Shown: positions 1 to 64,000 of the stretch, piece by piece | How the letters are laid out: every line of letters starts with the position of its first letter | Numbering within the stretch: position 1 is the stretch's first letter | From: Halomicrobium zhouii | GTDB lineage: Archaea; Halobacteriota; Halobacteria; Halobacteriales; Haloarculaceae | DNA: 64,000 bases | Reading direction: 5' to 3' | Assembly (NCBI RefSeq): GCF_900114435.1 | Contig: NZ_FOZK01000002.1 | Location: 1,178,001-1,242,000 of the forward strand | The notes under the pieces: model-generated | Database searches by the model: none | What the model saw: only the letters and a program-made list of their open reading frames with translations | Told to the model about the DNA's origin: nothing | Program-made: the position numbers and the translations under genes

Positions 1-84
1 CGTCACGTCCGCGCCCGACTCGGCGAGCCGGCGGGCCGCGACGAGTCCCGCGAGTCCGCCACCGACCACGACGACGTCGCTCAT
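1..84 (-). CDS. FAD-dependent oxidoreductase, N-terminal fragment
   Basis: Only the first 28 codons are inside the window; the rest lies to the left. The start is the ATG at 84. The fragment begins MSDVVVVGGGLAGLVAARRL, a beta-strand followed by GxGxxG and a helix, which is the dinucleotide-binding fold of FAD (or NAD) oxidoreductases. The substrate cannot be told from this piece. It is divergent from the next gene, with 134 bases between the two starts. Protoporphyrinogen-oxidase-like, phytoene-desaturase-like and generic amine-oxidase-like proteins all begin this way. Confidence 0.75.
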   Translation of the reverse strand, partial: MSDVVVVGGGLAGLVAARRLAESGADVT

Positions 85-218
85 ACCGGTCGGTTCGACC
101 GTCTCCCGGAAAACCACACCGCCCCACTGGTCCGGTGTGGGGCGATGCGACGGGCGCGGCCAGCGCCCCGTCCGGCCGACATCGCACAGCACAAGGCACA
201 CGGCCGTGGACTCCCTGC

Positions 219-1406
219 ATGGACGACCCAGCTGATCACTCGCTCCACTGCCTCGACTGTGGCGCCACGTTCGATCCGTCCGGGGCGGTCTACCGGTGCC
301 CCGACTGCGACGGCCTGCTGGAGGTGGCCACGGACGACGAAGGACTCGGAGACGTCGACGCGGCGACGGTGCGGGGCCGCGACGACGACGGCCTCCACCG
401 GTACGCCGAGTTCCTGCCGTTCACTCGCGACACCGCCGTCAGCATCGACGAGGGAGCGACCCCGAGCGTGTCGTGTCCCGACCTGGCCGACGATCTGGGC
501 GTCGGAGCGCTACTGATCAAGGACGAAGGGCGGAATCCAACGGGCACAGTGGCCGACCGCGGCCTCTCGCTGGCCGTCACGGCCGCCGTTCGGCAGGGCG
601 CCGCCGACGTCGCACTGCCGACGACCGGCAACGGCGGGCAGTCGGCCGCGGCATACGCCGGCCGCGCCGGCATCGACTCGCACTCGTTCGTCCCGACGCG
701 CTGTCCGTTCGTCAACAAGGCGATGGTCAACGTCCACGGTGGCGACATGACGGTTGTCGAGGGACGCTACGCCGACGCGCTCGGCGCGTACGAGGACGCT
801 GTGGCTGACGCCGAGGAGTGGACGCCCGTCGGCCCAGCGTCGCCGTATCGTCGGGCGGGCGCCAAGACCGTCTACTTCGAATTCGCCGAGGCGCTCGGCT
901 GGGAAGCGCCCGACGCCGTCGTCGTGCCGGTCGGTCACGGGAACGTCATCGCGGGCATTCACGAAGCCGTCGACGACCTCGACGCAGCGGGTCTGGTCGA
1001 GGACGCCCCGCGCCTCTACGCCGTCCAGCCCGAGGGCTGTCCGCCGGTGTACGACCGCTGGGCCGAACAGGGGCAACTGGACTCGGTCGAGACGCCCGAC
1101 ACCATCGTCGGCCCCCTGGAGGTCGGCGACCCGGCCGCCGGGGCCCTGGCCGTCGACGCGGTCGACCGGACCGGCGGCCGGGCCGTGGTCGTCGACGACG
1201 ACGCCATCCTGGAGGCCGGCGCCGACGCGGCGAGCGAGACCGGCGTCGAAGTCGGCGCGACCGGGGGCGTCGCCGTCGCCGGCGCCCGTGCGCTCGCGGC
1301 CGACGGCCACCTGGAGTCCGACGATACCGTCGCGCTCGTCAATCCGATCGCCGGGAGCAAGGAGGCCGACCTGCTGCGGAGCTACCTGATGAGCCAGGGG
1401 ATGTAG
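219..1406 (+). CDS. Threonine-synthase-like fold type II protein lacking the PLP lysine
   Basis: A protein of 395 aa. The ATG at 219 is chosen because the zinc ribbon (C11, C14, C27, C30) follows at once and the extra upstream codons do not look protein-like. The rest matches threonine synthase: a KDEGRNPTG motif, a TTGNGGQSAAAYAGRAG phosphate-loop-like segment and a glycine-rich C-terminal half. In threonine synthases the segment after NPTG reads S-F-K-D-R-G, and that lysine forms the Schiff base with PLP. Here it reads T-V-A-D-R-G, with Ala112 (codon GCC at 552-554). The fold is therefore clear but normal PLP catalysis is doubtful. It may be a regulatory or binding paralogue. The true thrC is not in the window. 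Confidence 0.8.
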   Translation: MDDPADHSLHCLDCGATFDPSGAVYRCPDCDGLLEVATDDEGLGDVDAATVRGRDDDGLHRYAEFLPFTRDTAVSIDEGATPSVSCPDLADDLGVGALLIKDEGRNPTGTVADRGLSLAVTAAVRQGAADVALPTTGNGGQSAAAYAGRAGIDSHSFVPTRCPFVNKAMVNVHGGDMTVVEGRYADALGAYEDAVADAEEWTPVGPASPYRRAGAKTVYFEFAEALGWEAPDAVVVPVGHGNVIAGIHEAVDDLDAAGLVEDAPRLYAVQPEGCPPVYDRWAEQGQLDSVETPDTIVGPLEVGDPAAGALAVDAVDRTGGRAVVVDDDAILEAGADAASETGVEVGATGGVAVAGARALAADGHLESDDTVALVNPIAGSKEADLLRSYLMSQGM

Positions 1407-1442
1407 GAACGTGATGGACCAGTGGAACGGCGCGTCACCGGG

Positions 1443-2048
1443 TCAGTCGGCGGCGTGTCGCTTGGCCGTCGTGTAGGCCTCGCGGACTCGTTTGAAGGCG
1501 TCCTCGTCGCCGCCGCGGTCGGGGTGGACCTCCTTGACGCGGCGTCGGTAGGCTCGCTTGACCTCTTCTAGCGTCGCGCCTGCTGGGAGGCCGAGTTCGC
1601 GGAACGCCGCCGTCGCGGGGTGGACCTGGTCCCGTTCGACCTGCGTCCCGAACTCGACTTCCGGCGTCTCGAAGGGCAGACGCGCGCCGAGCTGGACGCC
1701 GGGCATCTCGTGTTCGACGAGCACCGGCGTCGTCGGCGACCGCTCGATGCGGTAGAACGCGCGCGCGTCGAAGGTGATGGCGACGTCGCGTTCCGGCAGG
1801 TAGAAGGCGACGTGCTGACCCTCGACGAAGTGGTCCTCCGCGTAGGACTCGTCGATGGCCTGGAGGTACGCCCGTAGCTCGTCGCGGCGCCGTCCCTCCC
1901 CGTCGCCCCGGCCGTCGCTCGTCGCCGTCGGCGTCGGGTATAGCCGGTTCGCGACGAGGAAGAGGCCGGCGACGACGACGCTGCCGAGTACGCCCAGCAG
2001 CGTGCCGACGAGGAGCCACTCCGGAAACGGTCCCAGTTCCGCGAGCAC
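1443..2048 (-). CDS. Membrane-anchored J-domain protein
   Basis: A protein of 201 aa. Residues 10-33 form one hydrophobic membrane segment. A charged linker and a middle domain of unknown fold follow. The last 55 or so residues are a J domain containing the HPDRGG signature, so the protein should stimulate an Hsp70 ATPase from the membrane surface. It lacks the Gly/Phe region and zinc fingers of full DnaJ, which this genome encodes separately at 35877-37016. It converges with the threonine-synthase-like gene and sits just downstream of the translation operon. The membrane partner is unknown. Confidence 0.8.
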   Translation of the reverse strand: MLAELGPFPEWLLVGTLLGVLGSVVVAGLFLVANRLYPTPTATSDGRGDGEGRRRDELRAYLQAIDESYAEDHFVEGQHVAFYLPERDVAITFDARAFYRIERSPTTPVLVEHEMPGVQLGARLPFETPEVEFGTQVERDQVHPATAAFRELGLPAGATLEEVKRAYRRRVKEVHPDRGGDEDAFKRVREAYTTAKRHAAD

Positions 2049-2114
2049 GTGCCCGCCTTGGCGGCGAGCGATTAAGAAAGAATCGCCACGGCCTCGCTGG
2101 CCAACGGCCGGTTC

Positions 2115-2870
2115 CTAACCGATGTAGCGCAGGTCCTCGTCCGACGGCGTCGCGGGTCCCTGCTCCATCTCCTGAATCTTTCGGACGACTTCCTCCATCT
2201 CCTCGGCACGCTCCTCCAGCGAGGCGTAATCGACGTCGAAGCCGATCAGGTCCTGGAGTATCTCCAGGACGGCCTGGGCGCTCTTGGGGTCGACGAGGTA
2301 GCCCGACGTCTCGCCCATCAGGCAGGCCGCGGGGACGTCACGCCGTTCACTCAGACCGAGCAAGAGCCCGGAGACGCCGACGATGCCGCCGGCGGGCTCG
2401 TTGTCGCGGAACTCCACGCCGACGTCCTCGAGTTCGTCGGTCAACGACTCGACCGTGGCCGCCCCGAGGACGTCGTACTCCTCGATGAGTTCACCGGTGG
2501 GGACGCCCCCCAGCGCGTACACCGTCTCGACGCCGACCTCCTCGGCGACGTCGAGGAAGGCGTCGGTGAGGCCGTAGTGGCCCACGTTGTCCTGGGCCTG
2601 GTGGTCGCCCGAGAGCACGAGCACGTCCTGGCCCTCGTCGGGCGTGACCGCGTGGAACTCGGCGTTGGCCAGTTCGGCGTGTCCGTCCTCGACGCTGACC
2701 TGCGGCGGGAAGTGCTGGGAGTACACCCGCGCGAGGAGTTCGCTCTCGAGTTCCTCGAGGAGGTGCTCGGCGGCCAGTTTGCCGACGTGGCCGACGCCCG
2801 GGAGCCCCTCGACCAGTACCGGCGCGTCGAGATCGACGTCCGCGACCCACTCGATTTCGAACTCGTCCAT
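2115..2870 (-). CDS. PAC2 family (proteasome assembly chaperone-like) protein
   Basis: A protein of 251 aa. It starts MDEFEIEWVADVDLDAPVLVEGLPGVGHVG (read here only as landmarks: an acidic start, then the LVEGLPGVGHVGKLA motif typical of the PAC2 family). It also has the YALGGVPTGEL and GLLLGLSERR segments seen in archaeal members, and a C-terminal coiled-coil-like stretch around residues 205-235. PAC2 proteins in eukaryotes help assemble 20S proteasomes; the archaeal role is not settled. It is the last gene of the L44e-S27e-aIF2alpha-Nop10 cluster, four bases after the nop10 stop, an arrangement common in archaea. Confidence 0.88.
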   Translation of the reverse strand: MDEFEIEWVADVDLDAPVLVEGLPGVGHVGKLAAEHLLEELESELLARVYSQHFPPQVSVEDGHAELANAEFHAVTPDEGQDVLVLSGDHQAQDNVGHYGLTDAFLDVAEEVGVETVYALGGVPTGELIEEYDVLGAATVESLTDELEDVGVEFRDNEPAGGIVGVSGLLLGLSERRDVPAACLMGETSGYLVDPKSAQAVLEILQDLIGFDVDYASLEERAEEMEEVVRKIQEMEQGPATPSDEDLRYIG

Positions 2871-2874
2871 GCGC

Positions 2875-3057
2875 CTAGTCGCGGCGTCGGCGCTTAAGAG
2901 ACCGTCGATACTTGCCGTGTGGGTCCTCGGGGTTGAAGGGCGCAGGAGCGCTGTTGACGGCGTCTGCGCCGCATTCTGGACAGGCGTCCGCCAGCGTGTA
3001 TACTGGACGGTCGTGGGCCGCGCGCCAGTCCGAGCAGACGTGGATGTCGGCGCGCAT
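2875..3057 (-). CDS. nop10: H/ACA ribonucleoprotein Nop10
   Basis: A protein of 60 aa, the normal length for Nop10. It has one zinc-ribbon half (CPECG), preceded by the YTL segment and followed by the basic tail PHGKYRRSLKRRRRD that is typical of archaeal Nop10. With Cbf5, Gar1 and L7Ae it forms H/ACA particles for rRNA pseudouridylation. It lies 20 bases downstream of aIF2alpha on the same strand and 4 bases upstream of the PAC2 gene, which fits cotranscription with translation genes. The assignment is secure from length, cysteine pair and tail. Confidence 0.93.
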   Translation of the reverse strand: MRADIHVCSDWRAAHDRPVYTLADACPECGADAVNSAPAPFNPEDPHGKYRRSLKRRRRD

Positions 3058-3077
3058 GGGTAGAAAGAACCGCTCGG

Positions 3078-3881
3078 TTACTCGTCTTCGACGTTACGCT
3101 CGCGGTGGAACCCGGTGGTCCCGCCGTGGCCGTCGACGACGGCACGGGCGCGGTCGGCGCTCTCTTCGAGCTGGGACTCGGCCTGCTTGTAGTCGGGGGC
3201 CTGCACGCGAATGCGGTACTCGGGCGAGCCGACGTAGGTCACTTCGAGGTCGACCTCCTCGGGCACCTCGCCGTTCCCCTCGGCGGCCTGCAGGGCCTCT
3301 TTGATGCACTCGACGCCGTCGCTCTCGGGACAGGTCAGGTCGACGTAGCCCGTGACCGTGACGTAGGGCACCGAGACGTTGTCCCGGGCGGTCTCGACGA
3401 TGGCGTCGATCTCGTCCTCGTCGAGGTCCGTGTCCTCGAGGGCCTCGTGGCCGTGGATGGCGGCCTGCTCGAACCCGTCGTACAGCGAGCCGAACTCGGC
3501 CAGCAGCGCGTTGGCGATGGCGGAGTACTGCTCGTCGTCCATGTCCTCGCCGAAGGCCAGTTCCATCCAGTTGTCGGCCTTCTGGGCGTTCTTCCACTCC
3601 TGGATCTTCTCCTTGCGCTGGTGGTCGTTGACGTCCTTGATCGAGAGGTTGATCTGCCGCGAGGACTCGTTGACGTCGAGCACCTTCACGACGACGGTCT
3701 GACCCTCGCTGACGTGGTCGCGGACGTTCTTGATCCACCCGCTGGCGACCTCACTGATGTGGACGAAACCGCGCTTGTCCTCGTACTCGTCGAGGTCGAC
3801 GTAGACGCCCCTGTCCTCGTTGACGTCGTCTACTTCGCCGACGGCGAGTTCGCCGGGTTCCGGCCAGCCACTGAACTTCAT
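3078..3881 (-). CDS. eif2a: Translation initiation factor aIF2, alpha subunit
   Basis: A protein of 267 aa, full length for the family. Residues 1-85 are an S1 RNA-binding domain ([20 protein letters not shown], then [17 protein letters not shown]). A helical middle and a C-terminal alpha-beta domain ([12 protein letters not shown]) that binds aIF2gamma follow. It is part of the heterotrimer that brings Met-tRNAi to the small ribosomal subunit, and the initiator tRNA is encoded only 5 kb away. The start ATG at 3881 overlaps the stop of the S27e gene (ATGA, three shared bases), so translation is probably coupled. Confidence 0.96.
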
Positions 3882-4051
3882 CGGTGTGCGACGGTTTCGA
3901 GGACCTCACCCTCGATGTCCGCCTCGCCGCCGGTGGGCCGCACGAGCGTGTGGCCACAGACGGCGCAGGCGACCTCGGAGGCAGCCTTGCTGAAGACGGT
4001 CTGTTCGTTCTCACAGTCCGGACACTCGACCTTGAGGAAGCTTCCTGGCAT
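3878..4051 (-). CDS. rps27e: Small ribosomal subunit protein eS27 (S27e)
   Basis: A protein of 57 aa read on the minus strand from the ATG at 4051 to the TGA at 3878-3880. It begins [20 protein letters not shown] and carries the two CxxC pairs (CPDC and CAVC) of the S27e zinc ribbon, with the spacing and length expected for archaea. Its stop overlaps the start of aIF2alpha. It follows the L44e gene by three bases, the L44e-S27e-aIF2alpha order conserved in many archaea. The protein is short but unambiguous. Confidence 0.95.
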
Positions 4052-4054
4052 GAT

Positions 4055-4333
4055 TTACTCCTGGAACGTCAGTCGGCCGGCGCGCCATCCCTCGCGGAGG
4101 TGGGCCTTGCCGCACTCGCTGCAGCGGTACTTCAGGTCCGTCTTCTTGGTGGGCTTGTCGCCACCGGGGACCTTCGAGAACTTGCCGTCGTTCCCGATGC
4201 CGGAGTTGCGCTTCTCCTGTCGGTCGATCCACTTCATCCCGGTCTGGCGGCCGGTACGGACCTTCTCGACCTCGTGTTCCTGGTGCTCGTTGCAGTGCGG
4301 ACAGTACGTATTGAACCGGCGTGGCATCTCCAT
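4055..4333 (-). CDS. rpl44e: Large ribosomal subunit protein eL42 (L44e)
   Basis: A protein of 92 aa starting [20 protein letters not shown], with CPHC and CSEC zinc pairs and the conserved [20 protein letters not shown] segment. This is a full-length archaeal L44e, part of the large subunit near the E site. It heads the operon. A TATA box, TTTTAA on the minus strand (4370-4375), lies about 37 bases upstream of the ATG, placing the transcript start near 4345 with a short leader. Confidence 0.96.
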
Positions 4334-4369
4334 AGATATCTACCTTACGGCGAGTTTAGACACGGTTGC

Positions 4370-4375
4370 TTAAAA
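4370..4375 (-). promoter_or_regulatory. TATA box of the L44e-S27e-aIF2alpha-Nop10-PAC2 operon
   Basis: TTTTAA read on the minus strand, in a locally AT-rich stretch within very GC-rich DNA. An archaeal TATA box centred 26-27 bases before the transcript start would place the start near 4345, leaving roughly a dozen leader bases before the ATG at 4333. Confidence 0.6.
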
Positions 4376-4433
4376 CCCGTTTGGTTCGGGTCGGGCCCGG
4401 TACCCGGCGATTCGGCCGTTTCGTGGGTCCGTC

Positions 4434-4661
4434 TCACACGAACAGCTCGGCCAGCTGGAGCAACAGCCCCGGCAAGACGACGAGCGCGAGGCCGACGACT
4501 AGCAGCACTGCGGGGAGGACCAGCAGTCCGGCCTCGGTCAGCAGCCACAGGCCCAGGCCGGCCAGCACTACCAGGAGGCCCACGGCGCGGAGTGCCCAGA
4601 CGAACGCTCCCTCGAACCCCGAGTCCGCCAGCAGTTCCGCGGCTTCGAGCGCTTCGTCCAT
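4434..4661 (-). CDS. Small membrane protein, unknown function
   Basis: A protein of 75 aa. An acidic N-terminal helix (MDEALEAAELLADSGFEGAF) is followed by two hydrophobic membrane segments (about residues 25-45 and 48-70). I do not recognise a family. It is supported by acidic N-terminal composition, by the two clean membrane segments, and by a TATA-like TTTAAC on the minus strand at about 4691-4696, which would give an almost leaderless transcript at 4661. It lies between the L44e promoter and the divergent small gene at 4790. Confidence 0.65.
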   Translation of the reverse strand: MDEALEAAELLADSGFEGAFVWALRAVGLLVVLAGLGLWLLTEAGLLVLPAVLLVVGLALVVLPGLLLQLAELFV

Positions 4662-4789
4662 GTTCGCCCCGACGTGACGCCCGCGCGACTGTTAAACCTG
4701 GTGGCGGGACGGTCCGTTCGCGCCGCGGACCAGTCCGCCGCTTCGCTCCCTTCGAAGTCACTAAGTAGAGCGTCCACAAACCCAGTCCC

Positions 4790-5050
4790 ATGAAGAAGCT
4801 GATCATCCACGGGAACCCCGGCGTCAGGAAGGGCGGCGTCATCGAGTACGACGGGGAGGAGTGGAACGTGTTCGCCGTCAACGTCCAGGGCGAGTGGCAC
4901 GGGCCCGAGGAACCACAGCTCTGGTGTACCATCGGCAAGGACGACGAGCACGAGACGTTCAAGTACCAGGACTACATCCCGATGCACCTGGAGACGGAGA
5001 ACGTCGACGCCGAGGCAGTCGACGTGATCCGGCGGAAGGCAGAGGCCTGA
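4790..5050 (+). CDS. Conserved haloarchaeal protein (HAH_0734-type)
   Basis: A protein of 86 aa starting MKKLIIHGNPGVRKGGVIEY. It is compact and acidic, with no membrane segment or signal peptide. I recognise it as the small haloarchaeal family named after HAH_0734, for which I know no function; the name is recalled, not checked. A TATA-like ACTAAGTAG lies about 30 bases upstream of the ATG, fitting a nearly leaderless transcript. It converges with the DUF2298 gene, with 23 bases between the stops. Confidence 0.8.
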   Translation: MKKLIIHGNPGVRKGGVIEYDGEEWNVFAVNVQGEWHGPEEPQLWCTIGKDDEHETFKYQDYIPMHLETENVDAEAVDVIRRKAEA

Positions 5051-5073
5051 GCGGCGCGCTGCCGCGTCATTTT

Positions 5074-7482
5074 CTATTCGGTTTCCCAGTGAGTCTCGAC
5101 CCGGTAGAGCGTCACCTCGCCCCACGTCCGGTGGACGCTCACGCCGTCGACGTCGCCGACGGTGATCTCGCCGTAGTTGTTGCGCTCGGCGGGGCCGACG
5201 TAGACGTAGCGGACGTCGTACTCCGCGAGCAGTGCGGCCTGCTGATCCGGCTCGCCGGTGTAGATGGTCTCGACGTGGCCGAGTCGCTCGCGGTAGACCG
5301 TCTTGTTGCGGTACTGGGCCTCGTGGTGCCAGCCGAGCACGGTCGGGATGCCGGTCATGCTGGCGGGCGCGCTCGACCCTTCGCCGTCGGGGGGATACCA
5401 GCTGTATCCCGCTGGAGTGCCGGTGACGATCGTCGGTCGCCCCTCGACGTTCGAATCGAGCCACCGGATGGCCTGGGCCTCGTCGGGGTGGCTCTCGTTC
5501 ATCCAGGCGCGCCCGTCCAGCGTGGGGCCGTCGCTCCCGGCGACGTCGTTGCCGGCGAAGTGCGAGGACAGCGCGAGGCCCGCGTACAGTGACGCCGAGA
5601 CGATCAGGACCGCGGCGAAGACGCGGGCGGCGGCGGGCTTCCACGTCGGGACTGACTGGGACGGCCAGCCGTCGAGAAACCCGGCCAGCGCGACGCCGGC
5701 GGCGACGGCCCAGAGCACCCACACCTGCATGTAGGTCTTGAAGACGGTGTTCATCCGGCCGACGTTCTCGGCGACGAAGGCGAACTCGACGAGGGTGACC
5801 AGCCCGGCGCCCGCGACGATCAGGACCATCTCGAAGCCGACGGGGGAAGGCCCCAGTGCGCCGTTCCGTCCGACGCGGGCCTCGAGGGCCTCGGCGGCCT
5901 CGGTGGCCTCGCTGACCTGGCCGCCATCGGAACTCGTCGTCGGCGCTGCTCGCACCCCGTCGAGGTGGACGGCGCCGCGCCGGAGCACCCAGCCGCCCAG
6001 GATCAGCGGGAGGAACAGGCCGAGCGCGGCCAGGTCGACCGACGCGGCGAACGCGGCGACCCCGAATGCGACGAGGGCGACGATCTGGGCGGTGTCGCGG
6101 TCCGTCGCGTCCGCGGTCCGGGCGTAGAGGTACGGGACGAACGCCGCCAGGAAGACGCCGTGGACGAGGAGGAGTTCGACAAGCGACGAGCGGTCGGGGA
6201 GGAATGCCACCTCCCGGCCGCTGGCTGCGCCGAGCCAGAAGGGGAGCGACCAGAGGAGGCCGAGCGCGATCACGACGACGGCGGCCCCCAGTCCGAGCGC
6301 GAGGCGAGCCCCCTCGTCGCGAAGCCTGGTCTCGTCAGGCTGGCCGCCGGCACCAGCGGGGAGCAGGCTCCGGGGGTCGGCCGGAGCCAGAATGACTGTG
6401 AGCGCCACCAGGCCGCCGACCGACGGGAACGACCAGGTGTTGACGACGGCGATCAGCCCGGCCAGCGGCGGGAGACAGCCGAGGAGGAGCGCGCGCCGTC
6501 GACGGACCTCGGCCGCGGGCGTCTGGTAGTAGGCGAAACAGAGCGCCGCGGCGAGCAGGAGGAAGGACGTGCTCATCATGTGGGCGTGCAGGTCGCCGTT
6601 GAGCCACGAGAAGAAGGGGAACTCGTCGATGACGAAGGCGGCGCTGGGCTCGAAGCCGGCGAAGTCGGCGACGTCGTCCTCGATGACGCGGCTGGCGTCC
6701 CAGTAGCCGAACTCGGAGGGACCGCCGTCGGCCAGCCCCTCGACGGGGAGTCCGCTCGTCTCGGCGAGCCAGTTCGCGGGGCCGTCGGGCAGGAACCAGA
6801 CGAGGAACTTCACGGGCGTCGAGAGGTTGCTCGCGATGCCGACGAAGAAGGCGCCGAACCCGCCCGCGGCGCGGCGGGAGATTCCCCGGTCGGCCGCGAC
6901 GGAGCCCGCGAGCCCGTAGACTGCGGTGACGAGCGCGGCGTAGAACCCCGCCAGCGCGAGGTTGTAGGCGTAGTGGCCCGCGGTTCCGGTAATCTTCGTC
7001 AGGATGGCGGCGACGAGGTGGCCACCGTAGTAGTAGGCGACGGGCTCGCCGGCGAACCACATGTCCTCTGGGGGCAGGCTGTCGGCCCGGAGGAGCGACT
7101 TCAGCAGGCCGAAGTCGAGGAACTTCTCGCCGCCGATGGGGCGGATGCCCGGGTCGGCCGACCTGATGGCGACGAGGAAGAGGAACGCGACGGTGAACAC
7201 CGCTGCGATCTCCAGGTAGAGCCCCCGGTCGACCGTCTCGCCGCGATAACCCGCGTAGGCCGCGAGGGCGACCAGGACGAGCACGCCGAGCCAGACGCCG
7301 GCGGTCAGCGACAGGCGGCCGACGAAGTAGGTGACCAGCCAGAGGACGGCGAGCGCCAGCGGCAACGCCACGCCCACGCCGCGGTCGGCGAAGCGGGGGA
7401 ACAGCGCGGTTGCGAGCGTCGCGCCCGCGTAGAGGAGGGCCAGGTAGACCAGTAGCCACAGCGCGACGAGACCGAATTCCAT
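5074..7482 (-). CDS. DUF2298 multi-spanning membrane protein (YYY family)
   Basis: A protein of 802 aa with about 14-16 hydrophobic segments. The family signature PPEDMWFAGEPVAYYYGGH lies around residues 150, followed by HYAYNLALAGFYA. The large soluble C-terminal tail (residues 640-802) contains WLDSNVEGRPTIVTGTP and Y-R dyads, as in membrane GT-C glycosyltransferase-like proteins. DUF2298 members are thought to be membrane glycosyltransferases, and the neighbouring divergent GT2 and GtrA genes suggest a shared role in polyprenol-linked sugar transfer. This is inference. The divergent intergenic region (7483-7632) carries AT-rich TATA-like sequence for both directions. Confidence 0.88.
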   Translation of the reverse strand: MEFGLVALWLLVYLALLYAGATLATALFPRFADRGVGVALPLALAVLWLVTYFVGRLSLTAGVWLGVLVLVALAAYAGYRGETVDRGLYLEIAAVFTVAFLFLVAIRSADPGIRPIGGEKFLDFGLLKSLLRADSLPPEDMWFAGEPVAYYYGGHLVAAILTKITGTAGHYAYNLALAGFYAALVTAVYGLAGSVAADRGISRRAAGGFGAFFVGIASNLSTPVKFLVWFLPDGPANWLAETSGLPVEGLADGGPSEFGYWDASRVIEDDVADFAGFEPSAAFVIDEFPFFSWLNGDLHAHMMSTSFLLLAAALCFAYYQTPAAEVRRRRALLLGCLPPLAGLIAVVNTWSFPSVGGLVALTVILAPADPRSLLPAGAGGQPDETRLRDEGARLALGLGAAVVVIALGLLWSLPFWLGAASGREVAFLPDRSSLVELLLVHGVFLAAFVPYLYARTADATDRDTAQIVALVAFGVAAFAASVDLAALGLFLPLILGGWVLRRGAVHLDGVRAAPTTSSDGGQVSEATEAAEALEARVGRNGALGPSPVGFEMVLIVAGAGLVTLVEFAFVAENVGRMNTVFKTYMQVWVLWAVAAGVALAGFLDGWPSQSVPTWKPAAARVFAAVLIVSASLYAGLALSSHFAGNDVAGSDGPTLDGRAWMNESHPDEAQAIRWLDSNVEGRPTIVTGTPAGYSWYPPDGEGSSAPASMTGIPTVLGWHHEAQYRNKTVYRERLGHVETIYTGEPDQQAALLAEYDVRYVYVGPAERNNYGEITVGDVDGVSVHRTWGEVTLYRVETHWETE

Positions 7483-7632
7483 TATCGGACACAGCGCAAG
7501 CCGGAACTATACGCTTTTTGAACGAACGTGCCCGTTCGACGCAACTGGGTCGGCCCCGGTCCAGCCACCCGGTTCGTGTGAGCGCGACGCATGTCGAACC
7601 GTTTTTACTCGCGCCCCGGGTGGACCAACGTA

Positions 7633-8400
7633 ATGGCGCGGTCCGTCGGTATCGTGGTCCCCGCGTTCAGGCCCGACGTCGAACGCCTCCGCCGGTACGT
7701 GTACGCCCTCGACGAGGCACTGGACCCGGCCGCGATCCGCATCGAACTGGACGACCCGAAGGAAGCCGTCCCCGGGGAGCTTGCGGACCTGCCGGCGACG
7801 GTCAACGCCGTCCCGTATCGTCGCGGGAAGGGCGCGGCCGTCACCGCGGGTTTCGAGGCGCTGGAGACCGACGTCCTCGCTTTCGCCGACGCCGACGGGT
7901 CGACGCCCGCCGAGTGGTTCGCCGTTATCGTGGACCGCGTTCGCGACGGCGAGGCGGACCTGGCCGTCGGCTCGCGGCGCCACCCCGACGCGACGGTCCA
8001 GAGCCACCAGACGCTCGCCCGGCGATTCCTGGGCGACGGGTTCGCCTGGCTCGCCGGTCAGTTGCTCGACGAGGCGCTGTACGACTACCAGTGCGGCGCG
8101 AAGGCCATCGACGCCGCGGCCTGGGAGATGGTGCGCGAGCACCTCTACGACGCTGGTTTCGCCTGGGACGTCGAACTCGTCGCCATGACCGCCGCCCTCG
8201 ACCTTCACATCGACGAGGTGCCCATCGAGTGGCAGGACCAGCCCGGGTCGACCGTCTCACCCGTCCGGACGTCGCTCCGGATGGCACGCGCGCTCGTGAC
8301 CGCGCGCCATCGCGCGAAACAGGTCAGGAACAGTCGCCTCCACACTGCCATCGCCGCCAGACGCGAGGAGCCCACGGCCCTCGTGGAGAAAGATGAGTGA
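7633..8400 (+). CDS. Family 2 glycosyltransferase (dolichyl-phosphate sugar synthase-like)
   Basis: A protein of 255 aa. The ATG at 7633 is preferred over one 14 codons earlier because MARSVGIVVPAFRPDVERL begins directly with the first beta-strand of the GT-A fold. The earlier codons overlap the TATA-like TTTTTA near 7603. The metal-binding motif appears as ADADGSTP, and the acceptor-side YQCGAKAID corresponds to the QCGFK motif of polyprenyl-phosphate sugar synthases. Its stop overlaps the gtrA-like start by eight bases, so the two products probably work together: one loads sugar on a polyprenol carrier and the other flips it. Confidence 0.88.
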   Translation: MARSVGIVVPAFRPDVERLRRYVYALDEALDPAAIRIELDDPKEAVPGELADLPATVNAVPYRRGKGAAVTAGFEALETDVLAFADADGSTPAEWFAVIVDRVRDGEADLAVGSRRHPDATVQSHQTLARRFLGDGFAWLAGQLLDEALYDYQCGAKAIDAAAWEMVREHLYDAGFAWDVELVAMTAALDLHIDEVPIEWQDQPGSTVSPVRTSLRMARALVTARHRAKQVRNSRLHTAIAARREEPTALVEKDE

Positions 8401-8851
8401 CTCGACGCCGGCCGTCGGTGAACTCCTCTCTGGCGTTCGCTTCGGGAAGTTCGCCTCCGTCGGCGTCGTCGGCGCCATCAGCGACAACACCGTCCTGGCC
8501 GTCCTCACGCTGCTCGTGGGCGTTCAGGAGATGTGGTCGAAGGCCGCGGGCATCGAGACGGCCATCCTCGTGATGTTCCTGGTCAACGAGCACTGGACGT
8601 TCGCCGGTGCCGGCGAGGCCGGCCGTGGCCCGCTGCTCAAGCGCCTGGTGAAGTCCCACCTCGTCCGCTCCGGCGGCGTCGCCATCCAGCTCACCGTCTA
8701 CTGGTTCCTGACCCAGCAGCTGGCCGTGGAACTGTGGGTTTTCGGCGTGGACCTGTGGTTCCTCGCCGCGAGCCCCATCGCCATCGGTATCGCCATGTTC
8801 GTCAACTACGTCTTCGAGAGCCTGTTCACCTGGCGAGTCCACGATACGTAA
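8393..8851 (+). CDS. GtrA family membrane protein
   Basis: A protein of 152 aa with four membrane segments and the family start (LLSGVRFGKFASVGVVGAISDN), plus a VNEHWTFAG segment that matches the NFxxxRxWVF motif of GtrA proteins. GtrA proteins are thought to flip polyprenyl-phosphate-linked sugars. It overlaps the GT2 gene by eight bases (ATGAGTGA), and this fusion-like pairing is common. It ends about 70 bases before the initiator tRNA. Confidence 0.9.
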   Translation: MSDSTPAVGELLSGVRFGKFASVGVVGAISDNTVLAVLTLLVGVQEMWSKAAGIETAILVMFLVNEHWTFAGAGEAGRGPLLKRLVKSHLVRSGGVAIQLTVYWFLTQQLAVELWVFGVDLWFLAASPIAIGIAMFVNYVFESLFTWRVHDT

Positions 8852-8893
8852 CACCGCGGGAGGCGTTCCCGGACGGCAGTTGGATCACAACCC

Positions 8894-8901
8894 TTAATAA
8901 A
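8894..8901 (+). promoter_or_regulatory. TATA box of the initiator tRNA gene
   Basis: TTAATAAA, centred 26-27 bases before the first base of the mature tRNA at 8924. That is the archaeal TATA-to-start distance, so the transcript may begin at or next to the mature 5' end. Confidence 0.65.
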
Positions 8902-8923
8902 CCGACTCGGGTATGAATGTAGT

Positions 8924-8998
8924 AGCGGGATGGGATAGCCAGGAGATTCCGGCGGGCTCATAACCCGTAGATCGGTGGTTCAAATCCACCTCCCGCTA
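8924..8998 (+). tRNA. Initiator tRNA-Met (CAU)
   Basis: A complete cloverleaf with no intron. The acceptor arms are AGCGGGA and TCCCGCT, the anticodon stem is CGGG/CCCG with loop CTCATAA, and the T-arm is GGTGG-TTCAAAT-CCACC. CCA is not encoded, and the discriminator is A at 8998. The A1-U72 end pair and three consecutive G-C pairs in the anticodon stem are the marks of archaeal and eukaryotic initiators, so this is tRNAi and not the elongator. The 3' end is duplicated downstream (see repeats). Confidence 0.95.
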
Positions 8999-9041
8999 TA
9001 TTCTGTCGCGAACATATTCGTGAGCGACTGATATAGCACGT

Positions 9042-9108
9042 GGTGATTTGAACTCTGGAAGACGAGCGTCAGCGAGTCTTCCTCCGGTTCAAATCCACCT
9101 CCCGCTAT
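9042..9108 (+). repeat. T-arm hairpin unit A with exact copy of the tRNAi 3' end
   Basis: ATTTGAAC (9046-9053) pairs perfectly with GTTCAAAT (9087-9094), and GGAAGAC (9057-9063) pairs with GTCTTCC (9076-9082). The right part, 9086-9108, is an exact 23-base copy of 8977-8999, the T-arm and acceptor 3' strand of the upstream tRNAi plus one base beyond it. Such copies are typical of attachment sites left by tRNA-targeting integrases, but no integrase is present. Confidence 0.75.
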
Positions 9109-9111
9109 TCT

Positions 9112-9225
9112 CGAAGCGACCAATGTGAACGAGGAGCGGAGTCGTTCGAAAGGCGCTCCGCGCCTTTCGTGATGACGAGAGAGCTTCGCTCTCTCGGATC
9201 ACGACGAGTGAACCAGGTCGCTTCG
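9112..9225. repeat. Nested palindrome with two perfect triloop hairpins
   Basis: CGAAGCGACC (9112-9121) pairs perfectly with GGTCGCTTCG (9216-9225). Inside lie two perfect hairpins. One, 9147-9169, has a 10-bp stem and a TCC loop; the other, 9176-9196, has a 9-bp stem and a TTC loop. The second is itself flanked by GTGAT/ATCAC. On the minus strand the loops read GGA and GAA closed by C-G. Confidence 0.75.
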
Positions 9226-9236
9226 GAATTGGTCAC

Positions 9237-9313
9237 GGTGATTTGAACCCTGGCAGTCGCAGCGCCCGAACGGAGTGCGGGCGACCGTCTGCCTCCGGTT
9301 CGAATCCACCGCC
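9237..9313 (+). repeat. T-arm hairpin unit B, diverged
   Basis: It has the same plan as unit A. GGTGATTTGAAC opens it, and ATTTGAAC (9241-9248) pairs with GTTCGAAT (9298-9305) with one G-T. GGCAG (9252-9256) pairs with CTGCC (9289-9293), and an inner GCCCG/CGGGC stem fills the middle. Both units share the block CCTCCGGTTCRAATCCACC. The tRNA acceptor strand is not conserved here, so B looks older or derived from another tRNA. Confidence 0.65.
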
Positions 9314-9424
9314 ACCCCGCTCGATGCTATCGCCGACCGACGTCGGGTCGCCGACTGCAAAGCCGAACGATTTTTAGTGGCACGAACTGAGTTGATTTTA
9401 ACGAAGAGCCGAGGGGGTCACAAA

Positions 9425-10024
9425 ATGGGGACACTCACAGTCGACGATCAGACGCTGTCGTTCGAACAGATCGCACGAGGGGAGGCGGACCAGAGGTTCG
9501 TCCTCGTCGTCGAGTACCGCGGCGCGACCGGCATCGAGTCGGCGACCGTCGATCTCGACGTCACGTCGCGGCGGGACGCTACCAGGGACGTTATCGAGGA
9601 CGCCCTGACCGCGTGGTACGAGAGCCAGTCCGAGGTCACGGTCGAGTCGTTCGAAGTCGTCGAACGGATCGAGTGCCGGCGTGGAGACGCCCTCGACCGG
9701 GGCGAGGATCCGGCCGACGAGCCTGAAGTAGAACCCATCGACGGCCCCGAACCGGGCGTCGACGCGGATGCGCTCACCGAGGGCGACCGCGTCGCATACT
9801 ACGTCGAAGGGCCACACAGCGCAGTCTACGGGTACATCGCCGAGGGGGTCGTCGAGAAGGTGCCGCCCTGGCACCGGGGCGTTCCGGGCCAGGGAGAACT
9901 GATCGCCGACAGGGCCGTGCTCGACGTCGGTGACCGGACGCGTGAGGTTCCCCTGGAGTGGATTATCGGGTCCACCGCCGACTCGACGGTCGCCGACGCG
10001 GTGGACCGGTCCTATCCCGCTTAG
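9425..10024 (+). CDS. Uncharacterised acidic protein
   Basis: A protein of 199 aa starting MGTLTVDDQTLSFEQIARGE. The ATG at 9425 has a good ribosome site (GAGGGG about ten bases upstream) and a TATA box TTTTTA at 9371-9376. There is no signal peptide or membrane segment. The N-terminal half has a beta-rich, immunoglobulin-like or ubiquitin-like pattern (RFVLVVEYRGATGIESATVD). The C-terminal half contains TEGDRVAYYVEGPHSAVYGY, a small beta-barrel-like stretch. I do not recognise a family. It converges with the phosphoribosyltransferase gene. Confidence 0.75.
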   Translation: MGTLTVDDQTLSFEQIARGEADQRFVLVVEYRGATGIESATVDLDVTSRRDATRDVIEDALTAWYESQSEVTVESFEVVERIECRRGDALDRGEDPADEPEVEPIDGPEPGVDADALTEGDRVAYYVEGPHSAVYGYIAEGVVEKVPPWHRGVPGQGELIADRAVLDVGDRTREVPLEWIIGSTADSTVADAVDRSYPA

Positions 10025-10126
10025 CTCGTCAGAAGGGGGCGTCACCCGGGCTATCCACACCGCTCGTCAGTACGGGTCAGTCGGTGTAGCAATTCCCACC
10101 CGCTCCCACACAGGCTCGGTCGCTCG

Positions 10127-10696
10127 CTAGTCGTCGCCGTGCTCGTCGACGATGACGACCTCGCCGTCGACGACGTCGACGTTGATGAGCGTCTTGGCCT
10201 CGTAGCCAGCGTCGGCGAGTTTGTTCTCGCCGTCGACCTTCTTGATGACGCTGACGATGTCGCGAACGTCGGCGCCGATCTCGTCCAGTGCGCCGGTGAG
10301 CGCCGCGAGCGTCCCGCCGGTCGAGAGCACGTCGTCGAGGAGGAGCACGCGGTCCCCCTCGTAGACGTCGTTGACGTACATCTCGTTCTCGGAGTAGCCC
10401 GTGACCTGTGAGAGTGCGACCTCGCCCTCGAGGCCGTACTGACGCTTCCGGACGACCACGAGCGGGATGTCGGTCATGAGTGAGACGGCAGTGGAGATGT
10501 GGATGCCCATCGCCGCCGGGGTGACGATCTTGTCGACGTCTTCGAGTTCGGCCTTCCGGATGATCTTGATGACGATCTCGCGGAGCAGTTCGGGTCGCAG
10601 CATCGGCACGCCGTCGCTGATCGGGTGGACGAAGTAGTGATACCCGTTCTTCTCGATGATCGGCGCATCGAGCAACGACTGCTTGAGCTGATCCAT
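10127..10696 (-). CDS. hpt: HGPRTase-like purine phosphoribosyltransferase
   Basis: A protein of 189 aa. The start is the ATG at 10696 ([20 protein letters not shown]), the usual haloarchaeal start. The PRPP-binding loop [13 protein letters not shown] is at residues 117-129. The N-terminal block [19 protein letters not shown] is typical of archaeal type I phosphoribosyltransferases annotated as hypoxanthine/guanine PRTase-like. It salvages purine bases with PRPP in the cytoplasm. Some members prefer adenine, so the exact base is uncertain. The region upstream carries a triloop palindrome (10731-10751). Confidence 0.9.
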
Positions 10697-10730
10697 GCTG
10701 GCGGTACTGCGAGGCGGCACAAAAACCCAC

Positions 10731-10774
10731 CGTCAGAACTTCGTTCTGACGAAGCTCGACTCACTGCGTTCGTC
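10731..10774. repeat. Triloop palindrome pair downstream of the membrane protein gene
   Basis: 10731-10751 is a perfect 9-bp hairpin (CGTCAGAAC/GTTCTGACG) with a TTC loop. 10758-10774 is GAC, TC, AC, TGC, GT, TC, GTC: a short hairpin with a tandem TC/TC mismatch and a TGC loop. In the transcript of the minus-strand gene at 10842-12821 these lie just past the stop codon, with GAA and GCA loops. Confidence 0.7.
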
Positions 10775-10841
10775 TCGCCACCGTCAACGCTCTGCTTTGT
10801 CGAGGTTCGAGTGTCGAGTCCGTCGTGGCGACGTCGGCGGA

Positions 10842-12821
10842 CTAGACGAGGTCGACCAGCTCTGCGAGGACCCGTACCATCGGCAACGCGTGGCTGTCTC
10901 CGAGGGCGAAGTATTCGACCGTGACGAAAATGAGGAAGGTGGTCGCCGCCGCCGTCGCGAGCCCGATCGAGAGCGCGCCGAACTGGCCACACTTCCCGGC
11001 TGATCGGCCCGTGAGGGCCCAGGCTCCGACGGGTCCTGCCGTTCCGAGCGCCAGCAGGGCGTGGAACTGGAACGCCTCACCGCGGCCAGGCGCCAGGAAG
11101 ACGAGTGCGACGAGGAGGAACTGGCTTCCGACCAGTAGCCCAGCGCTGTACGTCCAGGCGATCGTCCGCCAGTGTCGGTCCAGGATCGCGCCGACGGGCG
11201 GAAGCCGCACGAGCCCGTACACTGCGACCGGATAGAGCGGGAAGAGATAGCGGACTGTGACCTGTGCGTGCACCGGCAACCGCGAAATGTATACGAGCGA
11301 GTAACAGACCGCGAACACGACGACGAACCCGTCGACTGGCGGGACCCGGGGCCGTAGTCGAGACGCATCGACGCGCTCTCTCGCCGAGGCCAACGCGACC
11401 GGTATCACCGCGACGAGGCCAGCGACGACGGGCGCCGATTCGAGGAAGGAGAGGTTCGCACTGGGTGCGTCCTGTGCCCGCCTGGCGACGCGGTCGACGT
11501 AGCCGCTGCGGACGAACGAGTGGTAGACCTGTTCGGGACGCGTCGAGAGTTTCGACAGGCCCTGCGAGAGCAACTCGCCGAACGTCGCCAGCACCTCGAC
11601 CGCCGACTCGGTCAGGGCGACGACCGGGAGCAGGACCGCTGGAATCGACCAGCCGGTGCGCCCGTCGCCGTCGCCGCCTTCGGTCGGAGTTCCGGCGCCT
11701 CCCTCCGAGACGCTCCCGATCTCGGTGGTCTCGCCACCAGTCTCGAGCGAGACGTCGCCGCCGTCGGCAGCTGGATTCGGGCCGGACGGACCGTCTATCG
11801 AGAGGTCCGCGTCGGGCGGTGCGTTCCGAAGCGCACGCGGGACGGTCAGCGGGTCGCCCGTGAGCGCGAAGTTCGTTGCCAGCATCGGGACGAGGGAGAC
11901 GAGGAACGCCCCGCCGACGACGGCGAGCGAGCGGGCGTCGTTCGCGGGCGCCGAGGGGACGTCGACGACCGCGAGCGCGACTAGCACGACGAGTGCCTCC
12001 GGGGCGTGGACCCAGGCGAGCAACCCGACGAGGACGTACGCGAGCGCTCGGGACTCCGTCGCGTACGCCCGTTTCCCGTCTCGGCTTCGCGCGATGGCGA
12101 ACGCGACGGCGAGCACGACGGCGGCCGTGAGGACGTGTCGTTTGGGAACCGCTGCCCAGAACGGGAGCGGCGTGCCGAGCGTGACGAGGACCGCCGCCAG
12201 CACGGCCCGCCGGCGGTCGTGAAGTTCCCGGACCAGCCGGTAGGCGAAGACGCCGACGAACGCCGCACCGACCATGTGGACGATCTGGAGGGCGATCAGG
12301 TGGTGCTGGACGGGGTCGAGGGGCGTCGCCAGCGCGACGTTCAGTGAAAAAAGGCCGAACACGGCGACGCTGCCAGCGTACGTCGCCGTTCGTCGACGGT
12401 CCAGGATCCGGCCGGCCAGTAGCGTCGCGGCAAGGAGGGTGAGACACCACGCGGCGACGAGGACGACGCGGAGGTCCGCGACGAGTTCGAGCGCCCGGAG
12501 CAGGTAGACCAGCGGCAGGGCGGCGAAGATGACGCCGTAGTTGCGCGAGTACAGCTCGCCGTCGTACCACTCCGCCCCCGGCGTCTCCAGGCCGGGCCCG
12601 TAGGCCGCGGTCGTCATGTCCAGGGACCCGTGTTCCAGTGCATACACGCCGTTCGCGATGGTGTAGCTATCGTTGATGAGGAACGCCGTCCGCCAGGTCA
12701 GCCCGAACAGGCAGAGGCTCAGGAGGAAGATCAGCAGGCCGACACGGTCGCCCCAGAGGAGCGAGAGTGTCTTCCGCCGGAGCGGGCTGGTCGAATCGTC
12801 CCACGCCGGCCGGACGCTCAT
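10842..12821 (-). CDS. Multi-spanning membrane protein, possible GT-C glycosyltransferase
   Basis: A protein of 659 aa with about 12-13 membrane segments. After the first segment comes an extracytoplasmic loop with paired acidic and aromatic residues (LINDSYTIANGVYALEHGSL and PGAEWYDGELYSRNYG), resembling haloarchaeal GT-C-like proteins. Around residues 335-390 is a low-complexity Gly/Thr/Glu loop. The function is not established. Its start overlaps the stop of the secreted-protein gene upstream by four bases (ATGA), so the two are cotranscribed and probably cooperate at the cell surface. Confidence 0.75.
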   Translation of the reverse strand: MSVRPAWDDSTSPLRRKTLSLLWGDRVGLLIFLLSLCLFGLTWRTAFLINDSYTIANGVYALEHGSLDMTTAAYGPGLETPGAEWYDGELYSRNYGVIFAALPLVYLLRALELVADLRVVLVAAWCLTLLAATLLAGRILDRRRTATYAGSVAVFGLFSLNVALATPLDPVQHHLIALQIVHMVGAAFVGVFAYRLVRELHDRRRAVLAAVLVTLGTPLPFWAAVPKRHVLTAAVVLAVAFAIARSRDGKRAYATESRALAYVLVGLLAWVHAPEALVVLVALAVVDVPSAPANDARSLAVVGGAFLVSLVPMLATNFALTGDPLTVPRALRNAPPDADLSIDGPSGPNPAADGGDVSLETGGETTEIGSVSEGGAGTPTEGGDGDGRTGWSIPAVLLPVVALTESAVEVLATFGELLSQGLSKLSTRPEQVYHSFVRSGYVDRVARRAQDAPSANLSFLESAPVVAGLVAVIPVALASARERVDASRLRPRVPPVDGFVVVFAVCYSLVYISRLPVHAQVTVRYLFPLYPVAVYGLVRLPPVGAILDRHWRTIAWTYSAGLLVGSQFLLVALVFLAPGRGEAFQFHALLALGTAGPVGAWALTGRSAGKCGQFGALSIGLATAAATTFLIFVTVEYFALGDSHALPMVRVLAELVDLV

Positions 12822-13306
12822 CCAGTCACCTCGACCGTGACGTTCCGCTCGGCCAGCCGTCGCTCGGATTCGTTCGAGCGCAGGAACACCGTGACGGTCC
12901 CGTCGTAGCTCCGATTCTCCACGCGAGAGGGCTCGATAGCGTCCCGTTTGAGCGAGAGTTCGTACGTCCCCGTATCGGACGATGTCACGAAGTGGGTCGT
13001 CGAGCGCGAGTATCCCAGCGCGGGAATCGAGAACTGGTAGGCGAGCAACGGCGTTCCGGTGACGTTCGCCACCGTGAGTGTCGCGTCCGGGACGAGGACG
13101 TAGTACTCGCCCGATCCGAAGCGACCGGACGTAATTTCGGTACTCGATGGGAGAGAGACGTCACCCACCGTCGCGTTTCCGCTTCCGAACGACCGTTGCT
13201 CTGGCGCAGTAGTGAAGTCGACCGCTCCGACGAGCGGTCCCGAAACGAGCGTCGTCGCGAGCACGAGGCCGATAACCCCGTAGACGACGCCTCGTTCCGT
13301 ATTCAT
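12818..13306 (-). CDS. Secreted or membrane-anchored beta-rich protein
   Basis: A protein of 162 aa counted from the ATG at 13306 (MNTERGVVYGVIGLVLATTL). A Sec-type signal or anchor covers residues 8-30. The rest is Ser/Thr/Val-rich, beta-sandwich-like and contains several N-glycosylation sequons (NVT, NRS, NES, NAT). An ATG 12 codons earlier is possible but would put charged-poor sequence ahead of the signal. I know no function. It is translationally coupled to the membrane protein at 10842-12821, which suggests a two-gene surface system. Confidence 0.75.
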   Translation of the reverse strand: MNTERGVVYGVIGLVLATTLVSGPLVGAVDFTTAPEQRSFGSGNATVGDVSLPSSTEITSGRFGSGEYYVLVPDATLTVANVTGTPLLAYQFSIPALGYSRSTTHFVTSSDTGTYELSLKRDAIEPSRVENRSYDGTVTVFLRSNESERRLAERNVTVEVTG

Positions 13307-13468
13307 CGTCCCAACGGAGAGTAACCCCGCAGATAAATCCATCGTGCCTGCGACGTCGGTGGTCTGGATACGCCGCTATCAGGGCTGACTCACAGCGGTA
13401 CAAACGCGTCGTCCGTTCCGGAGTGAGGCATTCTCAACGGGGTGTCCGGGACACTGAAATCCGGCCGA

Positions 13469-14044
13469 CTAGTCGTCGCTGGTACTCTCGTACTCCGAGA
13501 GCGTCATCTCGCGCCCGTGCAGGTTCTGGTACCCGGCCGAAATCGTGAGGACGATTGCGATAACCGTCGCCAGCACGAGCGGTGGAATCCTGGTGAACGG
13601 AAAGAGACCCACCCACAGCGTCGCGACGAGGGCCAGACTGACCGCGCCGACGGAGAGGTAGTACTCGCGCCAGGGGAACTCCCCGCCGGGGACGATCTCG
13701 AGGTACACCGTCAGGTCGTCGGTCTGGCACGTCGTGTCGATGACGCCGTCGTCGGAGTCGTACGCGACGATGCCCACGTCGGCCATGCGCGGGAGGTGCG
13801 TCTGCTGGAGCGTCGTGTAGACCCGCTTGCGCTGTTTCTTCGAGATGCCCTCGCACGACGTCTCGTACTCCCAGGCGGCAACCTGCGTCGCGAGGTCGCC
13901 CAGTTCCACCGGCCCGCCGTGCCGACGGAGGTACTGGAGGACGAATCGCCGTCGCTTGTTCTGCAACACGTCGAATATCTCCCCCTTCGAGAGGTCCTGG
14001 ACACCCCTGCCCACGTTCGTGACTTGCTCTGTATGGTTACTCAT
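13469..14044 (-). CDS. DUF7344-type winged-helix membrane regulator
   Basis: A protein of 191 aa from the ATG at 14044 (MSNHTEQVTNVGRGVQDLSK). Residues 20-115 form a winged-helix domain with the haloarchaeal pattern DVLQNKRRRFVLQYLRRH and VYTTLQQTHLPRMADVGIV. Two membrane segments follow near the C-terminus (about residues 130-180). Such proteins are thought to be membrane-tethered transcription regulators. The TATA box (ATTATATA on the minus strand, 14123-14130) predicts a start near 14100, so the in-frame ATG at 14074 is also possible. It lies just downstream of the pilin pair and may act on it. Confidence 0.8.
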   Translation of the reverse strand: MSNHTEQVTNVGRGVQDLSKGEIFDVLQNKRRRFVLQYLRRHGGPVELGDLATQVAAWEYETSCEGISKKQRKRVYTTLQQTHLPRMADVGIVAYDSDDGVIDTTCQTDDLTVYLEIVPGGEFPWREYYLSVGAVSLALVATLWVGLFPFTRIPPLVLATVIAIVLTISAGYQNLHGREMTLSEYESTSDD

Positions 14045-14203
14045 GGTGACGTCAATCCCCTGCGTCGGCCCCATCGACGCCGTCGCGGCCGTCGTTCTAC
14101 GTTCCCGCATGTGGTGGCCCACTATATAATCGCAGCGGTGGCTGGGAGAAGTGATTGTTACTCACGCTCGGACGAGACGACAGAAGAGAGTGCAGAAGGA
14201 CGT

Positions 14204-14647
14204 TCAGGCGCTAGGGCCTTCCCAGGTGCCGAGCGTTGCGGAGGTACCGCCCTCGGAGGACTGGTAAACGACGCGGACGGTGTCGCCGTCATCTACTGAC
14301 ACCGTCACGCTGTCCCCTGCGCTTATCTTATCGCCGTCGCTGTAGGTAGTACTACCGCTGACCGTATCAGTTGCGCCATCTGACCACGATCCATCATCGT
14401 TTGTACCTCGTACGAACAACTCTTCAGCGTTGATCGAATCTCCACCATTGTGCGTGATGGTGAGATCACTGCCATCGTAATCGAAACTGAAACTCGCCTG
14501 CGGAGCGGTGTTGCTGACCTGGTCGCCCAGGCCGAGGACGAACGTCGCGATGACGGCTGCGAGAATCACGGTTATGGCGACCATCAGGATGACGCCGATG
14601 ACTGGCGAAACAGCGTCGTCGTCAGAGAGTAGTGATTTGATATTCAT
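14204..14647 (-). CDS. Type IV pilin (Pilin_N), copy 1
   Basis: A protein of 147 aa. Residues 8-35 hold the haloarchaeal class III signal and H-domain (DDDAVSPVIGVILMVAITV), which is cut by a prepilin peptidase and packs the filament core. The rest is a Ser/Thr/Asp-rich beta head with FDYDGSDLTITHNGGDSI. It should be an extracellular pilus subunit for adhesion. It lies seven bases downstream of a paralogue with a nearly identical first 44 residues, transcribed from the same promoter. Confidence 0.93.
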   Translation of the reverse strand: MNIKSLLSDDDAVSPVIGVILMVAITVILAAVIATFVLGLGDQVSNTAPQASFSFDYDGSDLTITHNGGDSINAEELFVRGTNDDGSWSDGATDTVSGSTTYSDGDKISAGDSVTVSVDDGDTVRVVYQSSEGGTSATLGTWEGPSA

Positions 14648-14654
14648 TGTTTTA

Positions 14655-15092
14655 TTAAGCGTTAGGCCCTTCCCAGGTGGTGAGCGTCGCAGAGCTACCG
14701 CCGTTAGGATCCTGGTAAACGACTCTCACTGTCTCACCGCTGTCGGCTCCGACGCCGACCGTGATACTATTCCCGGCCGAAACCATGTCGGAATCTGAAT
14801 ATGAGCTATCGATTGAAGGCCACTTACCAGTATCACTGACTCCGCTACTACCTCGAATATAGAGACTACCCGCACGGATGGAGTCACCTCCTTCGTGCGT
14901 GACAGTGAGATCACTACTTGAATAATCGGTGCTGAAACTTGCCTGCGGCGCGGTGTTGCTGACCTGGTCGCCCAGGCCGAGAACGAACGTCGCGATGACG
15001 GCCGCAAGGATCACGGTGATGGCGACCATCAGGATGACGCCTATCACGGGTGATACGGCGTCGTCGTCCGAAAGGAGTTCTTTGAGTTGCAT
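14655..15092 (-). CDS. Type IV pilin (Pilin_N), copy 2
   Basis: A protein of 145 aa from the ATG at 15092 (MQLKELLSDDDAVSPVIGVI). It has the same H-domain as copy 1 and a diverged head (STDYSSSDLTVTHEGGDSIR). The C-terminal motif VRVVYQ...GGSSATLTTWEGPNA matches copy 1. It is the promoter-proximal gene of the pair: TTTTTATA on the minus strand at 15197-15204 predicts a transcript start near 15175, so the leader is about 80 bases. The duplication looks recent in the N-terminal part, while the surface-exposed part has drifted. Confidence 0.93.
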   Translation of the reverse strand: MQLKELLSDDDAVSPVIGVILMVAITVILAAVIATFVLGLGDQVSNTAPQASFSTDYSSSDLTVTHEGGDSIRAGSLYIRGSSGVSDTGKWPSIDSSYSDSDMVSAGNSITVGVGADSGETVRVVYQDPNGGSSATLTTWEGPNA

Positions 15093-15196
15093 GGTTTTGG
15101 TATGCGACACGCACCCAGTGGCCGGAGAATCGCCCGCCTGCACGGGGATTCCAGCGTGCCGTGAGTCGTGTGTGTTGGCAAGGAGGCAATAGCTGG

Positions 15197-15204
15197 TATA
15201 AAAA
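15197..15204 (-). promoter_or_regulatory. TATA box of the pilin pair
   Basis: TTTTTATA on the minus strand. The expected transcript start is near 15175, giving a leader of about 80 bases with a weak GCACG/CGTGC hairpin. This leader is longer than is usual in haloarchaea and may carry regulation. Confidence 0.55.
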
Positions 15205-15374
15205 GTTCGCACCCGAGTATAACGAGTGATAACCACTCTGTTCGAATCGGGATACGGGGGTCGCAGGAGAGCCCTGGGTTGACTGCGCTCGCAGATGGAG
15301 AAACACCCACTCCGATCGAATCGAGGGCCTGTGAGGTAGCTCACAGTGACCACCGACGGCCACCGACGAAGTAT

Positions 15375-17183
15375 CTACAGCGACAGAATGACGATGCCGA
15401 GCGTCGCGAAGAGCGCGAGGACGAGGATGCTCGTCCCGATTGAGGCCCGCAGTGGGTGCGCCGGGCGGTCCTCGGTGTCGACCCCGCCGCCGACTGTGCG
15501 CCGGCGGAGTTCGTCCGTGACCTCGGTAGGCGAGGTCACGGCGTAGGTGACGCCGTGGGCGACGCGGACGGCCAGGCGGTCCACCGCGGCGTAGATTTCG
15601 GTGACGCCGCGGACGAGGCCGCGCGTCGCGTAGAAGGTCAGGGGGTTGTACGCCGAGTCGACGTCTCGGACGCGGCCCAGTTTGGCGAGCGGCTTCTTCG
15701 TCGCGACGAAGACGACAAGGCCGGCGACGGCGAGCGCGACGCCCTCGACGACGTGGTCGACCGTGTACGTCTTGTAGACGTGGCCGACGACGGCGCCATC
15801 GGTGACGTCGAAGGGCAGGATGGCGAACAGTGCAGAGTCGAAGACGCCGTAGACGACGCACAGCACCGCGACGACGATCATGGCGACGCTCTGGCCGCGG
15901 TTGGCGTCCCGGACCTCGCCGTCGTGGTCGCCGTGGAAGAAGGCGTAGTAGCCGAACTTGATGAACGACGCGAACGTGCCGACACCGCCGATGAGGAGCA
16001 TCCACTCGAGGCCGGTCTGGTTGGCGAACATGAACGCGTAGTCGAAGGTGTAGTGACTCGCCGAGATGACGATGCCCTTGCTGACGAAGCCGTTGAAGAA
16101 GGGGAAACCGGCGATGGAGAGCGCGGCGACGGTGAACGTCGTCGCCGTGATGGGCATCTCGCGGGCGAGGCCGCCGAGTTTCTTCAGGTCCTCCTCGCCG
16201 GTGCGGTAGATGACGACGCCGGCGGTCATGAACAGCAGGCTCTTGTAGAGGATGTGGTTGAAGACGTGGGCGAAGGCGCCGGCCTGGGCCAGCGCGGTGC
16301 CGATGCCGACGCCGGCGATCATGTAGCCGACCTGGGACTGGATGTGATAGGAGAGCAGCCGGCGCATGTCGTTCTGGAGTAGGGCGTAGAAGACGCCGAA
16401 GACCGCCATCGCGCCGCCCATGTAGGCGATCCAGACGTTGCCGTCCGGGAACGCGCGGTACATCCCGTAGACGCCGGTCTTCGTCGTGAACACGCAGAGG
16501 AAGACGCTGGCCGCGATGTGGGGTCGCGGATAGGTGTCGGGCAACCAGGCGTGCAGGCCGACGAAGCCGACGTTGACGCCGATACCGACGGCGGCCATGG
16601 CTGGCGGGAGACCTGCCAGTGCGCCCGAAGCGGTCGCGATGCCCGTGCCGTCGAAGACGAACGTGTCCGTGATGGTGTAGTGCCAGACGATGGCGCCCAT
16701 CAGCAGGCTGCCACCGATGCCGTGGAAGACGGCGTAGCGGAAGCCGGCGCGGACCGCCTGCCCGCCGTAGTGCCAGACGAGCAGCGTGCTCGTGACGGCC
16801 ATCAGCTCCCAGAAGAACAGCAGCGTGAGCCAGTCGCCCGCCGTCACCGCGCCGATGCTCGTGGCGACGTAGGACAGCGCGAAGGCCGTCTGGCGGCTGT
16901 CGGCCTGCGAGGCGTAGGAGTACAGCACTGCGACGGCGCCGATGAGCCCGAAGATGAGCGCCATCAGCCGGCTGAACGCGTCGACGTGGAGCAGTGCGGT
17001 CTGAAAGCCGAGGAACTGGAGGTCGGTGAGGTACGTCCCCGCGGGAACGACGACGGCCCATGCGGCAGTCGCGGCCGTCGCCAGTATCCCGAGCGCGTGT
17101 CCGATACGGCGGGGGAGCACTGCGACGGCGACTGCCACGGCCAGCAGCACGACCGCCGGCGGAATTGCGGTGAGCGCGGACAT
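15375..17183 (-). CDS. Mrp/NADH-dehydrogenase-type antiporter subunit, D-like (third)
   Basis: A protein of 602 aa in the NuoL/M/N-MrpA/D family, with about 14 membrane segments. It has the family motifs FFWELMAVTSTLLVW and LHAWLPDTYPRPHIAASVF, a broken-helix region with K and H (HIQSQVGYMIAGVG and FNHILYKSLLFMTAG), and a hydrophilic C-terminal third. It should carry protons or Na+ across the membrane as part of the Mrp complex. It is the last gene of the operon, overlapping the previous stop by one base (TGATG). Its C-terminal 120 residues contain an amphipathic stretch after RVAHGVTYAV. Confidence 0.9.
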   Translation of the reverse strand: MSALTAIPPAVVLLAVAVAVAVLPRRIGHALGILATAATAAWAVVVPAGTYLTDLQFLGFQTALLHVDAFSRLMALIFGLIGAVAVLYSYASQADSRQTAFALSYVATSIGAVTAGDWLTLLFFWELMAVTSTLLVWHYGGQAVRAGFRYAVFHGIGGSLLMGAIVWHYTITDTFVFDGTGIATASGALAGLPPAMAAVGIGVNVGFVGLHAWLPDTYPRPHIAASVFLCVFTTKTGVYGMYRAFPDGNVWIAYMGGAMAVFGVFYALLQNDMRRLLSYHIQSQVGYMIAGVGIGTALAQAGAFAHVFNHILYKSLLFMTAGVVIYRTGEEDLKKLGGLAREMPITATTFTVAALSIAGFPFFNGFVSKGIVISASHYTFDYAFMFANQTGLEWMLLIGGVGTFASFIKFGYYAFFHGDHDGEVRDANRGQSVAMIVVAVLCVVYGVFDSALFAILPFDVTDGAVVGHVYKTYTVDHVVEGVALAVAGLVVFVATKKPLAKLGRVRDVDSAYNPLTFYATRGLVRGVTEIYAAVDRLAVRVAHGVTYAVTSPTEVTDELRRRTVGGGVDTEDRPAHPLRASIGTSILVLALFATLGIVILSL

Positions 17184-18916
17184 CAGAGCCCCACCCCCGG
17201 GAGGTCGCGGACGATGCGCTGGACGATCTGCAGGAAGACGGCGGCGTGGGGGACGACGCCGAGCAGGAATGCACCGGTCGCCGCCGCGAGGATGGGACCG
17301 AGCATGAACCAGGTGCTCTCGCCGCCGCGCCAGTTACGCTTCTCCCAGCCGCCGGCGGGCGGCCCGGAGTAGTGGCCCTCGTGAGCGCCCTGGCTCTCGC
17401 CGAGCATCTCGTCGACGTCGACGTCCGGGTCGGCCGCAGCGGCCGCCTCGGCCTCTTCGAGGTCGATGTCCTCGTCGACGTCCTCGTCACCGTCGACGTT
17501 TTCACGTGCTCGACCGTCGCCGTCGGCCCGGACGATCCCGCGGCCGCCGTAGGGCCCCTCGATAAGGGGCTTATCGTCGTGGTCCTCGGGGGACTCGAAG
17601 TACGCCTGGTAGACGATGGGCCAGAAGTACGCGATGTTGAGGACGCCCGAGACGAGCAGCGCGCCGGCGAAGATGACCTGTTCGGCCTGGATGGCGCCGA
17701 TCAGCAGGTACCACTTGCTGACGAAGCCGGCCACGAGTGGGATACCGGCCATCCCGGCCGCCGCGAGCGCGAAAGCGGCCATAGTCAGGGGCATCCGCTT
17801 TCCGATGCCGGCCATGTTGGAGATGTCGTCGGTGTGGGTCTCGACGTGGATGATCCCGGCACAGAAGAACAGGGTGAGCTTCATGAACGCGTGGGCGGGG
17901 ATGTGCAACAATCCGCCGACGAGCGCGTCCCCGCTGAGCAGGCCGAGCCCGAGGACGATGTAGGAGAGCTGGCTCACCGTCGAGTAGGCCAGTCTGCGCT
18001 TGAGGTTGTCCTGCCGGAGCGCGATGACGCTCGCCGTGAGCAGGGTGATGGCTGCGACTGCCGCCAGCGGAACGCCGCCGCCGATCTGCTCGACGGTCCC
18101 GGGCCCGAACACGTCGAGGACGACGCGGGCCAGGCCGAAGACGCCGCTCTTGACGACGGCGACGGCGTGGAGCAGCCCCGAGACGGGCGTGGGGGCGACC
18201 ATCGCGTCGGGGAGCCAGGAGTGCATCGGCATGAGTGCGGCCTTGACGCCGAAGCCGGCGACGAGCAGCCCGAAGGCGGCTCGCGCCAGCATCGGGTCCG
18301 CCGTCGCGAGCGCGGCGATGCCGCCGGGCGTGAACCCGGTCGTCCCAGTCATCCAGAACACGAGTACGGTGCCGGCGAGCACGGCGACGCCGCCGCCGAA
18401 GGTATAGGCGAGGTACTTCCGACCCGCGCTCCGGGCTTCGGGCGTCTCGTCGTGGGTGACCAGCGGGTACGTCGCCACCGTCAGGAGTTCGTAGAAGACG
18501 AACAGCGTCAGGAGGTTACCGGCGAAGGCGACGCCGATGGCGGCGGCGAGACTCGCGGCGAACGACGCGAAGTAGCGCGTCTGGGCGTGTTCGTCCAGTC
18601 CGCGCATGTAGCCGATACTGTAGAAGCTGGTGACGATCCACAGCAGGCTCGCCAGCAGGCCGAACAGGAGCCCCAGCGGGTCCACCCGAAGGACGAGTTC
18701 GATACCGGTCGCGAACGTCCCGAGCTGGACCTCGTAGCGCTCGCCGGCGAGCACGCCCGGGACCATACTGGCCACGATCAGGAACTTGGTGACCGCCGCG
18801 GCGACGGTGACGGCCTCCCGCCGGTTCGGCCGGCCGCGAGTCGCGTAGATCAGCGGGATCGCCACGGCGGAGGCGAGCACTGCGAGCAGCGGTCGGAGTG
18901 GAGCGAGATCAGTCAT
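17183..18916 (-). CDS. Mrp antiporter subunit, D-like (second)
   Basis: A protein of 577 aa in the same proton-conducting family, with FYELLTVATYPLVTH, MHSWLPDAMVAPTPVSGLLH, a conserved lysine helix (VAVVKSGVFGLARVV) and YSTVSQLSYIVLGLGLLSG. Near residues 450-500 it carries a strongly acidic cytoplasmic loop (DEDVDEDIDLEEAEAAAAAD) that I do not expect in bacterial MrpD. It overlaps the preceding D gene by four bases, so it is translated in the same operon. Which of the three D-like proteins is closest to MrpA is not clear from sequence alone. Confidence 0.9.
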   Translation of the reverse strand: MTDLAPLRPLLAVLASAVAIPLIYATRGRPNRREAVTVAAAVTKFLIVASMVPGVLAGERYEVQLGTFATGIELVLRVDPLGLLFGLLASLLWIVTSFYSIGYMRGLDEHAQTRYFASFAASLAAAIGVAFAGNLLTLFVFYELLTVATYPLVTHDETPEARSAGRKYLAYTFGGGVAVLAGTVLVFWMTGTTGFTPGGIAALATADPMLARAAFGLLVAGFGVKAALMPMHSWLPDAMVAPTPVSGLLHAVAVVKSGVFGLARVVLDVFGPGTVEQIGGGVPLAAVAAITLLTASVIALRQDNLKRRLAYSTVSQLSYIVLGLGLLSGDALVGGLLHIPAHAFMKLTLFFCAGIIHVETHTDDISNMAGIGKRMPLTMAAFALAAAGMAGIPLVAGFVSKWYLLIGAIQAEQVIFAGALLVSGVLNIAYFWPIVYQAYFESPEDHDDKPLIEGPYGGRGIVRADGDGRARENVDGDEDVDEDIDLEEAEAAAAADPDVDVDEMLGESQGAHEGHYSGPPAGGWEKRNWRGGESTWFMLGPILAAATGAFLLGVVPHAAVFLQIVQRIVRDLPGVGL

Positions 18917-20427
18917 GGGAGGAATGGAAGCGAGCGTTCGAGCGTCTGTTCTACGCCGGGGAACGCGAGGCCGAGCGCCACCGCGAGCACCGCCGCGGCG
19001 ACGGCGACGGCGACCATCCCCGTCGACACGGCGGCGTCACCGCCGTCCGGGACGGCCGCGCCGGCCGCCTCCGGTTCGGCGACGGCCTCGGCCTCCGAGA
19101 CGGTCGGCGCGTCCGTGAAGTACATCGACTCGACGAGGCGGGCGAAGTACGCGAGCGTGAGCACCGTGCTCAGCAGCAAGACGGCGACGAGCGCCCACGC
19201 GCCCACCTCGACGGCGCCGAGGACGATGTACCACTTGCCGACGAACCCGACGGCCGGCGGGACGCCGACCATCGAGAACGCGAGGACGGCGAAGGCGCCG
19301 GCGGCGACGGGCGCGCGGTCGGTGAGCCCGGCGTACTCCTCGATCGTCCGGGCGCCGGTCTTCCGCTCGATGATCCCCGCGGTGGCGAACAGGCCGCCCT
19401 TCATGACGGCGTGGCCGACGAGGTGGATTATCGCGCCGACGACTGCCGTCGAGGACGCCACCGCGAAGCCGGCTATCACGAGACCGAACTGCGAGACGGA
19501 GGAGTACGCGAGCATCCGTTTGACGTCGCGCTGTGAGACGGCAAGGGCGGAGCCGACGACGACGCTTATCGCGGCGACGGCGAACAGCGCGTCCTGGGCC
19601 AGGGGTACCGCGACGAAGAAATCCACGGTGAACACGGAGAAGACGATTCGCGCGAGTGAGTACGCGGCGACGGTCGACACCAGCGCCGAAATGAGCGTGC
19701 TGACCGAATCCGGCGCGTTGGAATACGCGTCGGGCTGCCAGGTGTGGACGGGGAACAGCGCCACCTTCACCGCGAGTCCGGCGGTCACGAGGCCGAACGC
19801 AGCGAGTACGAGGGTCGACGTGTAGCCGCCGTCGACCTGCGGAATCTTCGTCGCGAGGTCAGCCATGTTGAGCGTCCCCGTCGCGACGAGGAGGTAGCCC
19901 ACGCCGAGCAGGTACAGCGACGCGCCGAACGTCCCGATGATCAGGTATCGCAGCGCCGCGACGGCGGCCGCGTCCCGGTCACCGCTGGCGACCAGGGCGT
20001 AGGCGGCGAGCCCGGTTATCTCCAGGAAGACGTAGAGGTTGAACACGTCACCGGTGATGCTCATCCCGGAGAGTCCGGCGACGAGCAGCAGGTAGAGGCT
20101 GTAGAAGCTGTTCGTGTGCGGGCCCGCGCGGCGCGCGTACGCGAGTACGCCGACGGAGACGACCGAGACGAGCCCGACGACGGCCGCGGAGAGGCCGTCG
20201 ACGACGAGTTCGATGCCGTACGGTGCCGCGAAGCCGCCCACCTCGTAGACGACTGGCTGGCCGCCGGCGACGGTGGCGACGAGCCAGGCCGCGAGTGCGG
20301 CGTGGACGCCGAGAGTCAGCGTCGCAAGCGACCACCCGGCGCGGTCGGTGAACAGTCCGGCGAGCAGCGGCAGCGCACCCCCAACGATGGGGAGGACGAC
20401 CAGCAGGACGGGCACGTGTTCAATCAT
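18913..20427 (-). CDS. mnhD: Mrp antiporter subunit D
   Basis: A protein of 504 aa, the normal MrpD length. It shows YLFLEITGLAAYALVASG-like core sequence, VHTWQPDAYSNAPDSVSTL, YSSVSQFGLVIAGFAVAS and LVGHAVMKGGLFATAGII. It forms one antiporter-like module of the complex that exports Na+ in exchange for H+. It follows the MnhC-like gene with an eight-base overlap, the C-D order found in most Mrp operons. Confidence 0.93.
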   Translation of the reverse strand: MIEHVPVLLVVLPIVGGALPLLAGLFTDRAGWSLATLTLGVHAALAAWLVATVAGGQPVVYEVGGFAAPYGIELVVDGLSAAVVGLVSVVSVGVLAYARRAGPHTNSFYSLYLLLVAGLSGMSITGDVFNLYVFLEITGLAAYALVASGDRDAAAVAALRYLIIGTFGASLYLLGVGYLLVATGTLNMADLATKIPQVDGGYTSTLVLAAFGLVTAGLAVKVALFPVHTWQPDAYSNAPDSVSTLISALVSTVAAYSLARIVFSVFTVDFFVAVPLAQDALFAVAAISVVVGSALAVSQRDVKRMLAYSSVSQFGLVIAGFAVASSTAVVGAIIHLVGHAVMKGGLFATAGIIERKTGARTIEEYAGLTDRAPVAAGAFAVLAFSMVGVPPAVGFVGKWYIVLGAVEVGAWALVAVLLLSTVLTLAYFARLVESMYFTDAPTVSEAEAVAEPEAAGAAVPDGGDAAVSTGMVAVAVAAAVLAVALGLAFPGVEQTLERSLPFLP

Positions 20428-20782
20428 GGTAGAGTTCTCGCAACACCTCCTCGTCGAGCGTCCCGTACTCGTCGTAGATGCGGACGACGAGCGCGAGTGC
20501 CACCGCGGTCAGCGCCACGCCGACGACGATCGCCGTCAGGATGAGCACGTGGGGGAGCGGGCTGACGTACGGCCCACCCCCCTCGCCGACGACGGGTGCG
20601 GACCCCCCTTCGACGTACGCCGCAGTGATGAAGAAGAGGAAGATGCCGGTCTGGAAGACGTTCATCCCAATGATCTTCTTGATCAGGTTCGTCGACTCGA
20701 CCAGCATGTACACGCCGATGCCGAGCAACAGGACGACGGCGTAGTAGTTGTAGTGGGTCAGGAGGGCGTCTATCACGCTCAC
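20420..20782 (-). CDS. mnhC: Mrp antiporter subunit C (NuoK-like)
   Basis: A protein of 120 aa with three membrane segments. It has the NuoK/MrpC patterns LLGIGVYMLVESTNLIKKIIGMNVFQTGIFLFF and PHVLILTAIVVGVALTAVALALVVRIYDEYG (long strings are family landmarks only; the key part is LTAIVVGVA). It is the small core subunit next to the D-type channel. It overlaps the upstream MnhB gene by four bases and MnhD by eight, so translation is coupled. Confidence 0.93.
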   Translation of the reverse strand: MSVIDALLTHYNYYAVVLLLGIGVYMLVESTNLIKKIIGMNVFQTGIFLFFITAAYVEGGSAPVVGEGGGPYVSPLPHVLILTAIVVGVALTAVALALVVRIYDEYGTLDEEVLRELYHD

Positions 20783-21246
20783 GCCTCCTCACCCCCGTCG
20801 GCGTGGCCGAACCCGGCCGAGAGGACGAAAAAGAGGCCGACGACGACGCCGGCCACGATGCCCCCGATGGCGAGTTCGACCAGCTCGATACCGTACTTGC
20901 TGGCGTGCGAGATGTAGGGCGCGTAGACGTCGTACTGCAGGAACGCGCCGTCCAGCACCATCGAACCGAGGCCGATGCCGGCGAAGGTCAACACGCCGAG
21001 GGACGTCAACCCGACGATGGCGCGGGCGTCGACCCACTCCCGGGTCGCGTCGATGCCGAAGGCGAAGGCCGTCATCATGACGACCGACCCGGCGATGACG
21101 CCGCCCTGGAACCCGCCACCGGGGGAGTCGGCCCCGTGGAGCATGATGAACAGGCCGAACGTGAGCACGAAGGGCGCGACGACCCTGACGGTAGTCATGA
21201 TGATGGGGCTCTCGACGTACAGCGGCGCCTGGTCGCGTCCGCTCAT
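20779..21246 (-). CDS. mnhB: Mrp antiporter subunit B
   Basis: A protein of 155 aa with four membrane segments. The MnhB signature HGADSPGGGFQGGVIAG lies near residue 45, followed by a hydrophobic C-terminal half. It is a membrane subunit of the Na+/H+ antiporter. It starts four bases before the end of the DUF4040 gene (ATGA overlap) and overlaps MnhC likewise. Confidence 0.93.
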   Translation of the reverse strand: MSGRDQAPLYVESPIIMTTVRVVAPFVLTFGLFIMLHGADSPGGGFQGGVIAGSVVMMTAFAFGIDATREWVDARAIVGLTSLGVLTFAGIGLGSMVLDGAFLQYDVYAPYISHASKYGIELVELAIGGIVAGVVVGLFFVLSAGFGHADGGEEA

Positions 21247-21782
21247 GCGAACGCCTCCGTGCGAAGCACCGTCAGCGTCGCCACGCCGGCGACGAAGACG
21301 ACCACTGCTTCACCGAGCGTGTCGAACCCGCGGTAGGCCGCGAGCACGGCGGTGACGGCGTTGTGCACCTCTGTCTCCTCGTAGGCGTTCTCGAGGTAGT
21401 AGTCGGTCACCTCGCCGGAGCCGACGGGCGAGTCGGTCGCCCCGACCGCCGGGAGCGCGGGGACCGTCGCCCCCATGACGAGGACGAACGCGCCGACGGC
21501 CAGTACCGTCCGGGGCCGGACCCGCTCGAAGAGCTGGTCTTCCGACGGCCGCACGGTGTTGGCCAGCGCGATGAGGAGGAGGATGGTCATCACGCCGGCG
21601 CCGACTGCGGCCTCGGTCAGGCCGACGTCTGGCGCCTGGAGCAGCACCCAGATGATGGAGATGCCCAGGCTGTAGGCGGCGAAGGCCATCACCGCAGCGA
21701 GTGTGTCTTTCAGCAGGGCCGCGCCCAGCGCGCTCGTGAGGACGAACGCGAGCAGGACGACTTCGAGGACGGACGGGGTCAC
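21243..21782 (-). CDS. DUF4040/MbhD-like subunit (free-standing MrpA C-terminal part)
   Basis: A protein of 179 aa. Residues 1-75 match the MbhD/DUF4040 domain (DTLAAVMAFAAYSLGISIIW and PDVGLTEAAVGAGVMTILLL), and the C-terminal part resembles the MbhE-like extension (AYRGFDTLGEAVVVFVAGVA). In bacteria these domains form the C-terminal end of the large MrpA protein. Here they are a separate polypeptide, as in some archaea. It overlaps MnhG and MnhB at both ends by four bases. Confidence 0.9.
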   Translation of the reverse strand: MTPSVLEVVLLAFVLTSALGAALLKDTLAAVMAFAAYSLGISIIWVLLQAPDVGLTEAAVGAGVMTILLLIALANTVRPSEDQLFERVRPRTVLAVGAFVLVMGATVPALPAVGATDSPVGSGEVTDYYLENAYEETEVHNAVTAVLAAYRGFDTLGEAVVVFVAGVATLTVLRTEAFA

Positions 21783-22111
21783 GGTTCACCTCCGGCGTCG
21801 GCGTCGGCGTCGTCGGTCGTCCACGGGTCGATGCCCTGGTCACGGGCTGCGCGGGCGATGGCGTGCGCCGCGGTGGGGTTGGTCAGGAACATGAATACGA
21901 GGAGGAAGACGGCCTTGACCGTCGCGAGGCGGGCGTCGATGACGAGCGCGACGCCGCCCAGCGCGAGCACCGCGCCGAGCGTGTCGCTCTTCGAGGCCGC
22001 GTGGGTCCGGGTGTAGACGTCCGGTAGTCGCACCAGTCCGACGGCGGCGACGAGGCCGAAGAACGCGCCGCCCGCGACGAGCGCGACGGCGGCGTACTCG
22101 GAGATGGCCAT
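21779..22111 (-). CDS. mnhG: Mrp antiporter subunit G
   Basis: A protein of 110 aa with three membrane segments. The MnhG pattern AVGLVRLPDVYTRTHAASK lies near residues 20-40, followed by DTLGAVLALGG and a hydrophobic stretch ending in LTNPTAAHAIARAA. It is a small structural subunit of the antiporter. It shares one base with MnhF (stop/start overlap) and four with the DUF4040 gene. Confidence 0.93.
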   Translation of the reverse strand: MAISEYAAVALVAGGAFFGLVAAVGLVRLPDVYTRTHAASKSDTLGAVLALGGVALVIDARLATVKAVFLLVFMFLTNPTAAHAIARAARDQGIDPWTTDDADADAGGEP

Positions 22112-22386
22112 CAGAGCACCCCTCCGTGTTCGACGCTGAACTTCGAGATAGCGATGCTCAGCAGGAAGTTGAGCAGGGCGTACACGAGCGCGATGTCGAG
22201 GAAGACGGGCGCGTCGTAAGCACCGGCGACTAGCGCGATGGCGATGACGGTGTTCGTCCCGACGACGTTGACCGCGACGACGCGGTCGTGCATCGTCGGC
22301 CCCTGGAGTATCCGGTAGAGACCGACGATCGCGAAGGCGACGAACGCGCCGGCGCCGAGGAGCAGCGCGGCTTCCACGTCAACCAT
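22111..22386 (-). CDS. mnhF: Mrp antiporter subunit F
   Basis: A protein of 91 aa from the ATG at 22386 (MVDVEAALLLGAGAFVAFAI). This start is preferred because the longer reading adds 36 arginine- and serine-rich residues that are really the coding region of MnhE in another frame. It has three membrane segments and the family motif RILQGPTMHDRVVAVNVVG. It overlaps MnhE by eight bases, preserving the E-F-G order. Confidence 0.92.
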   Translation of the reverse strand: MVDVEAALLLGAGAFVAFAIVGLYRILQGPTMHDRVVAVNVVGTNTVIAIALVAGAYDAPVFLDIALVYALLNFLLSIAISKFSVEHGGVL

Positions 22387-23416
22387 CGTCGCCCTCCTCC
22401 CCGCGTTCACGCGGGCTCGGTATCCTGGCCGCCGCGCGGCCCCAGAAGACGAAGCGGACCGCCCGTTCGAGACTCCCCTCGAAGAGGCCGTCACGCGTCG
22501 CTTCGGTCAGCGAGTGGACGACGAAGGACTGCTCGGTCACGTCGACGGTCAGGGTGCCGGGAGTCAGCGTAATGGAGTTGGCCAGCGTCGTCACCGGCGT
22601 GTCGCCCCAGACGGCGGCGTCGAACTCGACCATCTCCGGGTCGATGGGGAGCGAGGGGTGGAGCACGACGTAGGCGATCTGGAGGTTCGCCTTCGCGATC
22701 TCCCAGAGCAGGTAGGGGGCGTAGACGGCCAGCCGGACGGTCTGGACGGCCAGGCGAGTCAGAGAGGGCTGGTGACCGAACACGATGGGCGCGAGCAGCG
22801 CGGCGACGAGGCCGGCGGTGAGGCCGCCGGTCACGAGGTCGAACGTCGTCCACGCGCCCAGCGCCTGGTAGAAGAGGTACGAGGCGCCGAAGATGGCGAC
22901 GTACTTGCGCGCGGTGCCGGTGCGACCGAGGACGGTCTGTCGGCGCGGCCGCTCGACGGGAGCCTCCTCGACGTCGAGGTCGCGACGCTGTAGTTCCGTC
23001 TCCAGTGGCCAGAGCATCGGTGCGCCCGACCCGGGGTCGTACTCCGGGTCGAGGACGACCCGGTCGACGTCGTGAGCGACTGCGTAGTCTGCCAGCGCGT
23101 CGGCGTACTGGTCCGGGCTGAACAGGTAGCGGTCGGCGCCGACGACGGCCAGTTCGACCTCGACGGACGCTTCCTGACCGGCGCGGTCCTCGTCGGCCCA
23201 CACCGAGACGCGGTCGAGGAGTTCGCGGTCCTCGCCCAGGTCCGCTGGGCCGGTCGGGTCGACGGCGCGGGCGCTCTCGAAGACGACGAAGTGGATCGTC
23301 GCGGGCGCCCCGTCCGACGCGGCGGCCGCCTCCTCGACGGCGTAGGCGACCGTGTTTCGCAACGTCACGGAGTCGGCCACTGGCACGAGCAAACGACGGG
23401 CCTCTTTCGATGTCAC
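22379..23416 (-). CDS. mnhE: Mrp antiporter subunit E with an N-terminal USP-like domain
   Basis: A protein of 345 aa from the GTG at 23416. Residues 8-165 resemble a universal-stress-protein fold (RRLLVPVADSVTLRNTVAYA, later VDRVVLDPEYDPG). The MnhE domain follows at about 190-340 with YAPYLLWEIAKANLQIAYVV and TLANSITLTPGTLTVDV. It heads the operon. A GTG at 23479 gives 21 more residues and sits about 25 bases from a TATA-like TTTACGAA, which would make it leaderless. Its codons have A/T-rich third positions unlike the gene, so I prefer 23416. The USP-like part may sense a ligand; that is inference. Confidence 0.88.
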   Translation of the reverse strand: MTSKEARRLLVPVADSVTLRNTVAYAVEEAAAASDGAPATIHFVVFESARAVDPTGPADLGEDRELLDRVSVWADEDRAGQEASVEVELAVVGADRYLFSPDQYADALADYAVAHDVDRVVLDPEYDPGSGAPMLWPLETELQRRDLDVEEAPVERPRRQTVLGRTGTARKYVAIFGASYLFYQALGAWTTFDLVTGGLTAGLVAALLAPIVFGHQPSLTRLAVQTVRLAVYAPYLLWEIAKANLQIAYVVLHPSLPIDPEMVEFDAAVWGDTPVTTLANSITLTPGTLTVDVTEQSFVVHSLTEATRDGLFEGSLERAVRFVFWGRAAARIPSPRERGEEGDDG

Positions 23417-23537
23417 AGTCGTGGGAAATCTCGCTGCAGCGCTGTCTGGCGAGCGATTCAGTTGTCGTCCGACATTCACCCTACCACAAGGATAACTATT
23501 TCGTAAACGGTCGACCAGCGGGGTCCGAACGCCCGGA

Positions 23538-24695
23538 TCAGATCAGTTCGGCGACGAGTTCGTCGGCGATCCGGGCACCGAGTCCGTCCTTCGATCCCTC
23601 GTACTCGCGCGCGTCCTCGCCGTCGACAATCAGTGCCCGGGTCCCGTCCTCCCCCATGACGGTCGCGGCGTTCGCGACGACGAACGCGAGGCCCGCTCGC
23701 TCCTGTATCTCACGGGCACGCTCGACGAGCTGGTCGTCGTCCGCGTCGGTCTCGACCTTGAACCCGACGATGGGGAGGTCGGGGTGGGCCTCCCGGACAG
23801 CGTCGATGAGCTTGGGCGTTGGTTCGAGCTCGAGCGTCAGCCGCTCCTGCCCGGAGGGAATCTTCCCGGGTTCGCCGTCCATCGTGTAGTCGGAGATTGC
23901 GGCGGCCGACACCAGCGCGTCCGCCTCCTGGCCCAGGTCAGTCACCACGTCGGTCATCTCCGCGGCCGACTCGACGTCGCGCACGCCCGCGTACGGCACG
24001 TCTGGCCCATCGTGAACGAGCGTGACGTCGGCCCCACGAACGTAGCACGCGCGGGCGACGGCCTGACCGGTCTTGCCCGACGCGCGGTTCGAGAGGGTCC
24101 GAACCGGGTCGATGGGCTCCGTGGTCGCCCCGCTGGTCACGACGACGTGGCGGCCCTCGAGGGGCGAGTCGGTCGCGGCGCGTGCGACGTCGGTGACGAT
24201 GGCCTCCTCGGTGGCGATCTTCGCCTTTCCTTCCTCGATCCGGGGGTCGACGAAGTCGACGCCCCACTCCTCGACGCGGTCGATGGCCTCGAGCACGCCC
24301 GGGTGGTCGTACATCGGTTCGTGCATCGCGGGCGCGACGACGACCGGCACGCCGGCCCCGAGCGCCGTCGTCGCACACGTCGTCACGGGCGTGTCGTCGA
24401 CTGCGGCGGCGATCTTGCCGACCGTGTTCGCGGTCGCGGGCGCGACGAGTAACACGTCGGCCCAGCCGTCGACGCCGCACAGTTCGACGTGTTCGACGCG
24501 CCCCGTCAGCTCCGTCACCACGTCGTGACCGGTGGCGTACTCCAGCGACCAGGGGTGGACGATTCCCTGGGCGCTCCCCGTCATCACCGCCCTGACCGTC
24601 GCACCGCGGCGCCGGAGTTCGTGGGCCAGCTCCACGGTCTTGACGGCCGCGATCGACCCCGTGACGCCCAGCGCGACGTTCGCTCCCTGCAACAT
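23538..24695 (-). CDS. coaBC: Bifunctional CoaBC (PPC decarboxylase / PPC synthetase)
   Basis: A protein of 385 aa, full length. Residues 1-170 are the FMN-binding decarboxylase CoaC (NVALGVTGSIAAVKTVELA; the VAPAMHEPMYDHPG active-site loop, with His where many bacteria have Asn). Residues 180-385 are the CoaB ligase (VTSGATTEPIDPVRTLSNRA, then SAAAISDY). It makes 4'-phosphopantetheine from phosphopantothenate and cysteine for coenzyme A. It is monocistronic, with a TATA-like ATTTAAG-type stretch around 24720-24725. Confidence 0.95.
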   Translation of the reverse strand: MLQGANVALGVTGSIAAVKTVELAHELRRRGATVRAVMTGSAQGIVHPWSLEYATGHDVVTELTGRVEHVELCGVDGWADVLLVAPATANTVGKIAAAVDDTPVTTCATTALGAGVPVVVAPAMHEPMYDHPGVLEAIDRVEEWGVDFVDPRIEEGKAKIATEEAIVTDVARAATDSPLEGRHVVVTSGATTEPIDPVRTLSNRASGKTGQAVARACYVRGADVTLVHDGPDVPYAGVRDVESAAEMTDVVTDLGQEADALVSAAAISDYTMDGEPGKIPSGQERLTLELEPTPKLIDAVREAHPDLPIVGFKVETDADDDQLVERAREIQERAGLAFVVANAATVMGEDGTRALIVDGEDAREYEGSKDGLGARIADELVAELI

Positions 24696-24887
24696 TGCCC
24701 GTAGATTGTCCTGCCTGTCATTTAAGCCCCGCCACTCAAACAGACGTGTTCGATGTGATCTGTCACCCGAGAGCGGATTTTAGGCGGTCGGTAACGTCGC
24801 GAACGTCGTCCGCGTTCCCGCTCACGGGCGACCCTGAGTGATTACGAGGGGGATAAGTATAGTCCGCCTGCGCGTCTACACACGACG

Positions 24888-26003
24888 ATGGGCCAGCTTT
24901 CGGTGCGGCAGTCCGAATACACTATTCGGCCGTACGAGGCCAGCGACTTCGACGGATTTCTCGACCTCTACGCGCAGGTTTTCGACACCGACCGCGACCG
25001 GGAGTGGTTCGACTGGAAGTACGGCGACAACCCCTACGTCGACCACGTTCCGATACTCGTCGCGGAACGGGACGGCGACCTGGTGGGTGCCCGGCCCTTC
25101 TTCGCGCTCGACGTGTCGGTCGGCGGCGAGCGCCGCCTGGCACTCCAGCCGGCCGACGCGATGGTCCACCCCGACCACCGGCGTCAGGGCCTGTTCACCC
25201 GGATGACCGAGGCAGCGATCGAGACGTACGGCGACGGCGAGCCGTCCTTCTTCTTCAACTTCCCTAACCACCGGTCGACGCCGGGGAACCTGAAACTGGG
25301 CTGGAAGCGAGTGACGGATCGGTCGACGTACTACCGTGTTCAGGATCCGTCCGCCCTCGCGTCGGGGCTGTCGGCCCCGTGGAGCACAGTCGCGGCGCTC
25401 GCCCTGCGGCCAGTGGTCGGGTGTCACAACTGGCTGTCCGACCGTCGGACGGAGACCGCCGACCGCGTGACGGTAGAGCGTCGCGAGACGGTTCCGTCGG
25501 CGACGCTCGCGTCGCTGGCCGTGCCGGAGGACCGGAACGGGATCCGGGCGTGGCGGGACGCGCAGTTCTACGACTGGCGGTTCGGCAATCCCGCCTGGAC
25601 GTACGACACCTACGTCGCGGTGGACGGCAGTGACGCGGTCGCCGCGATGGTCACCGGGACGGGGGTCAGCGCTGGCATCGTCCAGACGAAGATCGTGGAC
25701 GTCCTGCCACTGCCAGACGACGGTGTCGGTGGCGGTCGCACCGCGGACTGTCTCGACGCGTTGCTCGCGCGAGCGGTGCGGGACAACGCCGAGTCGGACG
25801 TCCTGATCGCACCGGCGACGCTACCGCGTTCGGTCGCCGTCGGGCGGGGGTTCAGGCGCGACGACAGACCGCCGCTTTCGCGCGTCGCGAATCCGACGAC
25901 GCACGTCGTGCGGTCGCTGACCGGGGAGTGGCGCGTCGACGGGCTCGACGTGACTGACCCGGCGAACTGGCGTCTCACCTTCGCCGAGAAGGACTCGAAC
26001 TAG
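24888..26003 (+). CDS. GNAT family N-acetyltransferase, copy 1
   Basis: A protein of 371 aa. The N-terminal GNAT domain has YTIRPYEASDFDGFLDLYAQ at its start and the acetyl-CoA pyrophosphate loop in HPDHRRQGLFTRMTEAA (around residues 88-106). It then continues into a second GNAT-like half (about 200-371) with RAWRDAQFYDWRFGNPAWTY. Double-GNAT proteins of this size acetylate or aminoacylate small or peptide substrates; the substrate here is unknown. A TATA-like AAGTATAG lies about 30 bases upstream. It is followed by a close paralogue. Confidence 0.85.
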   Translation: MGQLSVRQSEYTIRPYEASDFDGFLDLYAQVFDTDRDREWFDWKYGDNPYVDHVPILVAERDGDLVGARPFFALDVSVGGERRLALQPADAMVHPDHRRQGLFTRMTEAAIETYGDGEPSFFFNFPNHRSTPGNLKLGWKRVTDRSTYYRVQDPSALASGLSAPWSTVAALALRPVVGCHNWLSDRRTETADRVTVERRETVPSATLASLAVPEDRNGIRAWRDAQFYDWRFGNPAWTYDTYVAVDGSDAVAAMVTGTGVSAGIVQTKIVDVLPLPDDGVGGGRTADCLDALLARAVRDNAESDVLIAPATLPRSVAVGRGFRRDDRPPLSRVANPTTHVVRSLTGEWRVDGLDVTDPANWRLTFAEKDSN

Positions 26004-26066
26004 CGCCGCGCCCGATACGGCGGTAGCGATCGTATTACTATCCGATTCATCTGCCTGTGAGTACGC

Positions 26067-27164
26067 ATGAGCCGTCAGGAGCCTGTCCAGCGGGAGTACG
26101 CCGTCCGGAAGTTCGAGTCGAGCGACCTCCCGGCGTTCCTCGACCTGCACTCGGAGGCGTTCGATCCGAACTACGGTCCCGAGTGGTTCGCGTGGAAGTA
26201 CGAAGACAACCCCTACGTCGACCACGTCCCAATCTTCGTCGCGGAACGGGACGGTGACCTGGTGGGTGCCCGGCCCTTCTTCGCGCTCGACGTGGCGGTC
26301 GGCGGCGAGCGAGCGCTGGCGCTCCAGCCCGGGGACACGATGGTCCACCCCGACCACCGGCGTCAGGGCCTGTTCACCCGGATGACCGAGGCTGCGATCG
26401 AGACGTACAGTGACGGGAAGCCGGCCTTCTTCTTCAACTTCCCCAACCACCGCTCCGGGCCGGGCTACCTGAAACTCGGCTGGCAGTCGGTCGGCGAAGA
26501 GACGACGTACTACCGGATACAGAACACGAACGCGTTCGGACTCGACGAGTCGCCGGCGTGGAAGTCGGTGACCGGCGCCGCCGGACTCGCACTCGGCGGC
26601 TACAACCGGCTGTCGGACCTGCGGACCCGGTCCCCCGACGGCGTGACCGTGCGGCGCTACGAGTCGGTCCCGGTCGAGACCATGGCGGATCTGGCGGCCA
26701 GCGAGTCGTCGAGCGGCATCCACGTCTGGCGGGACGAACGGTTCTACGACTGGCGCTTCGACACCCCCGCCTGGGACTACGCGACGTACGTCGCCGAGCG
26801 GGACGGCGAGCCAGTCGCCGGGATGGTCGTCGGCACCGCCGTCGAGTCCGGGCTCCGCACGACGAAGGTGACCGACGTCGTTCCGACGCCGGACGGGGAG
26901 GCGACCGACGCGCAGGACGCGCTCCTCCACCGGCTGGTTCGCGACTACGCAGAATCCGACGTCCTGGCCGCGCCGTCGGCGCTGTCGCGGTCAGCGCTCG
27001 GGCGTGCGGGGTTCCGGAGCGACGACCGGCCGCCGCTGGGCAGCGTCGCGAACCCGACGACGCACGTCGTCCGGTCGCTGACCGGCGACTGGACCCACAA
27101 CGGCGTCGACATCACCGACGCGTCGAACTGGCGGCTCACCTTCTCCGAACAGGATACGAGCTAG
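26067..27164 (+). CDS. GNAT family N-acetyltransferase, copy 2
   Basis: A protein of 365 aa, paralogous to the previous gene along its whole length. Blocks such as DNPYVDHVPIFVAERDGDLV and MVHPDHRRQGLFTRMTEAAI are almost the same, while the middle and C-terminal parts have diverged. The two lie 63 bases apart with an AT-richer gap, so each may have its own promoter. A tandem duplication with later divergence is the simplest history. The substrate is unknown. Confidence 0.85.
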   Translation: MSRQEPVQREYAVRKFESSDLPAFLDLHSEAFDPNYGPEWFAWKYEDNPYVDHVPIFVAERDGDLVGARPFFALDVAVGGERALALQPGDTMVHPDHRRQGLFTRMTEAAIETYSDGKPAFFFNFPNHRSGPGYLKLGWQSVGEETTYYRIQNTNAFGLDESPAWKSVTGAAGLALGGYNRLSDLRTRSPDGVTVRRYESVPVETMADLAASESSSGIHVWRDERFYDWRFDTPAWDYATYVAERDGEPVAGMVVGTAVESGLRTTKVTDVVPTPDGEATDAQDALLHRLVRDYAESDVLAAPSALSRSALGRAGFRSDDRPPLGSVANPTTHVVRSLTGDWTHNGVDITDASNWRLTFSEQDTS

Positions 27165-27197
27165 CGGAGGCGCGATGGCCCGGGTCACGCCGACTTC

Positions 27198-28004
27198 CTA
27201 TTCGTCGTGGTCCACGGACGGGTGCATCGTCGGCGGTTCGACGGCAGGGTCCTCGAAGTATTCCCGCATCGTCTCCGCCGATCGTTCGGCCCGTCGCTGC
27301 CACTCCGCCTCGTCGATCTCCTCGCAGCCGGGCGGGACCTCGCGCCCGCGGCCGGTGAAGTACCCCTCCGGTGCGACCCAGTCGTTGTAGAACGGCACGT
27401 CCGAGTCCTCGACGACGGTTCGGCCGACCGTCGCGCCGTGGCCAGCGGCGACGATGGCCTGGTGGTACGTGCCAGCGAGGCGGCCGGCGGCGTAGATGCC
27501 GTCGACGGCCGACCGGCCGAACTCGTCGACGTCGACGTAGCGCTTGCTCCCGCGGTCGATCAGGCCCAGGTCCAGGTCGTCCAGGTAGGCGGCGTCGGAC
27601 CACGAGGCCGCGACGACGCTGTCGGCGGACAGTTCCCGCCCGTCTTCCAGCGAGACGGTGAAGGCAGTACCGTCGTCACCGTTGGACCCGCCATCGCCGT
27701 CGGGTCGCATCTCGTCCTCGGAGTCGTCGTCGACCGGAGTGACGTCCACGGCGGTCCCGTCGACGAACGCCGCGCCCGCCGCCTCGACCTGGTCGCGGGT
27801 CATCTCCAGCAGCAGTCGCGCGTTGATGCCCGCGGGGAAGCCGGGGTAGTTCTCCAGGTGGGCGTTGCGCGCGAGGATCGGTTCGCCGGCCGAGACGACG
27901 CGGGTCGGGAGTCCCGCTCGCGCCGTGAACAGCGCCGCCGAGAGGCCGGCGACGCCGCCGCCGACGACGACGGTCCGTGGTGGGTCCGCTGGGTCGGAAG
28001 CCAT
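27198..28004 (-). CDS. Thioredoxin-reductase-like flavoprotein without redox CxxC
   Basis: A protein of 268 aa from the ATG at 28004. It opens with an FAD-binding GGGVAGLSAALFTARAG motif and has ENYPGFPAGINA, as in thioredoxin reductases. It ends with the second FAD motif DGIYAAGRLAGTYHQAIVAAGHG. The catalytic CxxC of thioredoxin reductase, normally in the middle domain, is absent, and the NADPH-binding domain is much shortened; the protein is about 50 residues smaller than TrxR. A role as an FAD oxidoreductase of unknown partner is likely. The C-terminal 60 residues are an extra acidic segment. Confidence 0.85.
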   Translation of the reverse strand: MASDPADPPRTVVVGGGVAGLSAALFTARAGLPTRVVSAGEPILARNAHLENYPGFPAGINARLLLEMTRDQVEAAGAAFVDGTAVDVTPVDDDSEDEMRPDGDGGSNGDDGTAFTVSLEDGRELSADSVVAASWSDAAYLDDLDLGLIDRGSKRYVDVDEFGRSAVDGIYAAGRLAGTYHQAIVAAGHGATVGRTVVEDSDVPFYNDWVAPEGYFTGRGREVPPGCEEIDEAEWQRRAERSAETMREYFEDPAVEPPTMHPSVDHDE

Positions 28005-28064
28005 GCCAGTGGCTCGGACGGGACCGCTTACCAACCTGCCGGATCCGTCGATACCACGGCGTCG

Positions 28065-28538
28065 TTACCCGGCTCTCGCCGCGATAACGAGCCCGGCACC
28101 GACCATGGCGATTCCGGCCAGGAGCGTCCCGCTGGCGACGAGGGCCGTGGCCTCCACCAGCCCTGCCAGCGCAACGCCGCCGAAGAGGGCGCCGACCGTG
28201 CCCGTGACGGCAACAGCGCCCGCGGCGGCGAATCGCCAGGTTCCGAGCGCGCTCGTGTCGTAGCGCGCGCGGACCAGCGACGCGGTCCCGGCAGTGACCA
28301 GTCCCAGCGCGAGGACGAACGCGACGACGTGGACTATCCCCGGCCCGTGGGGCGCTTCGGTTTCGCCACCGGTCACGACGTAGACGCCCAACAGCGGGAA
28401 GTAGAGGAGGTATCCCGGATAGCTGAGGAACTCCGGGCCGATATCCAGGACGACCGGTCCCAGGAGGACGGCGGAGGCGACTGCGGCCAGGAGCGCGTCG
28501 CGGAGGAAGACCGGGATGGCGCGGTCGTGGGCCGACAT
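28065..28538 (-). CDS. Membrane protein, unknown function
   Basis: A protein of 157 aa with four to five hydrophobic segments separated by short loops. A short N-terminal cytoplasmic start (MSAHDRAIPVFLRDALLAAV) precedes the first helix. The composition matches haloarchaeal integral membrane proteins, and the Gly/Ala-rich last helices suggest tight packing. I do not recognise a family. It lies between the TrxR-like flavoprotein and trpB on the same strand but is separated from both by 60-90 bases. Confidence 0.7.
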   Translation of the reverse strand: MSAHDRAIPVFLRDALLAAVASAVLLGPVVLDIGPEFLSYPGYLLYFPLLGVYVVTGGETEAPHGPGIVHVVAFVLALGLVTAGTASLVRARYDTSALGTWRFAAAGAVAVTGTVGALFGGVALAGLVEATALVASGTLLAGIAMVGAGLVIAARAG

Positions 28539-28631
28539 GGTGGGGTGTGATCACGCGTCTGACATACGTCTTCTCGTCGATTCGACGCGACAGAAGTCGC
28601 CGGCGGTCACCGAAGGATACCCGCTCTGTGG

Positions 28632-29804
28632 TCAGTCGAGGTCGAACTGGGCCGCCGCGGTCTCCATGTCCTTGTCGCCGCGCCCGCTCAGGTTGACGAG
28701 CAGCGTGTCGTGTTCGCCCTCCTCGGCGAGTTGCTTCGCCAGCGCGATGCCGTGGGCCGACTCCAGCGCGGGGATGATCCCCTCGGCTTCGCTCAGTTCC
28801 CGGAAGGCCGCCAGGGCCTCGTCATCGGTGATACCACGGTACTCACAGCGGCCGACTTCGCGGAACATCGCGTGTTCGGGGCCGACACCGGGGTAGTCCA
28901 GGCCCGCGGAGACGGAGTGGACCTCGACGTCGTCGTCGATGACGCGCGTCTTCATCCCGTGGAGGACGTCCTCCGTCCCGGTGTCCAGCGGCGCGGCGTG
29001 GCGCTTCGAGTCCGCGCCCTCGCCGCCGCCCTCCCCGCCGTAGAAGTCGACGTCGTCGTCGTCGCGGAACGCGTGGAACAGTCCCATCGCGTTCGAGCCG
29101 CCGCCGACGCAGGCCACGGCGGCGTCCGGGAGCTCCCCGGTCCGCTCCAGGAACTGCTCGCGGGCCTCCTCGCCGATGACGGACTGGAAATCCCGAACCA
29201 TCCGCGGGAATGGGTCCGGGCCGACGACGCTGCCGACGAGGTAGTGGGTGTCCTCGACGTTGCCGGCGAAGTCCTCCAGGGCGGCGTCGACGGCGTCGGC
29301 CAGCCCCTCGTCCCCGCGAGTAACCTCGTTGACCTCCGCGCCCATCAGGCGCATGCGGAAGACGTTCATCGTCTGGCGCTCGACGTCCTTCTTCCCCATG
29401 TAGATCTCCGTGTCCAGGTCGAACAGCGCGCCGACCATCGCCGTCGCCGTGCCGTGCTGTCCGGCGCCGGTCTCGGCGATGAGCCGCGACTTGCCCGCCT
29501 TCTTCGCCAGCAGGGCCTGGCCGACGCAGTTGTTGATCTTGTGGGCGCCGCCGTGGAGCAGGTCCTCGCGCTTGAGGTAGACGTCCGTCCCCCACGCTTC
29601 CGAGAGGTTCTCGGCGTGGAACAGCGGCGTCGGCCGGCCGGCGTAGTCCCGGAGGACTGCGCGGAACTCCGCCTGGAACTCGTCTGTGGACGTGACGTCC
29701 TCGAACGCGGCAGCCAGGTGCGCCAGTGGTTCTTTCATCACGTCTGGCACGTGTCGCCCGCCGAACTGTCCGAACTCGCCCGAGCGCTCCTCGTCGTTAC
29801 TCAT
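28632..29804 (-). CDS. trpB: Tryptophan synthase beta chain
   Basis: A protein of 390 aa, full length. The PLP lysine is K89 in GGAHKINNCVGQAL, the catalytic glutamate is E111 in LIAETGAGQHG, and the phosphate-binding loop CVGGGSNAMGLF is intact. It joins indole and serine to make tryptophan in the cytoplasm. No trpA, trpC or other trp gene lies nearby, so this copy is either the sole beta chain far from trpA or a second one. The glycine-rich GGEGGGEGADSK segment differs slightly from typical VEAGGEG. Confidence 0.95.
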   Translation of the reverse strand: MSNDEERSGEFGQFGGRHVPDVMKEPLAHLAAAFEDVTSTDEFQAEFRAVLRDYAGRPTPLFHAENLSEAWGTDVYLKREDLLHGGAHKINNCVGQALLAKKAGKSRLIAETGAGQHGTATAMVGALFDLDTEIYMGKKDVERQTMNVFRMRLMGAEVNEVTRGDEGLADAVDAALEDFAGNVEDTHYLVGSVVGPDPFPRMVRDFQSVIGEEAREQFLERTGELPDAAVACVGGGSNAMGLFHAFRDDDDVDFYGGEGGGEGADSKRHAAPLDTGTEDVLHGMKTRVIDDDVEVHSVSAGLDYPGVGPEHAMFREVGRCEYRGITDDEALAAFRELSEAEGIIPALESAHGIALAKQLAEEGEHDTLLVNLSGRGDKDMETAAAQFDLD

Positions 29805-29926
29805 ACGTCACACCGTATGCCGGGTTGCCTACAAAGCTCTATGGACCGAGCGCTCCCCGCCCGCGGCGCGACGTGACAGTTCGCCGAAGGACGAACGCTC
29901 AAGGCGGAGCGTACCGATGGACCCAC

Positions 29927-30457
29927 GTGGACAACGTCGAGGTCAGTACCGTCGTCTACCTGCCGCCCGCTGAGGTCTACGAGTTCCTCCTGGACTTCCC
30001 GGGCTACGCGAAGTACTCGAAGTACCTCGAATCGGTGCGCCAGGACGGCGACGGCGCTCCCGGGACCCGGTACGACCTGCACCTCGCGTGGTGGAAACTC
30101 TCCTACACGGCCCGGTCGGAAGTGACCGCCGTCGACCCGCCGGAACAGATCGACTGGAAACTCGTCAAGGACATCCACGCCCACGGGCACTGGCGAGTCG
30201 ACCCGGTACCAGAGGCCGCACCTGCCGGCGAGGACCACGCCTCCCGCGTCACCCTCTCGATCCGGTTCGACCCCGACACGGCCGATTCGGGCACACTCGA
30301 CATGCCGCGACTCGTCTCGCTCGACTGGGTCATCGGCAAGGTGAAACCGCTCGTGCAGGACGAGGCCGAACGGATCGTCGAGCGCATCGTCGCCGACCTC
30401 GAGGGTGAACCCCGCGAGGTCGACCTGGAGATACACACGACGCCGGACTCGGTGTGA
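29927..30457 (+). CDS. START-like/SRPBCC (CoxG-like) lipid-binding fold protein
   Basis: A protein of 176 aa from the GTG at 29927 (VDNVEVSTVVYLPPAEVYEF). The upstream in-frame codons overlap the trpB promoter region and are not convincing. The pattern VYLPPAEVYEFLLDFPGYAKYSKYLESV is the helix-grip opening of SRPBCC proteins (landmark only), with a long C-terminal helix at LVQDEAERIVERIVADL. Such proteins bind hydrophobic ligands or help assemble membrane complexes. It is divergent from trpB. The ligand is unknown. Confidence 0.85.
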   Translation: MDNVEVSTVVYLPPAEVYEFLLDFPGYAKYSKYLESVRQDGDGAPGTRYDLHLAWWKLSYTARSEVTAVDPPEQIDWKLVKDIHAHGHWRVDPVPEAAPAGEDHASRVTLSIRFDPDTADSGTLDMPRLVSLDWVIGKVKPLVQDEAERIVERIVADLEGEPREVDLEIHTTPDSV

Positions 30458-30494
30458 TACGCGGGAAGAAACGGACTCGGAACGGTCGTCGTCG

Positions 30495-31163
30495 CTACGC
30501 GTCGGGCTGTTCGTAGTCGCCGCCGAACTTCATGAAGAAGTACGCCAGGCCGAGCGTCGCCGCCATCACGAACGACGCCGCCACGCCGAGTGATTTGGCG
30601 CTGTCGGGGAGCGTGGGCCCGCCGCCACCCTCGCCGCCAGTCGGGACAGTGGCGTAGTCGGAGCCGACGACGACGGCGCCTTTCATCCCCTGGCCTTCGT
30701 GGGGTTCACAGACGTACTGGTAGATGCCGTCTTCCTCGATGGCGACCTCGTAGTTGACGCCCGCTTCGGCGACCGGGTCGCCCGAGTCGATGGTGCCGTC
30801 GCTGCTGACGGCGTTGTGCGCGCCGCCTTCGCCGGTCCATTCGAACAGCAGCGTGGCGCCGGGGTCGACGTGGACGGCTGGCGGGTCGAACGCGAACGCG
30901 CCGCCGTTGCCCTCCGCACCGACGGTGATGGTGACTTCGTCCTGGCCAGTGGCGTCGGCGGTCGACCCGTCGAAGTTGTCGACGTTGCTGAACCACGTCC
31001 CGTAGTCCGGTTCGCCACCACCGCCACCGCCGCCACCTGACTCGTTTCCGCCGCTCTCGTTCTCCTGGGCGGCGCCGGCTCCCGACGCGGCACCGATAGC
31101 CGCGGCGCCCGAGGCAGCGTGCAGGAACGTTCGGCGCGACACGTCCGCTGTACCGTCGCTCAT
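30495..31163 (-). CDS. Halocyanin-like blue copper protein with a Tat signal
   Basis: A protein of 222 aa from the ATG at 31163. It begins with a twin-arginine signal (SRRTFLHAASGAAAIGAASG), exported folded. A Gly/Glu-rich linker and a plastocyanin domain follow, with the copper ligands His (GGAHNAVSS) and Cys-His-Met in QYVCEPHEGQGMKG. A C-terminal membrane helix (around residues 195-215) anchors it outside the membrane. It should shuttle electrons in respiration. A large inverted repeat (31214-31270) lies in its upstream region. Confidence 0.93.
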   Translation of the reverse strand: MSDGTADVSRRTFLHAASGAAAIGAASGAGAAQENESGGNESGGGGGGGGEPDYGTWFSNVDNFDGSTADATGQDEVTITVGAEGNGGAFAFDPPAVHVDPGATLLFEWTGEGGAHNAVSSDGTIDSGDPVAEAGVNYEVAIEEDGIYQYVCEPHEGQGMKGAVVVGSDYATVPTGGEGGGGPTLPDSAKSLGVAASFVMAATLGLAYFFMKFGGDYEQPDA

Positions 31164-31213
31164 GTGCTGGCGTTGGGAACCGCCCGTAGTGAATCCACCG
31201 TTTCGCAACGACC

Positions 31214-31270
31214 TTTTTTCGTGGGGGGAATCGCGCTCGCCTCCGGCGAGCGCTCAACCCCCCACAAAAA
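31214..31270. repeat. Long inverted repeat with G-tract arms
   Basis: The left arm is a T-run followed by GTGGGGGG (31221-31228). The right arm is CCCCCCAC (31258-31265) followed by an A-run, with one unmatched base between the tracts. Inside sits a perfect 9-bp hairpin with a TCC loop (31233-31253). The whole could fold as one long cruciform just upstream of the halocyanin start. Confidence 0.7.
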
Positions 31271-31286
31271 ACGTCGATGAAAAAAG

Positions 31287-31389
31287 CCGCTCACTCACTG
31301 CGTTCGTTCGCGGTGTCCAACGGAGTGCAACGACGTTGGGCTCGTCAGAGCTACGCTCTGACGGTGAACCGGCTCGCTTCGCTCGCCGG
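31287..31389. repeat. Triloop palindromes with tandem TC/TC mismatches
   Basis: 31287-31313 has CCGC/GCGG ends, two successive TC/TC mismatches spaced by AC/GT pairs, and a TGC loop. 31317-31322 and 31334-31339 pair as CCAACG/CGTTGG. 31343-31363 is a perfect 9-bp hairpin with a TAC loop. 31369-31389 is CCGGC, TC, GC, TTC, GC, TC, GCCGG. On the minus strand the loops read GCA, GTA and GAA. Confidence 0.75.
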
Positions 31390-31485
31390 ATGCTCTACCG
31401 CGACAATGGCAGCAAAAAACAATTCTCTGACGCTATTCCACTGCTTCCGCAATCCCTTTTCGTCGCCTTCCCTTCGGTTCTGGTG

Positions 31486-32322
31486 ATGGCTACCGAACAG
31501 ACCCCCGAGAGCGCACCGCTCGCACAGGAGATGCCGATGCTGGGACTCGGCACCTGGCAGAACGAAAATCCGGAGCAGTGCGCGGAGAGCGTCAGGACGG
31601 CCCTGGAGATGGGATACCGTCACGTCGACACGGCACAGATATACGGCAACGAGGCCGCCGTCGGCGACGGCATCGCCGCGGCGGACGTCCCCAGGGAGGA
31701 CGTCTTCCTCGCGACGAAGGTGTGGAACGACAACCACGCCCACGACGACGTGATTTCGAGCACCGAGGAGAGCCTCGACAAACTCGGCGTCGACTCCGTG
31801 GACCTCCTGTACGTCCACTGGCCGTCGGCGAACTACGACCCCGAGGACACCCTGTCGGCGTTCGCCGAACTGAAAGACAGGGGGCTGATCGACCGCATCG
31901 GCGTCTCGAACTTCGAGCCCCACCACCTCGACGCCGCGCGCGACGCCGTCGACGAACCCATCTTCGCCAACCAGGTGGAGATGCACCCGCTGCTTCCACA
32001 GGAGGAGCTCCGCGAGTACGCCGCGGGGACCGACGTCGAACTCGTCGGCTACTCCCCACTCGCCCGCGGGCAGGTGCTCGACGTGCCGGAGATCCAGGAC
32101 GTCGCGGCGAAACACGGCGTCAGCGAGGCCCAGGTCAGCCTCGCCTGGCTCCGCGAGAAGGGCGTCACCGCCATTCCGAAAGCGACCAGCCGGGACCACG
32201 TCGCCGACAACTGGGCCAGCCTGGGCCTGGAGCTCGACGACGAGGACGTCGCCGCTATCGACGGCATCGACCGCACCGACCGGCAGGTGAACCCCGGTTT
32301 CGGGCCCGATAGCTGGGACTGA
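31486..32322 (+). CDS. Aldo/keto reductase, copy 1
   Basis: A protein of 278 aa from the ATG at 31486 (MATEQTPESAPLAQEMPMLG). The catalytic tetrad is visible: Asp and Tyr in HVDTAQIYGNE, Lys in LATKVWND and His in LYVHWPS. The NADPH-binding end has AIPKATSRDHVADNWAS. It is a TIM-barrel oxidoreductase reducing aldehydes or ketones such as 2,5-diketo-gluconate or methylglyoxal; the exact substrate is unknown. It is closely related to the second AKR at 41744-42550. Confidence 0.93.
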   Translation: MATEQTPESAPLAQEMPMLGLGTWQNENPEQCAESVRTALEMGYRHVDTAQIYGNEAAVGDGIAAADVPREDVFLATKVWNDNHAHDDVISSTEESLDKLGVDSVDLLYVHWPSANYDPEDTLSAFAELKDRGLIDRIGVSNFEPHHLDAARDAVDEPIFANQVEMHPLLPQEELREYAAGTDVELVGYSPLARGQVLDVPEIQDVAAKHGVSEAQVSLAWLREKGVTAIPKATSRDHVADNWASLGLELDDEDVAAIDGIDRTDRQVNPGFGPDSWD

Positions 32323-32443
32323 CCGATATCGGACGCGCCGGCCGCCCGCCGACGGCCGTTTCTATCCCGCCGCCGTCTCCCTTTTTGTCACTCAGAGTGC
32401 CCGTGCGAGAAGAGTTAAAGGCCGGGCTGTCGAACGAATCCGT

Positions 32444-33187
32444 ATGTCCGTCGGGAACGAGCCGGGTATCGTCGGGGGGATACAGATCGACCTGCAACGG
32501 CTCCACGAGACGTGGATGGAGATCGTCTGGCCGCGCCAGCGCGGCGCGAACGACACCGTCCTGGGCAAGTGGACGCCGAACACGCAGGGCCAGATGCTCC
32601 TCTACCGCGCCTGGTCGGCCCTCGGTGTCCCGGTCATCGCGATAGTCTACCCGCTCGTCCTGCTCGGCGCGGTCGTCCGCTTCCAGACGCGGCGCATCGA
32701 CGGGACGGCGACTCGCCTCGGCCTCGTCGGCGTCGTCCTCCTCTCGCTGGTCGTCTGGGGCGCGCTGACGGCGCTCGCACAGTTTCAACTCGACGTGGCG
32801 GCCGGCGGCGTCGTCGCCATCGCGGCCGCCGGCGGCGTGGCGACCGTCTCCGCGGCGCTCGCTCTCGCGACCCGCCGCGTCGGCGGCCGGGGAACGACGG
32901 TGCTCCTGTCCTACCCGTTCGCGATGACGGCCATCTTCCTGCCGCCCGTCGTCGCGGCGCTGTTCTCTCCCGCGATCGGTGACGTCATCCTCCCCGGGAG
33001 CCGCGACTTCGCGAACGTCCTGCTCGACAACGTCGCCCGACCGCTCGGCCTCTACGAGTTCTTCGTCGGTAACTTCTCCATCGAGGGCGTCGGCTACGCG
33101 CTGATGTGGCTCGGCATCTCCGTCCCGCTGGGTTGGATTCTCGGCCTGCTGGTGACGCTCGCCGACGCCGTCCGCCCGACTGAGTAA
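32444..33187 (+). CDS. Membrane protein, unknown function
   Basis: A protein of 247 aa with about six hydrophobic segments. The first 50 residues are soluble and include WMEIVWPRQRGANDTVLGKW, a conserved-looking interfacial segment. A TATA-like AGTTAAAG lies about 30 bases before the ATG, so the transcript has almost no leader. I do not recognise a family. It is followed 38 bases later by a tiny two-helix membrane protein that may be its partner. Confidence 0.75.
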   Translation: MSVGNEPGIVGGIQIDLQRLHETWMEIVWPRQRGANDTVLGKWTPNTQGQMLLYRAWSALGVPVIAIVYPLVLLGAVVRFQTRRIDGTATRLGLVGVVLLSLVVWGALTALAQFQLDVAAGGVVAIAAAGGVATVSAALALATRRVGGRGTTVLLSYPFAMTAIFLPPVVAALFSPAIGDVILPGSRDFANVLLDNVARPLGLYEFFVGNFSIEGVGYALMWLGISVPLGWILGLLVTLADAVRPTE

Positions 33188-33225
33188 CTGGTACGTTTTT
33201 CACGCATCGTCGCTAACTCGCCCCT

Positions 33226-33417
33226 ATGGAGTTCAACACGACCGTCACGGGCGCGGTGTTCGTCGTCCTGTTCGCAATCCTGGCCGGCGGCACGCTCACG
33301 AGCGGGATGCCGACCCCGATCACGATGATGATACTGCCCGGTCTACTGGTGTTCATGCTCCTGACGCTGTTGCTCGGCGTCAAGCACGGCGAGTACCGCG
33401 CGCGCGGCTCGCAGTGA
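33226..33417 (+). CDS. Small two-helix membrane protein
   Basis: A protein of 63 aa starting MEFNTTVTGAVFVVLFAILA, with two membrane helices (about residues 8-25 and 33-51) and a short basic tail (KHGEYRARGSQ). Small proteins of this plan occur next to membrane genes in haloarchaea. A T-rich TATA-like stretch (GTTTTTC) lies about 30 bases upstream. No function is known to me. The stop codon is followed at once by an 18-base tandem repeat. Confidence 0.7.
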   Translation: MEFNTTVTGAVFVVLFAILAGGTLTSGMPTPITMMILPGLLVFMLLTLLLGVKHGEYRARGSQ

Positions 33418-33452
33418 TTTTCGGGTACTGAGCAATTTTCGGGTACTGAGCA
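33417..33452. repeat. Perfect 18-bp tandem repeat after a stop codon
   Basis: ATTTTCGGGTACTGAGCA occurs twice without a gap (33417-33434 and 33435-33452). The first copy begins with the last base of the TGA of the small membrane protein gene. The T-run in each copy on the plus strand could help stop transcription of the upstream gene. Confidence 0.85.
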
Positions 33453-33500
33453 GGCCCAACCGCCGACCGCCGGCTGACCTACGGTGCGCCGTCGGCCGGG

Positions 33501-34253
33501 CTACGGTGCGGCGTCGTCCGGCGAAATAACTCGTTCTTCGGGGACCTCCTCGTCGTCGGCAGCGACTGCGACCGTGCCTGTTTCTCCCTCCCCGAGGAGA
33601 ACTGTCGCGCCCGCGCGCATGGGCGCGAGCAACCCCGCAACGATGGCTCCGGGCTGGGTGACCGGCGCCCTGAGCGCGACCCTGTCCTCGGCCGTCAGGT
33701 CGAACTCCGAGACGACGCGGTGGCTCGCGGCGAGCAGGTCGCCGTGGGTGTAGGTCCTGTCCGCGGCGAGCACCGCGTTTTCGGGCCCGAACTCGCCCGG
33801 GGGCTGGAGCGGGTTCTCGCTCCAGGCCTCGCGTTCGAGGTGGGCGATCCGGGGATCCTCCGGCGGACCACCGTAGGCGATCGGTTTGGTGCCCGGTCCC
33901 GCCTGGTAGTCGTCCATCCAGTCGCTCGGGGCGATCAGGACCTTCGAATCGACGGCGCCCGGCGGATCCACGTCGACGACGGCGCCGTCGAGGGCCGCGC
34001 CGAGGAACGCCTGGAACGCGTCGGGGGACTCGCGGATCCAGCCCGGTTCGTCCCCGGCCGTGGGCGCCTTCGGCCCAGCGACGATGGCGACGCGCGCGCC
34101 CTCCCGGACGCCGTAGTGGCGGAGGAGGTTCCCGACCTTCCACGCGTTCGTACAGAAGTCCCGGTAGCTGAAGGGGGTGGCTCGCTCGGCGGGCTCGAAC
34201 AGCGCGCCCTCGCGCTCGCGTCCCTCGGCGACGAGATCCACGATCGTCTGCAT
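33501..34253 (-). CDS. Truncated AMP-binding (acyl-CoA synthetase-like) protein
   Basis: A protein of 250 aa from the ATG at 34253 (MQTIVDLVAEGREREGALFE). It resembles only the first half of adenylate-forming enzymes: ATPFSYRDFCTNAWKVGNLL and GVREGARVAIVAGPKAP match the start. It ends with a beta-strand-rich part (VVSEFDLTAEDRVALRAPVT). The ATP-binding P-loop (TSGTTGxPK), the YGxTE motif and the catalytic C-terminal lysine are missing, so adenylation is unlikely. It reads as a complete, stable ORF with no frameshift, so it may be a ligand-binding paralogue and not a pseudogene. Confidence 0.75.
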   Translation of the reverse strand: MQTIVDLVAEGREREGALFEPAERATPFSYRDFCTNAWKVGNLLRHYGVREGARVAIVAGPKAPTAGDEPGWIRESPDAFQAFLGAALDGAVVDVDPPGAVDSKVLIAPSDWMDDYQAGPGTKPIAYGGPPEDPRIAHLEREAWSENPLQPPGEFGPENAVLAADRTYTHGDLLAASHRVVSEFDLTAEDRVALRAPVTQPGAIVAGLLAPMRAGATVLLGEGETGTVAVAADDEEVPEERVISPDDAAP

Positions 34254-34421
34254 GGCCGGAGATTCGCCGTCGGGGGAGATAGTGGCGACGATCGGTCTCG
34301 CCCGTTCGTCCGCGACTGGTGGCAACTTTCGTACCTCCCACTCGCGACACACGCTGCGTGTACTCGGCAAACCCTGTTACTCTTTTGACAGTTGCGGTCG
34401 AACGCTCGATCGATCTGTGCT

Positions 34422-35474
34422 ATGCAAGCGTTCGTCATGCGTTCGATCGGCGAGACCGGTATCGTGGAGAAAGACCGTCCGACCCCCGGACCGAACGACG
34501 CCATCGTCAAACCGACGAAGGGGTTGATCTGTACGTCGGACTGCCACACGGTCCACGGAGCGATCGGCGACCGGGAGGACCTGACGCTCGGTCACGAGAT
34601 CGTCGGGGTGGTCGACGAAGTGGGAGACGAGGTCTCCGAGTTCGAGGCGGGGGACCGCGTCGCGGTCGGAGCCATCACGCCGGACTGGAACTCGCTTGCG
34701 GCCCAGGACGGACACCCCTCTCAGTCCAACGAGGCGCTGGGCGGCTGGAAGTTTGCCAACGTCAAGGACGGGACGTTCGCCGAGTACGCACACGTCAACG
34801 ACGCGGACGGGAACATGGCTCACGTACCCGACGGCGTGACCGACCACGAGGCGACCTACGTCGCGGACATGCTCTCGACCGGCTTCGCCGGCGCGGAGAA
34901 CGCGGCCGTCCCGATGGGCGGCACGGTCGCCGTCTTCGCCCAGGGACCCGTCGGCCTGATGGCGACGAAGGGCGCCGCGCTCCTGGGCGCCGGTGAGATC
35001 ATCGCCGTCGAGACGATGGACAACCGCAAGGAACTCGCCAGGGAGTACGGCGCCGACCACGTCGTCGACTTCGCCGACGTCGACCCCGTCGAAGCGATCA
35101 TGGACCTCACCGACGGCGAGGGCGTCGACGGCGCTATCGAGGCGCTCGGGGCCGACGAGACCCTCCAGGACTGTATCGAGGTCACCAAACCCGGCGGAAC
35201 GATATCGAACGTCGGCTACCACGGCGAGGGCGAATTTCGTCACATCCCGCGGGTCGAGTGGGGCGTCGGCATGGCCGAGAAGGACATCGTCACGGACCTC
35301 TGTCCCGGCGGTCGCCTGCGGATCAGTCGAATGCTCCGGCTGATCGAGACCGACCGCGTCGACCCCACGAAGCTGACGACCCACGAGTTCGACTTCGAGG
35401 AGATAGAGACCGCCTTCGACATGATGGACACGAAGGAAGACGGAATGATCAAGCCGCTCATCCACTTCGAGTGA
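34422..35474 (+). CDS. Zinc-dependent secondary alcohol dehydrogenase (T. brockii type)
   Basis: A protein of 350 aa from the ATG at 34422. It is co-linear with Thermoanaerobacter brockii secondary ADH: C37 and H42 in ICTSDCHTVHG, the zinc histidine H58 in LTLGHE, and the Asp in YVADMLSTGF. Like that enzyme it lacks the four structural-zinc cysteines. The coenzyme fold reads AQGPVGLMATKG and then IIAVETMDN. The acidic E at the end of the second strand replaces the GSR triplet that binds NADP phosphate, suggesting NAD(H) use; that is inference. It is divergent from the AMP-binding fragment. Confidence 0.92.
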   Translation: MQAFVMRSIGETGIVEKDRPTPGPNDAIVKPTKGLICTSDCHTVHGAIGDREDLTLGHEIVGVVDEVGDEVSEFEAGDRVAVGAITPDWNSLAAQDGHPSQSNEALGGWKFANVKDGTFAEYAHVNDADGNMAHVPDGVTDHEATYVADMLSTGFAGAENAAVPMGGTVAVFAQGPVGLMATKGAALLGAGEIIAVETMDNRKELAREYGADHVVDFADVDPVEAIMDLTDGEGVDGAIEALGADETLQDCIEVTKPGGTISNVGYHGEGEFRHIPRVEWGVGMAEKDIVTDLCPGGRLRISRMLRLIETDRVDPTKLTTHEFDFEEIETAFDMMDTKEDGMIKPLIHFE

Positions 35475-35570
35475 TCCGGTTGGGGAGCGAGCGCCGTTCC
35501 ACGGGTGCGGCCGTCGCGTGCATCACCCGCGGTCCGCAACGTAAAAGCGGGCGGCGCTGGTCGAGCCTGC

Positions 35571-35876
35571 ATGGATGCACAGGACCGCGTTTCCGCGTTT
35601 CTGGACGAACACGACCTCGAATCGCCGATAGCGTACCGCCTCCTCGACCTGACGTCGGAACTGGGCGAACTGGCGAAGGAGGCCAACGAGTCCACGGGCT
35701 ACGGCGAGGAACCGGCCGACGTCGAGCTATCGGCCGACGAACTCGGCGACGCGCTGTTCTCCTTGCTGGCGCTCTGTGAACAGGCCGACGTCGACGCCGA
35801 GGACGCGCTGGCGGGTGCGATAGGAAAGTACGAACGGCGGCTGACAACGACCGGGTCGGCGGGCAGCGGCGAGTAA
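35571..35876 (+). CDS. MazG-like nucleotide pyrophosphohydrolase
   Basis: A protein of 101 aa from the ATG at 35571 (MDAQDRVSAFLDEHDLESPI). The all-alpha NTP-PPase core shows the metal-binding acidic pattern in LTSELGELAKEANE and the second acidic pair in SADELGDALFSLL. It should remove pyrophosphate from non-canonical NTPs or dNTPs. A TATA-like CGTAAAAG lies about 30 bases upstream. It converges with dnaJ, with no gap between the stops. Confidence 0.88.
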   Translation: MDAQDRVSAFLDEHDLESPIAYRLLDLTSELGELAKEANESTGYGEEPADVELSADELGDALFSLLALCEQADVDAEDALAGAIGKYERRLTTTGSAGSGE

Positions 35877-37016
35877 CTACAGCGAGTTCTTGATCTTCTC
35901 GAAGAAGCCCTCCTCGACCTCCACCTCTTCGCCACCGGCCTCGGCGAATGCCTCGAGGGCCTCGCGCTGTTCCTCGTTCAGGCTGTCGGGCGTGACGACC
36001 TGGACCTGGACGTAGAGGTCGCCGTGGCCGCGCCGGCGGAGGTGGGGCATCCCCTTGCCGCCGAGGCGGAACACCTCGCCGCTCTGGGTGCCGGCGGGGA
36101 CCTCGAACTCCGCCTTGCCGTCCAGCGTCGGCACTTCGACGGTGTCGCCGAAGACGGCCTGCGGGAAGGAGACGGCGTGGTTGTGGCGCAGGTCGTCGCC
36201 GTCACGCTCGAAGTCGGGGTGGTCGCGGACGCTGACCTCGATGAGGAGGTCGCCGTTGCGCGCGCCGCGGTCGCCCGGCGCACCCTCGCCGTCCATCCGC
36301 AGCGTCTGCCCGTCGCGGATGCCGGCGGGGATCTCGACGGAGAGGGTCGCCTCGTTGCGGACGGTGCCCTCGCCGCGACAGGTCGAACACGTCTCGTCGT
36401 ACAGCGTGCCCTCGCCCTCGCAGCGGCGGCAGGTCTGGGTCTGCTGGACGCGCCCCATCGGCGTCTGCTGGACGCGAGTCTGCTGGCCCTGGCCGTTACA
36501 CTGCGGACAGGTCCGCGAGTCGGCGTCCGCCGGGTGACCGCGGCCGTCGCAGTCGGGACAGGTCTCCGGTCGGCGGACCGACAGTTCCTGCTCGACGCCG
36601 TCGTAGGCGTCCTCGAGGTCGATGGTCAGCGTCGTTCGCAGGTCCTGGCCCTGCTGTGGGCCGCTCCGGCCGCGACCGCCGCCGCCGAAGAACTGGTCGA
36701 AGATGTCCTGCATCCCACCCATGCCGCCGGCGCCGCCGAACGGGTCGCCACCTCCGCGGCCGCCGCCTCCGCCGACGCCCCCGTGTTTCTCGGCCTGCTC
36801 GAAGCGCTCGTGGCCGACCTGGTCGTACATCTGGCGCTTCTCCTCGTCGGTGAGGACCTCCTTGGCCTTCTGTACCTTCTTGAACTTCTCCTCGGCGTTC
36901 TCCTCGTCGGAGACGTCCGGGTGGTACTGCTGTGCCTTCTTTCGATACGCGTCCTTGATCTCGTCTTCGCTGGCGTCGCGTGAAACCCCCAGCACCTCGT
37001 AGAAGTCCTCGCTCAT
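35877..37016 (-). CDS. dnaJ: Chaperone DnaJ
   Basis: A protein of 379 aa from the ATG at 37016 (MSEDFYEVLGVSRDASEDEI). It contains a J domain with HPD at residues 32-34 and a Gly-rich region around 78-115. Four zinc-finger repeats of the CxxCxGxG type (CPDCDGRG, CPQCNGQG, CRRCEGEG, CSTCRGEG) and two substrate-binding beta domains follow. It feeds unfolded proteins to DnaK. The longer reading upstream is rejected because the J domain normally starts within ten residues of the N-terminus. The promoter on the minus strand is T-rich (TTTTGAAG), as in dnaK and grpE. Confidence 0.96.
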   Translation of the reverse strand: MSEDFYEVLGVSRDASEDEIKDAYRKKAQQYHPDVSDEENAEEKFKKVQKAKEVLTDEEKRQMYDQVGHERFEQAEKHGGVGGGGGRGGGDPFGGAGGMGGMQDIFDQFFGGGGRGRSGPQQGQDLRTTLTIDLEDAYDGVEQELSVRRPETCPDCDGRGHPADADSRTCPQCNGQGQQTRVQQTPMGRVQQTQTCRRCEGEGTLYDETCSTCRGEGTVRNEATLSVEIPAGIRDGQTLRMDGEGAPGDRGARNGDLLIEVSVRDHPDFERDGDDLRHNHAVSFPQAVFGDTVEVPTLDGKAEFEVPAGTQSGEVFRLGGKGMPHLRRRGHGDLYVQVQVVTPDSLNEEQREALEAFAEAGGEEVEVEEGFFEKIKNSL

Positions 37017-37260
37017 TCGTTGTCCCACTGTAATTCGTTGAAACACTTCAAAAGAACGGGTCGCGGCCGGTGCGATACGTCCAGGTTCGCTCACGCCGTT
37101 CGACGACGTGCCGCGGCAACTGGTCGGCTGATAATAACGGCGTATTAACCGCGGGACGGGGACGAACAACGGCGCGCTCCGGCCGTTCCCTCCCGTGTTC
37201 TCACGAGAAACGGCGGCGCGTGGGCGTCGTGTGAACGAGGAGTCTCCATCCGTAGCTTAG

Positions 37261-39186
37261 ATGTCAGATAGTAATCCCGGGGGACGCGCTATCTCGCTTC
37301 GTATGGTCGACCTCCACAGGCGAGCGTATCTGAGAGCCGTTACAGCAGCAGTCGGCGGCGCGACCGCCGCCACTGGAATCCAGTCGGGGGCGCTCGAACG
37401 AGTTGCCGCCCAGACCGACGCAGACGGACAGTCCGGCAGCGACGGCTTTTCGCAGGCCGCGCCGTGGTCCCAGGGCGGGGCCGGCGCAGCGAACACCGGC
37501 GCTGCCCCGACGAGCGGTCCCCGGACCGATCTCCAGGTCGAGTGGAGCTACACGGACGTCGACGCCTGGGGGCTGGCCTCGTCCCCGGCACTGGTCGACG
37601 GCGTCCTCTACTTCGCGTCGCTCGATTCGGACATCGGAGACAGCGGTCGCGTTCACGCGGTCGACGCCAGCGACGGCTCCGCGCGCTGGCAGTTCGAGAC
37701 CGACATGCGCCACGAGACGACCCCCGCCGTGCACGAGGGTCGCGTGTTCGTCGGCGACGGAGAACTGCTGGCGCTGGACACGGAGGACGGCACGGAGCTG
37801 TGGCGGAGCGAGGCGGTCGTCCGTGGGTCGGTGAGAGCAGCGAACGGGACGGTGTACGCCGCGACCGACGACAACGTGATCACCGCTTTCGACGCCGCGG
37901 ACGGGACGGAACAGTGGCGCTTCGACCCGGCGACTGATTCGGTGGACTGGTCGGCGTACACGGCGCCGGCAGTGGCCGGAGGAACCGTTTACGCAAGCGC
38001 GCGCGTGAACCCCGGCGACGGCGATCTCCGGTCGGTCGGGTTCGCGCTCGACGCCGAGACCGGTGACCGGCAGTGGGCGACCGAGTTCCCCGCGGCGCGT
38101 TCGGGCGGCGCTCCGGCCCCCGCAGTGTCCGACGGATCGGTCTACGTCGACGTCGGGGACCTCTTCGCGCTCGACGCGGCGACGGGCGACGTGCAGTGGT
38201 CGGCGTCGGACGTCGACTCCCCCGTCGTTCAGGACGGAGCGGTCTACGCGTTGCGAGACGGGGGCGCCTTCGTGGCCCTGGACGCCGCGACTGGCGAACA
38301 GCAGTGGCAAACTGTCTGGGAAACCGAGCGCGACCCGGGGGGCCGAACCGAACTCGTGGCGACCGAGGACACGCTGTACGTGGGAACGTTCATCGGCGGC
38401 GTCTTCGCGTTCGACGCCGAGTCCGGCGAGCAACTGGGCCAGGCCCCGGACGGGGGCTTCAGCGACGGCCGCTGCCCGCCCACTGTCGCGGGCGGTACGG
38501 CGTTCCTCGGCGTGTGGAACGCGGACTCCGGCCTCTACGCGATCACCGAAGGGGACGGTTCGTCAGGGTCGACCGAACCGCCGGCACCCGAGGTCGAACT
38601 CCGCACTGGACCGGACCAGTCCTACTGCGTCGGAAGTCAGATAACGTTCATCCGGGAAGCCTCCGGGCCCGGTTCGACGAACGACTTCGGCCAGGACGAC
38701 TACACCTGGAAGATGGACTTCGACACGGGCGACGGCGAGTCCGGGGCCTCCGAGCCGATGACCGAAACTGCCGGCGAACTCGTCCGGCACACGTACGACG
38801 AACCCGGCACGTACGAGGTCGCAGTCGTCGGGGAAGGCCCCGACGGCCGGACCGCGCGGGACACAGTCACCGTCGACATCGCCGAGTGTGCGGGACCGAC
38901 TGCTCGCATCGCGACGGACCCCGCCGACGCCGAGCGCAGGGACTTCGCCCTGATGGACGAGGTGACGTTCAGTGCCGAGCCATCGGAAGCCGATGCCGGC
39001 GTCGAGCGCTACGAGTGGGACCTCGACGGCGACGGCGAGTTCGAGAAACGCGGCGACGCCGAGACGGTCGTTCTCGGCGAGGAATGCAGGGAGGAGACGC
39101 TGACGGTGTCGCTGCGCGTCGTCGACACGCAGGGGGCGACCGACACTGCGTCGGTGAGCGTCTCGACGATGGCCGACGACGCCTGA
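37261..39186 (+). CDS. Tat-exported PQQ-type beta-propeller protein with two PKD domains
   Basis: A protein of 641 aa; an ATG at 37303 (MVDLHRRAYLRAVTAAVGGA) would remove 14 residues and give a more usual Tat signal. The HRRAYLRA twin arginine is followed by a hydrophobic stretch. Residues 75-440 form seven or eight PQQ/BamB-like blades with the repeated DAxDGxxxW pattern (LDTEDGTELWRSE, FDAADGTEQWRFD, LDAATGEQQWQTV). Two PKD-like domains follow (about 455-545 and 548-635). It is probably a secreted scaffold or PQQ-like binder. It lies upstream of a pilin-like protein. Confidence 0.88.
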   Translation: MSDSNPGGRAISLRMVDLHRRAYLRAVTAAVGGATAATGIQSGALERVAAQTDADGQSGSDGFSQAAPWSQGGAGAANTGAAPTSGPRTDLQVEWSYTDVDAWGLASSPALVDGVLYFASLDSDIGDSGRVHAVDASDGSARWQFETDMRHETTPAVHEGRVFVGDGELLALDTEDGTELWRSEAVVRGSVRAANGTVYAATDDNVITAFDAADGTEQWRFDPATDSVDWSAYTAPAVAGGTVYASARVNPGDGDLRSVGFALDAETGDRQWATEFPAARSGGAPAPAVSDGSVYVDVGDLFALDAATGDVQWSASDVDSPVVQDGAVYALRDGGAFVALDAATGEQQWQTVWETERDPGGRTELVATEDTLYVGTFIGGVFAFDAESGEQLGQAPDGGFSDGRCPPTVAGGTAFLGVWNADSGLYAITEGDGSSGSTEPPAPEVELRTGPDQSYCVGSQITFIREASGPGSTNDFGQDDYTWKMDFDTGDGESGASEPMTETAGELVRHTYDEPGTYEVAVVGEGPDGRTARDTVTVDIAECAGPTARIATDPADAERRDFALMDEVTFSAEPSEADAGVERYEWDLDGDGEFEKRGDAETVVLGEECREETLTVSLRVVDTQGATDTASVSVSTMADDA

Positions 39187-39253
39187 TAGTGGTGGTTGTA
39201 AGCCCGTACCGGGGTTCGGCCGAACGCCGGTAAAAAGTTACAGCCACCACTAT
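39186..39253. repeat. ATAGTGGTGG inverted-repeat element, copy 1
   Basis: 68 bases with imperfect inverted arms of 27 bases. It starts ATAGTGGTGGTTGTAAGCCC, ends TTACAGCCACCACTAT, and has a palindrome GTTCGGCCGAAC in the middle. Its first base is the last base of the TGA stop of the preceding gene, so the sequence reads TGATAG. A related copy lies at 63572-63662 and a half-copy at 50121-50152. Confidence 0.8.
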
Positions 39254-39379
39254 GAGCGGATCCGACTGGAACGGCTGGCCCGCCTCGACAGTCGAACGTT
39301 CGGTCGTCGCGTCCGGCGCCCGGCGGTCTGCGGTCGAACAACGAGGCTTTACGTGCCAGCCGCGAGTCAGGTCGACGTG

Positions 39380-39907
39380 ATGCGGGCGAGTCTCTCCGAC
39401 GACGTACGTGGTGCGGTCGGCGCCGAGCGCGTGGCCGCCTGGTTCCTGGTACTCCTCGCAACCGGCTTCGCCGTCGCCATCGTCCTCCAGCCCGGGCTGA
39501 TCGCGGCGTCACCGCCCGACGCGACGTTTTCGGGTTCCTACGACGAAACGACTGGGACGCTGACGCTCCAGCACGCTGGCGGTGACGCAATCGAGGACGG
39601 CCCGACGTCGTCACTCGTCGTGGTCGTCACCGACGCCGACGGCGAGAGCGCGCAGAACGTGACCTGGGTCGCAGACGGCGGCGACGCCGTCGCGGCCTAC
39701 CCCGTCGAATCCGGCGACAGTATCGCCGTCGACGACCCCTCGGTCGACAGCGACGACGACGGCAACGCCTTCGACGGGGACGCCACGGTCGGCTTCGAAC
39801 TGGACGACGGCGACACCGCCGCCGTGGTCTGGCGGGGCCGACCGCTCGGTGCGCCCGGCGAGGTGACGACGACGCTGGACACGGTGACGGTGTCTGCGGG
39901 GTCGTGA
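39380..39907 (+). CDS. Pilin-like secreted protein with an N-terminal anchor
   Basis: A protein of 175 aa from the ATG at 39380 (MRASLSDDVRGAVGAERVAA). One hydrophobic segment (around residues 20-42) is followed by a beta-rich acidic part whose pattern TLTLQHAGGDAIEDGPTSSL matches the heads of the two pilins at 14-15 kb (DLTITHNGGDSI). The prepilin H-domain motif SPVIGVIL is absent, so it may be a minor pilin or a pilin-fold surface protein. It is separated from the PQQ-propeller gene by the inverted-repeat element. Confidence 0.75.
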   Translation: MRASLSDDVRGAVGAERVAAWFLVLLATGFAVAIVLQPGLIAASPPDATFSGSYDETTGTLTLQHAGGDAIEDGPTSSLVVVVTDADGESAQNVTWVADGGDAVAAYPVESGDSIAVDDPSVDSDDDGNAFDGDATVGFELDDGDTAAVVWRGRPLGAPGEVTTTLDTVTVSAGS

Positions 39908-39993
39908 GCGGTCGACACCGCCCCTGGTGACAGATTTCTTACTAAATCGGCGTTCAGGGAACGCTCTTGGGCGTCCCAGACGTCTGTGAACAC

Positions 39994-41733
39994 ATGGCAA
40001 CGGAGTACGTTCCGGTCGCCGATGCAGACGAGTTGCGCGAGGCGGGCCGCGACGTCGTCTCGGCGGGCGGGCACGCGGTCGCACTGTTCCACCACGAAGG
40101 CGAGGTGTACGCCGTCGACAACCGCTGTCCCCACATGGGATTCCCCCTCTCGAAAGGGACCGTCGACGACGGGCTACTGACGTGTCACTGGCACCACGCC
40201 CGCTTCGAACTGGCCTGCGGCGACACCTTCGACGTCTGGGCCGACGACGTCCAGACGTTCCCCACCGACGTACGAGACGGCCAGGTGTACCTCGACCCGG
40301 ACCCCGAACCGGACGTCCCGCCTGTCACGCGCTGGCGCAATCGACTCGTCGACGGCATGGGCGAGAACCTCGGCCTCGTCGTCGCGAAGAGCGTCATCAA
40401 TCTGGATTCGCTCGGCGAGGGGTTCGTGATACCGCTGGAGACGGCCGTCACCTTCGGGACGAAGTACCGGTCCTCCGGCTGGGGCCGCGGGCTGACGACG
40501 CTCGCCGCGATGGCGAACCTCTACGACGACGTCGCCCACGCCGAGAAACTGCGGGCGCTGTACGTCGGCATCGGCTCGGTGGCGGACGACTGCGCCGGCG
40601 AGCCGCCGCGGTTTGCCCAGTACGAACTCGGCAACGCGGGTCTGTCGAAGGCGCGCCTGAAGTCCTGGTTCCGCGAGACGTGCGAAGTCAGGGACGAGGA
40701 CGGCGCCGAGCGCTGCATCAGGACGGCGGCGAATATCCTCCCGCCCGAGGACGTCGCCGAGATCGTCGTCGCCGCCGTGACGGACCACCTGTACGTCAAC
40801 GCCGGCCACACGCTCGACTTCGCCAACAAGGCCTTCGAGACGCTGGAACACCTCGGCTGGGACCACGCCGAGGACGTGCTCGCGTCGGTCGTGCCGCAGA
40901 TCACCGACGCGAACCGGGCCGAGGAGACGTCGGCCTGGCGACAGCCGATCGACGTCGCCGCACTCTGCTTCGACGCGTTCGAGTCGCTCGACGACCTTGT
41001 CGCCGCGGGCGAGGGCGCTGTCTGGGAACGCCCCGACGGCTTCGTCGACGCGCTCCTCGACGACGATCCGGAGGCCATCGTCGACGCACTCCAGGACGCG
41101 ATTCGGGACGGCGCGACGAGCGAACAGCTCTCCCGGACAGTCGCGCTCGCGGCGACCCGGCGGGTCGCCCAGTTCGCCACGAGCAACGAGTTCTCGGACT
41201 GGGACACCGTCCACCACACGTTCACCTACGCCAACGCCGTCTACCAGCTCTCCCGGCGCACCGACGCCGTCGAGGTGTACCGGGCCTGCTTCGATGGCGC
41301 GATGGCGGTGTACCTCGACCGGTTCCTCAACCAGCCCGCCGCGCCGATTCCCGACGTCGGCGACGGCGGCGGAGAGAACGACCCCGAGTCGATTCGCGAA
41401 CAGTTGCTCGCGACGTTCGACGAACAGGGGCAGGTCGAGGAGGCCGCACGGCTCGTCGACGGCCACTTCGAGGCCGGTGGCGACGCGACCGATCTGAAAC
41501 AGACGCTCGGCGAGGGGCTCCTGCGCGAGGACGCGGGCTTTCACACGCTCCAGAACGTCGAGGCGGCCTTCCGGCTGTTCGACGCCGCCGAGACCGAGCG
41601 CGAACGTCGACTACCGCTGGTAGCGACGGCGCGGTACCTGTCTGCGCACTCCCCGACCCGCCGCGAGCGAGAACAGACGTTCACCATCGCCAGACGGCTC
41701 CACCGGGGCGAGTCGATCCACGGAGAGTCGTAG
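39994..41733 (+). CDS. Rieske [2Fe-2S] protein fused to a large helical domain
   Basis: A protein of 579 aa from the ATG at 39994 (MATEYVPVADADELREAGRD). Residues 1-105 are a complete Rieske ferredoxin with cluster ligands C45, H47, C64 and H67 (NRCPHMGFPLSKG and LLTCHWHHARFE). Residues 110-579 are an almost all-helical acidic region with recurring patterns such as ITDANRAEETSAWRQPI and HTFTYANAVYQLSRRTDAVE, which I cannot assign. The ligand set is of the ferredoxin or nitrite-reductase small-subunit type, so it is probably cytosolic. No oxygenase or reductase gene is adjacent. Confidence 0.85.
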   Translation: MATEYVPVADADELREAGRDVVSAGGHAVALFHHEGEVYAVDNRCPHMGFPLSKGTVDDGLLTCHWHHARFELACGDTFDVWADDVQTFPTDVRDGQVYLDPDPEPDVPPVTRWRNRLVDGMGENLGLVVAKSVINLDSLGEGFVIPLETAVTFGTKYRSSGWGRGLTTLAAMANLYDDVAHAEKLRALYVGIGSVADDCAGEPPRFAQYELGNAGLSKARLKSWFRETCEVRDEDGAERCIRTAANILPPEDVAEIVVAAVTDHLYVNAGHTLDFANKAFETLEHLGWDHAEDVLASVVPQITDANRAEETSAWRQPIDVAALCFDAFESLDDLVAAGEGAVWERPDGFVDALLDDDPEAIVDALQDAIRDGATSEQLSRTVALAATRRVAQFATSNEFSDWDTVHHTFTYANAVYQLSRRTDAVEVYRACFDGAMAVYLDRFLNQPAAPIPDVGDGGGENDPESIREQLLATFDEQGQVEEAARLVDGHFEAGGDATDLKQTLGEGLLREDAGFHTLQNVEAAFRLFDAAETERERRLPLVATARYLSAHSPTRREREQTFTIARRLHRGESIHGES

Positions 41734-41743
41734 CACGCGGACA

Positions 41744-42550
41744 CTACCGATTCCAGGGGGCCTCGTCGTACTCGACGTGGCGGTCTTCGCGTTCGATGCC
41801 GTCGATGGCAGTGAGGTCCTCCTCGTCGAGTCGCAGGTTCTGGCTGGCCCAGTTGTCGGCGACGTGGTCCTCGGTCGTCGCCTTCGGAATCGCGACGACG
41901 TTCTCCTTCGACCGCAGCCACGCGAGACTGACCTGGGCTTCGCTGACGCCGTGTTTCGCCGCGACGTCCTGTACCTCTGGGACGTCGAACACGTCGCCGC
42001 GAGCCAGGGGCGAGTACGCCACCAGATAGTAGTCGTGCTCCTGTGCGTGACTCACCAGGTCGTCCTGCTGGAGCAGCGGGTGCATCTCGACCTGGTTCGC
42101 GAACAGCGGTTCGTCCAGGACGTCCATCGCCGTCTCCACCTGCCGTGGCTCGAAGTTCGACACGCCGACGTGGCGGGTTACCCCCTCCGCCACCAGGTCG
42201 TCGAAGGCCGACAGCGTGTCCTCGGGGTCGTAGTTCCCCAGCGGCCAGTGGACGTACAGCAGGTCGACGTAATCGACGCCCAGGCGTTCCAGGCTCGCTC
42301 GGGCCGTCTCGGTCACGTCGTCGTACCCCAGCCCCGTCGATTCGTGGTGAACCTTCGTCGCAAGGAACACCTCTTCGCGGTCGATGCCTGTCCGTGCGAT
42401 ACCCTCGCCGACGTGTTCTTCGTTGCCGTAGGCCTCGGCCGTGTCGACGTGGCGATACCCGATCTCCAGGGCCGTCCTGACGCTCTCGGCGCACTCCTCC
42501 GGGCCCGTGTTCTCCCAGGTCCCGATGCCGACAGGTGGTAGCTGCGTCAT
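41744..42550 (-). CDS. Aldo/keto reductase, copy 2
   Basis: A protein of 268 aa from the ATG at 42550 (MTQLPPVGIGTWENTGPEEC). The tetrad is intact: HVDTAEAYGNE gives Asp and Tyr, LATKVHHE gives Lys and LYVHWPLG gives His. It shares long identical blocks with the AKR at 31486, including NYDPEDTLSAF, FANQVEMHPLL and DVAAKHGVSEAQVSLAWLR, so they are paralogues with different N-terminal caps and loop A. The substrate is unknown. It converges with the Rieske fusion gene, with ten bases between the stops. Confidence 0.92.
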   Translation of the reverse strand: MTQLPPVGIGTWENTGPEECAESVRTALEIGYRHVDTAEAYGNEEHVGEGIARTGIDREEVFLATKVHHESTGLGYDDVTETARASLERLGVDYVDLLYVHWPLGNYDPEDTLSAFDDLVAEGVTRHVGVSNFEPRQVETAMDVLDEPLFANQVEMHPLLQQDDLVSHAQEHDYYLVAYSPLARGDVFDVPEVQDVAAKHGVSEAQVSLAWLRSKENVVAIPKATTEDHVADNWASQNLRLDEEDLTAIDGIEREDRHVEYDEAPWNR

Positions 42551-42704
42551 ACGTACGGGGTCCATCCGAAGAACAATGGGTGTTGTTATCTATCCGATCC
42601 CCGTACTGATCCGATTGCCTGAACCGGTCTGTGCTCCCGTCTCCGGCCGCGCCGAAGCTGTCAACAGTCACGGCGGTTTTCCCCGTCTGGTCCCAATAAC
42701 AGGC

Positions 42705-43727
42705 ATGGGGTCACTGCTGACCGGCCGCCAGGAACGAGCGGCCTGGGTCGTCGTCGGCCTGACGATCGCGGGCTTCGTCGGATTCGTCCTGTACGCCTTC
42801 TTCGGCGCCCTCGTCGTCGGGCTGTTCCTCTACTACGCGATGCGGCCCGTCCACCGCCGCCTCGAGGACCGGTTCGACCACCCCGACGTCGCGGCGACGG
42901 CGACGGTGTTGCTCGTGGGCGTTCCGGTCCTCCTCGTCGTCGGATACGCGGCAGTGGTGGGCGTCCGGCAGTTCGACCAGTTCCTCGCCGCTGCGAACCT
43001 CCAGCAACTCCGTGTCGCGGTCGAACCGTACGTGAGCTCGCTGACCGCGGCGGACGGCGGCGTCTTCGGGCTCCTCCGGAACAACGTCTCGCGCGTCACG
43101 GAACTCACGACTGCCCTGGTCAACTGGGCCCTTCGCCTGTTCGTCATCGTCACCGTTGCCTTCTACCTGCTCCGCGACGACAGGAAGATCGCCGGCTGGT
43201 TCCGGGCGACGTTCGCCGACCACGAGACAGCCGTCCGGTTCGTGGAACACGTCGACGACCACCTGACCACGATATACACCGGCAACCTCGTCACCATCGG
43301 GGCGACGGGACTGATCGCCATAACGGTGTTCTACGGCCTCGACCTGCTCGCCCCGGCCGGCACCGGCGTCGCCTTCCCGGTCCTGCTCGGTCTCCTGGTC
43401 GGCGTCGCCACTATCGTCCCCGCTGTGGGGATCAAGGCCGTCTACTTCCCCTACACCGCCTTCCTCGTCTGGCGCAGCCAGACGACGGCGACGACCCCGC
43501 TGTGGTTTCCGGTCACGTTCTTCCTCGTCGCGGCCGTCGCCCTCGACTGGTTCCCCGACTTCATCGTCCGCTCGTACCTCTCGAAGGGCGAACTGAACAT
43601 GGGCCTCGTGCTGTTGACGTACGTCCTCGGCGCTGTCGCGTTCGGTTGGTATGGCGTGTTCTTCGGGCCGGTCGTCCTCGTCTTCTTCACCACGTTCGCG
43701 CGCGAGATACTCCCCGAACTGACCTGA
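42705..43727 (+). CDS. AI-2E family permease
   Basis: A protein of 340 aa from the ATG at 42705 (MGSLLTGRQERAAWVVVGLT), with about eight membrane segments. The family has the pattern seen here: paired N-terminal helices, a soluble region (VEPYVSSLTAADGGVFGLLR), then TIYTGNLVTIGATGLIAITV and a last block with FGWYGVFFGPVVLVFF. Members export autoinducer-2-like compounds or other small solutes, or Na+ in halophile relatives; the substrate is not known. The longer upstream reading overlaps the AKR promoter and is rejected. Confidence 0.9.
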   Translation: MGSLLTGRQERAAWVVVGLTIAGFVGFVLYAFFGALVVGLFLYYAMRPVHRRLEDRFDHPDVAATATVLLVGVPVLLVVGYAAVVGVRQFDQFLAAANLQQLRVAVEPYVSSLTAADGGVFGLLRNNVSRVTELTTALVNWALRLFVIVTVAFYLLRDDRKIAGWFRATFADHETAVRFVEHVDDHLTTIYTGNLVTIGATGLIAITVFYGLDLLAPAGTGVAFPVLLGLLVGVATIVPAVGIKAVYFPYTAFLVWRSQTTATTPLWFPVTFFLVAAVALDWFPDFIVRSYLSKGELNMGLVLLTYVLGAVAFGWYGVFFGPVVLVFFTTFAREILPELT

Positions 43728-43808
43728 GGGGTCCGATGACGCCCGGAACTCACCTGGGCCCGATAAAAAGTAGAGTCGACGCCACGCCGCTTCGTCCCGG
43801 TCCGGCGC

Positions 43809-44462
43809 TCAGGACCCGTTCGTCCCGTTCGTCCCGTTCGTTCCGTTCGTTCCGTTCGTCCCGGTTCCGGTCGGCGATCCGGGCGTCTCGGTCCCGCCGC
43901 CGGTCTGCCCGTCACCGTCAGTCTGCCACCAGTCCTCGGTCTCGAGGATCTGGTCCTCTTCGTCCTCGCCGACCGGACTGACGTTCACCGTGACGAGCCG
44001 TTCGTTGTCGCCGAACGGCGTCCACTCGCGGTTCATCTCGAACAGCTGTGGCTGGTTCTGGTCGTCGTCCGCGTCGGTCACGAACCCGAGATCGTCGTCG
44101 TACTCGCCGACCTCCGCGTCGTGGGCGACGAACAGCGGGACGACCTCGTCGGTGTTGAGCCACCGGATCATCCGCGTGTTGTACTCGGAGAACCAGCTGT
44201 CCGTCACGTCGCCGTAGTTCGGCGTCCACTCGACGACGCCGGAGACGAACGTGAACCGGGCGTTGGGGTGGAAGTTGTCGACGAACACGAGCCCCTTCCA
44301 GTTGTCGTCCAGGTCGCCGAAGTCGTCGTCGCCACCGTCCTGTGCGCTCGCGGCGCCGGAGGCGGCGGCGAGGCCGGCCGTCGCGACCGCGCTTTTCTTG
44401 AGGAACGATCGGCGCGTCTCGTCGCCGACGATACTGTCGACTAGTGACTCGTTCTCTGTCAT
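43809..44462 (-). CDS. Tat-exported protein with an NGT glycosylation tail
   Basis: A protein of 217 aa from the ATG at 44462. It has a twin-arginine signal (TRRSFLKKSAVATAGLAAAS) followed by an Ala-rich cut region. The mature part has no family I recognise; it has aromatic-rich segments such as DNWKGLVFVDNFHPNARFTF. The tail is Gly/Thr-rich and ends in five overlapping sequons (N203, N206, N209, N212, N215; NGT four times, then NGS) encoded by a 9-bp tandem repeat. A perfect GGGACCT/AGGTCCC hairpin lies just upstream of the start. Confidence 0.85.
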   Translation of the reverse strand: MTENESLVDSIVGDETRRSFLKKSAVATAGLAAASGAASAQDGGDDDFGDLDDNWKGLVFVDNFHPNARFTFVSGVVEWTPNYGDVTDSWFSEYNTRMIRWLNTDEVVPLFVAHDAEVGEYDDDLGFVTDADDDQNQPQLFEMNREWTPFGDNERLVTVNVSPVGEDEEDQILETEDWWQTDGDGQTGGGTETPGSPTGTGTNGTNGTNGTNGTNGS

Positions 44463-44471
44463 AGTATCCCT

Positions 44472-44498
44472 CTCGGGACCTGTAGATAGGTCCCTGAG
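44472..44498 (-). promoter_or_regulatory. Inverted repeat in the leader of the Tat protein gene
   Basis: On the minus strand CTC..GGACCT and AGGTCC..GAG pair around a six-base loop, ending ten bases before the ATG at 44462. The GGGA that could bind the ribosome (GAGAGGGATACT) follows directly. It could be an operator or a translation-controlling hairpin. Confidence 0.5.
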
Positions 44499-44815
44499 AC
44501 TGGAAAAGGACCGAGACCGTTCGTCCGTCGCGGCTTCGCTAGCTGGAGCGTAGGCGCTCCTCGCGGCCGTTACCCGATCGTTATCTCGTCCTGTGTTCCG
44601 TCGCCTCACGCGCTAGGACTCCCGCTCCACTGATAGCGCGGCGTTATCGCTGGCCAGTTTTCTCCGAACTTGTGGCCAATCGCCAGCCCGACAGCAAACC
44701 CCCTGCCGCGACGAGCCGTTCGGTAGCTCGGCTCGAATTCGATGACGAACGTAACTGCAAACGCTCGCTTCGTTCGGCTATCGAGCCGACGGTAACTACA
44801 AAAGCTCCCAACGGT

Positions 44816-45181
44816 CGTCTATCGAGCCGACGAGAGTGACTCGTCCTTTCAGTCCTCGTCCTCCAATTCGAAAAGGCTCGCTTCGCTTGCTTTTCGAGAC
44901 TCCGCCAGAGCTCCGCTCTGACGGGCCTGCGCTCACTGCGTTCGCGCAGACACCGGAAGACGTGCTCGCTACGCTGTCGTCCGAGAGAGCGGAGCTCTCT
45001 CGTGATGACGAAAGGTGCGTTGCACCTTTCGAACCACGCGCGACTTCCGAGCCGCGGAAAGCTCCTCAGACTCGTTTCACTCGTCTTCGTCAAAAATCGA
45101 AAACCTCACTGCGTTCGGTTTTCGAGACACCGATAGACTCGCTACCGCTCGTCTATCGAGCCGACGAGAGTGACTCGTCCT
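44816..45181. repeat. 32-bp direct repeat pair flanking a palindrome array
   Basis: The 32 bases at 44816-44847 recur exactly at 45150-45181, 334 bases apart. They start CGTCTATCGAGCCGACGAGA and contain the short inverted repeat GACGAGAGTGACTCGTC. The second copy ends just before the dnaK stop codon. A 13-base part also occurs near 44778. Confidence 0.8.
44868..45158. repeat. Array of seven palindromes downstream of dnaK
   Basis: 44868-44897: A-tract stem, GC, TC/TT, GC, TTC loop. 44906-44920: 6 bp, TCC loop, with CCG/CGG outside. 44928-44948: TGCGC, TC/TC, AC/GT, TGC loop. 44982-45002: perfect 9 bp with a GGA loop. 45009-45031: perfect 10 bp with a GTT loop. 45097-45125: 9-bp stem, TC/TC, AC/GT, TGC loop. 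45131-45158: 8-bp stem, TC/TC, GC, TACC loop. In dnaK mRNA most of these would present GNA loops and tandem G-A pairs. Confidence 0.8.
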
Positions 45182-45185
45182 CGCT

Positions 45186-47102
45186 TCACTCGTCCTCGTC
45201 ACTCTCGTCGACGTCTTCGAAGTCGGCGTCCACGTACTCCTCGCCCTGGCCGGCAGCCCCACCGGCGCCTGCCGCGCCGCCGGGTCCGGCGCCGCCCATG
45301 CCGCCCATGCCGCCGGCACCGGCCGCCCCGCCAGCAGCGCCCGCGGCGCCTTCGGCGGCCTGCTCCTGGTACATCTGCTTGCCGATCTCCTGGAGCTGTT
45401 CGGTTAGGTTCTCGGTGACTTCCTCGTAGTCCTCCGTGTCGGCGTCCTCGTCCTCGAGGGTCTCCTGGACCTCGTCGATGGCGTCCTCGATGTCGGCGAC
45501 GAGGTCGTCGTCGACGTTCTCCTCGTTCTCCTCGATGAGGGTCTCGGCGCGGCGGATGGAGGCCTCGGCCTCGTTGCGGGCCTCGATGCGCTCGCGGCGT
45601 TCCTCGTCCTCTTCGGCGTGCTGCTCGGCCTCCTCCTGCATCTCCTCGATCTGTTCGTCCGAGAGGCCGGCGCCGCCCTCGATGGTGATCTCCTCGGAGT
45701 TCCCCGAGCCCTTGTCCTCGGCGGAGACGTTGACGATGCCGTTCTCGTCGATGTTGAACGACACCTCGATCTGCGGGGTGCCGGCGGGGGCCGGCGGGAT
45801 ACCGCTCAGCGCGAACTCGCCGAGCAGTTCGTTCTCCTCGGCGATCTCTCGTTCGCCCTGGAAGACGCGGATCTGGACCTGCGTCTGGTTCGCGGCGGCG
45901 GTGGTGAATATCTTCGACTCCTCGGTCGGGATGGTGGTGTTCTTCTCGATGAGTCGCTCGAAGAGGCCGCCCTTGACCTCGACGCCGAGCGAGAGTGGGG
46001 TGACGTCGAGCAGGACGATGTCGTCGACGTCGCCGGAGAGGACGCCGCCCTGGATGGCCGCACCCAGCGCGACGGCCTCGTCGGGGTTGACGTTCTTCTT
46101 GGGCTCCTGACCGGTCAGGTCCTCGACCTGGTCCTGGACCTGGGGCATCCGCGTCGAGCCGCCGACCAGGATCACTTCGTCGATGTCGCCCTTGTCGTAG
46201 CCGGCGTCTTCGAGGGCCTGCTCCGTCGGGCCGACGGTGCGCTCCGTGAGGTCCTCGGTGATGGACTCGAACGTGGCGCGCGTGACCTTGGTCTCCAGGT
46301 CGAGCGGGCCGTCGTCCGTCGTCGCGATGAACGGGAGGTTGACGCGGGTCTCCTTGCGCGAGGAGAGTTCGATCTTCGCCTCCTCGGCGGCGTCCTTCAG
46401 GCGCTGGAGGGCCTGCCGGTCGTCGCGGAGGTCGATGCCGTGTTCCTCCTCGAACTCGTCGGCGAGGTAGTCGATGAGGGCCTCGTCCCAGTCGTCGCCA
46501 CCGAGGTCGTTGTCCCCGTTGGTCGCGACGACCTCGTAGACGCCGCCGCCCAGGTCGAGGATGGAGACGTCGAAGGTACCCCCACCGAGGTCGTACACGA
46601 GGACGGTCTGGTCGGAGTCGTCGTCGAGGCCGTAGGCCATCGCGGCCGCGGTCGGCTCGTTGACGATGCGCTCGACCTCGAAGCCGGCGATCTCGCCGGC
46701 GTCCTTCGTGGCCTGGCGCTGGCGGTCGTTGAAGTACGCCGGCACCGTGATCACGGCCTTTTCGACGTCGTCGCCGAGGTACTCCTCGGCGTCGTGTTTG
46801 ATCTTCTGGAGGATCATCGCCGAGACCTGCTCGGGCGTGTACTCCTCGCCCTCCAGTTCGACCGAGTAGTCGTCCTCGCCCATGTGGCGCTTGATGGACT
46901 GGATCGTCTGGTCGGGGTTCTTGACTGCCTGGTTCTTCGCGGGCTTGCCGACGAGGCGCTCCCCGTCGTCGAACGCGACGACGGACGCGGTCGTGCGGTC
47001 ACCCTCGCTGTTGACGATAATCTCGGGGTCGCCCCCCTCCATGACCGCGAACGCGCTGTTCGTGGTCCCGAGGTCGATTCCGAGAATCTTGTTGCTCGCC
47101 AT
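45186..47102 (-). CDS. dnaK: Chaperone DnaK (Hsp70)
   Basis: A protein of 638 aa, full length. It has the ATPase domain start [20 protein letters not shown], the phosphate loop [17 protein letters not shown] and the adenosine motif [14 protein letters not shown]. The substrate-binding domain carries [12 protein letters not shown] and [15 protein letters not shown]. The C-terminal lid ends in a Gly/Ala-rich tail and a DESDEDE end. It refolds proteins with DnaJ and GrpE. The TATA box (CTTTTAA on the minus strand, 47131-47137) is about 30 bases before the ATG, so the transcript is almost leaderless. The 3' side carries the palindrome array. Confidence 0.97.
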
Positions 47103-47130
47103 CTTGTCTGCCTATATCCAGTTGTGCCGG

Positions 47131-47137
47131 TTAAAAG
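47131..47137 (-). promoter_or_regulatory. TATA box of dnaK
   Basis: CTTTTAA on the minus strand, with a predicted transcript start near 47108, about six bases before the ATG at 47102. The same T-rich, leaderless pattern is seen for grpE (CTTTTATCC around 50024-50032). Confidence 0.6.
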
Positions 47138-47255
47138 TTGCTAGACGCGACGAACGCGAACGAGCCGGAGGGGGTCGCCTCCGTGCGGTTTGGCGGTTCT
47201 CTGACCTGTGTGACCGGTGGGTATATACAGCCCCGCAAACCAACCGTTCTCGAGT

Positions 47256-48008
47256 TCAGGCGGGGGGCTCGAACCGGGCGACGACCGGCCAGTGATCGGA
47301 GGGCGATCGCCAGTTGGCCGCGCGGTCCGTGAGGACGGCGTGCGTCGTCGCCGACAGCGACCTGCTGGCGAAGACGTAGTCGATTCGCTTTGCCTTCTCG
47401 CGGTCGTAGCCGTGGTACGTCTCGTAGGGGCCGTACGGTCGCTCGACGTGCTCGCGAACGTCGTCGAGACCGTCCGCGAGTATCTCGTAGGCCCGAGAGC
47501 CCGGCCGGCAGTTGCAATCGCCGGTGAGGATCACTGGCCCGTCGTGGTCGGCGAATCGCTCGCGGAGGATCTTCGCGCTCTCGTTGCGGGCACGCTCACC
47601 GTCGACGTCGAGGTGGACGTTGTAGTGGTCGAGCCGCTGGCCGGTCGATTTCGTCTCGACCGTGACGTGGGTCGCGAGTCGCGGCAGCGTCGCGTCCCAG
47701 GCCGGTCGGCGGTCGGTCGGGTCTGGCGCAAGCCAGAACGTCTCGGTATCGACGATGGTCGTCCGGTCGCGATGGACCCCGATTGGGGTGTGCTCGCCGA
47801 TGTCGCGGTCCTCGCCGAACCACTCGTACTCGGGTAGTAACTCTCGCACGTCGTCGGTTTGGCCGAGCCAGCACTCCTGGAGGCCGACGAGGGTCGGTTC
47901 GTGGTACCTGATCAATCCGGCGACGTCGGCGACCCGGTCCGGCCACTCGACGGCGACGTCTTCCAGCCCCTCGTAGAGGACGTTGAAAGTGAGGGCCGAG
48001 ATGGTCAC
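47256..48008 (-). CDS. Endonuclease/exonuclease/phosphatase (EEP) family protein
   Basis: A protein of 250 aa from the GTG at 48008 (VTISALTFNVLYEGLEDVAV). The EEP fold is visible in order: LTFNVL, the metal-binding Glu in LVGLQECWL, DHYNVHLDVDG, ILTGDCNCRPGS and the terminal SPSDHWPVVARF with catalytic Asp-His. It may act on nucleic acid, phosphoinositides or other phosphodiesters; there is no export signal. The much longer reading upstream runs through the antisense of the RraA gene and is rejected. Confidence 0.88.
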   Translation of the reverse strand: MTISALTFNVLYEGLEDVAVEWPDRVADVAGLIRYHEPTLVGLQECWLGQTDDVRELLPEYEWFGEDRDIGEHTPIGVHRDRTTIVDTETFWLAPDPTDRRPAWDATLPRLATHVTVETKSTGQRLDHYNVHLDVDGERARNESAKILRERFADHDGPVILTGDCNCRPGSRAYEILADGLDDVREHVERPYGPYETYHGYDREKAKRIDYVFASRSLSATTHAVLTDRAANWRSPSDHWPVVARFEPPA

Positions 48009-48161
48009 GGCGCACAGTACGGCCGCGTCGCGTATTCCTCTTGCGTCGACTGCCGCCGAGAGAGTATCTTCCGCCGTGCCAGGGACGACGACTGGTCCGG
48101 GTTCGACGCCGGTGGCCGGACCCACCTTTATGTAGCCCCTCGGGCTTGACTTACGGGAGCA

Positions 48162-48845
48162 ATGACGATCACAGCTGACCAGCGCGAGCGCCTCGAACGC
48201 CTCCACAGCGCACTGGTGAACGACGTCACCGACGAGATGGGGATCCGCGACAACGTCATCCCTGGCACACGCATCCGCCCGGTCTGGTCGCGCGAGCCGA
48301 CCGTCGGAACGGCCCATCCCGCACAGCGCGTGGAGATCGGATACGACGAGGGCGAGGACGACGAGGAGGACGTGGCCGCCGAGGACATCGACTTCTTCCA
48401 GTACCTCGAGGCCGTCGAGGAGGGCGACTTCGTCGTGATGGCCGCGCCGAAGGACACCGAGGTCGGCCTCTGGGGCGAGCTCCTGAGCAGCATCGTCCAG
48501 GAGAACGGCGCGACCGGTGCGCTCATCGACGGCCCCACGCGGGACTCCCGACTCATCGAGGAACACGAGTTCCCGGTGTGGTCCGACGGTCACAGCTCCA
48601 TCGAGTCCTTCGGGCGCGTCAGCTTCCGGGAGTGGGACGTCCCCGTCCAGATTCACGGCGTCACGATCGAACCGGGCGACGTCGTCTTCGCCGACTACGA
48701 GTCCATCGTCGTCCTCGACCCGGACGTCGTCGACGAGGTCATCGAACGGGGCGAGGAAGAACTGGAGACGGAGAATCAGGTCCGCTCGGACATCCGCGAC
48801 GGTGACAGCGTCTACGAGGTCTGGGACCGATACGGAACGCTGTGA
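48162..48845 (+). CDS. RraA-like / HMG aldolase-like protein
   Basis: A protein of 227 aa starting MTITADQRERLERLHSALVN. The RraA-fold motif is clear: GLWGELLSSIVQENGATGAL, then IDGPTRDSRL with the Arg-Asp pair that binds Mg2+ and substrate in HMG/CHA aldolases. Bacterial RraA inhibits RNase E, which archaea lack, so an aldolase or decarboxylase role for 4-carboxy-4-hydroxy-2-oxoacids or similar is more likely. A TATA box (TTTATG at about 48127) and GGGAG ribosome site precede the ATG. An acidic loop (DEGEDDEEDVAAEDI) is an addition relative to bacterial forms. Confidence 0.9.
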   Translation: MTITADQRERLERLHSALVNDVTDEMGIRDNVIPGTRIRPVWSREPTVGTAHPAQRVEIGYDEGEDDEEDVAAEDIDFFQYLEAVEEGDFVVMAAPKDTEVGLWGELLSSIVQENGATGALIDGPTRDSRLIEEHEFPVWSDGHSSIESFGRVSFREWDVPVQIHGVTIEPGDVVFADYESIVVLDPDVVDEVIERGEEELETENQVRSDIRDGDSVYEVWDRYGTL

Positions 48846-48891
48846 GAGGGCGCTTTGTCGGAGTCCTCACCACGTATCGCGTCGGCTCCGA

Positions 48892-49134
48892 TCACTCTGC
48901 CGCGGGACGGTTGTCGGCCGAGCCAGGACGAAACGTCCGGACAAATTGGATGCAAGCAGCAAGCGCAACGAACCCACCAGCAGCGCCCGCATAGATCCAG
49001 AGTCCCACGTCCTGGTGATTCGTGAGGACGTAGCCCATATTCGCAATAGCAACCACTCCGACTCCGAGCAGGAACGTACCTAGCAACATCCAGCGTCGGA
49101 GTGAACGTAGCAGCGCCGTTGTCTCGGAGGGCAT
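48892..49134 (-). CDS. Small two-helix membrane protein
   Basis: A protein of 80 aa from the ATG at 49134 (MPSETTALLRSLRRWMLLGT), with a basic amphipathic start, two membrane helices (about residues 16-35 and 43-63) and a charged tail. Codon third positions are more AT-rich than in the neighbours, which hints at transfer or weak expression. No family is recognised. It converges with the RraA-like gene and lies upstream of grpE on the same strand only by position. Confidence 0.6.
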   Translation of the reverse strand: MPSETTALLRSLRRWMLLGTFLLGVGVVAIANMGYVLTNHQDVGLWIYAGAAGGFVALAACIQFVRTFRPGSADNRPAAE

Positions 49135-49287
49135 GGAACGTGGATTTGGAGCGACGAGTAACAATGTATCGATACTACTGGGTGCTAGTCTATTCGCACA
49201 CCTTTCGACTGGCTGTTTCAGCCGACCAGATACCTGAAGAAGCGGATTCCGACAGAGCCCGAGACGGCGGTCTGCGTCGAACCAGCG

Positions 49288-50001
49288 CTACTCCTCGCCG
49301 CTGCCGTCGCTGACGGTGACCTGCGCTTCGCGCAGCACCGAGTCGGCCATGACGTAGCCGGGCCGGTGAACCTCGGCGATGGTGCCCTCGGGCTGGTCGG
49401 AGTCGACGCGGACCAGTACCTCGTGGCGGTGGGGGTCGACGTCCTCGCCGGGTTCCGGTTCGACGACGTCGACGTTCTCCTGGGCGAGTTCGTCGTCGAA
49501 CTGCCGGAGCGTGGACTCGACGCCGCCGCGGATGTCGGTCCCCTCGTCCTGGTCGAGCGCGCGCTTGAGGTTGTCGCGGACGTCGAGCAGCCGGGTCACC
49601 AGGTCTGCCGTCGCGCGCTGCTGTTCGTCCTCGCGGCGCTTCTCCATGCGCTTCTTGTAGTTCTGGAAGTCCGCCTGCTTGCGCTTGAGTTTCTCCGTGA
49701 GGTCCTCGTTCTCCGATTCCTTGGCCTCGAGTTCCCCTTCGAGCCCGTCGATGCGCGTGCGGAGCGAGGCAAGTTCGCGGGCGACGTCCGCCGGGTCGGA
49801 TTCCGCGACGCGCTCGACGAGGGCCTCGTCGACTTCGCCGTCGAACTCGTCGGCGGCGTCGGTCGCCGCTTCTCCGGTAGCCCCGTCGGTCCGCGACCCG
49901 GCGTCACCGTCCACCGGTGTCGCTTCGCTCCCGTCTCCGGCGCCAGCCGACTCCCCCTCGACAGTCGCGTCGCCGCCGCCTGACTCGTCCTGGTCGCTCA
50001 T
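49288..50001 (-). CDS. grpE: Nucleotide exchange factor GrpE
   Basis: A protein of 237 aa. The first 55 residues are an acidic, Gly/Ala-rich extension typical of halophiles. Residues 75-135 form the long coiled coil (LASLRTRIDGLEGELEAKES and EKLKRKQADFQNYKKRMEKR). The C-terminal beta domain ends PGYVMADSVLREAQVTVSDG. It resets DnaK by releasing ADP. The TATA-like CTTTTATCC on the minus strand near 50024-50032 gives a start at or next to the ATG. Confidence 0.96.
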   Translation of the reverse strand: MSDQDESGGGDATVEGESAGAGDGSEATPVDGDAGSRTDGATGEAATDAADEFDGEVDEALVERVAESDPADVARELASLRTRIDGLEGELEAKESENEDLTEKLKRKQADFQNYKKRMEKRREDEQQRATADLVTRLLDVRDNLKRALDQDEGTDIRGGVESTLRQFDDELAQENVDVVEPEPGEDVDPHRHEVLVRVDSDQPEGTIAEVHRPGYVMADSVLREAQVTVSDGSGEE

Positions 50002-50120
50002 ACACGGGACAGGGGCACGAGCGGATAAAAGAATTCAGAAATCCGCCTCGGTGGCACGTCGGCGGTCGGGGGACTGTCCACGATGCGAGACGGAACTCGG
50101 TGATCGGGTGTGTTCGACTC

Positions 50121-50152
50121 GAGCGCCGGTACGGGCTCACAACCGGCACTAT
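50121..50152. repeat. ATAGTG element half-copy
   Basis: Read on the minus strand it starts ATAGTGCCGGTTGTGAGCCC and continues GTACCGGCG, matching the arm of the elements at 39186-39253 and 63572-63662. The outer end also supplies the ACTATAAG that probably serves as the TATA box of the gene starting at 50184. Confidence 0.65.
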
Positions 50153-50183
50153 AAGTGGCCACGCTCGAAATCGACGCGCAATC

Positions 50184-51941
50184 GTGACTCGCGAGTGGTT
50201 GAGACGTGTTTCCGACGCGAGCGCGGTCGCCGGGGGCGTCGCGTGGGTGGGCCTCGCCGTCACCGAAGTCCTGGGCCCGGTCGACGCGATACTCGCGTTC
50301 GCGATGCTCGTGCTGGTCCCCCTCGGCGTCGGACTCGCCGATGCGCCGCGGCGGGACGGGTCGCGCACGCGATGGTACCACGGGGCCGTCGCGTTCCAGC
50401 CAGCCGCGGCGATTTCTGGCGTGGCGTCCCTCGTGGTTGCTCAGGGAATCACCGCGACGCTCCTCGCAGTTCCCTGGTTCGTCCTGACTGCGCTGGTGGC
50501 CGGATTCGGCCTGTGGCGACTGCTCCAGCGCGGCCCGTGGCCCCTCTCGGAACTGACGCTCGACGCCGGCCTCGTCTACGTCGCCGTCGGGGGCGGCGCG
50601 CTCCTGCTGGATCGGGCCGGTGTCTCGCTGTTCTTCGAACCGATCCTGATCACCCTTACCGCGGTCCACTTCCACTACGCGGGATTCGCCCTCCCCGTCG
50701 TGGCGGGGCTCGCGGGCCGGGCGGCGGCCGGGGACCACCTCGGACGTACCCGGCGAGTGACGACCGGGATTATCGCCGTCGGGCCGGGAATCATCGCCAC
50801 GGGCATCACCGCCGCGGCGCTCCAGATCCCGTTCGCGGGCCCCGTCGAGTTCACGTCGGTCGCCTTCTTCACGACCGCGGTCGCGCTGTTCTCTATCGCC
50901 GTCCTCGTCGACGTGCTTCCCGGTCGCGAATCCCGACTCCAGCAACTGTTCGTCGGAACGGCGTCGCTGGCGGTGACGGCGTCGATGGGATTCGCCGTCT
51001 GCTACGGCCTGGCGCGGTGGACCGGCGGGACGTACTTCGGCATCCACGCGCAGGCGTTCACGCCGATGGTCCGCTACCACGGTCAGCTCAACGCGTTCGG
51101 GTTCGCGCTGCTCGCGCTTGTCGGCTGGCGGCTCGCGCCGCCGGTATCGACCGCTCGCGCACCAGGCATCCCGTTCAGCCGACTCGCGGGCGGTCGCCGG
51201 ATCGGACGCGACTTCCTCGACCGGCGAGGGCACGCGACCGACGCGCCCGCATCGGGAATGATGGCGAGCGTCGACGACTACGCCTGGGACGCGTTCGACC
51301 CTGACGACGTGGCGCCGTTGGTCCGGCGCTTCTACGAACACTCGGGGGAGTACCTGCTCTCTGTCGAACCGGACTGGAATCGTCCGTGGGGGTCGCTCGT
51401 CCCGGTCTACCGCCTCTTCGCCACGCGGATGGAACAGCTTACGTTGCCACTCTCGACCGTGGCATCGGAGGCGGCGCTCAGGGGAACGGTCGCCGGCGTC
51501 GACGGTCCGGACGACCACGCCGGCTCGCGGGCCTGGATCCGGTCGAACGCGCACGCGACGGACGGCGACGACCGAATGACCTACGTCGCCACGTATGGCC
51601 GGTACGTCGCCGACGGCACGGCCTACCTCCGGGCGACGTTCCCGCTCCCGGGCGCCAACCTCACCGGGTTGCTCCGGGTCGAGAACACGGATTCGGACGC
51701 TGGTGGCCTCCGGCTCTCCTCCTACGCCGCCCCCGGAAACGCAGACGACGCCGGGCTCTACCTCGTCGTCGGAGGATTCGGCGTCCGGCTCCCGCTCGAC
51801 GAGACGCTCGTCGTCGAGCCGGTGGTATCCGGACGCGGCGACGCGAGCGCTGTCACCGCCGTCCACGAGATCAGGTTACTCGGCCACCGCGTCGTCACCC
51901 TGGACTACAACGTCGAACTGGCGCCCGAGCACAGCGGTTAA
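50184..51941 (+). CDS. YndJ-like membrane protein with a soluble C-terminal domain
   Basis: A protein of 585 aa from the GTG at 50184 (VTREWLRRVSDASAVAGGVA). Residues 10-335 hold about nine membrane segments with LTAVHFHYAGFALPVVAGLA, a histidine pair characteristic of YndJ, and later TPMVRYHGQLNAFGFALLAL. Residues 370-585 are a soluble beta-rich domain (WGSLVPVYRLFATRMEQLTL) that resembles the DUF found fused to YndJ in Bacilli. The function is unknown. The ACTATAAG at about 50149-50156, at the end of a repeat element, is a likely TATA box. Confidence 0.8.
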   Translation: MTREWLRRVSDASAVAGGVAWVGLAVTEVLGPVDAILAFAMLVLVPLGVGLADAPRRDGSRTRWYHGAVAFQPAAAISGVASLVVAQGITATLLAVPWFVLTALVAGFGLWRLLQRGPWPLSELTLDAGLVYVAVGGGALLLDRAGVSLFFEPILITLTAVHFHYAGFALPVVAGLAGRAAAGDHLGRTRRVTTGIIAVGPGIIATGITAAALQIPFAGPVEFTSVAFFTTAVALFSIAVLVDVLPGRESRLQQLFVGTASLAVTASMGFAVCYGLARWTGGTYFGIHAQAFTPMVRYHGQLNAFGFALLALVGWRLAPPVSTARAPGIPFSRLAGGRRIGRDFLDRRGHATDAPASGMMASVDDYAWDAFDPDDVAPLVRRFYEHSGEYLLSVEPDWNRPWGSLVPVYRLFATRMEQLTLPLSTVASEAALRGTVAGVDGPDDHAGSRAWIRSNAHATDGDDRMTYVATYGRYVADGTAYLRATFPLPGANLTGLLRVENTDSDAGGLRLSSYAAPGNADDAGLYLVVGGFGVRLPLDETLVVEPVVSGRGDASAVTAVHEIRLLGHRVVTLDYNVELAPEHSG

Positions 51942-51966
51942 GCGCTGCCGCCTCCGAACCACGCCC

Positions 51967-53358
51967 GTGTCGCTCGCGCTCACCTACGAGGAGGGAACGA
52001 TACGGCTTGCCGGCGACGTGCCCGAGGGGCTGCCCGGGGTCGAGCGGGACGACCGCTCGAAGACTGGGCGGGCGCCCGCCTACCGGTACGCGGCCCTCCG
52101 TGACGCTCTCGCCGAGCGCGACGTTTCGGTCGACGACGCGGTGCTCGACCTCCCCCCTCTCTCCCTCGAATCCAGCTACGAGCTCCGGGAGTACCAGCAG
52201 ACGGCTCTGGACGCCTGGCGCGACGCGGGCGAGCGTGGCGTCCTGGAACTCCCCACCGGCAGCGGCAAGACGGTCATCGGCATCGCGGCGATGGCGGCCC
52301 TGGACACGCCGACGCTCGTGGTCGTCCCGACGATCGACCTGCTGGAGCAGTGGCAGCGGGAACTCGAGACTGAGTTCGACCGGCCAATCGGCCGACTCGG
52401 CGGCGGCGAGCAGCGCGTCGAAGACGTCACCGTGTCCACGTACGACTCGGCGTACCTCCGGGCCGACGAACTGGGCGACCGGTTCGGTCTCGTCGTCTTC
52501 GACGAGGTCCACCACCTCGGCGGCGAGGGGTACCGTGACGTCGCCCGACTCCTGGCCGCCCCGGCCCGCCTCGGACTGACGGCCACGTTCGAGCGGCCGG
52601 ACGACGCCCACGAGGCGGTCGCCGACCTGATCGGACCGGTCGTCCATCGCCTCTCCGTCGACGACCTGGCCGGCGAGCACCTCGCCGACTACGACGTCAA
52701 GCGGATCGAAGTTTCACTCACGGACGAAGAGCGCGAGGTGTACGAGGAACACCAGTCGACGTTCACCGACTACCTCGCGAGATCCGGCATCAGGATGCGC
52801 TCGGGGAGCGACTACCAGGAACTGGTCAAGCGCTCCGGGAGCGATCCCGAGGCGCGGGCGGCGCTGCTGGCCAAGCAACGCGCACGCGAAGTGATGATGA
52901 ATGCCGACCGAAAGGTCGAGACGCTCGCGGACATCCTGAACCGGCACTCGGAGGACCGGATCATCGTCTTCACCGCCCACACCGACCTCGTGTATCGTCT
53001 CTCCGAGCGATTCCTGATCCCCGCCATAACGAACGAAACGGGGACAAGCGAACGACGTGCGATACTCGAGAAGTTCCGTGACGGGTCGTACTCCCGAGTC
53101 GTCACGGCGAACGTACTCGACGAAGGCGTCGACGTGCCGGACGCGAACGTCGCCGTCGTGCTGTCGGGCAGCGGATCCGAGCGCGAGTTCACCCAGCGGC
53201 TGGGCCGCGTCCTCCGACCGAAGGAGGACGGTGTCTCCGAGTCGGGAGACTCGGTGGCTCGAGGGACGACGGCGTCGTCCCTCGGTGGACGAGCGATTCT
53301 CTACGAACTCGTGAGCGAGGAGACGGCCGAAGAGAACGTCGCGGCGCGACGGCGGTAG
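51967..53358 (+). CDS. rad25: XPB/Rad25-type DNA helicase
   Basis: A protein of 463 aa from the GTG at 51967. An N-terminal damage-recognition-like domain (1-70) is followed by helicase domain 1, with Walker A PTGSGKT at 96-102 and DEVHH at 179-183, and LTATFERPDD. Helicase domain 2 carries VVTANVLDEGVDVPDANVAV and QRLGRVLRPKEDG. It unwinds DNA in repair and transcription contexts and pairs with the nuclease Bax1, found here at 56530-58041. Residues 423-439 (VSESGDSVARGTTASSL) are an in-frame insertion just after motif VI, encoded by two perfect palindromes. Confidence 0.93.
   Translation: MSLALTYEEGTIRLAGDVPEGLPGVERDDRSKTGRAPAYRYAALRDALAERDVSVDDAVLDLPPLSLESSYELREYQQTALDAWRDAGERGVLELPTGSGKTVIGIAAMAALDTPTLVVVPTIDLLEQWQRELETEFDRPIGRLGGGEQRVEDVTVSTYDSAYLRADELGDRFGLVVFDEVHHLGGEGYRDVARLLAAPARLGLTATFERPDDAHEAVADLIGPVVHRLSVDDLAGEHLADYDVKRIEVSLTDEEREVYEEHQSTFTDYLARSGIRMRSGSDYQELVKRSGSDPEARAALLAKQRAREVMMNADRKVETLADILNRHSEDRIIVFTAHTDLVYRLSERFLIPAITNETGTSERRAILEKFRDGSYSRVVTANVLDEGVDVPDANVAVVLSGSGSEREFTQRLGRVLRPKEDGVSESGDSVARGTTASSLGGRAILYELVSEETAEENVAARRR
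53237..53283. repeat. Two hairpins inside the XPB gene
   Basis: 53237-53254: 7-bp stem CCGAGTC/GACTCGG with a GGGA loop. 53261-53283: perfect 10-bp stem GAGGGACGAC/GTCGTCCCTC with a GGC loop. They coincide with the 17 residues that are extra relative to the usual PKEDGGRAxLYEL sequence. Confidence 0.75.
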
Positions 53359-53426
53359 CCTGGCGACGGGTGTCACGAGGCTCGCCATCGAAACGGACCG
53401 CGGCCAGATCCGGACCGGGAGACCGC

Positions 53427-55130
53427 TCAGCCGTCGTTTCTCGGCAGGGTGAACCTGAACGTCGACCCCGCTCCCGGCTCGGAGTCGACCCAGATGTCGC
53501 CGCCGACGGACTCGCACTGCTCGTCCGTCGAACCCGTCCTCGTGCCGCTCGATCGGACGCCATCGGACTCGCCGCGCTCGTCCGTCGAGCCCACGCTCGC
53601 TTCCTTCGCGTCGACGCCGAGTGACTCACTCTGCTCGTCCGTCGAGCCCGGCCTCGCTGCGCTCGTCCGGACGCCGTGGCGCTCGACAATCCGTTCACAC
53701 AGTGCCAGCCCGATGCCAGTCCCAGCGTGGTCGTCGGGCGCGTGGAGGCGCTGGAACACCTCGAAGACGCGCTCGCTGTCCGATCCCGGAATCCCGATCC
53801 CCTCGTCTCGGACAGAGAAGACGTACTCCGCGCCGTCCCGCTCGACGGAGACGTCGATACGGGGCGGTTCGTCGCCGCTGTACTCGATGGCGTTGTCCAG
53901 CAGGTTCTGGAACAGCTGGCGCAACTGGCCCCTGTCCCCCTGGACGCGTGGCAGGTCGTCGACCGTTATCTCGGCGTCACTCTCGTCGATGCGCACCTGC
54001 AGGTCGTCGCAGACGTCGTCGAAGACCGCGTTCAGGTCCACAGGTTCGAACGGGTCGCCCCGGGTGTCGACCCGGGAGTACTGGAGCAACCCGTCGATCA
54101 TGTCGCGCATGCGGTCGGCGCCGTCGGCGGCGTAGTCGATGAACTCCCGCCCGTCGTCGTCGAGTTCGTCGGCGTAGCGCTGCTCGATCAGCTGGAGGTA
54201 ACTCGACACCATCCGCAGCGGTTCCTGGAGGTCGTGCGACGCGGCGTAGGCGAACTGTTCGAGGCGCTCGTTGGACTCCTCCAGGCGGTCGACGAGTTCC
54301 TCGAGGCGCTGCTCGCGGTCGACCCGCCCGGTGACGTCGCGACCGATTCCGGCCAGTACCGTCTCGCCCCAGGGGTCCTCGAGCGTGGTGGCGGCGAACT
54401 CGAAGGGGATCCGCTCGCCGTCACTGGTCCGGAAGTCGAGCTGGACCTCGACGGAACCCGTCTCGAAGGCCGTCTGGACCGCGGCCCGGATAGTGTCCCG
54501 ATCGTCCTCGCCGAAGAAGTCCGTCGCGTGCATCGAGGCGATCTCGTCGGACGAGTAACCGGTCACTTCCCGCAGACTCTCGTTCCAGCGCCTGAGGTTC
54601 CCCGACTCGTCGAGGACGTAGAACACGTCGTCGATGGCGTCCAGCACGTCGTCCGTGTACCGCCGGTGGCGTTCGAGTCGTTCGTTCGCCGTCGCCAGTT
54701 CGTCGACCGTTACCTCGAGTTCGTGGGCCCGTGTTCTGGACTGGCCGTTGTGGATTCCAGCCGCGAGCCCCGCGACGCTCGCGAGCGCGGTCAGAATCAA
54801 CACGCTCCCCAGGCCGTCTACGCTCTCGCCCGGCTGGAGGCTGTAGAATCCGAGGAGGCCGAGCATCAGGACCAGTGCGCCGAGACTCCAGCCGGCGACG
54901 GTCGGTTCGAACTCGTCGCGGATGTCGAAGTGCGGCAACCGGTACCCGGTGTACAGGACGACGAGGCCGGGGCCGGCTATCAACGCGAAGACGATGAACT
55001 CGCCGATAGAGACGGCTTCGCCCGCCGACACGACCGTCCACCAGACCGCCAGCGCGACGTACAGTCCACCGAGGGCGAGGATGGCGCGTCGGCCACCGAC
55101 CAGGGAGAGAACGCGGTACCAGGCGGCCAT
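53427..55130 (-). CDS. Membrane PAS histidine kinase with a repeat insertion in the ATPase domain
   Basis: A protein of 567 aa. Four membrane helices lie at 16-126, then a PAS domain at about 155-270 and a long signalling helix. The HisKA box follows with the phospho-acceptor H299 (AYAASHDLQEPLRMVSSYLQ). The HATPase domain has N413 (NLLDNAIEYSG), DEGIGIPG and GTGIGLALCERIVERHG. The family then normally continues GGDIWVDSEPG. Here 57 extra residues (486-542) intervene as three 19-residue repeats around GSTDEQxES. No response regulator is adjacent. The insertion lies at the edge of the ATP domain and may be tolerated. Confidence 0.92.
   Translation of the reverse strand: MAAWYRVLSLVGGRRAILALGGLYVALAVWWTVVSAGEAVSIGEFIVFALIAGPGLVVLYTGYRLPHFDIRDEFEPTVAGWSLGALVLMLGLLGFYSLQPGESVDGLGSVLILTALASVAGLAAGIHNGQSRTRAHELEVTVDELATANERLERHRRYTDDVLDAIDDVFYVLDESGNLRRWNESLREVTGYSSDEIASMHATDFFGEDDRDTIRAAVQTAFETGSVEVQLDFRTSDGERIPFEFAATTLEDPWGETVLAGIGRDVTGRVDREQRLEELVDRLEESNERLEQFAYAASHDLQEPLRMVSSYLQLIEQRYADELDDDGREFIDYAADGADRMRDMIDGLLQYSRVDTRGDPFEPVDLNAVFDDVCDDLQVRIDESDAEITVDDLPRVQGDRGQLRQLFQNLLDNAIEYSGDEPPRIDVSVERDGAEYVFSVRDEGIGIPGSDSERVFEVFQRLHAPDDHAGTGIGLALCERIVERHGVRTSAARPGSTDEQSESLGVDAKEASVGSTDERGESDGVRSSGTRTGSTDEQCESVGGDIWVDSEPGAGSTFRFTLPRNDG
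53505..53675. repeat. Three 57-bp tandem repeats inside the kinase gene
   Basis: The block GCTCGTCCGTCGARCCC starts at 53519, 53576 and 53633, an exact 57-base period. The first two copies contain CGGAC, TC, GC, three loop bases, GC, TC, GTCCG (53507-53527, 53564-53584). The third has CCGG-C-C, TC, GC, TGC, GC, TC, G-T-CCGG (53648-53670). This is the same stem, TC/TC, 2-bp, triloop plan as the intergenic palindromes. Confidence 0.85.
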
Positions 55131-55209
55131 TGATCGAACTGAGGCGGACGATTCGTATCAACCTAGCGTTGCATGGCGGACGAACGGGCCTGCCTGGGGG
55201 TGGACGTTG

Positions 55210-55866
55210 TCAGTTCACCAGGTCGAGGGGGTCCCCGAACTCGACGTCCCGCTCGGCGAGCAGTTCGAGGAACGCTTCGAACAGCGCGGGCGTGTTCCCG
55301 CCGTCGTGGAAGAGGACGACGTCGTCCCCCGGCTGGTCGAACCGGTCGTCGACCGCCGCCACGTGGTCGCGGAGTTCGGCCCGTGAATCGGCTTCCCAGT
55401 CCTCGACGCTGACCGTCCAGTACCAGTCGCGGTCGCCGTCCCGGTTCTCGTCGTCCCAGTCGTACTCGATCCGTGAGGGGTCTGGCGGCGTGAACTCCTC
55501 GGCTTCGAGCACCTCCTGGAAGCGATCCGCACGCTCGCCGCCCTTGTCCCCGTAGGGGAACCGGAACAGTCGCGCGGGGCGAGTCACCCCAGCGTCGGCG
55601 TACACGTCCTCGACGAGTGCTTCGGTCTTCGCGACCTCTTCCCGGACGTCGTCGACCGAGAGCTCCGAGGCGTGCTGGTGCGAATAGGCGTGATTGCCGA
55701 TGTGGTAGCCGGCCTCGACGGCCTGACGCGCGTGGTCGGGATACTCGGCCAGGCGACGTCCCTCGCAGAAGAACAGCGCAGGAACGTCGTGGTCCTCGAG
55801 GATCGCGAGTTTCTCGGGCAAGGTCTCGGTCGGCGCGTCGTCGACGGTGAGATACGACGTCGTCAT
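55210..55866 (-). CDS. Polysaccharide deacetylase family (NodB/CE4) protein
   Basis: A protein of 218 aa starting MTTSYLTVDDAPTETLPEKL. The CE4 motifs are present in order: the metal/base aspartates D9-D10 (normally TFDDGP), H59 and H63 in YHIGNHAYSH, LFRFPYGDKGG and the last histidine in VVLFHDGG. There is no export signal, so it acts inside the cell or on precursors. The substrate is an N-acetylated sugar, or another amide as in some related hydrolases. It lies between XPB and Bax1 with no functional link apparent. Confidence 0.9.
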   Translation of the reverse strand: MTTSYLTVDDAPTETLPEKLAILEDHDVPALFFCEGRRLAEYPDHARQAVEAGYHIGNHAYSHQHASELSVDDVREEVAKTEALVEDVYADAGVTRPARLFRFPYGDKGGERADRFQEVLEAEEFTPPDPSRIEYDWDDENRDGDRDWYWTVSVEDWEADSRAELRDHVAAVDDRFDQPGDDVVLFHDGGNTPALFEAFLELLAERDVEFGDPLDLVN

Positions 55867-56057
55867 CGCGTGGACATCTCTCCCAGAACGCTATCAAACT
55901 ATGGCCGCCCCCGCTGGTGGTTACGTTCGTTCCCCAGGTGACATCCGGTGGATTCCCATCCGACGGCTCCAGTCGAGCGTCGTCCGAAAATTCCCGGTCT
56001 CCACCTGGCAACCACATCGGGTGGACGCTTTTCCCCCTCGTCGGGGTACCGGGACAC

Positions 56058-56447
56058 ATGGAATCCGGAGTGCCGCCGGCGGTCGAGGCGTTACTGACGG
56101 GTGACCGCGTCGTCGCACACCTGGCGACCTCGACCGAGGACAGACCGCACGTCGCGCCGGTCTGGTACCGCTACGAGGACGGGACGGTGGAGGTCGTGAC
56201 GACCGGCCGAAAGCTGGCGAACGTTCGCGAGAACCCCCGCGTCGCGCTCTCCGTCCAGCACGACGCCGACGGCCATCCGGAGTGGGCGGTGACGCTCCGC
56301 GGGACGGCGACGGTCGTCGAGGACGAGGCGGCGAACCGCGAGGCGAACTGGCGGATCAACGAGAAGTACGGCGCCGACCCCGACGACTGGTCGGAGAATA
56401 CCCTGGTACGAATCGACGTCGGGTCCGCCGATCTCCAGCGATACTGA
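56058..56447 (+). CDS. Pyridoxamine 5'-phosphate oxidase-like flavin-binding protein
   Basis: A protein of 129 aa from the ATG at 56058 (MESGVPPAVEALLTGDRVVA). It is a split beta-barrel with the family pattern VVAHLATSTEDRPHVAPVWYRY and then RKLANVRENPRVALSVQ. Members bind FMN or F420 and reduce or oxidise small substrates, or bind haem. The cofactor cannot be told. It is divergent from the deacetylase gene and 82 bases upstream of Bax1. Confidence 0.88.
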   Translation: MESGVPPAVEALLTGDRVVAHLATSTEDRPHVAPVWYRYEDGTVEVVTTGRKLANVRENPRVALSVQHDADGHPEWAVTLRGTATVVEDEAANREANWRINEKYGADPDDWSENTLVRIDVGSADLQRY

Positions 56448-56529
56448 TCCCGCCCCGGATTCGCGGCTGGCAGCCGTCGGAACCGCCGAGTGCGGAGCAC
56501 ATTAGTAGCGACGCTACTGATCTGATGAC

Positions 56530-58041
56530 GTGCTGACGAAGGACCTGCTTCGCGTCTCCCGGGCCGGCGGGGGCTACCAGCCCCGCTTCGCGAGCGAGGC
56601 CGACGAGACCCTCGCCGCGAGCGTCCTCGGCGTCTACCAGGGCCACGTCGGCGAACCGCGCGCACACCTCCAGCAGGCCCTGGCCGACCTCGAAACCGAG
56701 GCCGACGACTTCAAACTCGTTCGGGGGTTCGCCAAACTTGTCGACCGCGAGGCGACCTTCGAGACGAAAGCGCCGATTCCGCCCGAGCGCGTCCGGCGGA
56801 CGGTGTTCTCGGCCGCCCAAGCGGCGGGCGGCGTCGTCACGAGCGACGACCGGGACGCGGCGCTGGCCGCCGCGGCGGCCCAGCTGGGCAGTGAACCGGA
56901 CGCGCTGGAGCGGTCGCTCTACGCCGACCGCGAGCGCGCGCAGGTGCTCACCGCCGTCGACCCGCGATGGGGGCCGGTCGATCTGGTCCGTCAATACAAC
57001 CACTCGCTGGCGCAGACGGCGCTCTTCGACGCGACCGAGGTCCGCGTCAGGAGTTCCGATCCGAAGGCGCTCGTCTCGGCCGTGAAGCGACTCAGACTGA
57101 TGTACGAGATTCGCAAGCAGGAGGACGGGCGGCGAGAGGTCGTCGTCACCGGTCCCGACTCGCTCTTTCGGACGACGCGACGCTATGGGACCCGCTTTGC
57201 CCGACTCCTCCGGACTGTCGTGAAGGCCGACGAGTGGGAACTGGAGGCGACCATCGACGACAGGGGCACCGAGCGGACGATGCGACTGTCCGACGACGAC
57301 CCGGTTCAGGTCCCCGACGCCGAACCCGTCGCGGAGGTGAGCTTCGACAGCGGCATCGAGTCCGACTTCGCCGCCCGCTTCGAGGCCCTCGATCTCGACT
57401 GGGACCTGGTCCGCGAACCCGAGCCGCTGGAAGCGGGACGTCGAGTGATGATCCCCGACTTCGCGTTCGACTACCAGTTCGCCGACTTCCGGATCTTTTT
57501 CGAGATTATGGGGTTCTGGACGCCCGAGTACGTCGAGAAGAAGCTGGACCAGCTCGACACGCTCGAAGACGTGGAGATGCTCGTCGCCGTCGACGACAGC
57601 CTCGGTGTGGGTGAACAGATCGAAGCCCGAGACCACCGGGCGATTCCCTACACTGGGTCGGTCCGGATCAAGGACGTCCGGGACGCGCTGCGACGGTACG
57701 AGGCCGAACTCGTCGCCGAGAGCGCCGCCTCGATTCCCGACGAACTCCGACCCGAGGCGGACGTCGTATCGCTCGACGAGGTCGCCGCTGAGCACGGGAC
57801 GAGTGAGCAGGCACTCGAGGACGTCCGCTTCCCCGACCACGAGCGGGTCGGACAGACGCTCGTCCGGGAACGCGTCCTCGATGAACTCGCGGCGGAGCTG
57901 GAGTCCGGGCTCTCACTGTCCGACGTGGAAAACCTGTTCGACGCGCACGGTCTCGAGGAGGACAGCGCGCTCCTCTCGGCGCTGGGCTACCGGGTCGAGT
58001 GGGACGGCCTCAGTGGCGGAACGATCCGGTCGAAGCAGTAG
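56530..58041 (+). CDS. bax1: Bax1 nuclease (DUF790), XPB partner
   Basis: A protein of 503 aa from the GTG at 56530. It is the DUF790 family: an N-terminal helical part (LTKDLLRVSRAGGGYQPRF) and a middle cradle with VDLVRQYNHSLAQTALFDAT. A PD-(D/E)xK-like nuclease core follows, with IPDFAFDYQFAD and then FEIMGFWTPEYVEKK near residues 306-340. Archaeal Bax1 binds XPB and cuts DNA bubbles beside it. In most archaea the two genes are adjacent; here a kinase, a deacetylase and a PPOX gene lie between. The C-terminal 110 residues are an extra regulatory-like domain. Confidence 0.92.
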   Translation: MLTKDLLRVSRAGGGYQPRFASEADETLAASVLGVYQGHVGEPRAHLQQALADLETEADDFKLVRGFAKLVDREATFETKAPIPPERVRRTVFSAAQAAGGVVTSDDRDAALAAAAAQLGSEPDALERSLYADRERAQVLTAVDPRWGPVDLVRQYNHSLAQTALFDATEVRVRSSDPKALVSAVKRLRLMYEIRKQEDGRREVVVTGPDSLFRTTRRYGTRFARLLRTVVKADEWELEATIDDRGTERTMRLSDDDPVQVPDAEPVAEVSFDSGIESDFAARFEALDLDWDLVREPEPLEAGRRVMIPDFAFDYQFADFRIFFEIMGFWTPEYVEKKLDQLDTLEDVEMLVAVDDSLGVGEQIEARDHRAIPYTGSVRIKDVRDALRRYEAELVAESAASIPDELRPEADVVSLDEVAAEHGTSEQALEDVRFPDHERVGQTLVRERVLDELAAELESGLSLSDVENLFDAHGLEEDSALLSALGYRVEWDGLSGGTIRSKQ

Positions 58042-58281
58042 CGGCTTCACGGCCGGATCGAACTGATCTCCCGCCGGAGACCGCCAGAAACGTCGCCGAC
58101 TCGCAACCGTACCCTACTAGTCAGCCCATCCCCACTTGTGTCCCACTCCCCGAGGACGAGTGCCGGATGGTGAGCGTACTGTCCCGGCACCCCCTCAACA
58201 CGGACCGCACGGTGGTTCACTAGTCCCCTGGCAGGGCCCTCGCGGTCCGATTTTCACGGACGAGACGCGTCGACTGCGTCC

Positions 58282-60309
58282 TCACTCGACGACGAGTTCG
58301 GTGACGGTGACGCTGTCGTAGACGGCCTCGCTCGTCTCCGCCTCGGAGTGGCTACAGACGGCGAGGCCGACGGCGAGCGAGTCGTCGAGGTCTATCCGGT
58401 GCTGGTCGAGCGCCTGCCACTCGTCGCCGTCTCTGGAGAACGAGAGGGTCACCTCGTCACCGACGACGTCGATGCGGTACCACTGGTAGACGTCGTACGG
58501 TTCCTCGAACTGGTCGCTCGCGGCGTCTTCGCCGCGGTGAGCGCGCCACAGCGTCTCGGTCCCGTGGCTCTCGGTCGCACCGACGAAGCCGAACGCCGCG
58601 TCGTCGTCCAGTCCGTCCCGTACCATCAGGCCGGCTTTGCTGTACTCCTGTACCCCCTCGAAGGCGTCGAGACGGCCTTCGACTCTGACGGGATTCGACG
58701 CGTCGCCGTAGACGAAGTGGAACTCGTCGATGTCCTGCCAGATGTCCCGGCCGTTCCCGACGACCGTCCAGCGGTCCGCTGTCTCGTCGTACGTGGCCCG
58801 ACCGGGGACCGACACGTCGCCGACGTCGACGCGCTCGGAGAGTTCGATGACGCCACCGGGGGTGGCGGTTACTGGCGTGACGACGGGACAATCGGTCACC
58901 TCGAACCGGGCGCCGGAACCGCGCTCGCTGTCGGTGACCATCAGTTCCCAGTTCTGCTGGTTCACCGTCTCGGTGACGATGGCCAGTCCCGTTCCAGTCC
59001 CCTTCTCGGAGGTCGTGTAGCCTTTCTCGAGCACCTTCTGGCGGTTCGGCGGGGATATTCCGGGGCCGTCGTCCTCGACGTAGAAGCCCCGGTCGAGCGT
59101 TCCGACGCGGACGGTGACGCCGGGACCGCCGTGGTCGATGGCGTTCTTGAGCAGGTTCTCGACGAGTGGCCGGAGCGTCTCCGTGCCGGTGACGACTTCG
59201 GTTCCCTCGGGGACGTCGACCTCGAGGGTCGCGTCGCCGGTCTCGTTGACTCGCCAGACGCTCTCGACGACGTCGACCAGATCCACCGACGCGACGCCGA
59301 CCTCGAGGACGTCGAGGACTTCCTCGGAGAGCGTCCCGTCCGAGCGGTCCCCCTTCGACAGTGCGTTGAGGTCGTCGATGATCTCCTTGATCCGTTCGTT
59401 GGCGCGTTCTATCCTGTCGAGGGCTTTCTCGTCTCCGTCCCGGGCCAGTTCGAGCGCACCGAGCGACACCTGCAACGGCGTCCGGAGGTCGTGGGAGACG
59501 TAGCTGGCGAACTCGTCGAATCGGCGGCGCTGTTTCTCCAGTTTCCGCTCGGCCTGTATCTGCCCCGTGGTCTCTATCGCGAACCCGACCAGGCCCTGTA
59601 CGTTCCCATCGCTGTCTCGCCAGGGGATCTTGGTCGACTCCGACCAGTACTCGCCGCCCTGCTGGCTGAAGTTCTCGCGTTTGCCCCTGATGGGCTCGCC
59701 CGTCTCCACGACTGCCAGGTCGTCCTCGGTGGCCGCCGCGGCGACTGCCGGGTTGTGGTCGAACACCTCGACGTCCGTCTTCCCGCGGACTTCGTCTGGG
59801 TCCGGCGTGTACGGGACGTCCGCCATCCGGACGTATCGCCCCTGGTCGTCCTTGGCGAACATCGAGAGGCCTCCCTCGTCCAGGAGCGTCCCGAACATGG
59901 CGCTGTCTGCGGCGGCCTGTCGTCGCTCCTCGTAGGTCTCCATCGCGCCGTCCACGGCGTCCCGGAGGGCGGCGTCGTCGGCGGAACGTGGGAGGAATCG
60001 CCGCCCGGTACGTGCCACAGTGGTCGCCACTTCCGGGTCGTCGTCGACGTACGCGAGTACCGGCAGGTGCTCGCTGACGGCGCTGACCGCGTCGTCGAGG
60101 TCGAGGAACGCCGCTTCGTCTCCGTCGAGCGCGACGACGCAGCCCACGTCGTCCCGTGCCGTGAGGGTCGTCCTCGCCTCGTCGACGTCCGCAGCGTCGA
60201 GGACGGCCGTGGCGGCCCCGCCACGGACCGCTGAACGGATCTGCTCCCGATCAGTGTCCGTCCCGCCGACTGCGAGCACGGCGGTCGGCTTCGCGAGAAG
60301 AGAGTTCAT
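58282..60309 (-). CDS. Soluble histidine kinase with receiver-like, PAS and C-terminal jelly-roll domains
   Basis: A protein of 675 aa from the ATG at 60309; the TATA box (TTATTTA, 60341-60347 on the minus strand) rules against the ATG at 60330. Residues 5-125 look like a degenerate receiver, and 135-250 are a PAS domain (MFAKDDQGRYVRMADVPYTP). The HisKA has H273 in SYVSHDLRTPLQVSLG. The ATPase has N389 (ENLLKNAIDHG), EDDGPGISPP and GTGTGLAIV. Residues 475-675 are a concanavalin-like beta-sandwich (YSKAGLMVRDGLDDDAAFGF, YRIDVVGDEVTLSFSRDGDE). No membrane helix or signal is present. Confidence 0.9.
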   Translation of the reverse strand: MNSLLAKPTAVLAVGGTDTDREQIRSAVRGGAATAVLDAADVDEARTTLTARDDVGCVVALDGDEAAFLDLDDAVSAVSEHLPVLAYVDDDPEVATTVARTGRRFLPRSADDAALRDAVDGAMETYEERRQAAADSAMFGTLLDEGGLSMFAKDDQGRYVRMADVPYTPDPDEVRGKTDVEVFDHNPAVAAAATEDDLAVVETGEPIRGKRENFSQQGGEYWSESTKIPWRDSDGNVQGLVGFAIETTGQIQAERKLEKQRRRFDEFASYVSHDLRTPLQVSLGALELARDGDEKALDRIERANERIKEIIDDLNALSKGDRSDGTLSEEVLDVLEVGVASVDLVDVVESVWRVNETGDATLEVDVPEGTEVVTGTETLRPLVENLLKNAIDHGGPGVTVRVGTLDRGFYVEDDGPGISPPNRQKVLEKGYTTSEKGTGTGLAIVTETVNQQNWELMVTDSERGSGARFEVTDCPVVTPVTATPGGVIELSERVDVGDVSVPGRATYDETADRWTVVGNGRDIWQDIDEFHFVYGDASNPVRVEGRLDAFEGVQEYSKAGLMVRDGLDDDAAFGFVGATESHGTETLWRAHRGEDAASDQFEEPYDVYQWYRIDVVGDEVTLSFSRDGDEWQALDQHRIDLDDSLAVGLAVCSHSEAETSEAVYDSVTVTELVVE

Positions 60310-60340
60310 TACGATTGTTACAGACCCCATGCTATACAGG

Positions 60341-60347
60341 TAAATAA
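60341..60347 (-). promoter_or_regulatory. TATA box of the jelly-roll histidine kinase gene
   Basis: TTATTTA on the minus strand. The expected transcript start is near 60317, eight bases before the ATG at 60309 and downstream of the alternative ATG at 60330, so it decides the start. Confidence 0.6.
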
Positions 60348-60492
60348 GAACTGGGGCTCGGGCCGTTACAGGGAGTTTACAGGTCGATACGTACGCTTTC
60401 GTGGTATCCAGCGAATCTCCTCGACGACCGATCCCGGTCCACCCGCGTCGAATTCCGCGGAGTATAAACTCCCCAGGTCCCTGTCGGCGTGT

Positions 60493-61110
60493 ATGCAGCC
60501 GGACGACGTCCGCGAGGACTGGGCCGAACGGTCGGGACAGTTCTCGCCGGCGTACTACGCCGAAATCGGACAGAACGAGGTGAGCGAGACGCTCGCCGAC
60601 GTGCTCGGTCACTACGTCGGCGACGACGCCGCGATCCTCGAGGTCGGCTGTGGCTCCGGGCGCCACCTCGCACACCTGCGAGACCACGGGTTCGAGAATC
60701 TCTCCGGGGTCGACATCAACGACGACTCCTTCGACGTGATGGCCGACCACTACCCGGGGCTTGCCGAGACCGGGAGCTTCCACACCGGCGCGCTCGAAGA
60801 CCTCCTGCCCGAGTTCGACGAGGACGCCTTCGACGTCGTCTACACCGTCGAGACGCTCCAGCACGTCCATCCCGACGACGCCTGGGTGTTCGACGAGTTC
60901 GCCCGCCTCACGACGGACCTGTTGATCACCGCGGAGAACGAGGGTAACAGCCCGAACCGGGGCCGCGACGACGCCGACGTGAGTTACGTGAACGACGAGT
61001 TCCCGCTGTTCCACCGCGACTGGAAGGACGTCTTCTCCGGGCGCGGGTTCGCCCAGCTCATTCGCGAGCCGACCGCACGGGACACGATTCGCGTGTTCCG
61101 CGTGGTCTGA
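60493..61110 (+). CDS. SAM-dependent class I methyltransferase
   Basis: A protein of 205 aa starting MQPDDVREDWAERSGQFSPA. The SAM-binding motif I is ILEVGCGSGRHLAHLRDHG (about residues 47-65), followed by the acidic GVDIND for the ribose and the motif IV-like VVYTVETLQHVHP. The substrate cannot be deduced; the surface includes an FHRDWKDVF segment that could contact it. A TATA-like AGTATAAACT lies about 30 bases upstream. It converges with the RNase J gene. Confidence 0.88.
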   Translation: MQPDDVREDWAERSGQFSPAYYAEIGQNEVSETLADVLGHYVGDDAAILEVGCGSGRHLAHLRDHGFENLSGVDINDDSFDVMADHYPGLAETGSFHTGALEDLLPEFDEDAFDVVYTVETLQHVHPDDAWVFDEFARLTTDLLITAENEGNSPNRGRDDADVSYVNDEFPLFHRDWKDVFSGRGFAQLIREPTARDTIRVFRVV

Positions 61111-61150
61111 CCCGCAGCGGGCTGCCAACTGACAGTTTTCACCGCCGGAA

Positions 61151-62494
61151 TCAGACGATCTGGATGGTGTTGCCGTTCTGGGTCACGTGGAGGTCACGAC
61201 CGAGTTCGTAGCCCTGGCTGCTGGCCAGGTCGACGTAGCCCGAGAACCCTTTCATGTCCTGGTGGGCCGGGATGACGTGCTGGGGCTGGAGTGCGTCGAG
61301 CATCTCGTAGTGGCCCTCCTGGCGCAGGTGGCCCGAGACGTGAACGTCGTCGTAGATGCGGGCCCCCTGCATCCGCAGGAGTGTCTCGGACTGGTAGCGC
61401 TGGCCCTCGTTGGTCGGCTCGGGGATGACGCCCGCCGAGAAGACGACCTTGTCGCCCTCGTCGAGTTCGTACGTCGTCTCGCCCCGGCCCATCCGGGTGA
61501 GCATCGCGCGGGGTTCGCCCTGGTGGCCCGTGACGACGGGGAGGAAGTTCTCCTTCCCCTCGCTCATGATGCGCTCGAAGGCCCGGTCGACGGACTTCCG
61601 GTGGCCGTACATCCCGAGGTCGTCGGGCAGGTCGACGGCGCCGATGCGGTCCGCGGTCCCGGAGTACTGCTCCATCGACCGGCCGAGCAGGACCGGTTCG
61701 CGCCCGATCTCGTCGGCGAACTCGACGAGCGAGGAGACGCGGGCGATGTGCGAGGAGAAGGTCGTGGCGACGATGCCGCCGTCGTAGTCCTCCAGGCTCC
61801 GCATCACGTCGTGGAGTTGCTCCCGGGCGACGGCCTCGGAGGGCGTGCGACCTTTCCTGTTCGCGTTGGTACAGTCCTCGATGTAACAGAGGACGCCCTC
61901 GCCCTCGCGACCGATTTCGCGGAAGCGCTTCATGTCGATGGGGTCGCCGATGACCGGCGTGTGGTCCATACGCTTGTCCAGGCCGTAGACGACGGCGCCT
62001 TCGGGCGTGTGGAGCACCGGGTTGATCGCGTCGATGATCGAGTGCGTGACGTTGACGAACTCCAGTTCGCAGCGTTCGCCGATCGACATCGTCTCGCCGG
62101 CTTCCATCTCGACGAGGTCGTTCTGGACGTGGAACTTGTTCTCGTCGTCTATCTCTTCCTCGACGAGCGCGAGCGTGAACGGCGTCGCGACGATGGGCGC
62201 GTCGTAGCGGTGGGCCAGTTTCGAGATGGCGCCGATGTGGTCCAGGTGGCCGTGTGTCGGCACGATCGCCTTCACCGTGCCGTCGAGTTCGGACATGACG
62301 CGGTCGTCCGGGATCGCCCCCATGTCGATGAGGTCGAGCGAGTGCATCCCCTCGACGCGGAGGTTGTCGTGAATCAGTACCTTCGAGAGATTGAGCCCCA
62401 TGTCGAAGACGACGACGTCGTCTCCGGCACGGACTGCGGTCATCTGGCGACCGACTTCCTCGTAGCCGCCGATAGTTGCGATTTCGATTTCCAT
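61151..62494 (-). CDS. rnj: Ribonuclease J
   Basis: A protein of 447 aa starting [20 protein letters not shown]. The metallo-beta-lactamase zinc motif HGHLDH is at 81-86, with later ligands in [18 protein letters not shown] and the C-terminal [11 protein letters not shown]. The beta-CASP block includes [20 protein letters not shown]. It lacks the long bacterial C-terminal domain, as usual in archaea. It is a 5'-3' exoribonuclease degrading mRNA with 5' monophosphates. A second beta-CASP RNase (aCPSF1-like) starts 1.4 kb downstream. Confidence 0.95.
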
Positions 62495-62801
62495 AGCTAG
62501 GTCCGATCAGGGCGATCCCAGAACTCGGTGAGGAATCCGCCGGAAGCCGGAGAGCAGGGACGAAGTGAATCGAGCGAGACGCCGGCGTTCGCGTCGGCGC
62601 GTCGCCGATCCACCCCTGCCCGGGGACAGCACGTGTTTCGGTTAGCGAAGAGTCGGACGCGCTGACGTAAATACCCCGTGGAACGAACACTCCGTGGATC
62701 GTGACGTTCGTTCGCGCGAGGTCCCGGGACGGTACCCCCCGACCTCGACACATCGCCAGAGGCATTACGACGTGCTTCGAGAGTCCGAGCGAACGATTTC
62801 C

Positions 62802-63572
62802 ATGACAGCCACGAACGACTGTGAAGTGACGGTCGAGGGGAAGAACGCGGTAGTCATCGGCGGGACGCGCGGCATCGGTCGCGCTATCGCGCTCGCGTTC
62901 GCGCGTGACGGCGCCGACGTCGTCTCGACGAGCCGATCGGAAGACGCCGTCGCCGAAGCCGCCGCGGAGCTGCGCGACCTGGGTGCGGAGACGACGGCAG
63001 TCACCTGTGACGTCCGGGACCGCGAGTCCATCGAGACCCTCCAGCGGGAGGCCGAGGACGCGCTCGGCGAGATCGATATCCTCGTGAACTCCGCCGGCGT
63101 CGTCGCCCAGGCCTCCATCACCGAGATGACCGACGAGCAGTGGGAGACGGACATCGACGTCTGCCTCTCCGGCGTGTTTCGGGCGACCCAGATCTTCGCC
63201 CGGGAGATGTCCGACGGGAGTATCATCAACATCTCCTCGATGTCGGCCGACCAGGCCCGCGAGGAGCGCGTCGCCTACTGCGCCGCCAAGAGCGGCGTCA
63301 ACGGCATCACTCGCGCGACGGCCGCCGACCTGGCCCCGGACATCCGCGTCAACGCCATCGCGCCGGGGTTCATCAAGACGGAGATGGCCGGCCCGAAACT
63401 CGACGACGACGCCGAGTTCCGCGCGCACGTCGACGAGCGGACGCCGATGGAGCGCGTCGCCACGCCGGACGAGGTCAGCGGGCTCGCGGTCTACCTCGCC
63501 AGCGACGCCGCCTCGTTCACGACCGGCGAAGTCGTCACCGTCGACGGCGGCTTCAACCCGAGTTCGGTCTGA
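62802..63572 (+). CDS. Short-chain dehydrogenase/reductase (FabG-like)
   Basis: A protein of 256 aa from the ATG at 62802 (MTATNDCEVTVEGKNAVVIG). It is a complete classical SDR: coenzyme motif GGTRGIGRAIALAFARDG, NSAGVVAQ (NAG motif), catalytic Ser in NISSMSAD, YCAAKSG with Tyr and Lys, and IAPGFIKTEMAGP. TSRSED after the second strand (Ser-Arg, not Asp) favours NADP(H). The substrate is unknown. The stop codon is followed immediately by an ATAGTGGTGG element. Confidence 0.92.
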   Translation: MTATNDCEVTVEGKNAVVIGGTRGIGRAIALAFARDGADVVSTSRSEDAVAEAAAELRDLGAETTAVTCDVRDRESIETLQREAEDALGEIDILVNSAGVVAQASITEMTDEQWETDIDVCLSGVFRATQIFAREMSDGSIINISSMSADQAREERVAYCAAKSGVNGITRATAADLAPDIRVNAIAPGFIKTEMAGPKLDDDAEFRAHVDERTPMERVATPDEVSGLAVYLASDAASFTTGEVVTVDGGFNPSSV

Positions 63573-63662
63573 TAGTGGTGGCGGTAGTGGTTGTAACTTT
63601 GTACCGGCGTTCGCCGGCACCGACCACGTCGAACGTCAGCAAGGGCTTACAACCAGCACTAT
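63572..63662. repeat. ATAGTGGTGG inverted-repeat element, copy 2
   Basis: 91 bases. It starts ATAGTGGTGGCGGTAGTGGT, ends GGCTTACAACCAGCACTAT, and has a CCGGCG/CGCCGG hairpin in the middle. As in copy 1, its first A is the last base of the TGA stop, giving TGATAG. A 12-base partial duplication of GGTGG/TAGTGGT occurs in the left arm. Related sequences lie at 39186-39253 and 50121-50152. Confidence 0.8.
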
Positions 63663-63890
63663 GAGCTGGTCTGGCCACTCGACGAGCCTGTCCGACCACT
63701 CGAGGAGCCGGTTTGTCGTCCGAAGACGGTCCTATCGCGGAATCCCGATCGCCACTGAAATCGGCCTCCGCCGCGTTCGAGAGGAAAGGTTCATAACTGC
63801 CCTCACGCTGAGTCTATGTAACGTGCCCGAGAGCTATCGGGTTTTTCGACGGTTCTCGCGAGATCGACCGACCATGCCAATACACGACCG
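63573..63890. other. Non-coding region of 318 bp
   Basis: The left third is the inverted-repeat element. The rest (63663-63890) is the upstream region of the last gene; it is AT-richer, with a TATA-like GGTTTTTC around 63839-63846 that would place the transcript start near 63866. No gene is seen; a 77-codon reading here lacks a protein-like pattern. Confidence 0.6.
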
Positions 63891-64000
63891 ATGACGACAG
63901 CAGACGAAGCACTCGACGACATCCACGAACAGGTAGAGGCGGAGACGCCGGACGACATCACCATCTCGCGCGTCCAGTTCGAGGGGGCGGAACTGGTGAT
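63891..64000 (+). CDS. Likely aCPSF1 (FttA) beta-CASP ribonuclease, N-terminal fragment
   Basis: Only the first 36 codons are present. The fragment starts MTTADEALDDIHEQVEAETP and continues DDITISRVQFEGAELVI. That pattern (an amphipathic helix, then a DISV/DITI strand and FEGxELV) is how haloarchaeal aCPSF1 begins its N-terminal KH-like RNA-binding region. aCPSF1 is the archaeal transcription-termination and 3'-end nuclease. The assignment rests on this short stretch and could be wrong if another KH-domain protein starts the same way. Confidence 0.65.
   Translation, partial: MTTADEALDDIHEQVEAETPDDITISRVQFEGAELV

Follow-up and report, generated by a model that had tools for sequence, protein, structure and literature searches.

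In E. coli, the tyrT repeats (rtT RNA) lie behind a tRNA gene and contain the last nucleotides of that gene; to our knowledge, they form one locus and not a hairpin family common to many genes. The REPs of bacteria, as presented in the available sections of PMC3733652, are extragenic palindromes of 20–40 bp that occur in high copy and sometimes inside genes; they include GTAG and CGTC families, and some are tagged CGTC or TGTC. The casposons, according to the available portions of PMC4046053 and PMC6563490, insert at the 3′ ends of tRNA genes and of protein genes (EF-2), keep the gene whole, leave direct repeats of 1–27 nt and may insert in tandem, and their inverted repeats may overlap the duplication. 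CRISPR arrays grow via the duplication of a repeat (PMC4046053, same portions). In haloarchaea, the SMR-A of Haloquadratum walsbyi are described in the accessible part of PMC3119063 as short, gene-free palindromic elements with an unknown mobiliser, which insert within the palindromes of other elements without target duplication. No description of hairpins that copy gene ends was found in haloarchaea within the library and terms searched. The available sections of PMC3733652, on REPs, mention no haloarchaea and describe no gene-end copies, and the accessible part of PMC3119063, on SMR-A and PATEs, describes no gene-end copies by hairpin cassettes, partial tRNA duplication appearing there only with prophage integration.

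The window (the whole stretch of 64,000 nt analysed here) comes from a genome of 4.25 Mb in six contigs and contains a dnaK gene whose closest named DnaK relative, among the best 80 of 410 loci, is that of Halobacteria archaeon HArc-gm2 (99% identity). Directly 3′ of the dnaK stop codon, on the dnaK sense strand, lies an array of hairpins (Table 1). The first-pass annotation had counted seven of them; the array stands, but there are eight in 44868–45181, two of these inside a 60-nt insert. It had also placed exact 32-base direct repeats around the array, and these are indeed present, the exact match being 33 bases (44815–44847 and 45149–45181) within a 52-nt pair with 87% identity, 334 apart. 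Duplication or insertion had been suggested as the source of the repeats, which still holds, but not in the form of a single 334-bp unit: a search of the genome with a 501-nt query (44740–45240) matched at full length only the query itself, and what recurs elsewhere are pieces, such as a hairpin of about 39 nt at 11 other places (counted from match rows). An alignment of the window with the dnaK region of the nearest relative is without a single clean insertion. The array is a pile of separate small elements, and the 33-base repeat would be better read as repeated dnaK-tail material, namely, an arm of the stop-codon hairpin plus the start of hairpin 1.

Table 1. Features of the dnaK 3′ region and of the tRNA-Met cassette in the window.
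Feature	Position	Strand	Basis or remark
dnaK	45186..47102	-	stop codon 45186-45188; ORF list; relatives
Stop-codon hairpin	45162..45210	-	inverted repeat, fold, like design in relatives; 13-nt arms 45198-45210 (last DnaK codons) and 45162-45174, stop codon in loop
Hairpin 1, GGCTCG...CGGTGTC type	45126..45162	-	genome matches, fold
Hairpin 2, strict head	45098..45124	-	motif match, fold
Second dnaK-tail-like stretch with stop codon	45064..45091	-	by eye, aligns with where dnaK truly ends in the nearest relative
Hairpin 3	44949..45053	-	arms 45037-45053 and 44949-44976, split by the 60-nt insert; whole in L011
60-nt double-hairpin insert	44977..45036	-	further genome copies; empty site in L011
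Hairpin 4, strict head	44927..44949	-	motif match, fold
Hairpin 5	44902..44924	-	fold
Hairpin 6, variant head	44868..44897	-	fold
Third tail-like stretch	44815..44863	-	carries the second copy of the 33-base repeat (44815-44847)
Further hairpin remnant, strict head	44746..44787	-	motif match
tRNA-Met and hairpin cassette	8924..9107	+	gene 8924-8998; exact 22-nt end copy 9086-9107

The head of these hairpins, GARCGNAGYGA, consists of a GNA loop closed by C-G, one further pair and two tandem G-A pairs, and matches nine times in the window versus 1.54 expected in shuffles. Three strict heads lie in the array (at 44765, 44933 and 45106, all on the minus strand), and its remaining hairpins have plain loops or variant heads. 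These matches, together with the predicted fold of the dnaK-sense RNA of 44760–45240 (−225.7 kcal/mol, z −5.88, with none of 100 shuffles as low), bear out the earlier proposal of a chain of GNA-capped, G-A-containing hairpins in the dnaK sense. The roles that the first-pass annotation had suggested for this chain, as a terminator, a barrier to 3′ exonucleases or a thermometer, are hypothetical. The antisense RNA gives a z of −3.30, with one of 100 shuffles as low, and the same region folded as DNA gives −4.34 for the dnaK sense and −3.39 for the other strand. An Rfam scan of 43500–47500 returned no family over threshold and three sub-threshold matches only.

The 60-nt element that splits hairpin 3 has about 17 further copies in the genome (counted by place), in which the ends and the centre are constant and the stems vary. 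In L011, a relative, hairpin 3 is whole: the flanks abut there with no base lost or duplicated and with one substitution. Further copies inside palindromes were read by eye, and the centre motif of the element also occurs just past the tRNA-Met cassette, at 9167. Compared by description with the accessible part of PMC3119063, the element resembles SMR-A in splitting a palindrome without target duplication, in one case (the window versus L011); it differs from them in its length, 60 nt as opposed to about 110 bp, and in its target, a head-type hairpin here and IS605-type elements and PATEs for SMR-A.

Over the whole genome, the longer pattern CGARCGNAGYGAG (strict head) has 288 matches, versus 38 for the reversed pattern. 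It is present in all 292 of the 292 Halobacteria genomes searched, usually well above the reversed control, and at or below it in a few, e.g., G099, G129, G236, G248 and G256. Head places were compared at 153 distinct sites, drawn from 60 stretches and also from the window; pairing of the flanks extends outwards over as many as nine positions and exceeds both swapped and shifted controls. At least five of the first six stem pairs are formed in 87 of the 153, and these 87 have 54 different 6-nt stems, while the inner pair of the head is A-T in 65 places, G-C in 80 and mixed in 8. With 54 stems, and an A-T or G-C inner pair in 145 of 153 places, it is therefore one head that sits on many stems, and the hairpin structure is under constraint. 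The 104 heads in the 60 stretches are mostly intergenic (94), with 8 in genes in sense and 2 in genes in antisense; around ordinary genes they have no sense bias, the gene before the head being in sense in 47 cases and in antisense in 46.

A short palindrome, high copy number (288 versus 38), a mostly extragenic location (94/104) and stems that pair are all features of REPs. As for the unpaired GTAG or CGTC tag at one end of a REP, the dnaK-type hairpins end in CGGTGTC or CGGCGTC and may be similar in this; the tRNA cassettes described below do not end so, judging from individual cases. However, REP dimers are mostly head to head, according to the available sections of PMC3733652, whereas 39 of the 51 multi-copy clusters here have a single orientation.

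Certain heads inside genes belong to hairpins that read as in-frame peptides. The one in L107 is absent from both aligned orthologues, in the congeners L175 and L177. In the window, the minus strand at 53427–55130 carries a gene that by eye resembles a histidine kinase, and in-frame head-bearing hairpins (around 53653) occupy the place where its G-box region would be expected. Long head-to-tail arrays of hairpins of about 39 nt, of the GGCTCG...CGGCGTC type, alternate with other short hairpins in L189 (G281:C17:170900-172100), L109 and L190. A different type, GCGAACGGG-head-CCCGTGAGC, whose stems each have more than one tandem G-A step, forms arrays upstream of genes in L103, L113 and L142. 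Replication polarity, in the form of long one-strand runs of heads, was rejected, the strands being mixed along the genome.

The dnaK loci of other haloarchaea were compared using the best 80 of 410, of which 78 include the stop codon and extend at least 260 nt beyond it. Within 400 nt behind the stop codon, these 78 loci have 31 strict heads in sense versus 2 in antisense, and the rest of the same loci has 29 versus 37 by strand in 1.41 Mb; head density is 1.06 per kb behind dnaK and 0.12 per kb in other intergenic DNA. The 31 sense heads fall in 18 of the 78 loci, 60 being without a strict sense head over that distance. A stop-codon hairpin with exact arms of at least 11 nt is found in 14 of the 78, compared with 2 of 1232 other genes of these loci and with 38 of 1543 swapped tail pairs as a control, and the 14 hairpins have 13 different arm sequences. 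Within the genus, six of seven genomes have an array behind dnaK, with differing contents, and one (L167) has none; in another congener, L166, the stop-codon hairpin occurs in five tandem copies. L162 and L164 are probably records identical to L009 and L013. A direct test for copies of the dnaK tail does not discriminate, own tails reaching 20/24 and swapped tails 21/24, because the acidic tail is repetitive and of low complexity; dnaK thus joins the pattern described below through the hairpins behind it, the hairpin around its stop codon and the strand bias, not through a proven tail copy.

Gene-end copies are clear behind tRNA genes, first in L204 and L205. For all 53 tRNA matches of the genome, the last 22 nt were searched for in the 600 nt downstream and, as a control, upstream: a copy of at least 20/22 lies downstream of 21 of the 53 genes, at 75–280 nt, and upstream of none, where the best is 18. 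The copy spans the T-arm to the end of the tRNA (23–26 nt) and matches its own tRNA at 20–22 of 22 positions, compared with a mean of 13.8 when swapped. From gene to copy, the cassette consists of two hairpins with an inverted T-arm copy between them. In the eight cassettes folded (of 21), this inverted copy pairs with the downstream one into a single long stem, which has a bulge in C3:137743. The inverted copies match their own tRNA at 14.4 positions and swapped ones at 12.3, with overlapping distributions. In the 400 nt downstream of the tRNA genes there are 39 heads in sense and 3 in antisense (behind 24 of the 53 genes), and upstream 9 and 1. Inner sequence of at least 16 nt is exactly common to 24 of 210 cassette pairs and to none in the upstream controls; such shared inner parts, combined with outer copies that match locally, are as expected from insertion with target duplication.

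The tRNA cassettes are widespread. Of the 292 genomes searched, 59 contain GATTTGAAGTAGAC, a 14-mer from one cassette type, and these represent 35 of 77 genera; its reversed form occurs in none. Thirty of its loci were fetched from the class (one from the own genome), 26 of which lie behind a tRNA gene on the same strand; proximity to tRNA is partly built in, because the motif contains the T-loop complement, but the tail copy is not, and it is found at 19/22 or better in 22 of the 26 and upstream in none. In the 80 named dnaK loci (the best of 410), ARAGORN found 10 tRNA genes, a small sample, one of which has a tail copy. As with the E. coli tyrT repeats, the repeats behind a tRNA gene include its end.

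Protein genes show the same arrangement less often. A copy of the last 24 nt, at a threshold of at least 19, was searched for in 230 genes classed by a sense head within 300 nt: it occurs in 4 of the 28 with a sense head versus none of the 202 others, i.e., 0/23 with antisense heads only and 0/179 with no head. In L101 (ornithine carbamoyltransferase-like, named by eye) and L123, the gene end, including the stop codon, recurs past hairpins. Four protein genes, in L090, L101, L123 and L145, are followed by a similar T-rich cassette and then by a copy of the last codons and the stop.

Candidates for a mobilising enzyme among known systems were examined in the genome. The flanks of its Y1 transposase genes (three loci, L185–L187, 4 matches) have no head, and IS200/IS605 was rejected as the mobiliser; the association of REPs with a RAYT/Y1 transposase gene is thus lacking at these three loci. 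The gene 3′ end as a direct repeat around the insert is a casposon-like trait at the level of sequence. However, casposons carry cas1 and polB (PMC4046053 and PMC6563490, available portions), whereas the cassettes here are gene-free and of 75–280 nt; Cas1 (PF01867) has no match in the own genome (G000), though it does in 3 of 7 genomes of the genus, and a casposon enzyme was rejected. A cassette search gave no match in 50,697 phage records, and the 72,556 plasmid records yielded a single partial one, in Natrinema thermotolerans CP031304, which covers 60% of the query at 82%; with no viral contig either, an origin in phages or plasmids was rejected.

What, then, accounts for the array behind dnaK? 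The reading considered reasonably probable is that non-autonomous palindromic elements insert at gene ends, leaving the end duplicated, and that the dnaK 3′ region is a hot spot for such insertions. A rather unlikely alternative is that the array is a putative RNA device under selection, which ends transcription, protects the mRNA 3′ end or tunes the end of translation; its parts could have arrived by insertion and been retained because they are needed by the RNA. The 31-to-2 sense bias in the 78 loci may leave room for such a role, as may the better folding of the sense RNA (z −5.88 versus −3.30) and the stop-codon hairpin arms, which vary together across many genera. In a Haloferax volcanii reporter, 59% of transcripts were ended by a hairpin taken from a coding region (PMC7237163, available sections), and a termination role at dnaK is conceivable by analogy. 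Nevertheless, one of the seven genomes of the genus does without the array, 60 of the 78 loci lack a strict sense head, the contents differ between close relatives, and the same design is found behind tRNA genes, where a like bias (39 to 3) suggests insertion geometry and nothing special to dnaK.

Two further explanations dispense with small mobile elements. Local replication errors (slippage, or template switching at hairpins) could have made the inverted and direct gene-end copies in place, which would fit the tandem units (e.g., L166 and L123) and the adjoining of inverted and direct copies, and correction of this kind could keep the stop-codon hairpin perfect. Template switching could thus explain the inverted copies and the tandem units but not the inner sequence common to unrelated tRNA loci (24/210 pairs, none in controls); nor does it sit well with the presence of one cassette 14-mer in 35 of 77 genera, the variety of stems under a single head, or the clean empty site of the 60-nt element, so that in-place errors are an improbable sole cause. 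Alternatively, the tRNA cassettes would be the decayed traces of plasmids or viruses that once integrated through attachment sites duplicating the end of the tRNA, the dnaK array being unrelated repeat clutter. tRNA 3′ ends are classic attachment sites (PMC6563490, available portions), and a copy from the T-arm to the end, of 23–26 nt, is of the right kind; this idea is nonetheless very doubtful in view of the mere 75–280 nt between gene and copy, which are gene-free and alike across many genera and tRNAs, the outcome of the phage, plasmid and viral-contig searches, and the end copies of protein genes (4/28).

The proposed insertion of palindromic elements at gene ends builds on what was observed: the structures, their strand bias and spread, and the copies of gene ends found at tRNA genes and at some protein genes. 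That the elements move is suggested by the shared inner sequence, the locally fitting tail copies, the empty site in L011 and the in-gene hairpin absent from congener orthologues. The region behind dnaK would be filled by several kinds of short, gene-free palindromic haloarchaeal elements. The main kind would be a hairpin cassette inserted at the 3′ end of a gene, in the sense orientation of that gene. By leaving a duplicate of the gene end on its far side, it would keep the gene (the T-arm and acceptor of a tRNA, or the last codons and stop) whole; repeated events would give the order gene, cassette, gene-end copy, cassette, gene-end copy. The inverted gene-end copy held by the cassette would pair with the downstream copy in the tRNA case or with the gene's own tail in the case of dnaK, the stop codon being in the loop. 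The second kind, the 60-nt double hairpin, would insert into the heads or loops of such hairpins. The gene-end duplications would be the work of a putative integrase-like enzyme, and dnaK is presumably part of the same process as the tRNA and protein genes. Counting against this reading are the even strand distribution of heads around ordinary genes (47 to 46), the 60 of 78 dnaK loci free of a strict sense head, the dnaK tail test, the alignment with the nearest relative, and the results for the Y1 flanks and Cas1.

A bolder and more tentative proposal, doubtful at present, is that CRISPR-like arrays are built at ordinary gene ends in haloarchaea by an uncharacterised integration system. The gene 3′ end would be the repeat duplicated at each event and the hairpin cassettes the inserts; the system would act in sense orientation on tRNA genes and on protein genes, dnaK among them, would be found in many genera and would do without Cas1. 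Should tiny gene-free hairpins indeed insert at gene ends and restore the end at every event, they would be mobile elements of a kind that annotation misses, and an integrase still to be named would be implied. They would alter tRNA and chaperone genes in their 3′ regions, possibly including the last residues of DnaK. Since there are haloarchaea amenable to laboratory work, both the enzyme and any effects on RNA would be open to a direct search.

Follow-up and report, generated by a model that had tools for sequence, protein, structure and literature searches.

The histidine kinase gene and its domains

The window, i.e., the whole 64,000-nucleotide stretch of DNA analysed here, belongs to a 4.25 Mb haloarchaeal genome. 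On its minus strand, at positions 58282–60309, it carries a gene for a 675-residue histidine kinase (P0001), the translation of which runs from an ATG at 60309 to a stop codon at 58282–58284, and three peptides quoted in an earlier note on this DNA are all in frame within it. The homologues begin alike in the alignment (MNSLLAKPTAVL / MSHLLADPTVAL / MSCLLTDPTTVL), and the ATG at 60309 is therefore preferred over the mechanical TTG start at 61128. The neighbouring genes encode DUF790, methyltransferase and RNase J-type proteins. The nearest named relatives of P0001 come from Halobacteria archaeon HArc-gm2 (96%), Halosimplex (61–62%), Natronobiforma (43%) and Halovivax (38%).

P0001 consists, in this order, of a degenerate receiver, a PAS domain, a HisKA domain, a HATPase domain and a tail of 201 residues. 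The receiver-like (REC) domain (residues 1–135; 59905–60309, minus strand), which has no phosphorylation pocket, was recognised through a match to the response regulator 1yio and a predicted alternation of beta and alpha elements. The positions of its acidic pocket and phospho-Asp show no conservation across 42 aligned rows, and P0001 itself does not have the phosphorylatable Asp and acidic pocket of an active receiver. In the same domain, Cys57 (60139–60141) is nearly invariant (40/42 rows) and may have a redox or structural function. The PAS_4 domain (residues 151–249; 59563–59859; Pfam PF08448, 6.2e-11), the HisKA dimerisation/phosphoacceptor domain (residues 266–321; 59347–59514; PF00512, 8.2e-14) and the HATPase_c domain (residues 377–472; 58894–59181; PF02518, 7e-15) follow on the minus strand. 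The phosphoacceptor His273 lies within YVSHDLRTPLQV (SHDLRTP) and is kept in 40 of 42 homologues; the N box (NLLKNAIDH), the G1 box (DDGPGI) and the G2 box (GTGTGL) of the HATPase domain are intact, with N385, N389, D413, G415, G439 and G441 all present by motif count. The assignment of P0001 as a histidine kinase with intact catalytic motifs is thus supported by its sequence.

The hydropathy over 19 residues peaks at 1.48 at residues 331–349 (VLDVLEVGVASVDLVDVVE), an acidic stretch inside the kinase region, so that P0001 has no convincing membrane span or signal, in agreement with the earlier note. Past residue 472, Pfam and the structural model give neither the C-terminal receiver nor the Hpt domain of a hybrid kinase, the only match there being of the DUF1349 type. 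The window contains another histidine kinase at 53427–55130 (minus strand), composed of a 4TM region, PAS, HisKA and HATPase, with a repetitive GSTDEQ/GSTDER insert near the end of the HATPase domain.

The C-terminal beta-sandwich

The tail (residues 475–675; 58285–58887, minus strand) had been read from the letters as a DUF1349-like jelly roll of about 200 residues following a normal HATPase domain, and this reading is borne out by Pfam, AlphaFold2 and Foldseek. The structure prediction that had been proposed for residues 475–675, run in AlphaFold2 with 68 relatives, returned an all-beta concanavalin-type sandwich of 15 strands (pLDDT 96.1, pTM 0.92), which has the two-sheet jelly roll of the concanavalin A-like lectin/glucanase fold. 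In Foldseek the top matches are the DUF1349 proteins 3mep (ECA2234) and 3o12 (yeast YJL217W), both with probability 1.00, so that the predicted fold is the same as that of the solved DUF1349 members; C-terminal domains of GH43 beta-xylosidases, glucanases and lectins rank lower. Independently, a sequence-profile search of the PDB gave 3o12 (1.2e-10) and 3mep (2.8e-7). The Pfam DUF1349 model (PF07081) matches residues 509–671 with 31.5 bits in hmmscan and 34.4 bits in the genome search, on either side of its curated cut-off of 32.4 bits. A search of a viral fold library brought up mostly generic matches, of the concanavalin type or to tail proteins. The tail showed neither a catalytic nor a DNA-binding feature. 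The identity of P0001 as a kinase with a DUF1349-type tail is near certain; the model of the full chain (pTM 0.53) does not resolve how the tail is placed relative to the ATPase domain.

According to the earlier note, domains of this type usually bind carbohydrate outside the cell. However, yeast YJL217W (3o12) and the GH43 beta-xylosidases are intracellular, showing that DUF1349-type domains occur inside cells as well.

Distribution and origin of the fusion

Matches to the tail profile were found in 48 of the 292 Halobacteria genomes sampled. In one group of matches, the tail comes right after the HATPase domain at the C-terminus of a kinase. The family search for such fusions, which the earlier note had suggested, yielded 44 kinase copies beyond the window's own, and 22 of the 292 genomes hold one or more tail kinases. 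Since the same domain occupies the same place in 44 kinase copies, the tail is not there by chance, and the HATPase-tail fusion is a conserved haloarchaeal subfamily rather than a single oddity. In the second group of matches, the domain is a module of non-kinase proteins. A phylum-wide sample gave two matches beyond the Halobacteria, neither in a recognisable kinase. No kinase fusion was found in the plasmid collection, where records with such a domain are annotated as DUF1349 protein, pectate lyase, alginate lyase or GH16, and never as kinase.

The window genome encodes a second tail kinase (C3:545652-547841; L016, L191), which adjoins a GAF histidine kinase and has a HATPase insert with the duplicated stretch SSTSPPSHAREDAAGRQPSGEP. 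Tail kinases also occur as same-strand adjacent pairs in three genomes (G001, G002, G004; L145, L146, L186), and these pairs are apparently old tandems, since their tails are well diverged in the tree. Six members have kept the tail without one or more catalytic residues: the phosphoacceptor His is missing in L011 and L154 (L154:1035-3056), and N- or G-box residues are missing in L010, L017, L149 and L150. From their sequences, these tail-bearing members are apparent pseudokinases.

In the tree of the kinase core, one clade holds all tail-bearing kinases (SH-aLRT 98); its sole tail-less row (L024) comes from a fetched stretch that was cut short of the protein's tail. In the tree of the tail, a single branch (87/95, not starred) separates the kinase tails, all of which lie on one side. 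In an unbiased search of the 292 genomes with just the kinase core as query, the top 29 matches all bear the tail, the first tail-less match being at rank 30. The simplest reading of these three results is one fusion followed by co-inheritance, i.e., the kinase-tail fusion most likely arose once and was then kept.

Mean pairwise identity across the family is 0.39 for the tail, 0.37 for PAS and 0.46 for HATPase, and the pairwise identities of tail and HATPase are correlated (r = 0.77). HATPase and tail are separated by 27–37 residues (median 32), a nearly constant distance. Between the tail of P0001 and that of its nearest (96%) orthologue, dN is 0.029 and dS is 0.114, indicating that selection retains the tail; dN/dS for this pair is about 0.25 over the tail and 0.16 over the whole protein.

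Relation to secreted polysaccharide enzymes

Within the Halobacteria, the closest non-kinase relatives of the tail are modules of polysaccharide enzymes, namely rhamnogalacturonan lyase (RGL11), GH5 and pectate lyase. Twin-arginine (Tat) export motifs are found on those module proteins that could be read from their start. The scanned bearers include a rhamnogalacturonan lyase that also has ricin-B and dockerin-like domains, and GH5 enzymes in which the module is accompanied by PKD or Fn3; plasmid record annotations add pectate and alginate lyases. Kinase tails and exoenzyme modules have in common G-x-G, I-W, F-H, K-A-G-x-M-x-R, W-R, W-x-R, S-x-D-G-x-x-W and V-G-L-x-V-x-S. Judged by these sequences, the tail domain shares common ancestry with the accessory modules of secreted polysaccharide-degrading enzymes.

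P0001 and its closest relatives have the whole exoenzyme signature (DIW, DEFH, K558, R564, W588-R589, S653-H654), whereas several more distant kinase paralogues are without parts of it and some without most of it. Residues E585, T621, D635, Q636 and R637 (H at 637 in the window protein) are conserved in kinase tails and unlike the exoenzyme consensus. This pattern is as compatible with a protein interface as with a ligand site. A DVGDVxVAG-like segment lies after the beta-sandwich in five exoenzymes (L159, L160, L167, L178, L179) and before it in the kinases; it is possibly the remnant of a tandem copy or the mark of a permuted arrangement.

Genomes with both a tail kinase and a secreted module number 5, where about 2 would be expected (Fisher p = 0.053, without correction for phylogeny), and the link by co-occurrence is marginal. 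The search of the window genome yielded no secreted module of the tail type, only a stand-alone DUF1349 protein of 205 aa.

Gene neighbourhood

A comparison of 26 family loci showed no partner gene conserved beyond close relatives, and no sugar genes or regulator conserved beside the kinase gene; without a shared partner, inference of function from the neighbourhood failed. At four loci of the Halosimplex group (L034, L035, L192, L193), a putative membrane sensor (PF13796, an assignment scanned in L035 at L035:5149-5913) is encoded directly upstream on the same strand; no such gene was seen upstream of P0001 at the window locus. Genes for a glycosyltransferase and a UDP-GlcNAc epimerase adjoin two family members, both in the draft genome G003.

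Possible roles of the tail

The results above support the assignment as a kinase, the predicted fold and a single fusion that was then retained. For the role of the tail, the reading that we tentatively favour, with not quite an even chance of being right, is that of a ligand-recognition module of exoenzyme ancestry that regulates the adjoining ATPase domain. The ligand recognised by the tail would be intracellular and most likely a carbohydrate or sugar-derived compound, and its binding would alter, in cis, the activity of the ATPase domain, to which a short segment of almost constant length ties the tail. Two inputs would then reach the kinase, from PAS on the N-terminal side and from the tail on the C-terminal side, and the kinase may pass its phosphate on to an unlinked response regulator, with kinase and tail domain probably having evolved as one unit since the fusion. 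Carbohydrate is the first guess for the ligand because of the ancestry of the domain and the retained exoenzyme signature, and glycan binding by the tail is plausible on sequence grounds.

Ligand recognition is favoured by the fold of the family, the single origin, the conservation of the tail, the fixed spacing, the kept exoenzyme signature and the pseudokinases that retain the tail. It is weakened by the loss of signature residues in paralogues, the kinase-specific residues, the neighbourhood, the weak co-occurrence and the full-chain pTM; the sources searched name no ligand for DUF1349 domains, which also counts against it. A more specific version is rather doubtful. In it, haloarchaea would have converted a glycan-binding module of their secreted pectin- and polysaccharide-degrading enzymes into an intracellular sugar sensor at the C-terminus of a soluble histidine kinase. 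Such a kinase would be under control from both of its ends, and its sensor would be of a type that the archaeal two-component censuses do not mention.

The main rival to ligand recognition is protein docking, in which the tail would be a scaffold that holds the kinase to a partner protein, be it a second kinase, a sensor in the membrane, a regulator or an enzyme of metabolism, as in the case of CheA P5; this is a serious possibility without being a probable one. It could explain why the tail persists in members that lack the His or residues of the N or G boxes and why conserved residues peculiar to kinase tails depart from the exoenzyme consensus, and it is consistent with the adjacent tail kinases of three genomes and with the PF13796 putative membrane sensor directly upstream in Halosimplex. 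However, P0001 and its closest relatives retain the exoenzyme signature in full, and no partner gene is conserved past closely related species, both of which argue against docking.

It is unlikely that the tail is an output, such that the kinase would position or regulate a glycan-binding function, e.g., on intracellular intermediates of cell-envelope glycans. The C-terminal site past the catalytic domain is the usual spot for output or relay domains, and the glycosyltransferase and epimerase genes beside two family members would suit such a function; however, the tail has no catalytic or DNA-binding feature, and the sugar-gene neighbours are limited to those two members of one draft genome.

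Still less probable is a tail that binds nothing and serves as a structural cap or is left over from a chance fusion. For this one might cite the paralogues that have lost most signature residues and the higher dN/dS of the tail in the nearest pair (about 0.25 vs. 0.16 for the whole protein). Against this, each of the 29 best core matches retains the tail, whose conservation equals that of PAS, whose model is of very high confidence and which is under purifying selection. The reading of the tail as the degenerate remainder of some other known signalling domain is hardly credible: nothing was found in favour of it, it conflicts with the predicted fold and with the matches to stand-alone DUF1349 structures and exoenzyme modules, and it is excluded at the level of the predicted fold because Foldseek and sequence profiles place the tail with DUF1349 and lectin/GH43 beta-sandwiches.

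Sensor modules normally stand before the catalytic core, whereas in the tail kinases a lectin-type module comes after the HATPase domain. If the tail does bind sugar, it would couple signalling to the intracellular carbohydrate state in haloarchaea that use polysaccharides. Should it bind protein instead, it would be a new kinase docking module. Sensing by archaeal histidine kinases is described as almost unexplored (PMC6944256), and the tail-kinase subfamily offers a defined, testable case, with one soluble domain and one tail.

Comparison with known systems

The earlier note had considered a soluble kinase with such a tail unusual. The solubility is ordinary, since 62% of archaeal histidine kinases have no membrane segments according to a two-component census (PMC5847659), making a soluble kinase normal in archaea, and the fusion itself belongs to a conserved subfamily. 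What stands is that no publication describing the fusion was found: the main texts of the census (PMC5847659) and of a later review, as searched, make no mention of a DUF1349-type domain after HATPase, and in the open literature searched no paper connects archaeal histidine kinases with domains of the DUF1349 or concanavalin type. The REC-HisK kinases outlined in that census (PMC5847659) are typical of archaea and proposed to be intracellular sensors. Like them, P0001 has an N-terminal receiver-like domain, PAS, HisKA and HATPase and no membrane segment; unlike them, its receiver is without the phosphorylation pocket and a beta-sandwich follows the HATPase domain. P0001 is read as a variant of this known kinase type, a soluble REC-PAS histidine kinase whose ATPase domain is followed by an exoenzyme-type beta-sandwich.

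The tail itself resembles the DUF1349 proteins ECA2234 (3mep) and YJL217W (3o12) in fold (TM-score to target 0.72–0.74) and by profile match. However, these are single-domain proteins, whereas the tail is a kinase module, borderline to the Pfam model, and is set apart by an N-terminal stretch D-V-G-x-V...G...W that is not uniform in exoenzyme modules. With the haloarchaeal exoenzyme modules (RGL11, GH5, pectate lyase) it has in common G-x-G-x-DIW...DEFH...KAGLMVR...WR...S-x-DG-x-x-W...VGLAV-x-SH; unlike the kinase tails, which group apart from them in the tree, those modules are Tat-exported and have Fn3, PKD, ricin-B and dockerin-like domains as neighbours. The GH43 beta-xylosidase C-terminal domain is likewise a concanavalin-type sandwich (Foldseek E from 4e-6); however, it is part of an enzyme and its identity to the tail is low (about 17%).

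CheA provides a functional parallel, in that its P5 domain is beta-rich, follows the ATPase domain, controls a soluble histidine kinase and couples CheA to receptors. The parallel is one of analogy only, P5 having a CheW-like SH3 fold and the tail of P0001 a concanavalin sandwich.
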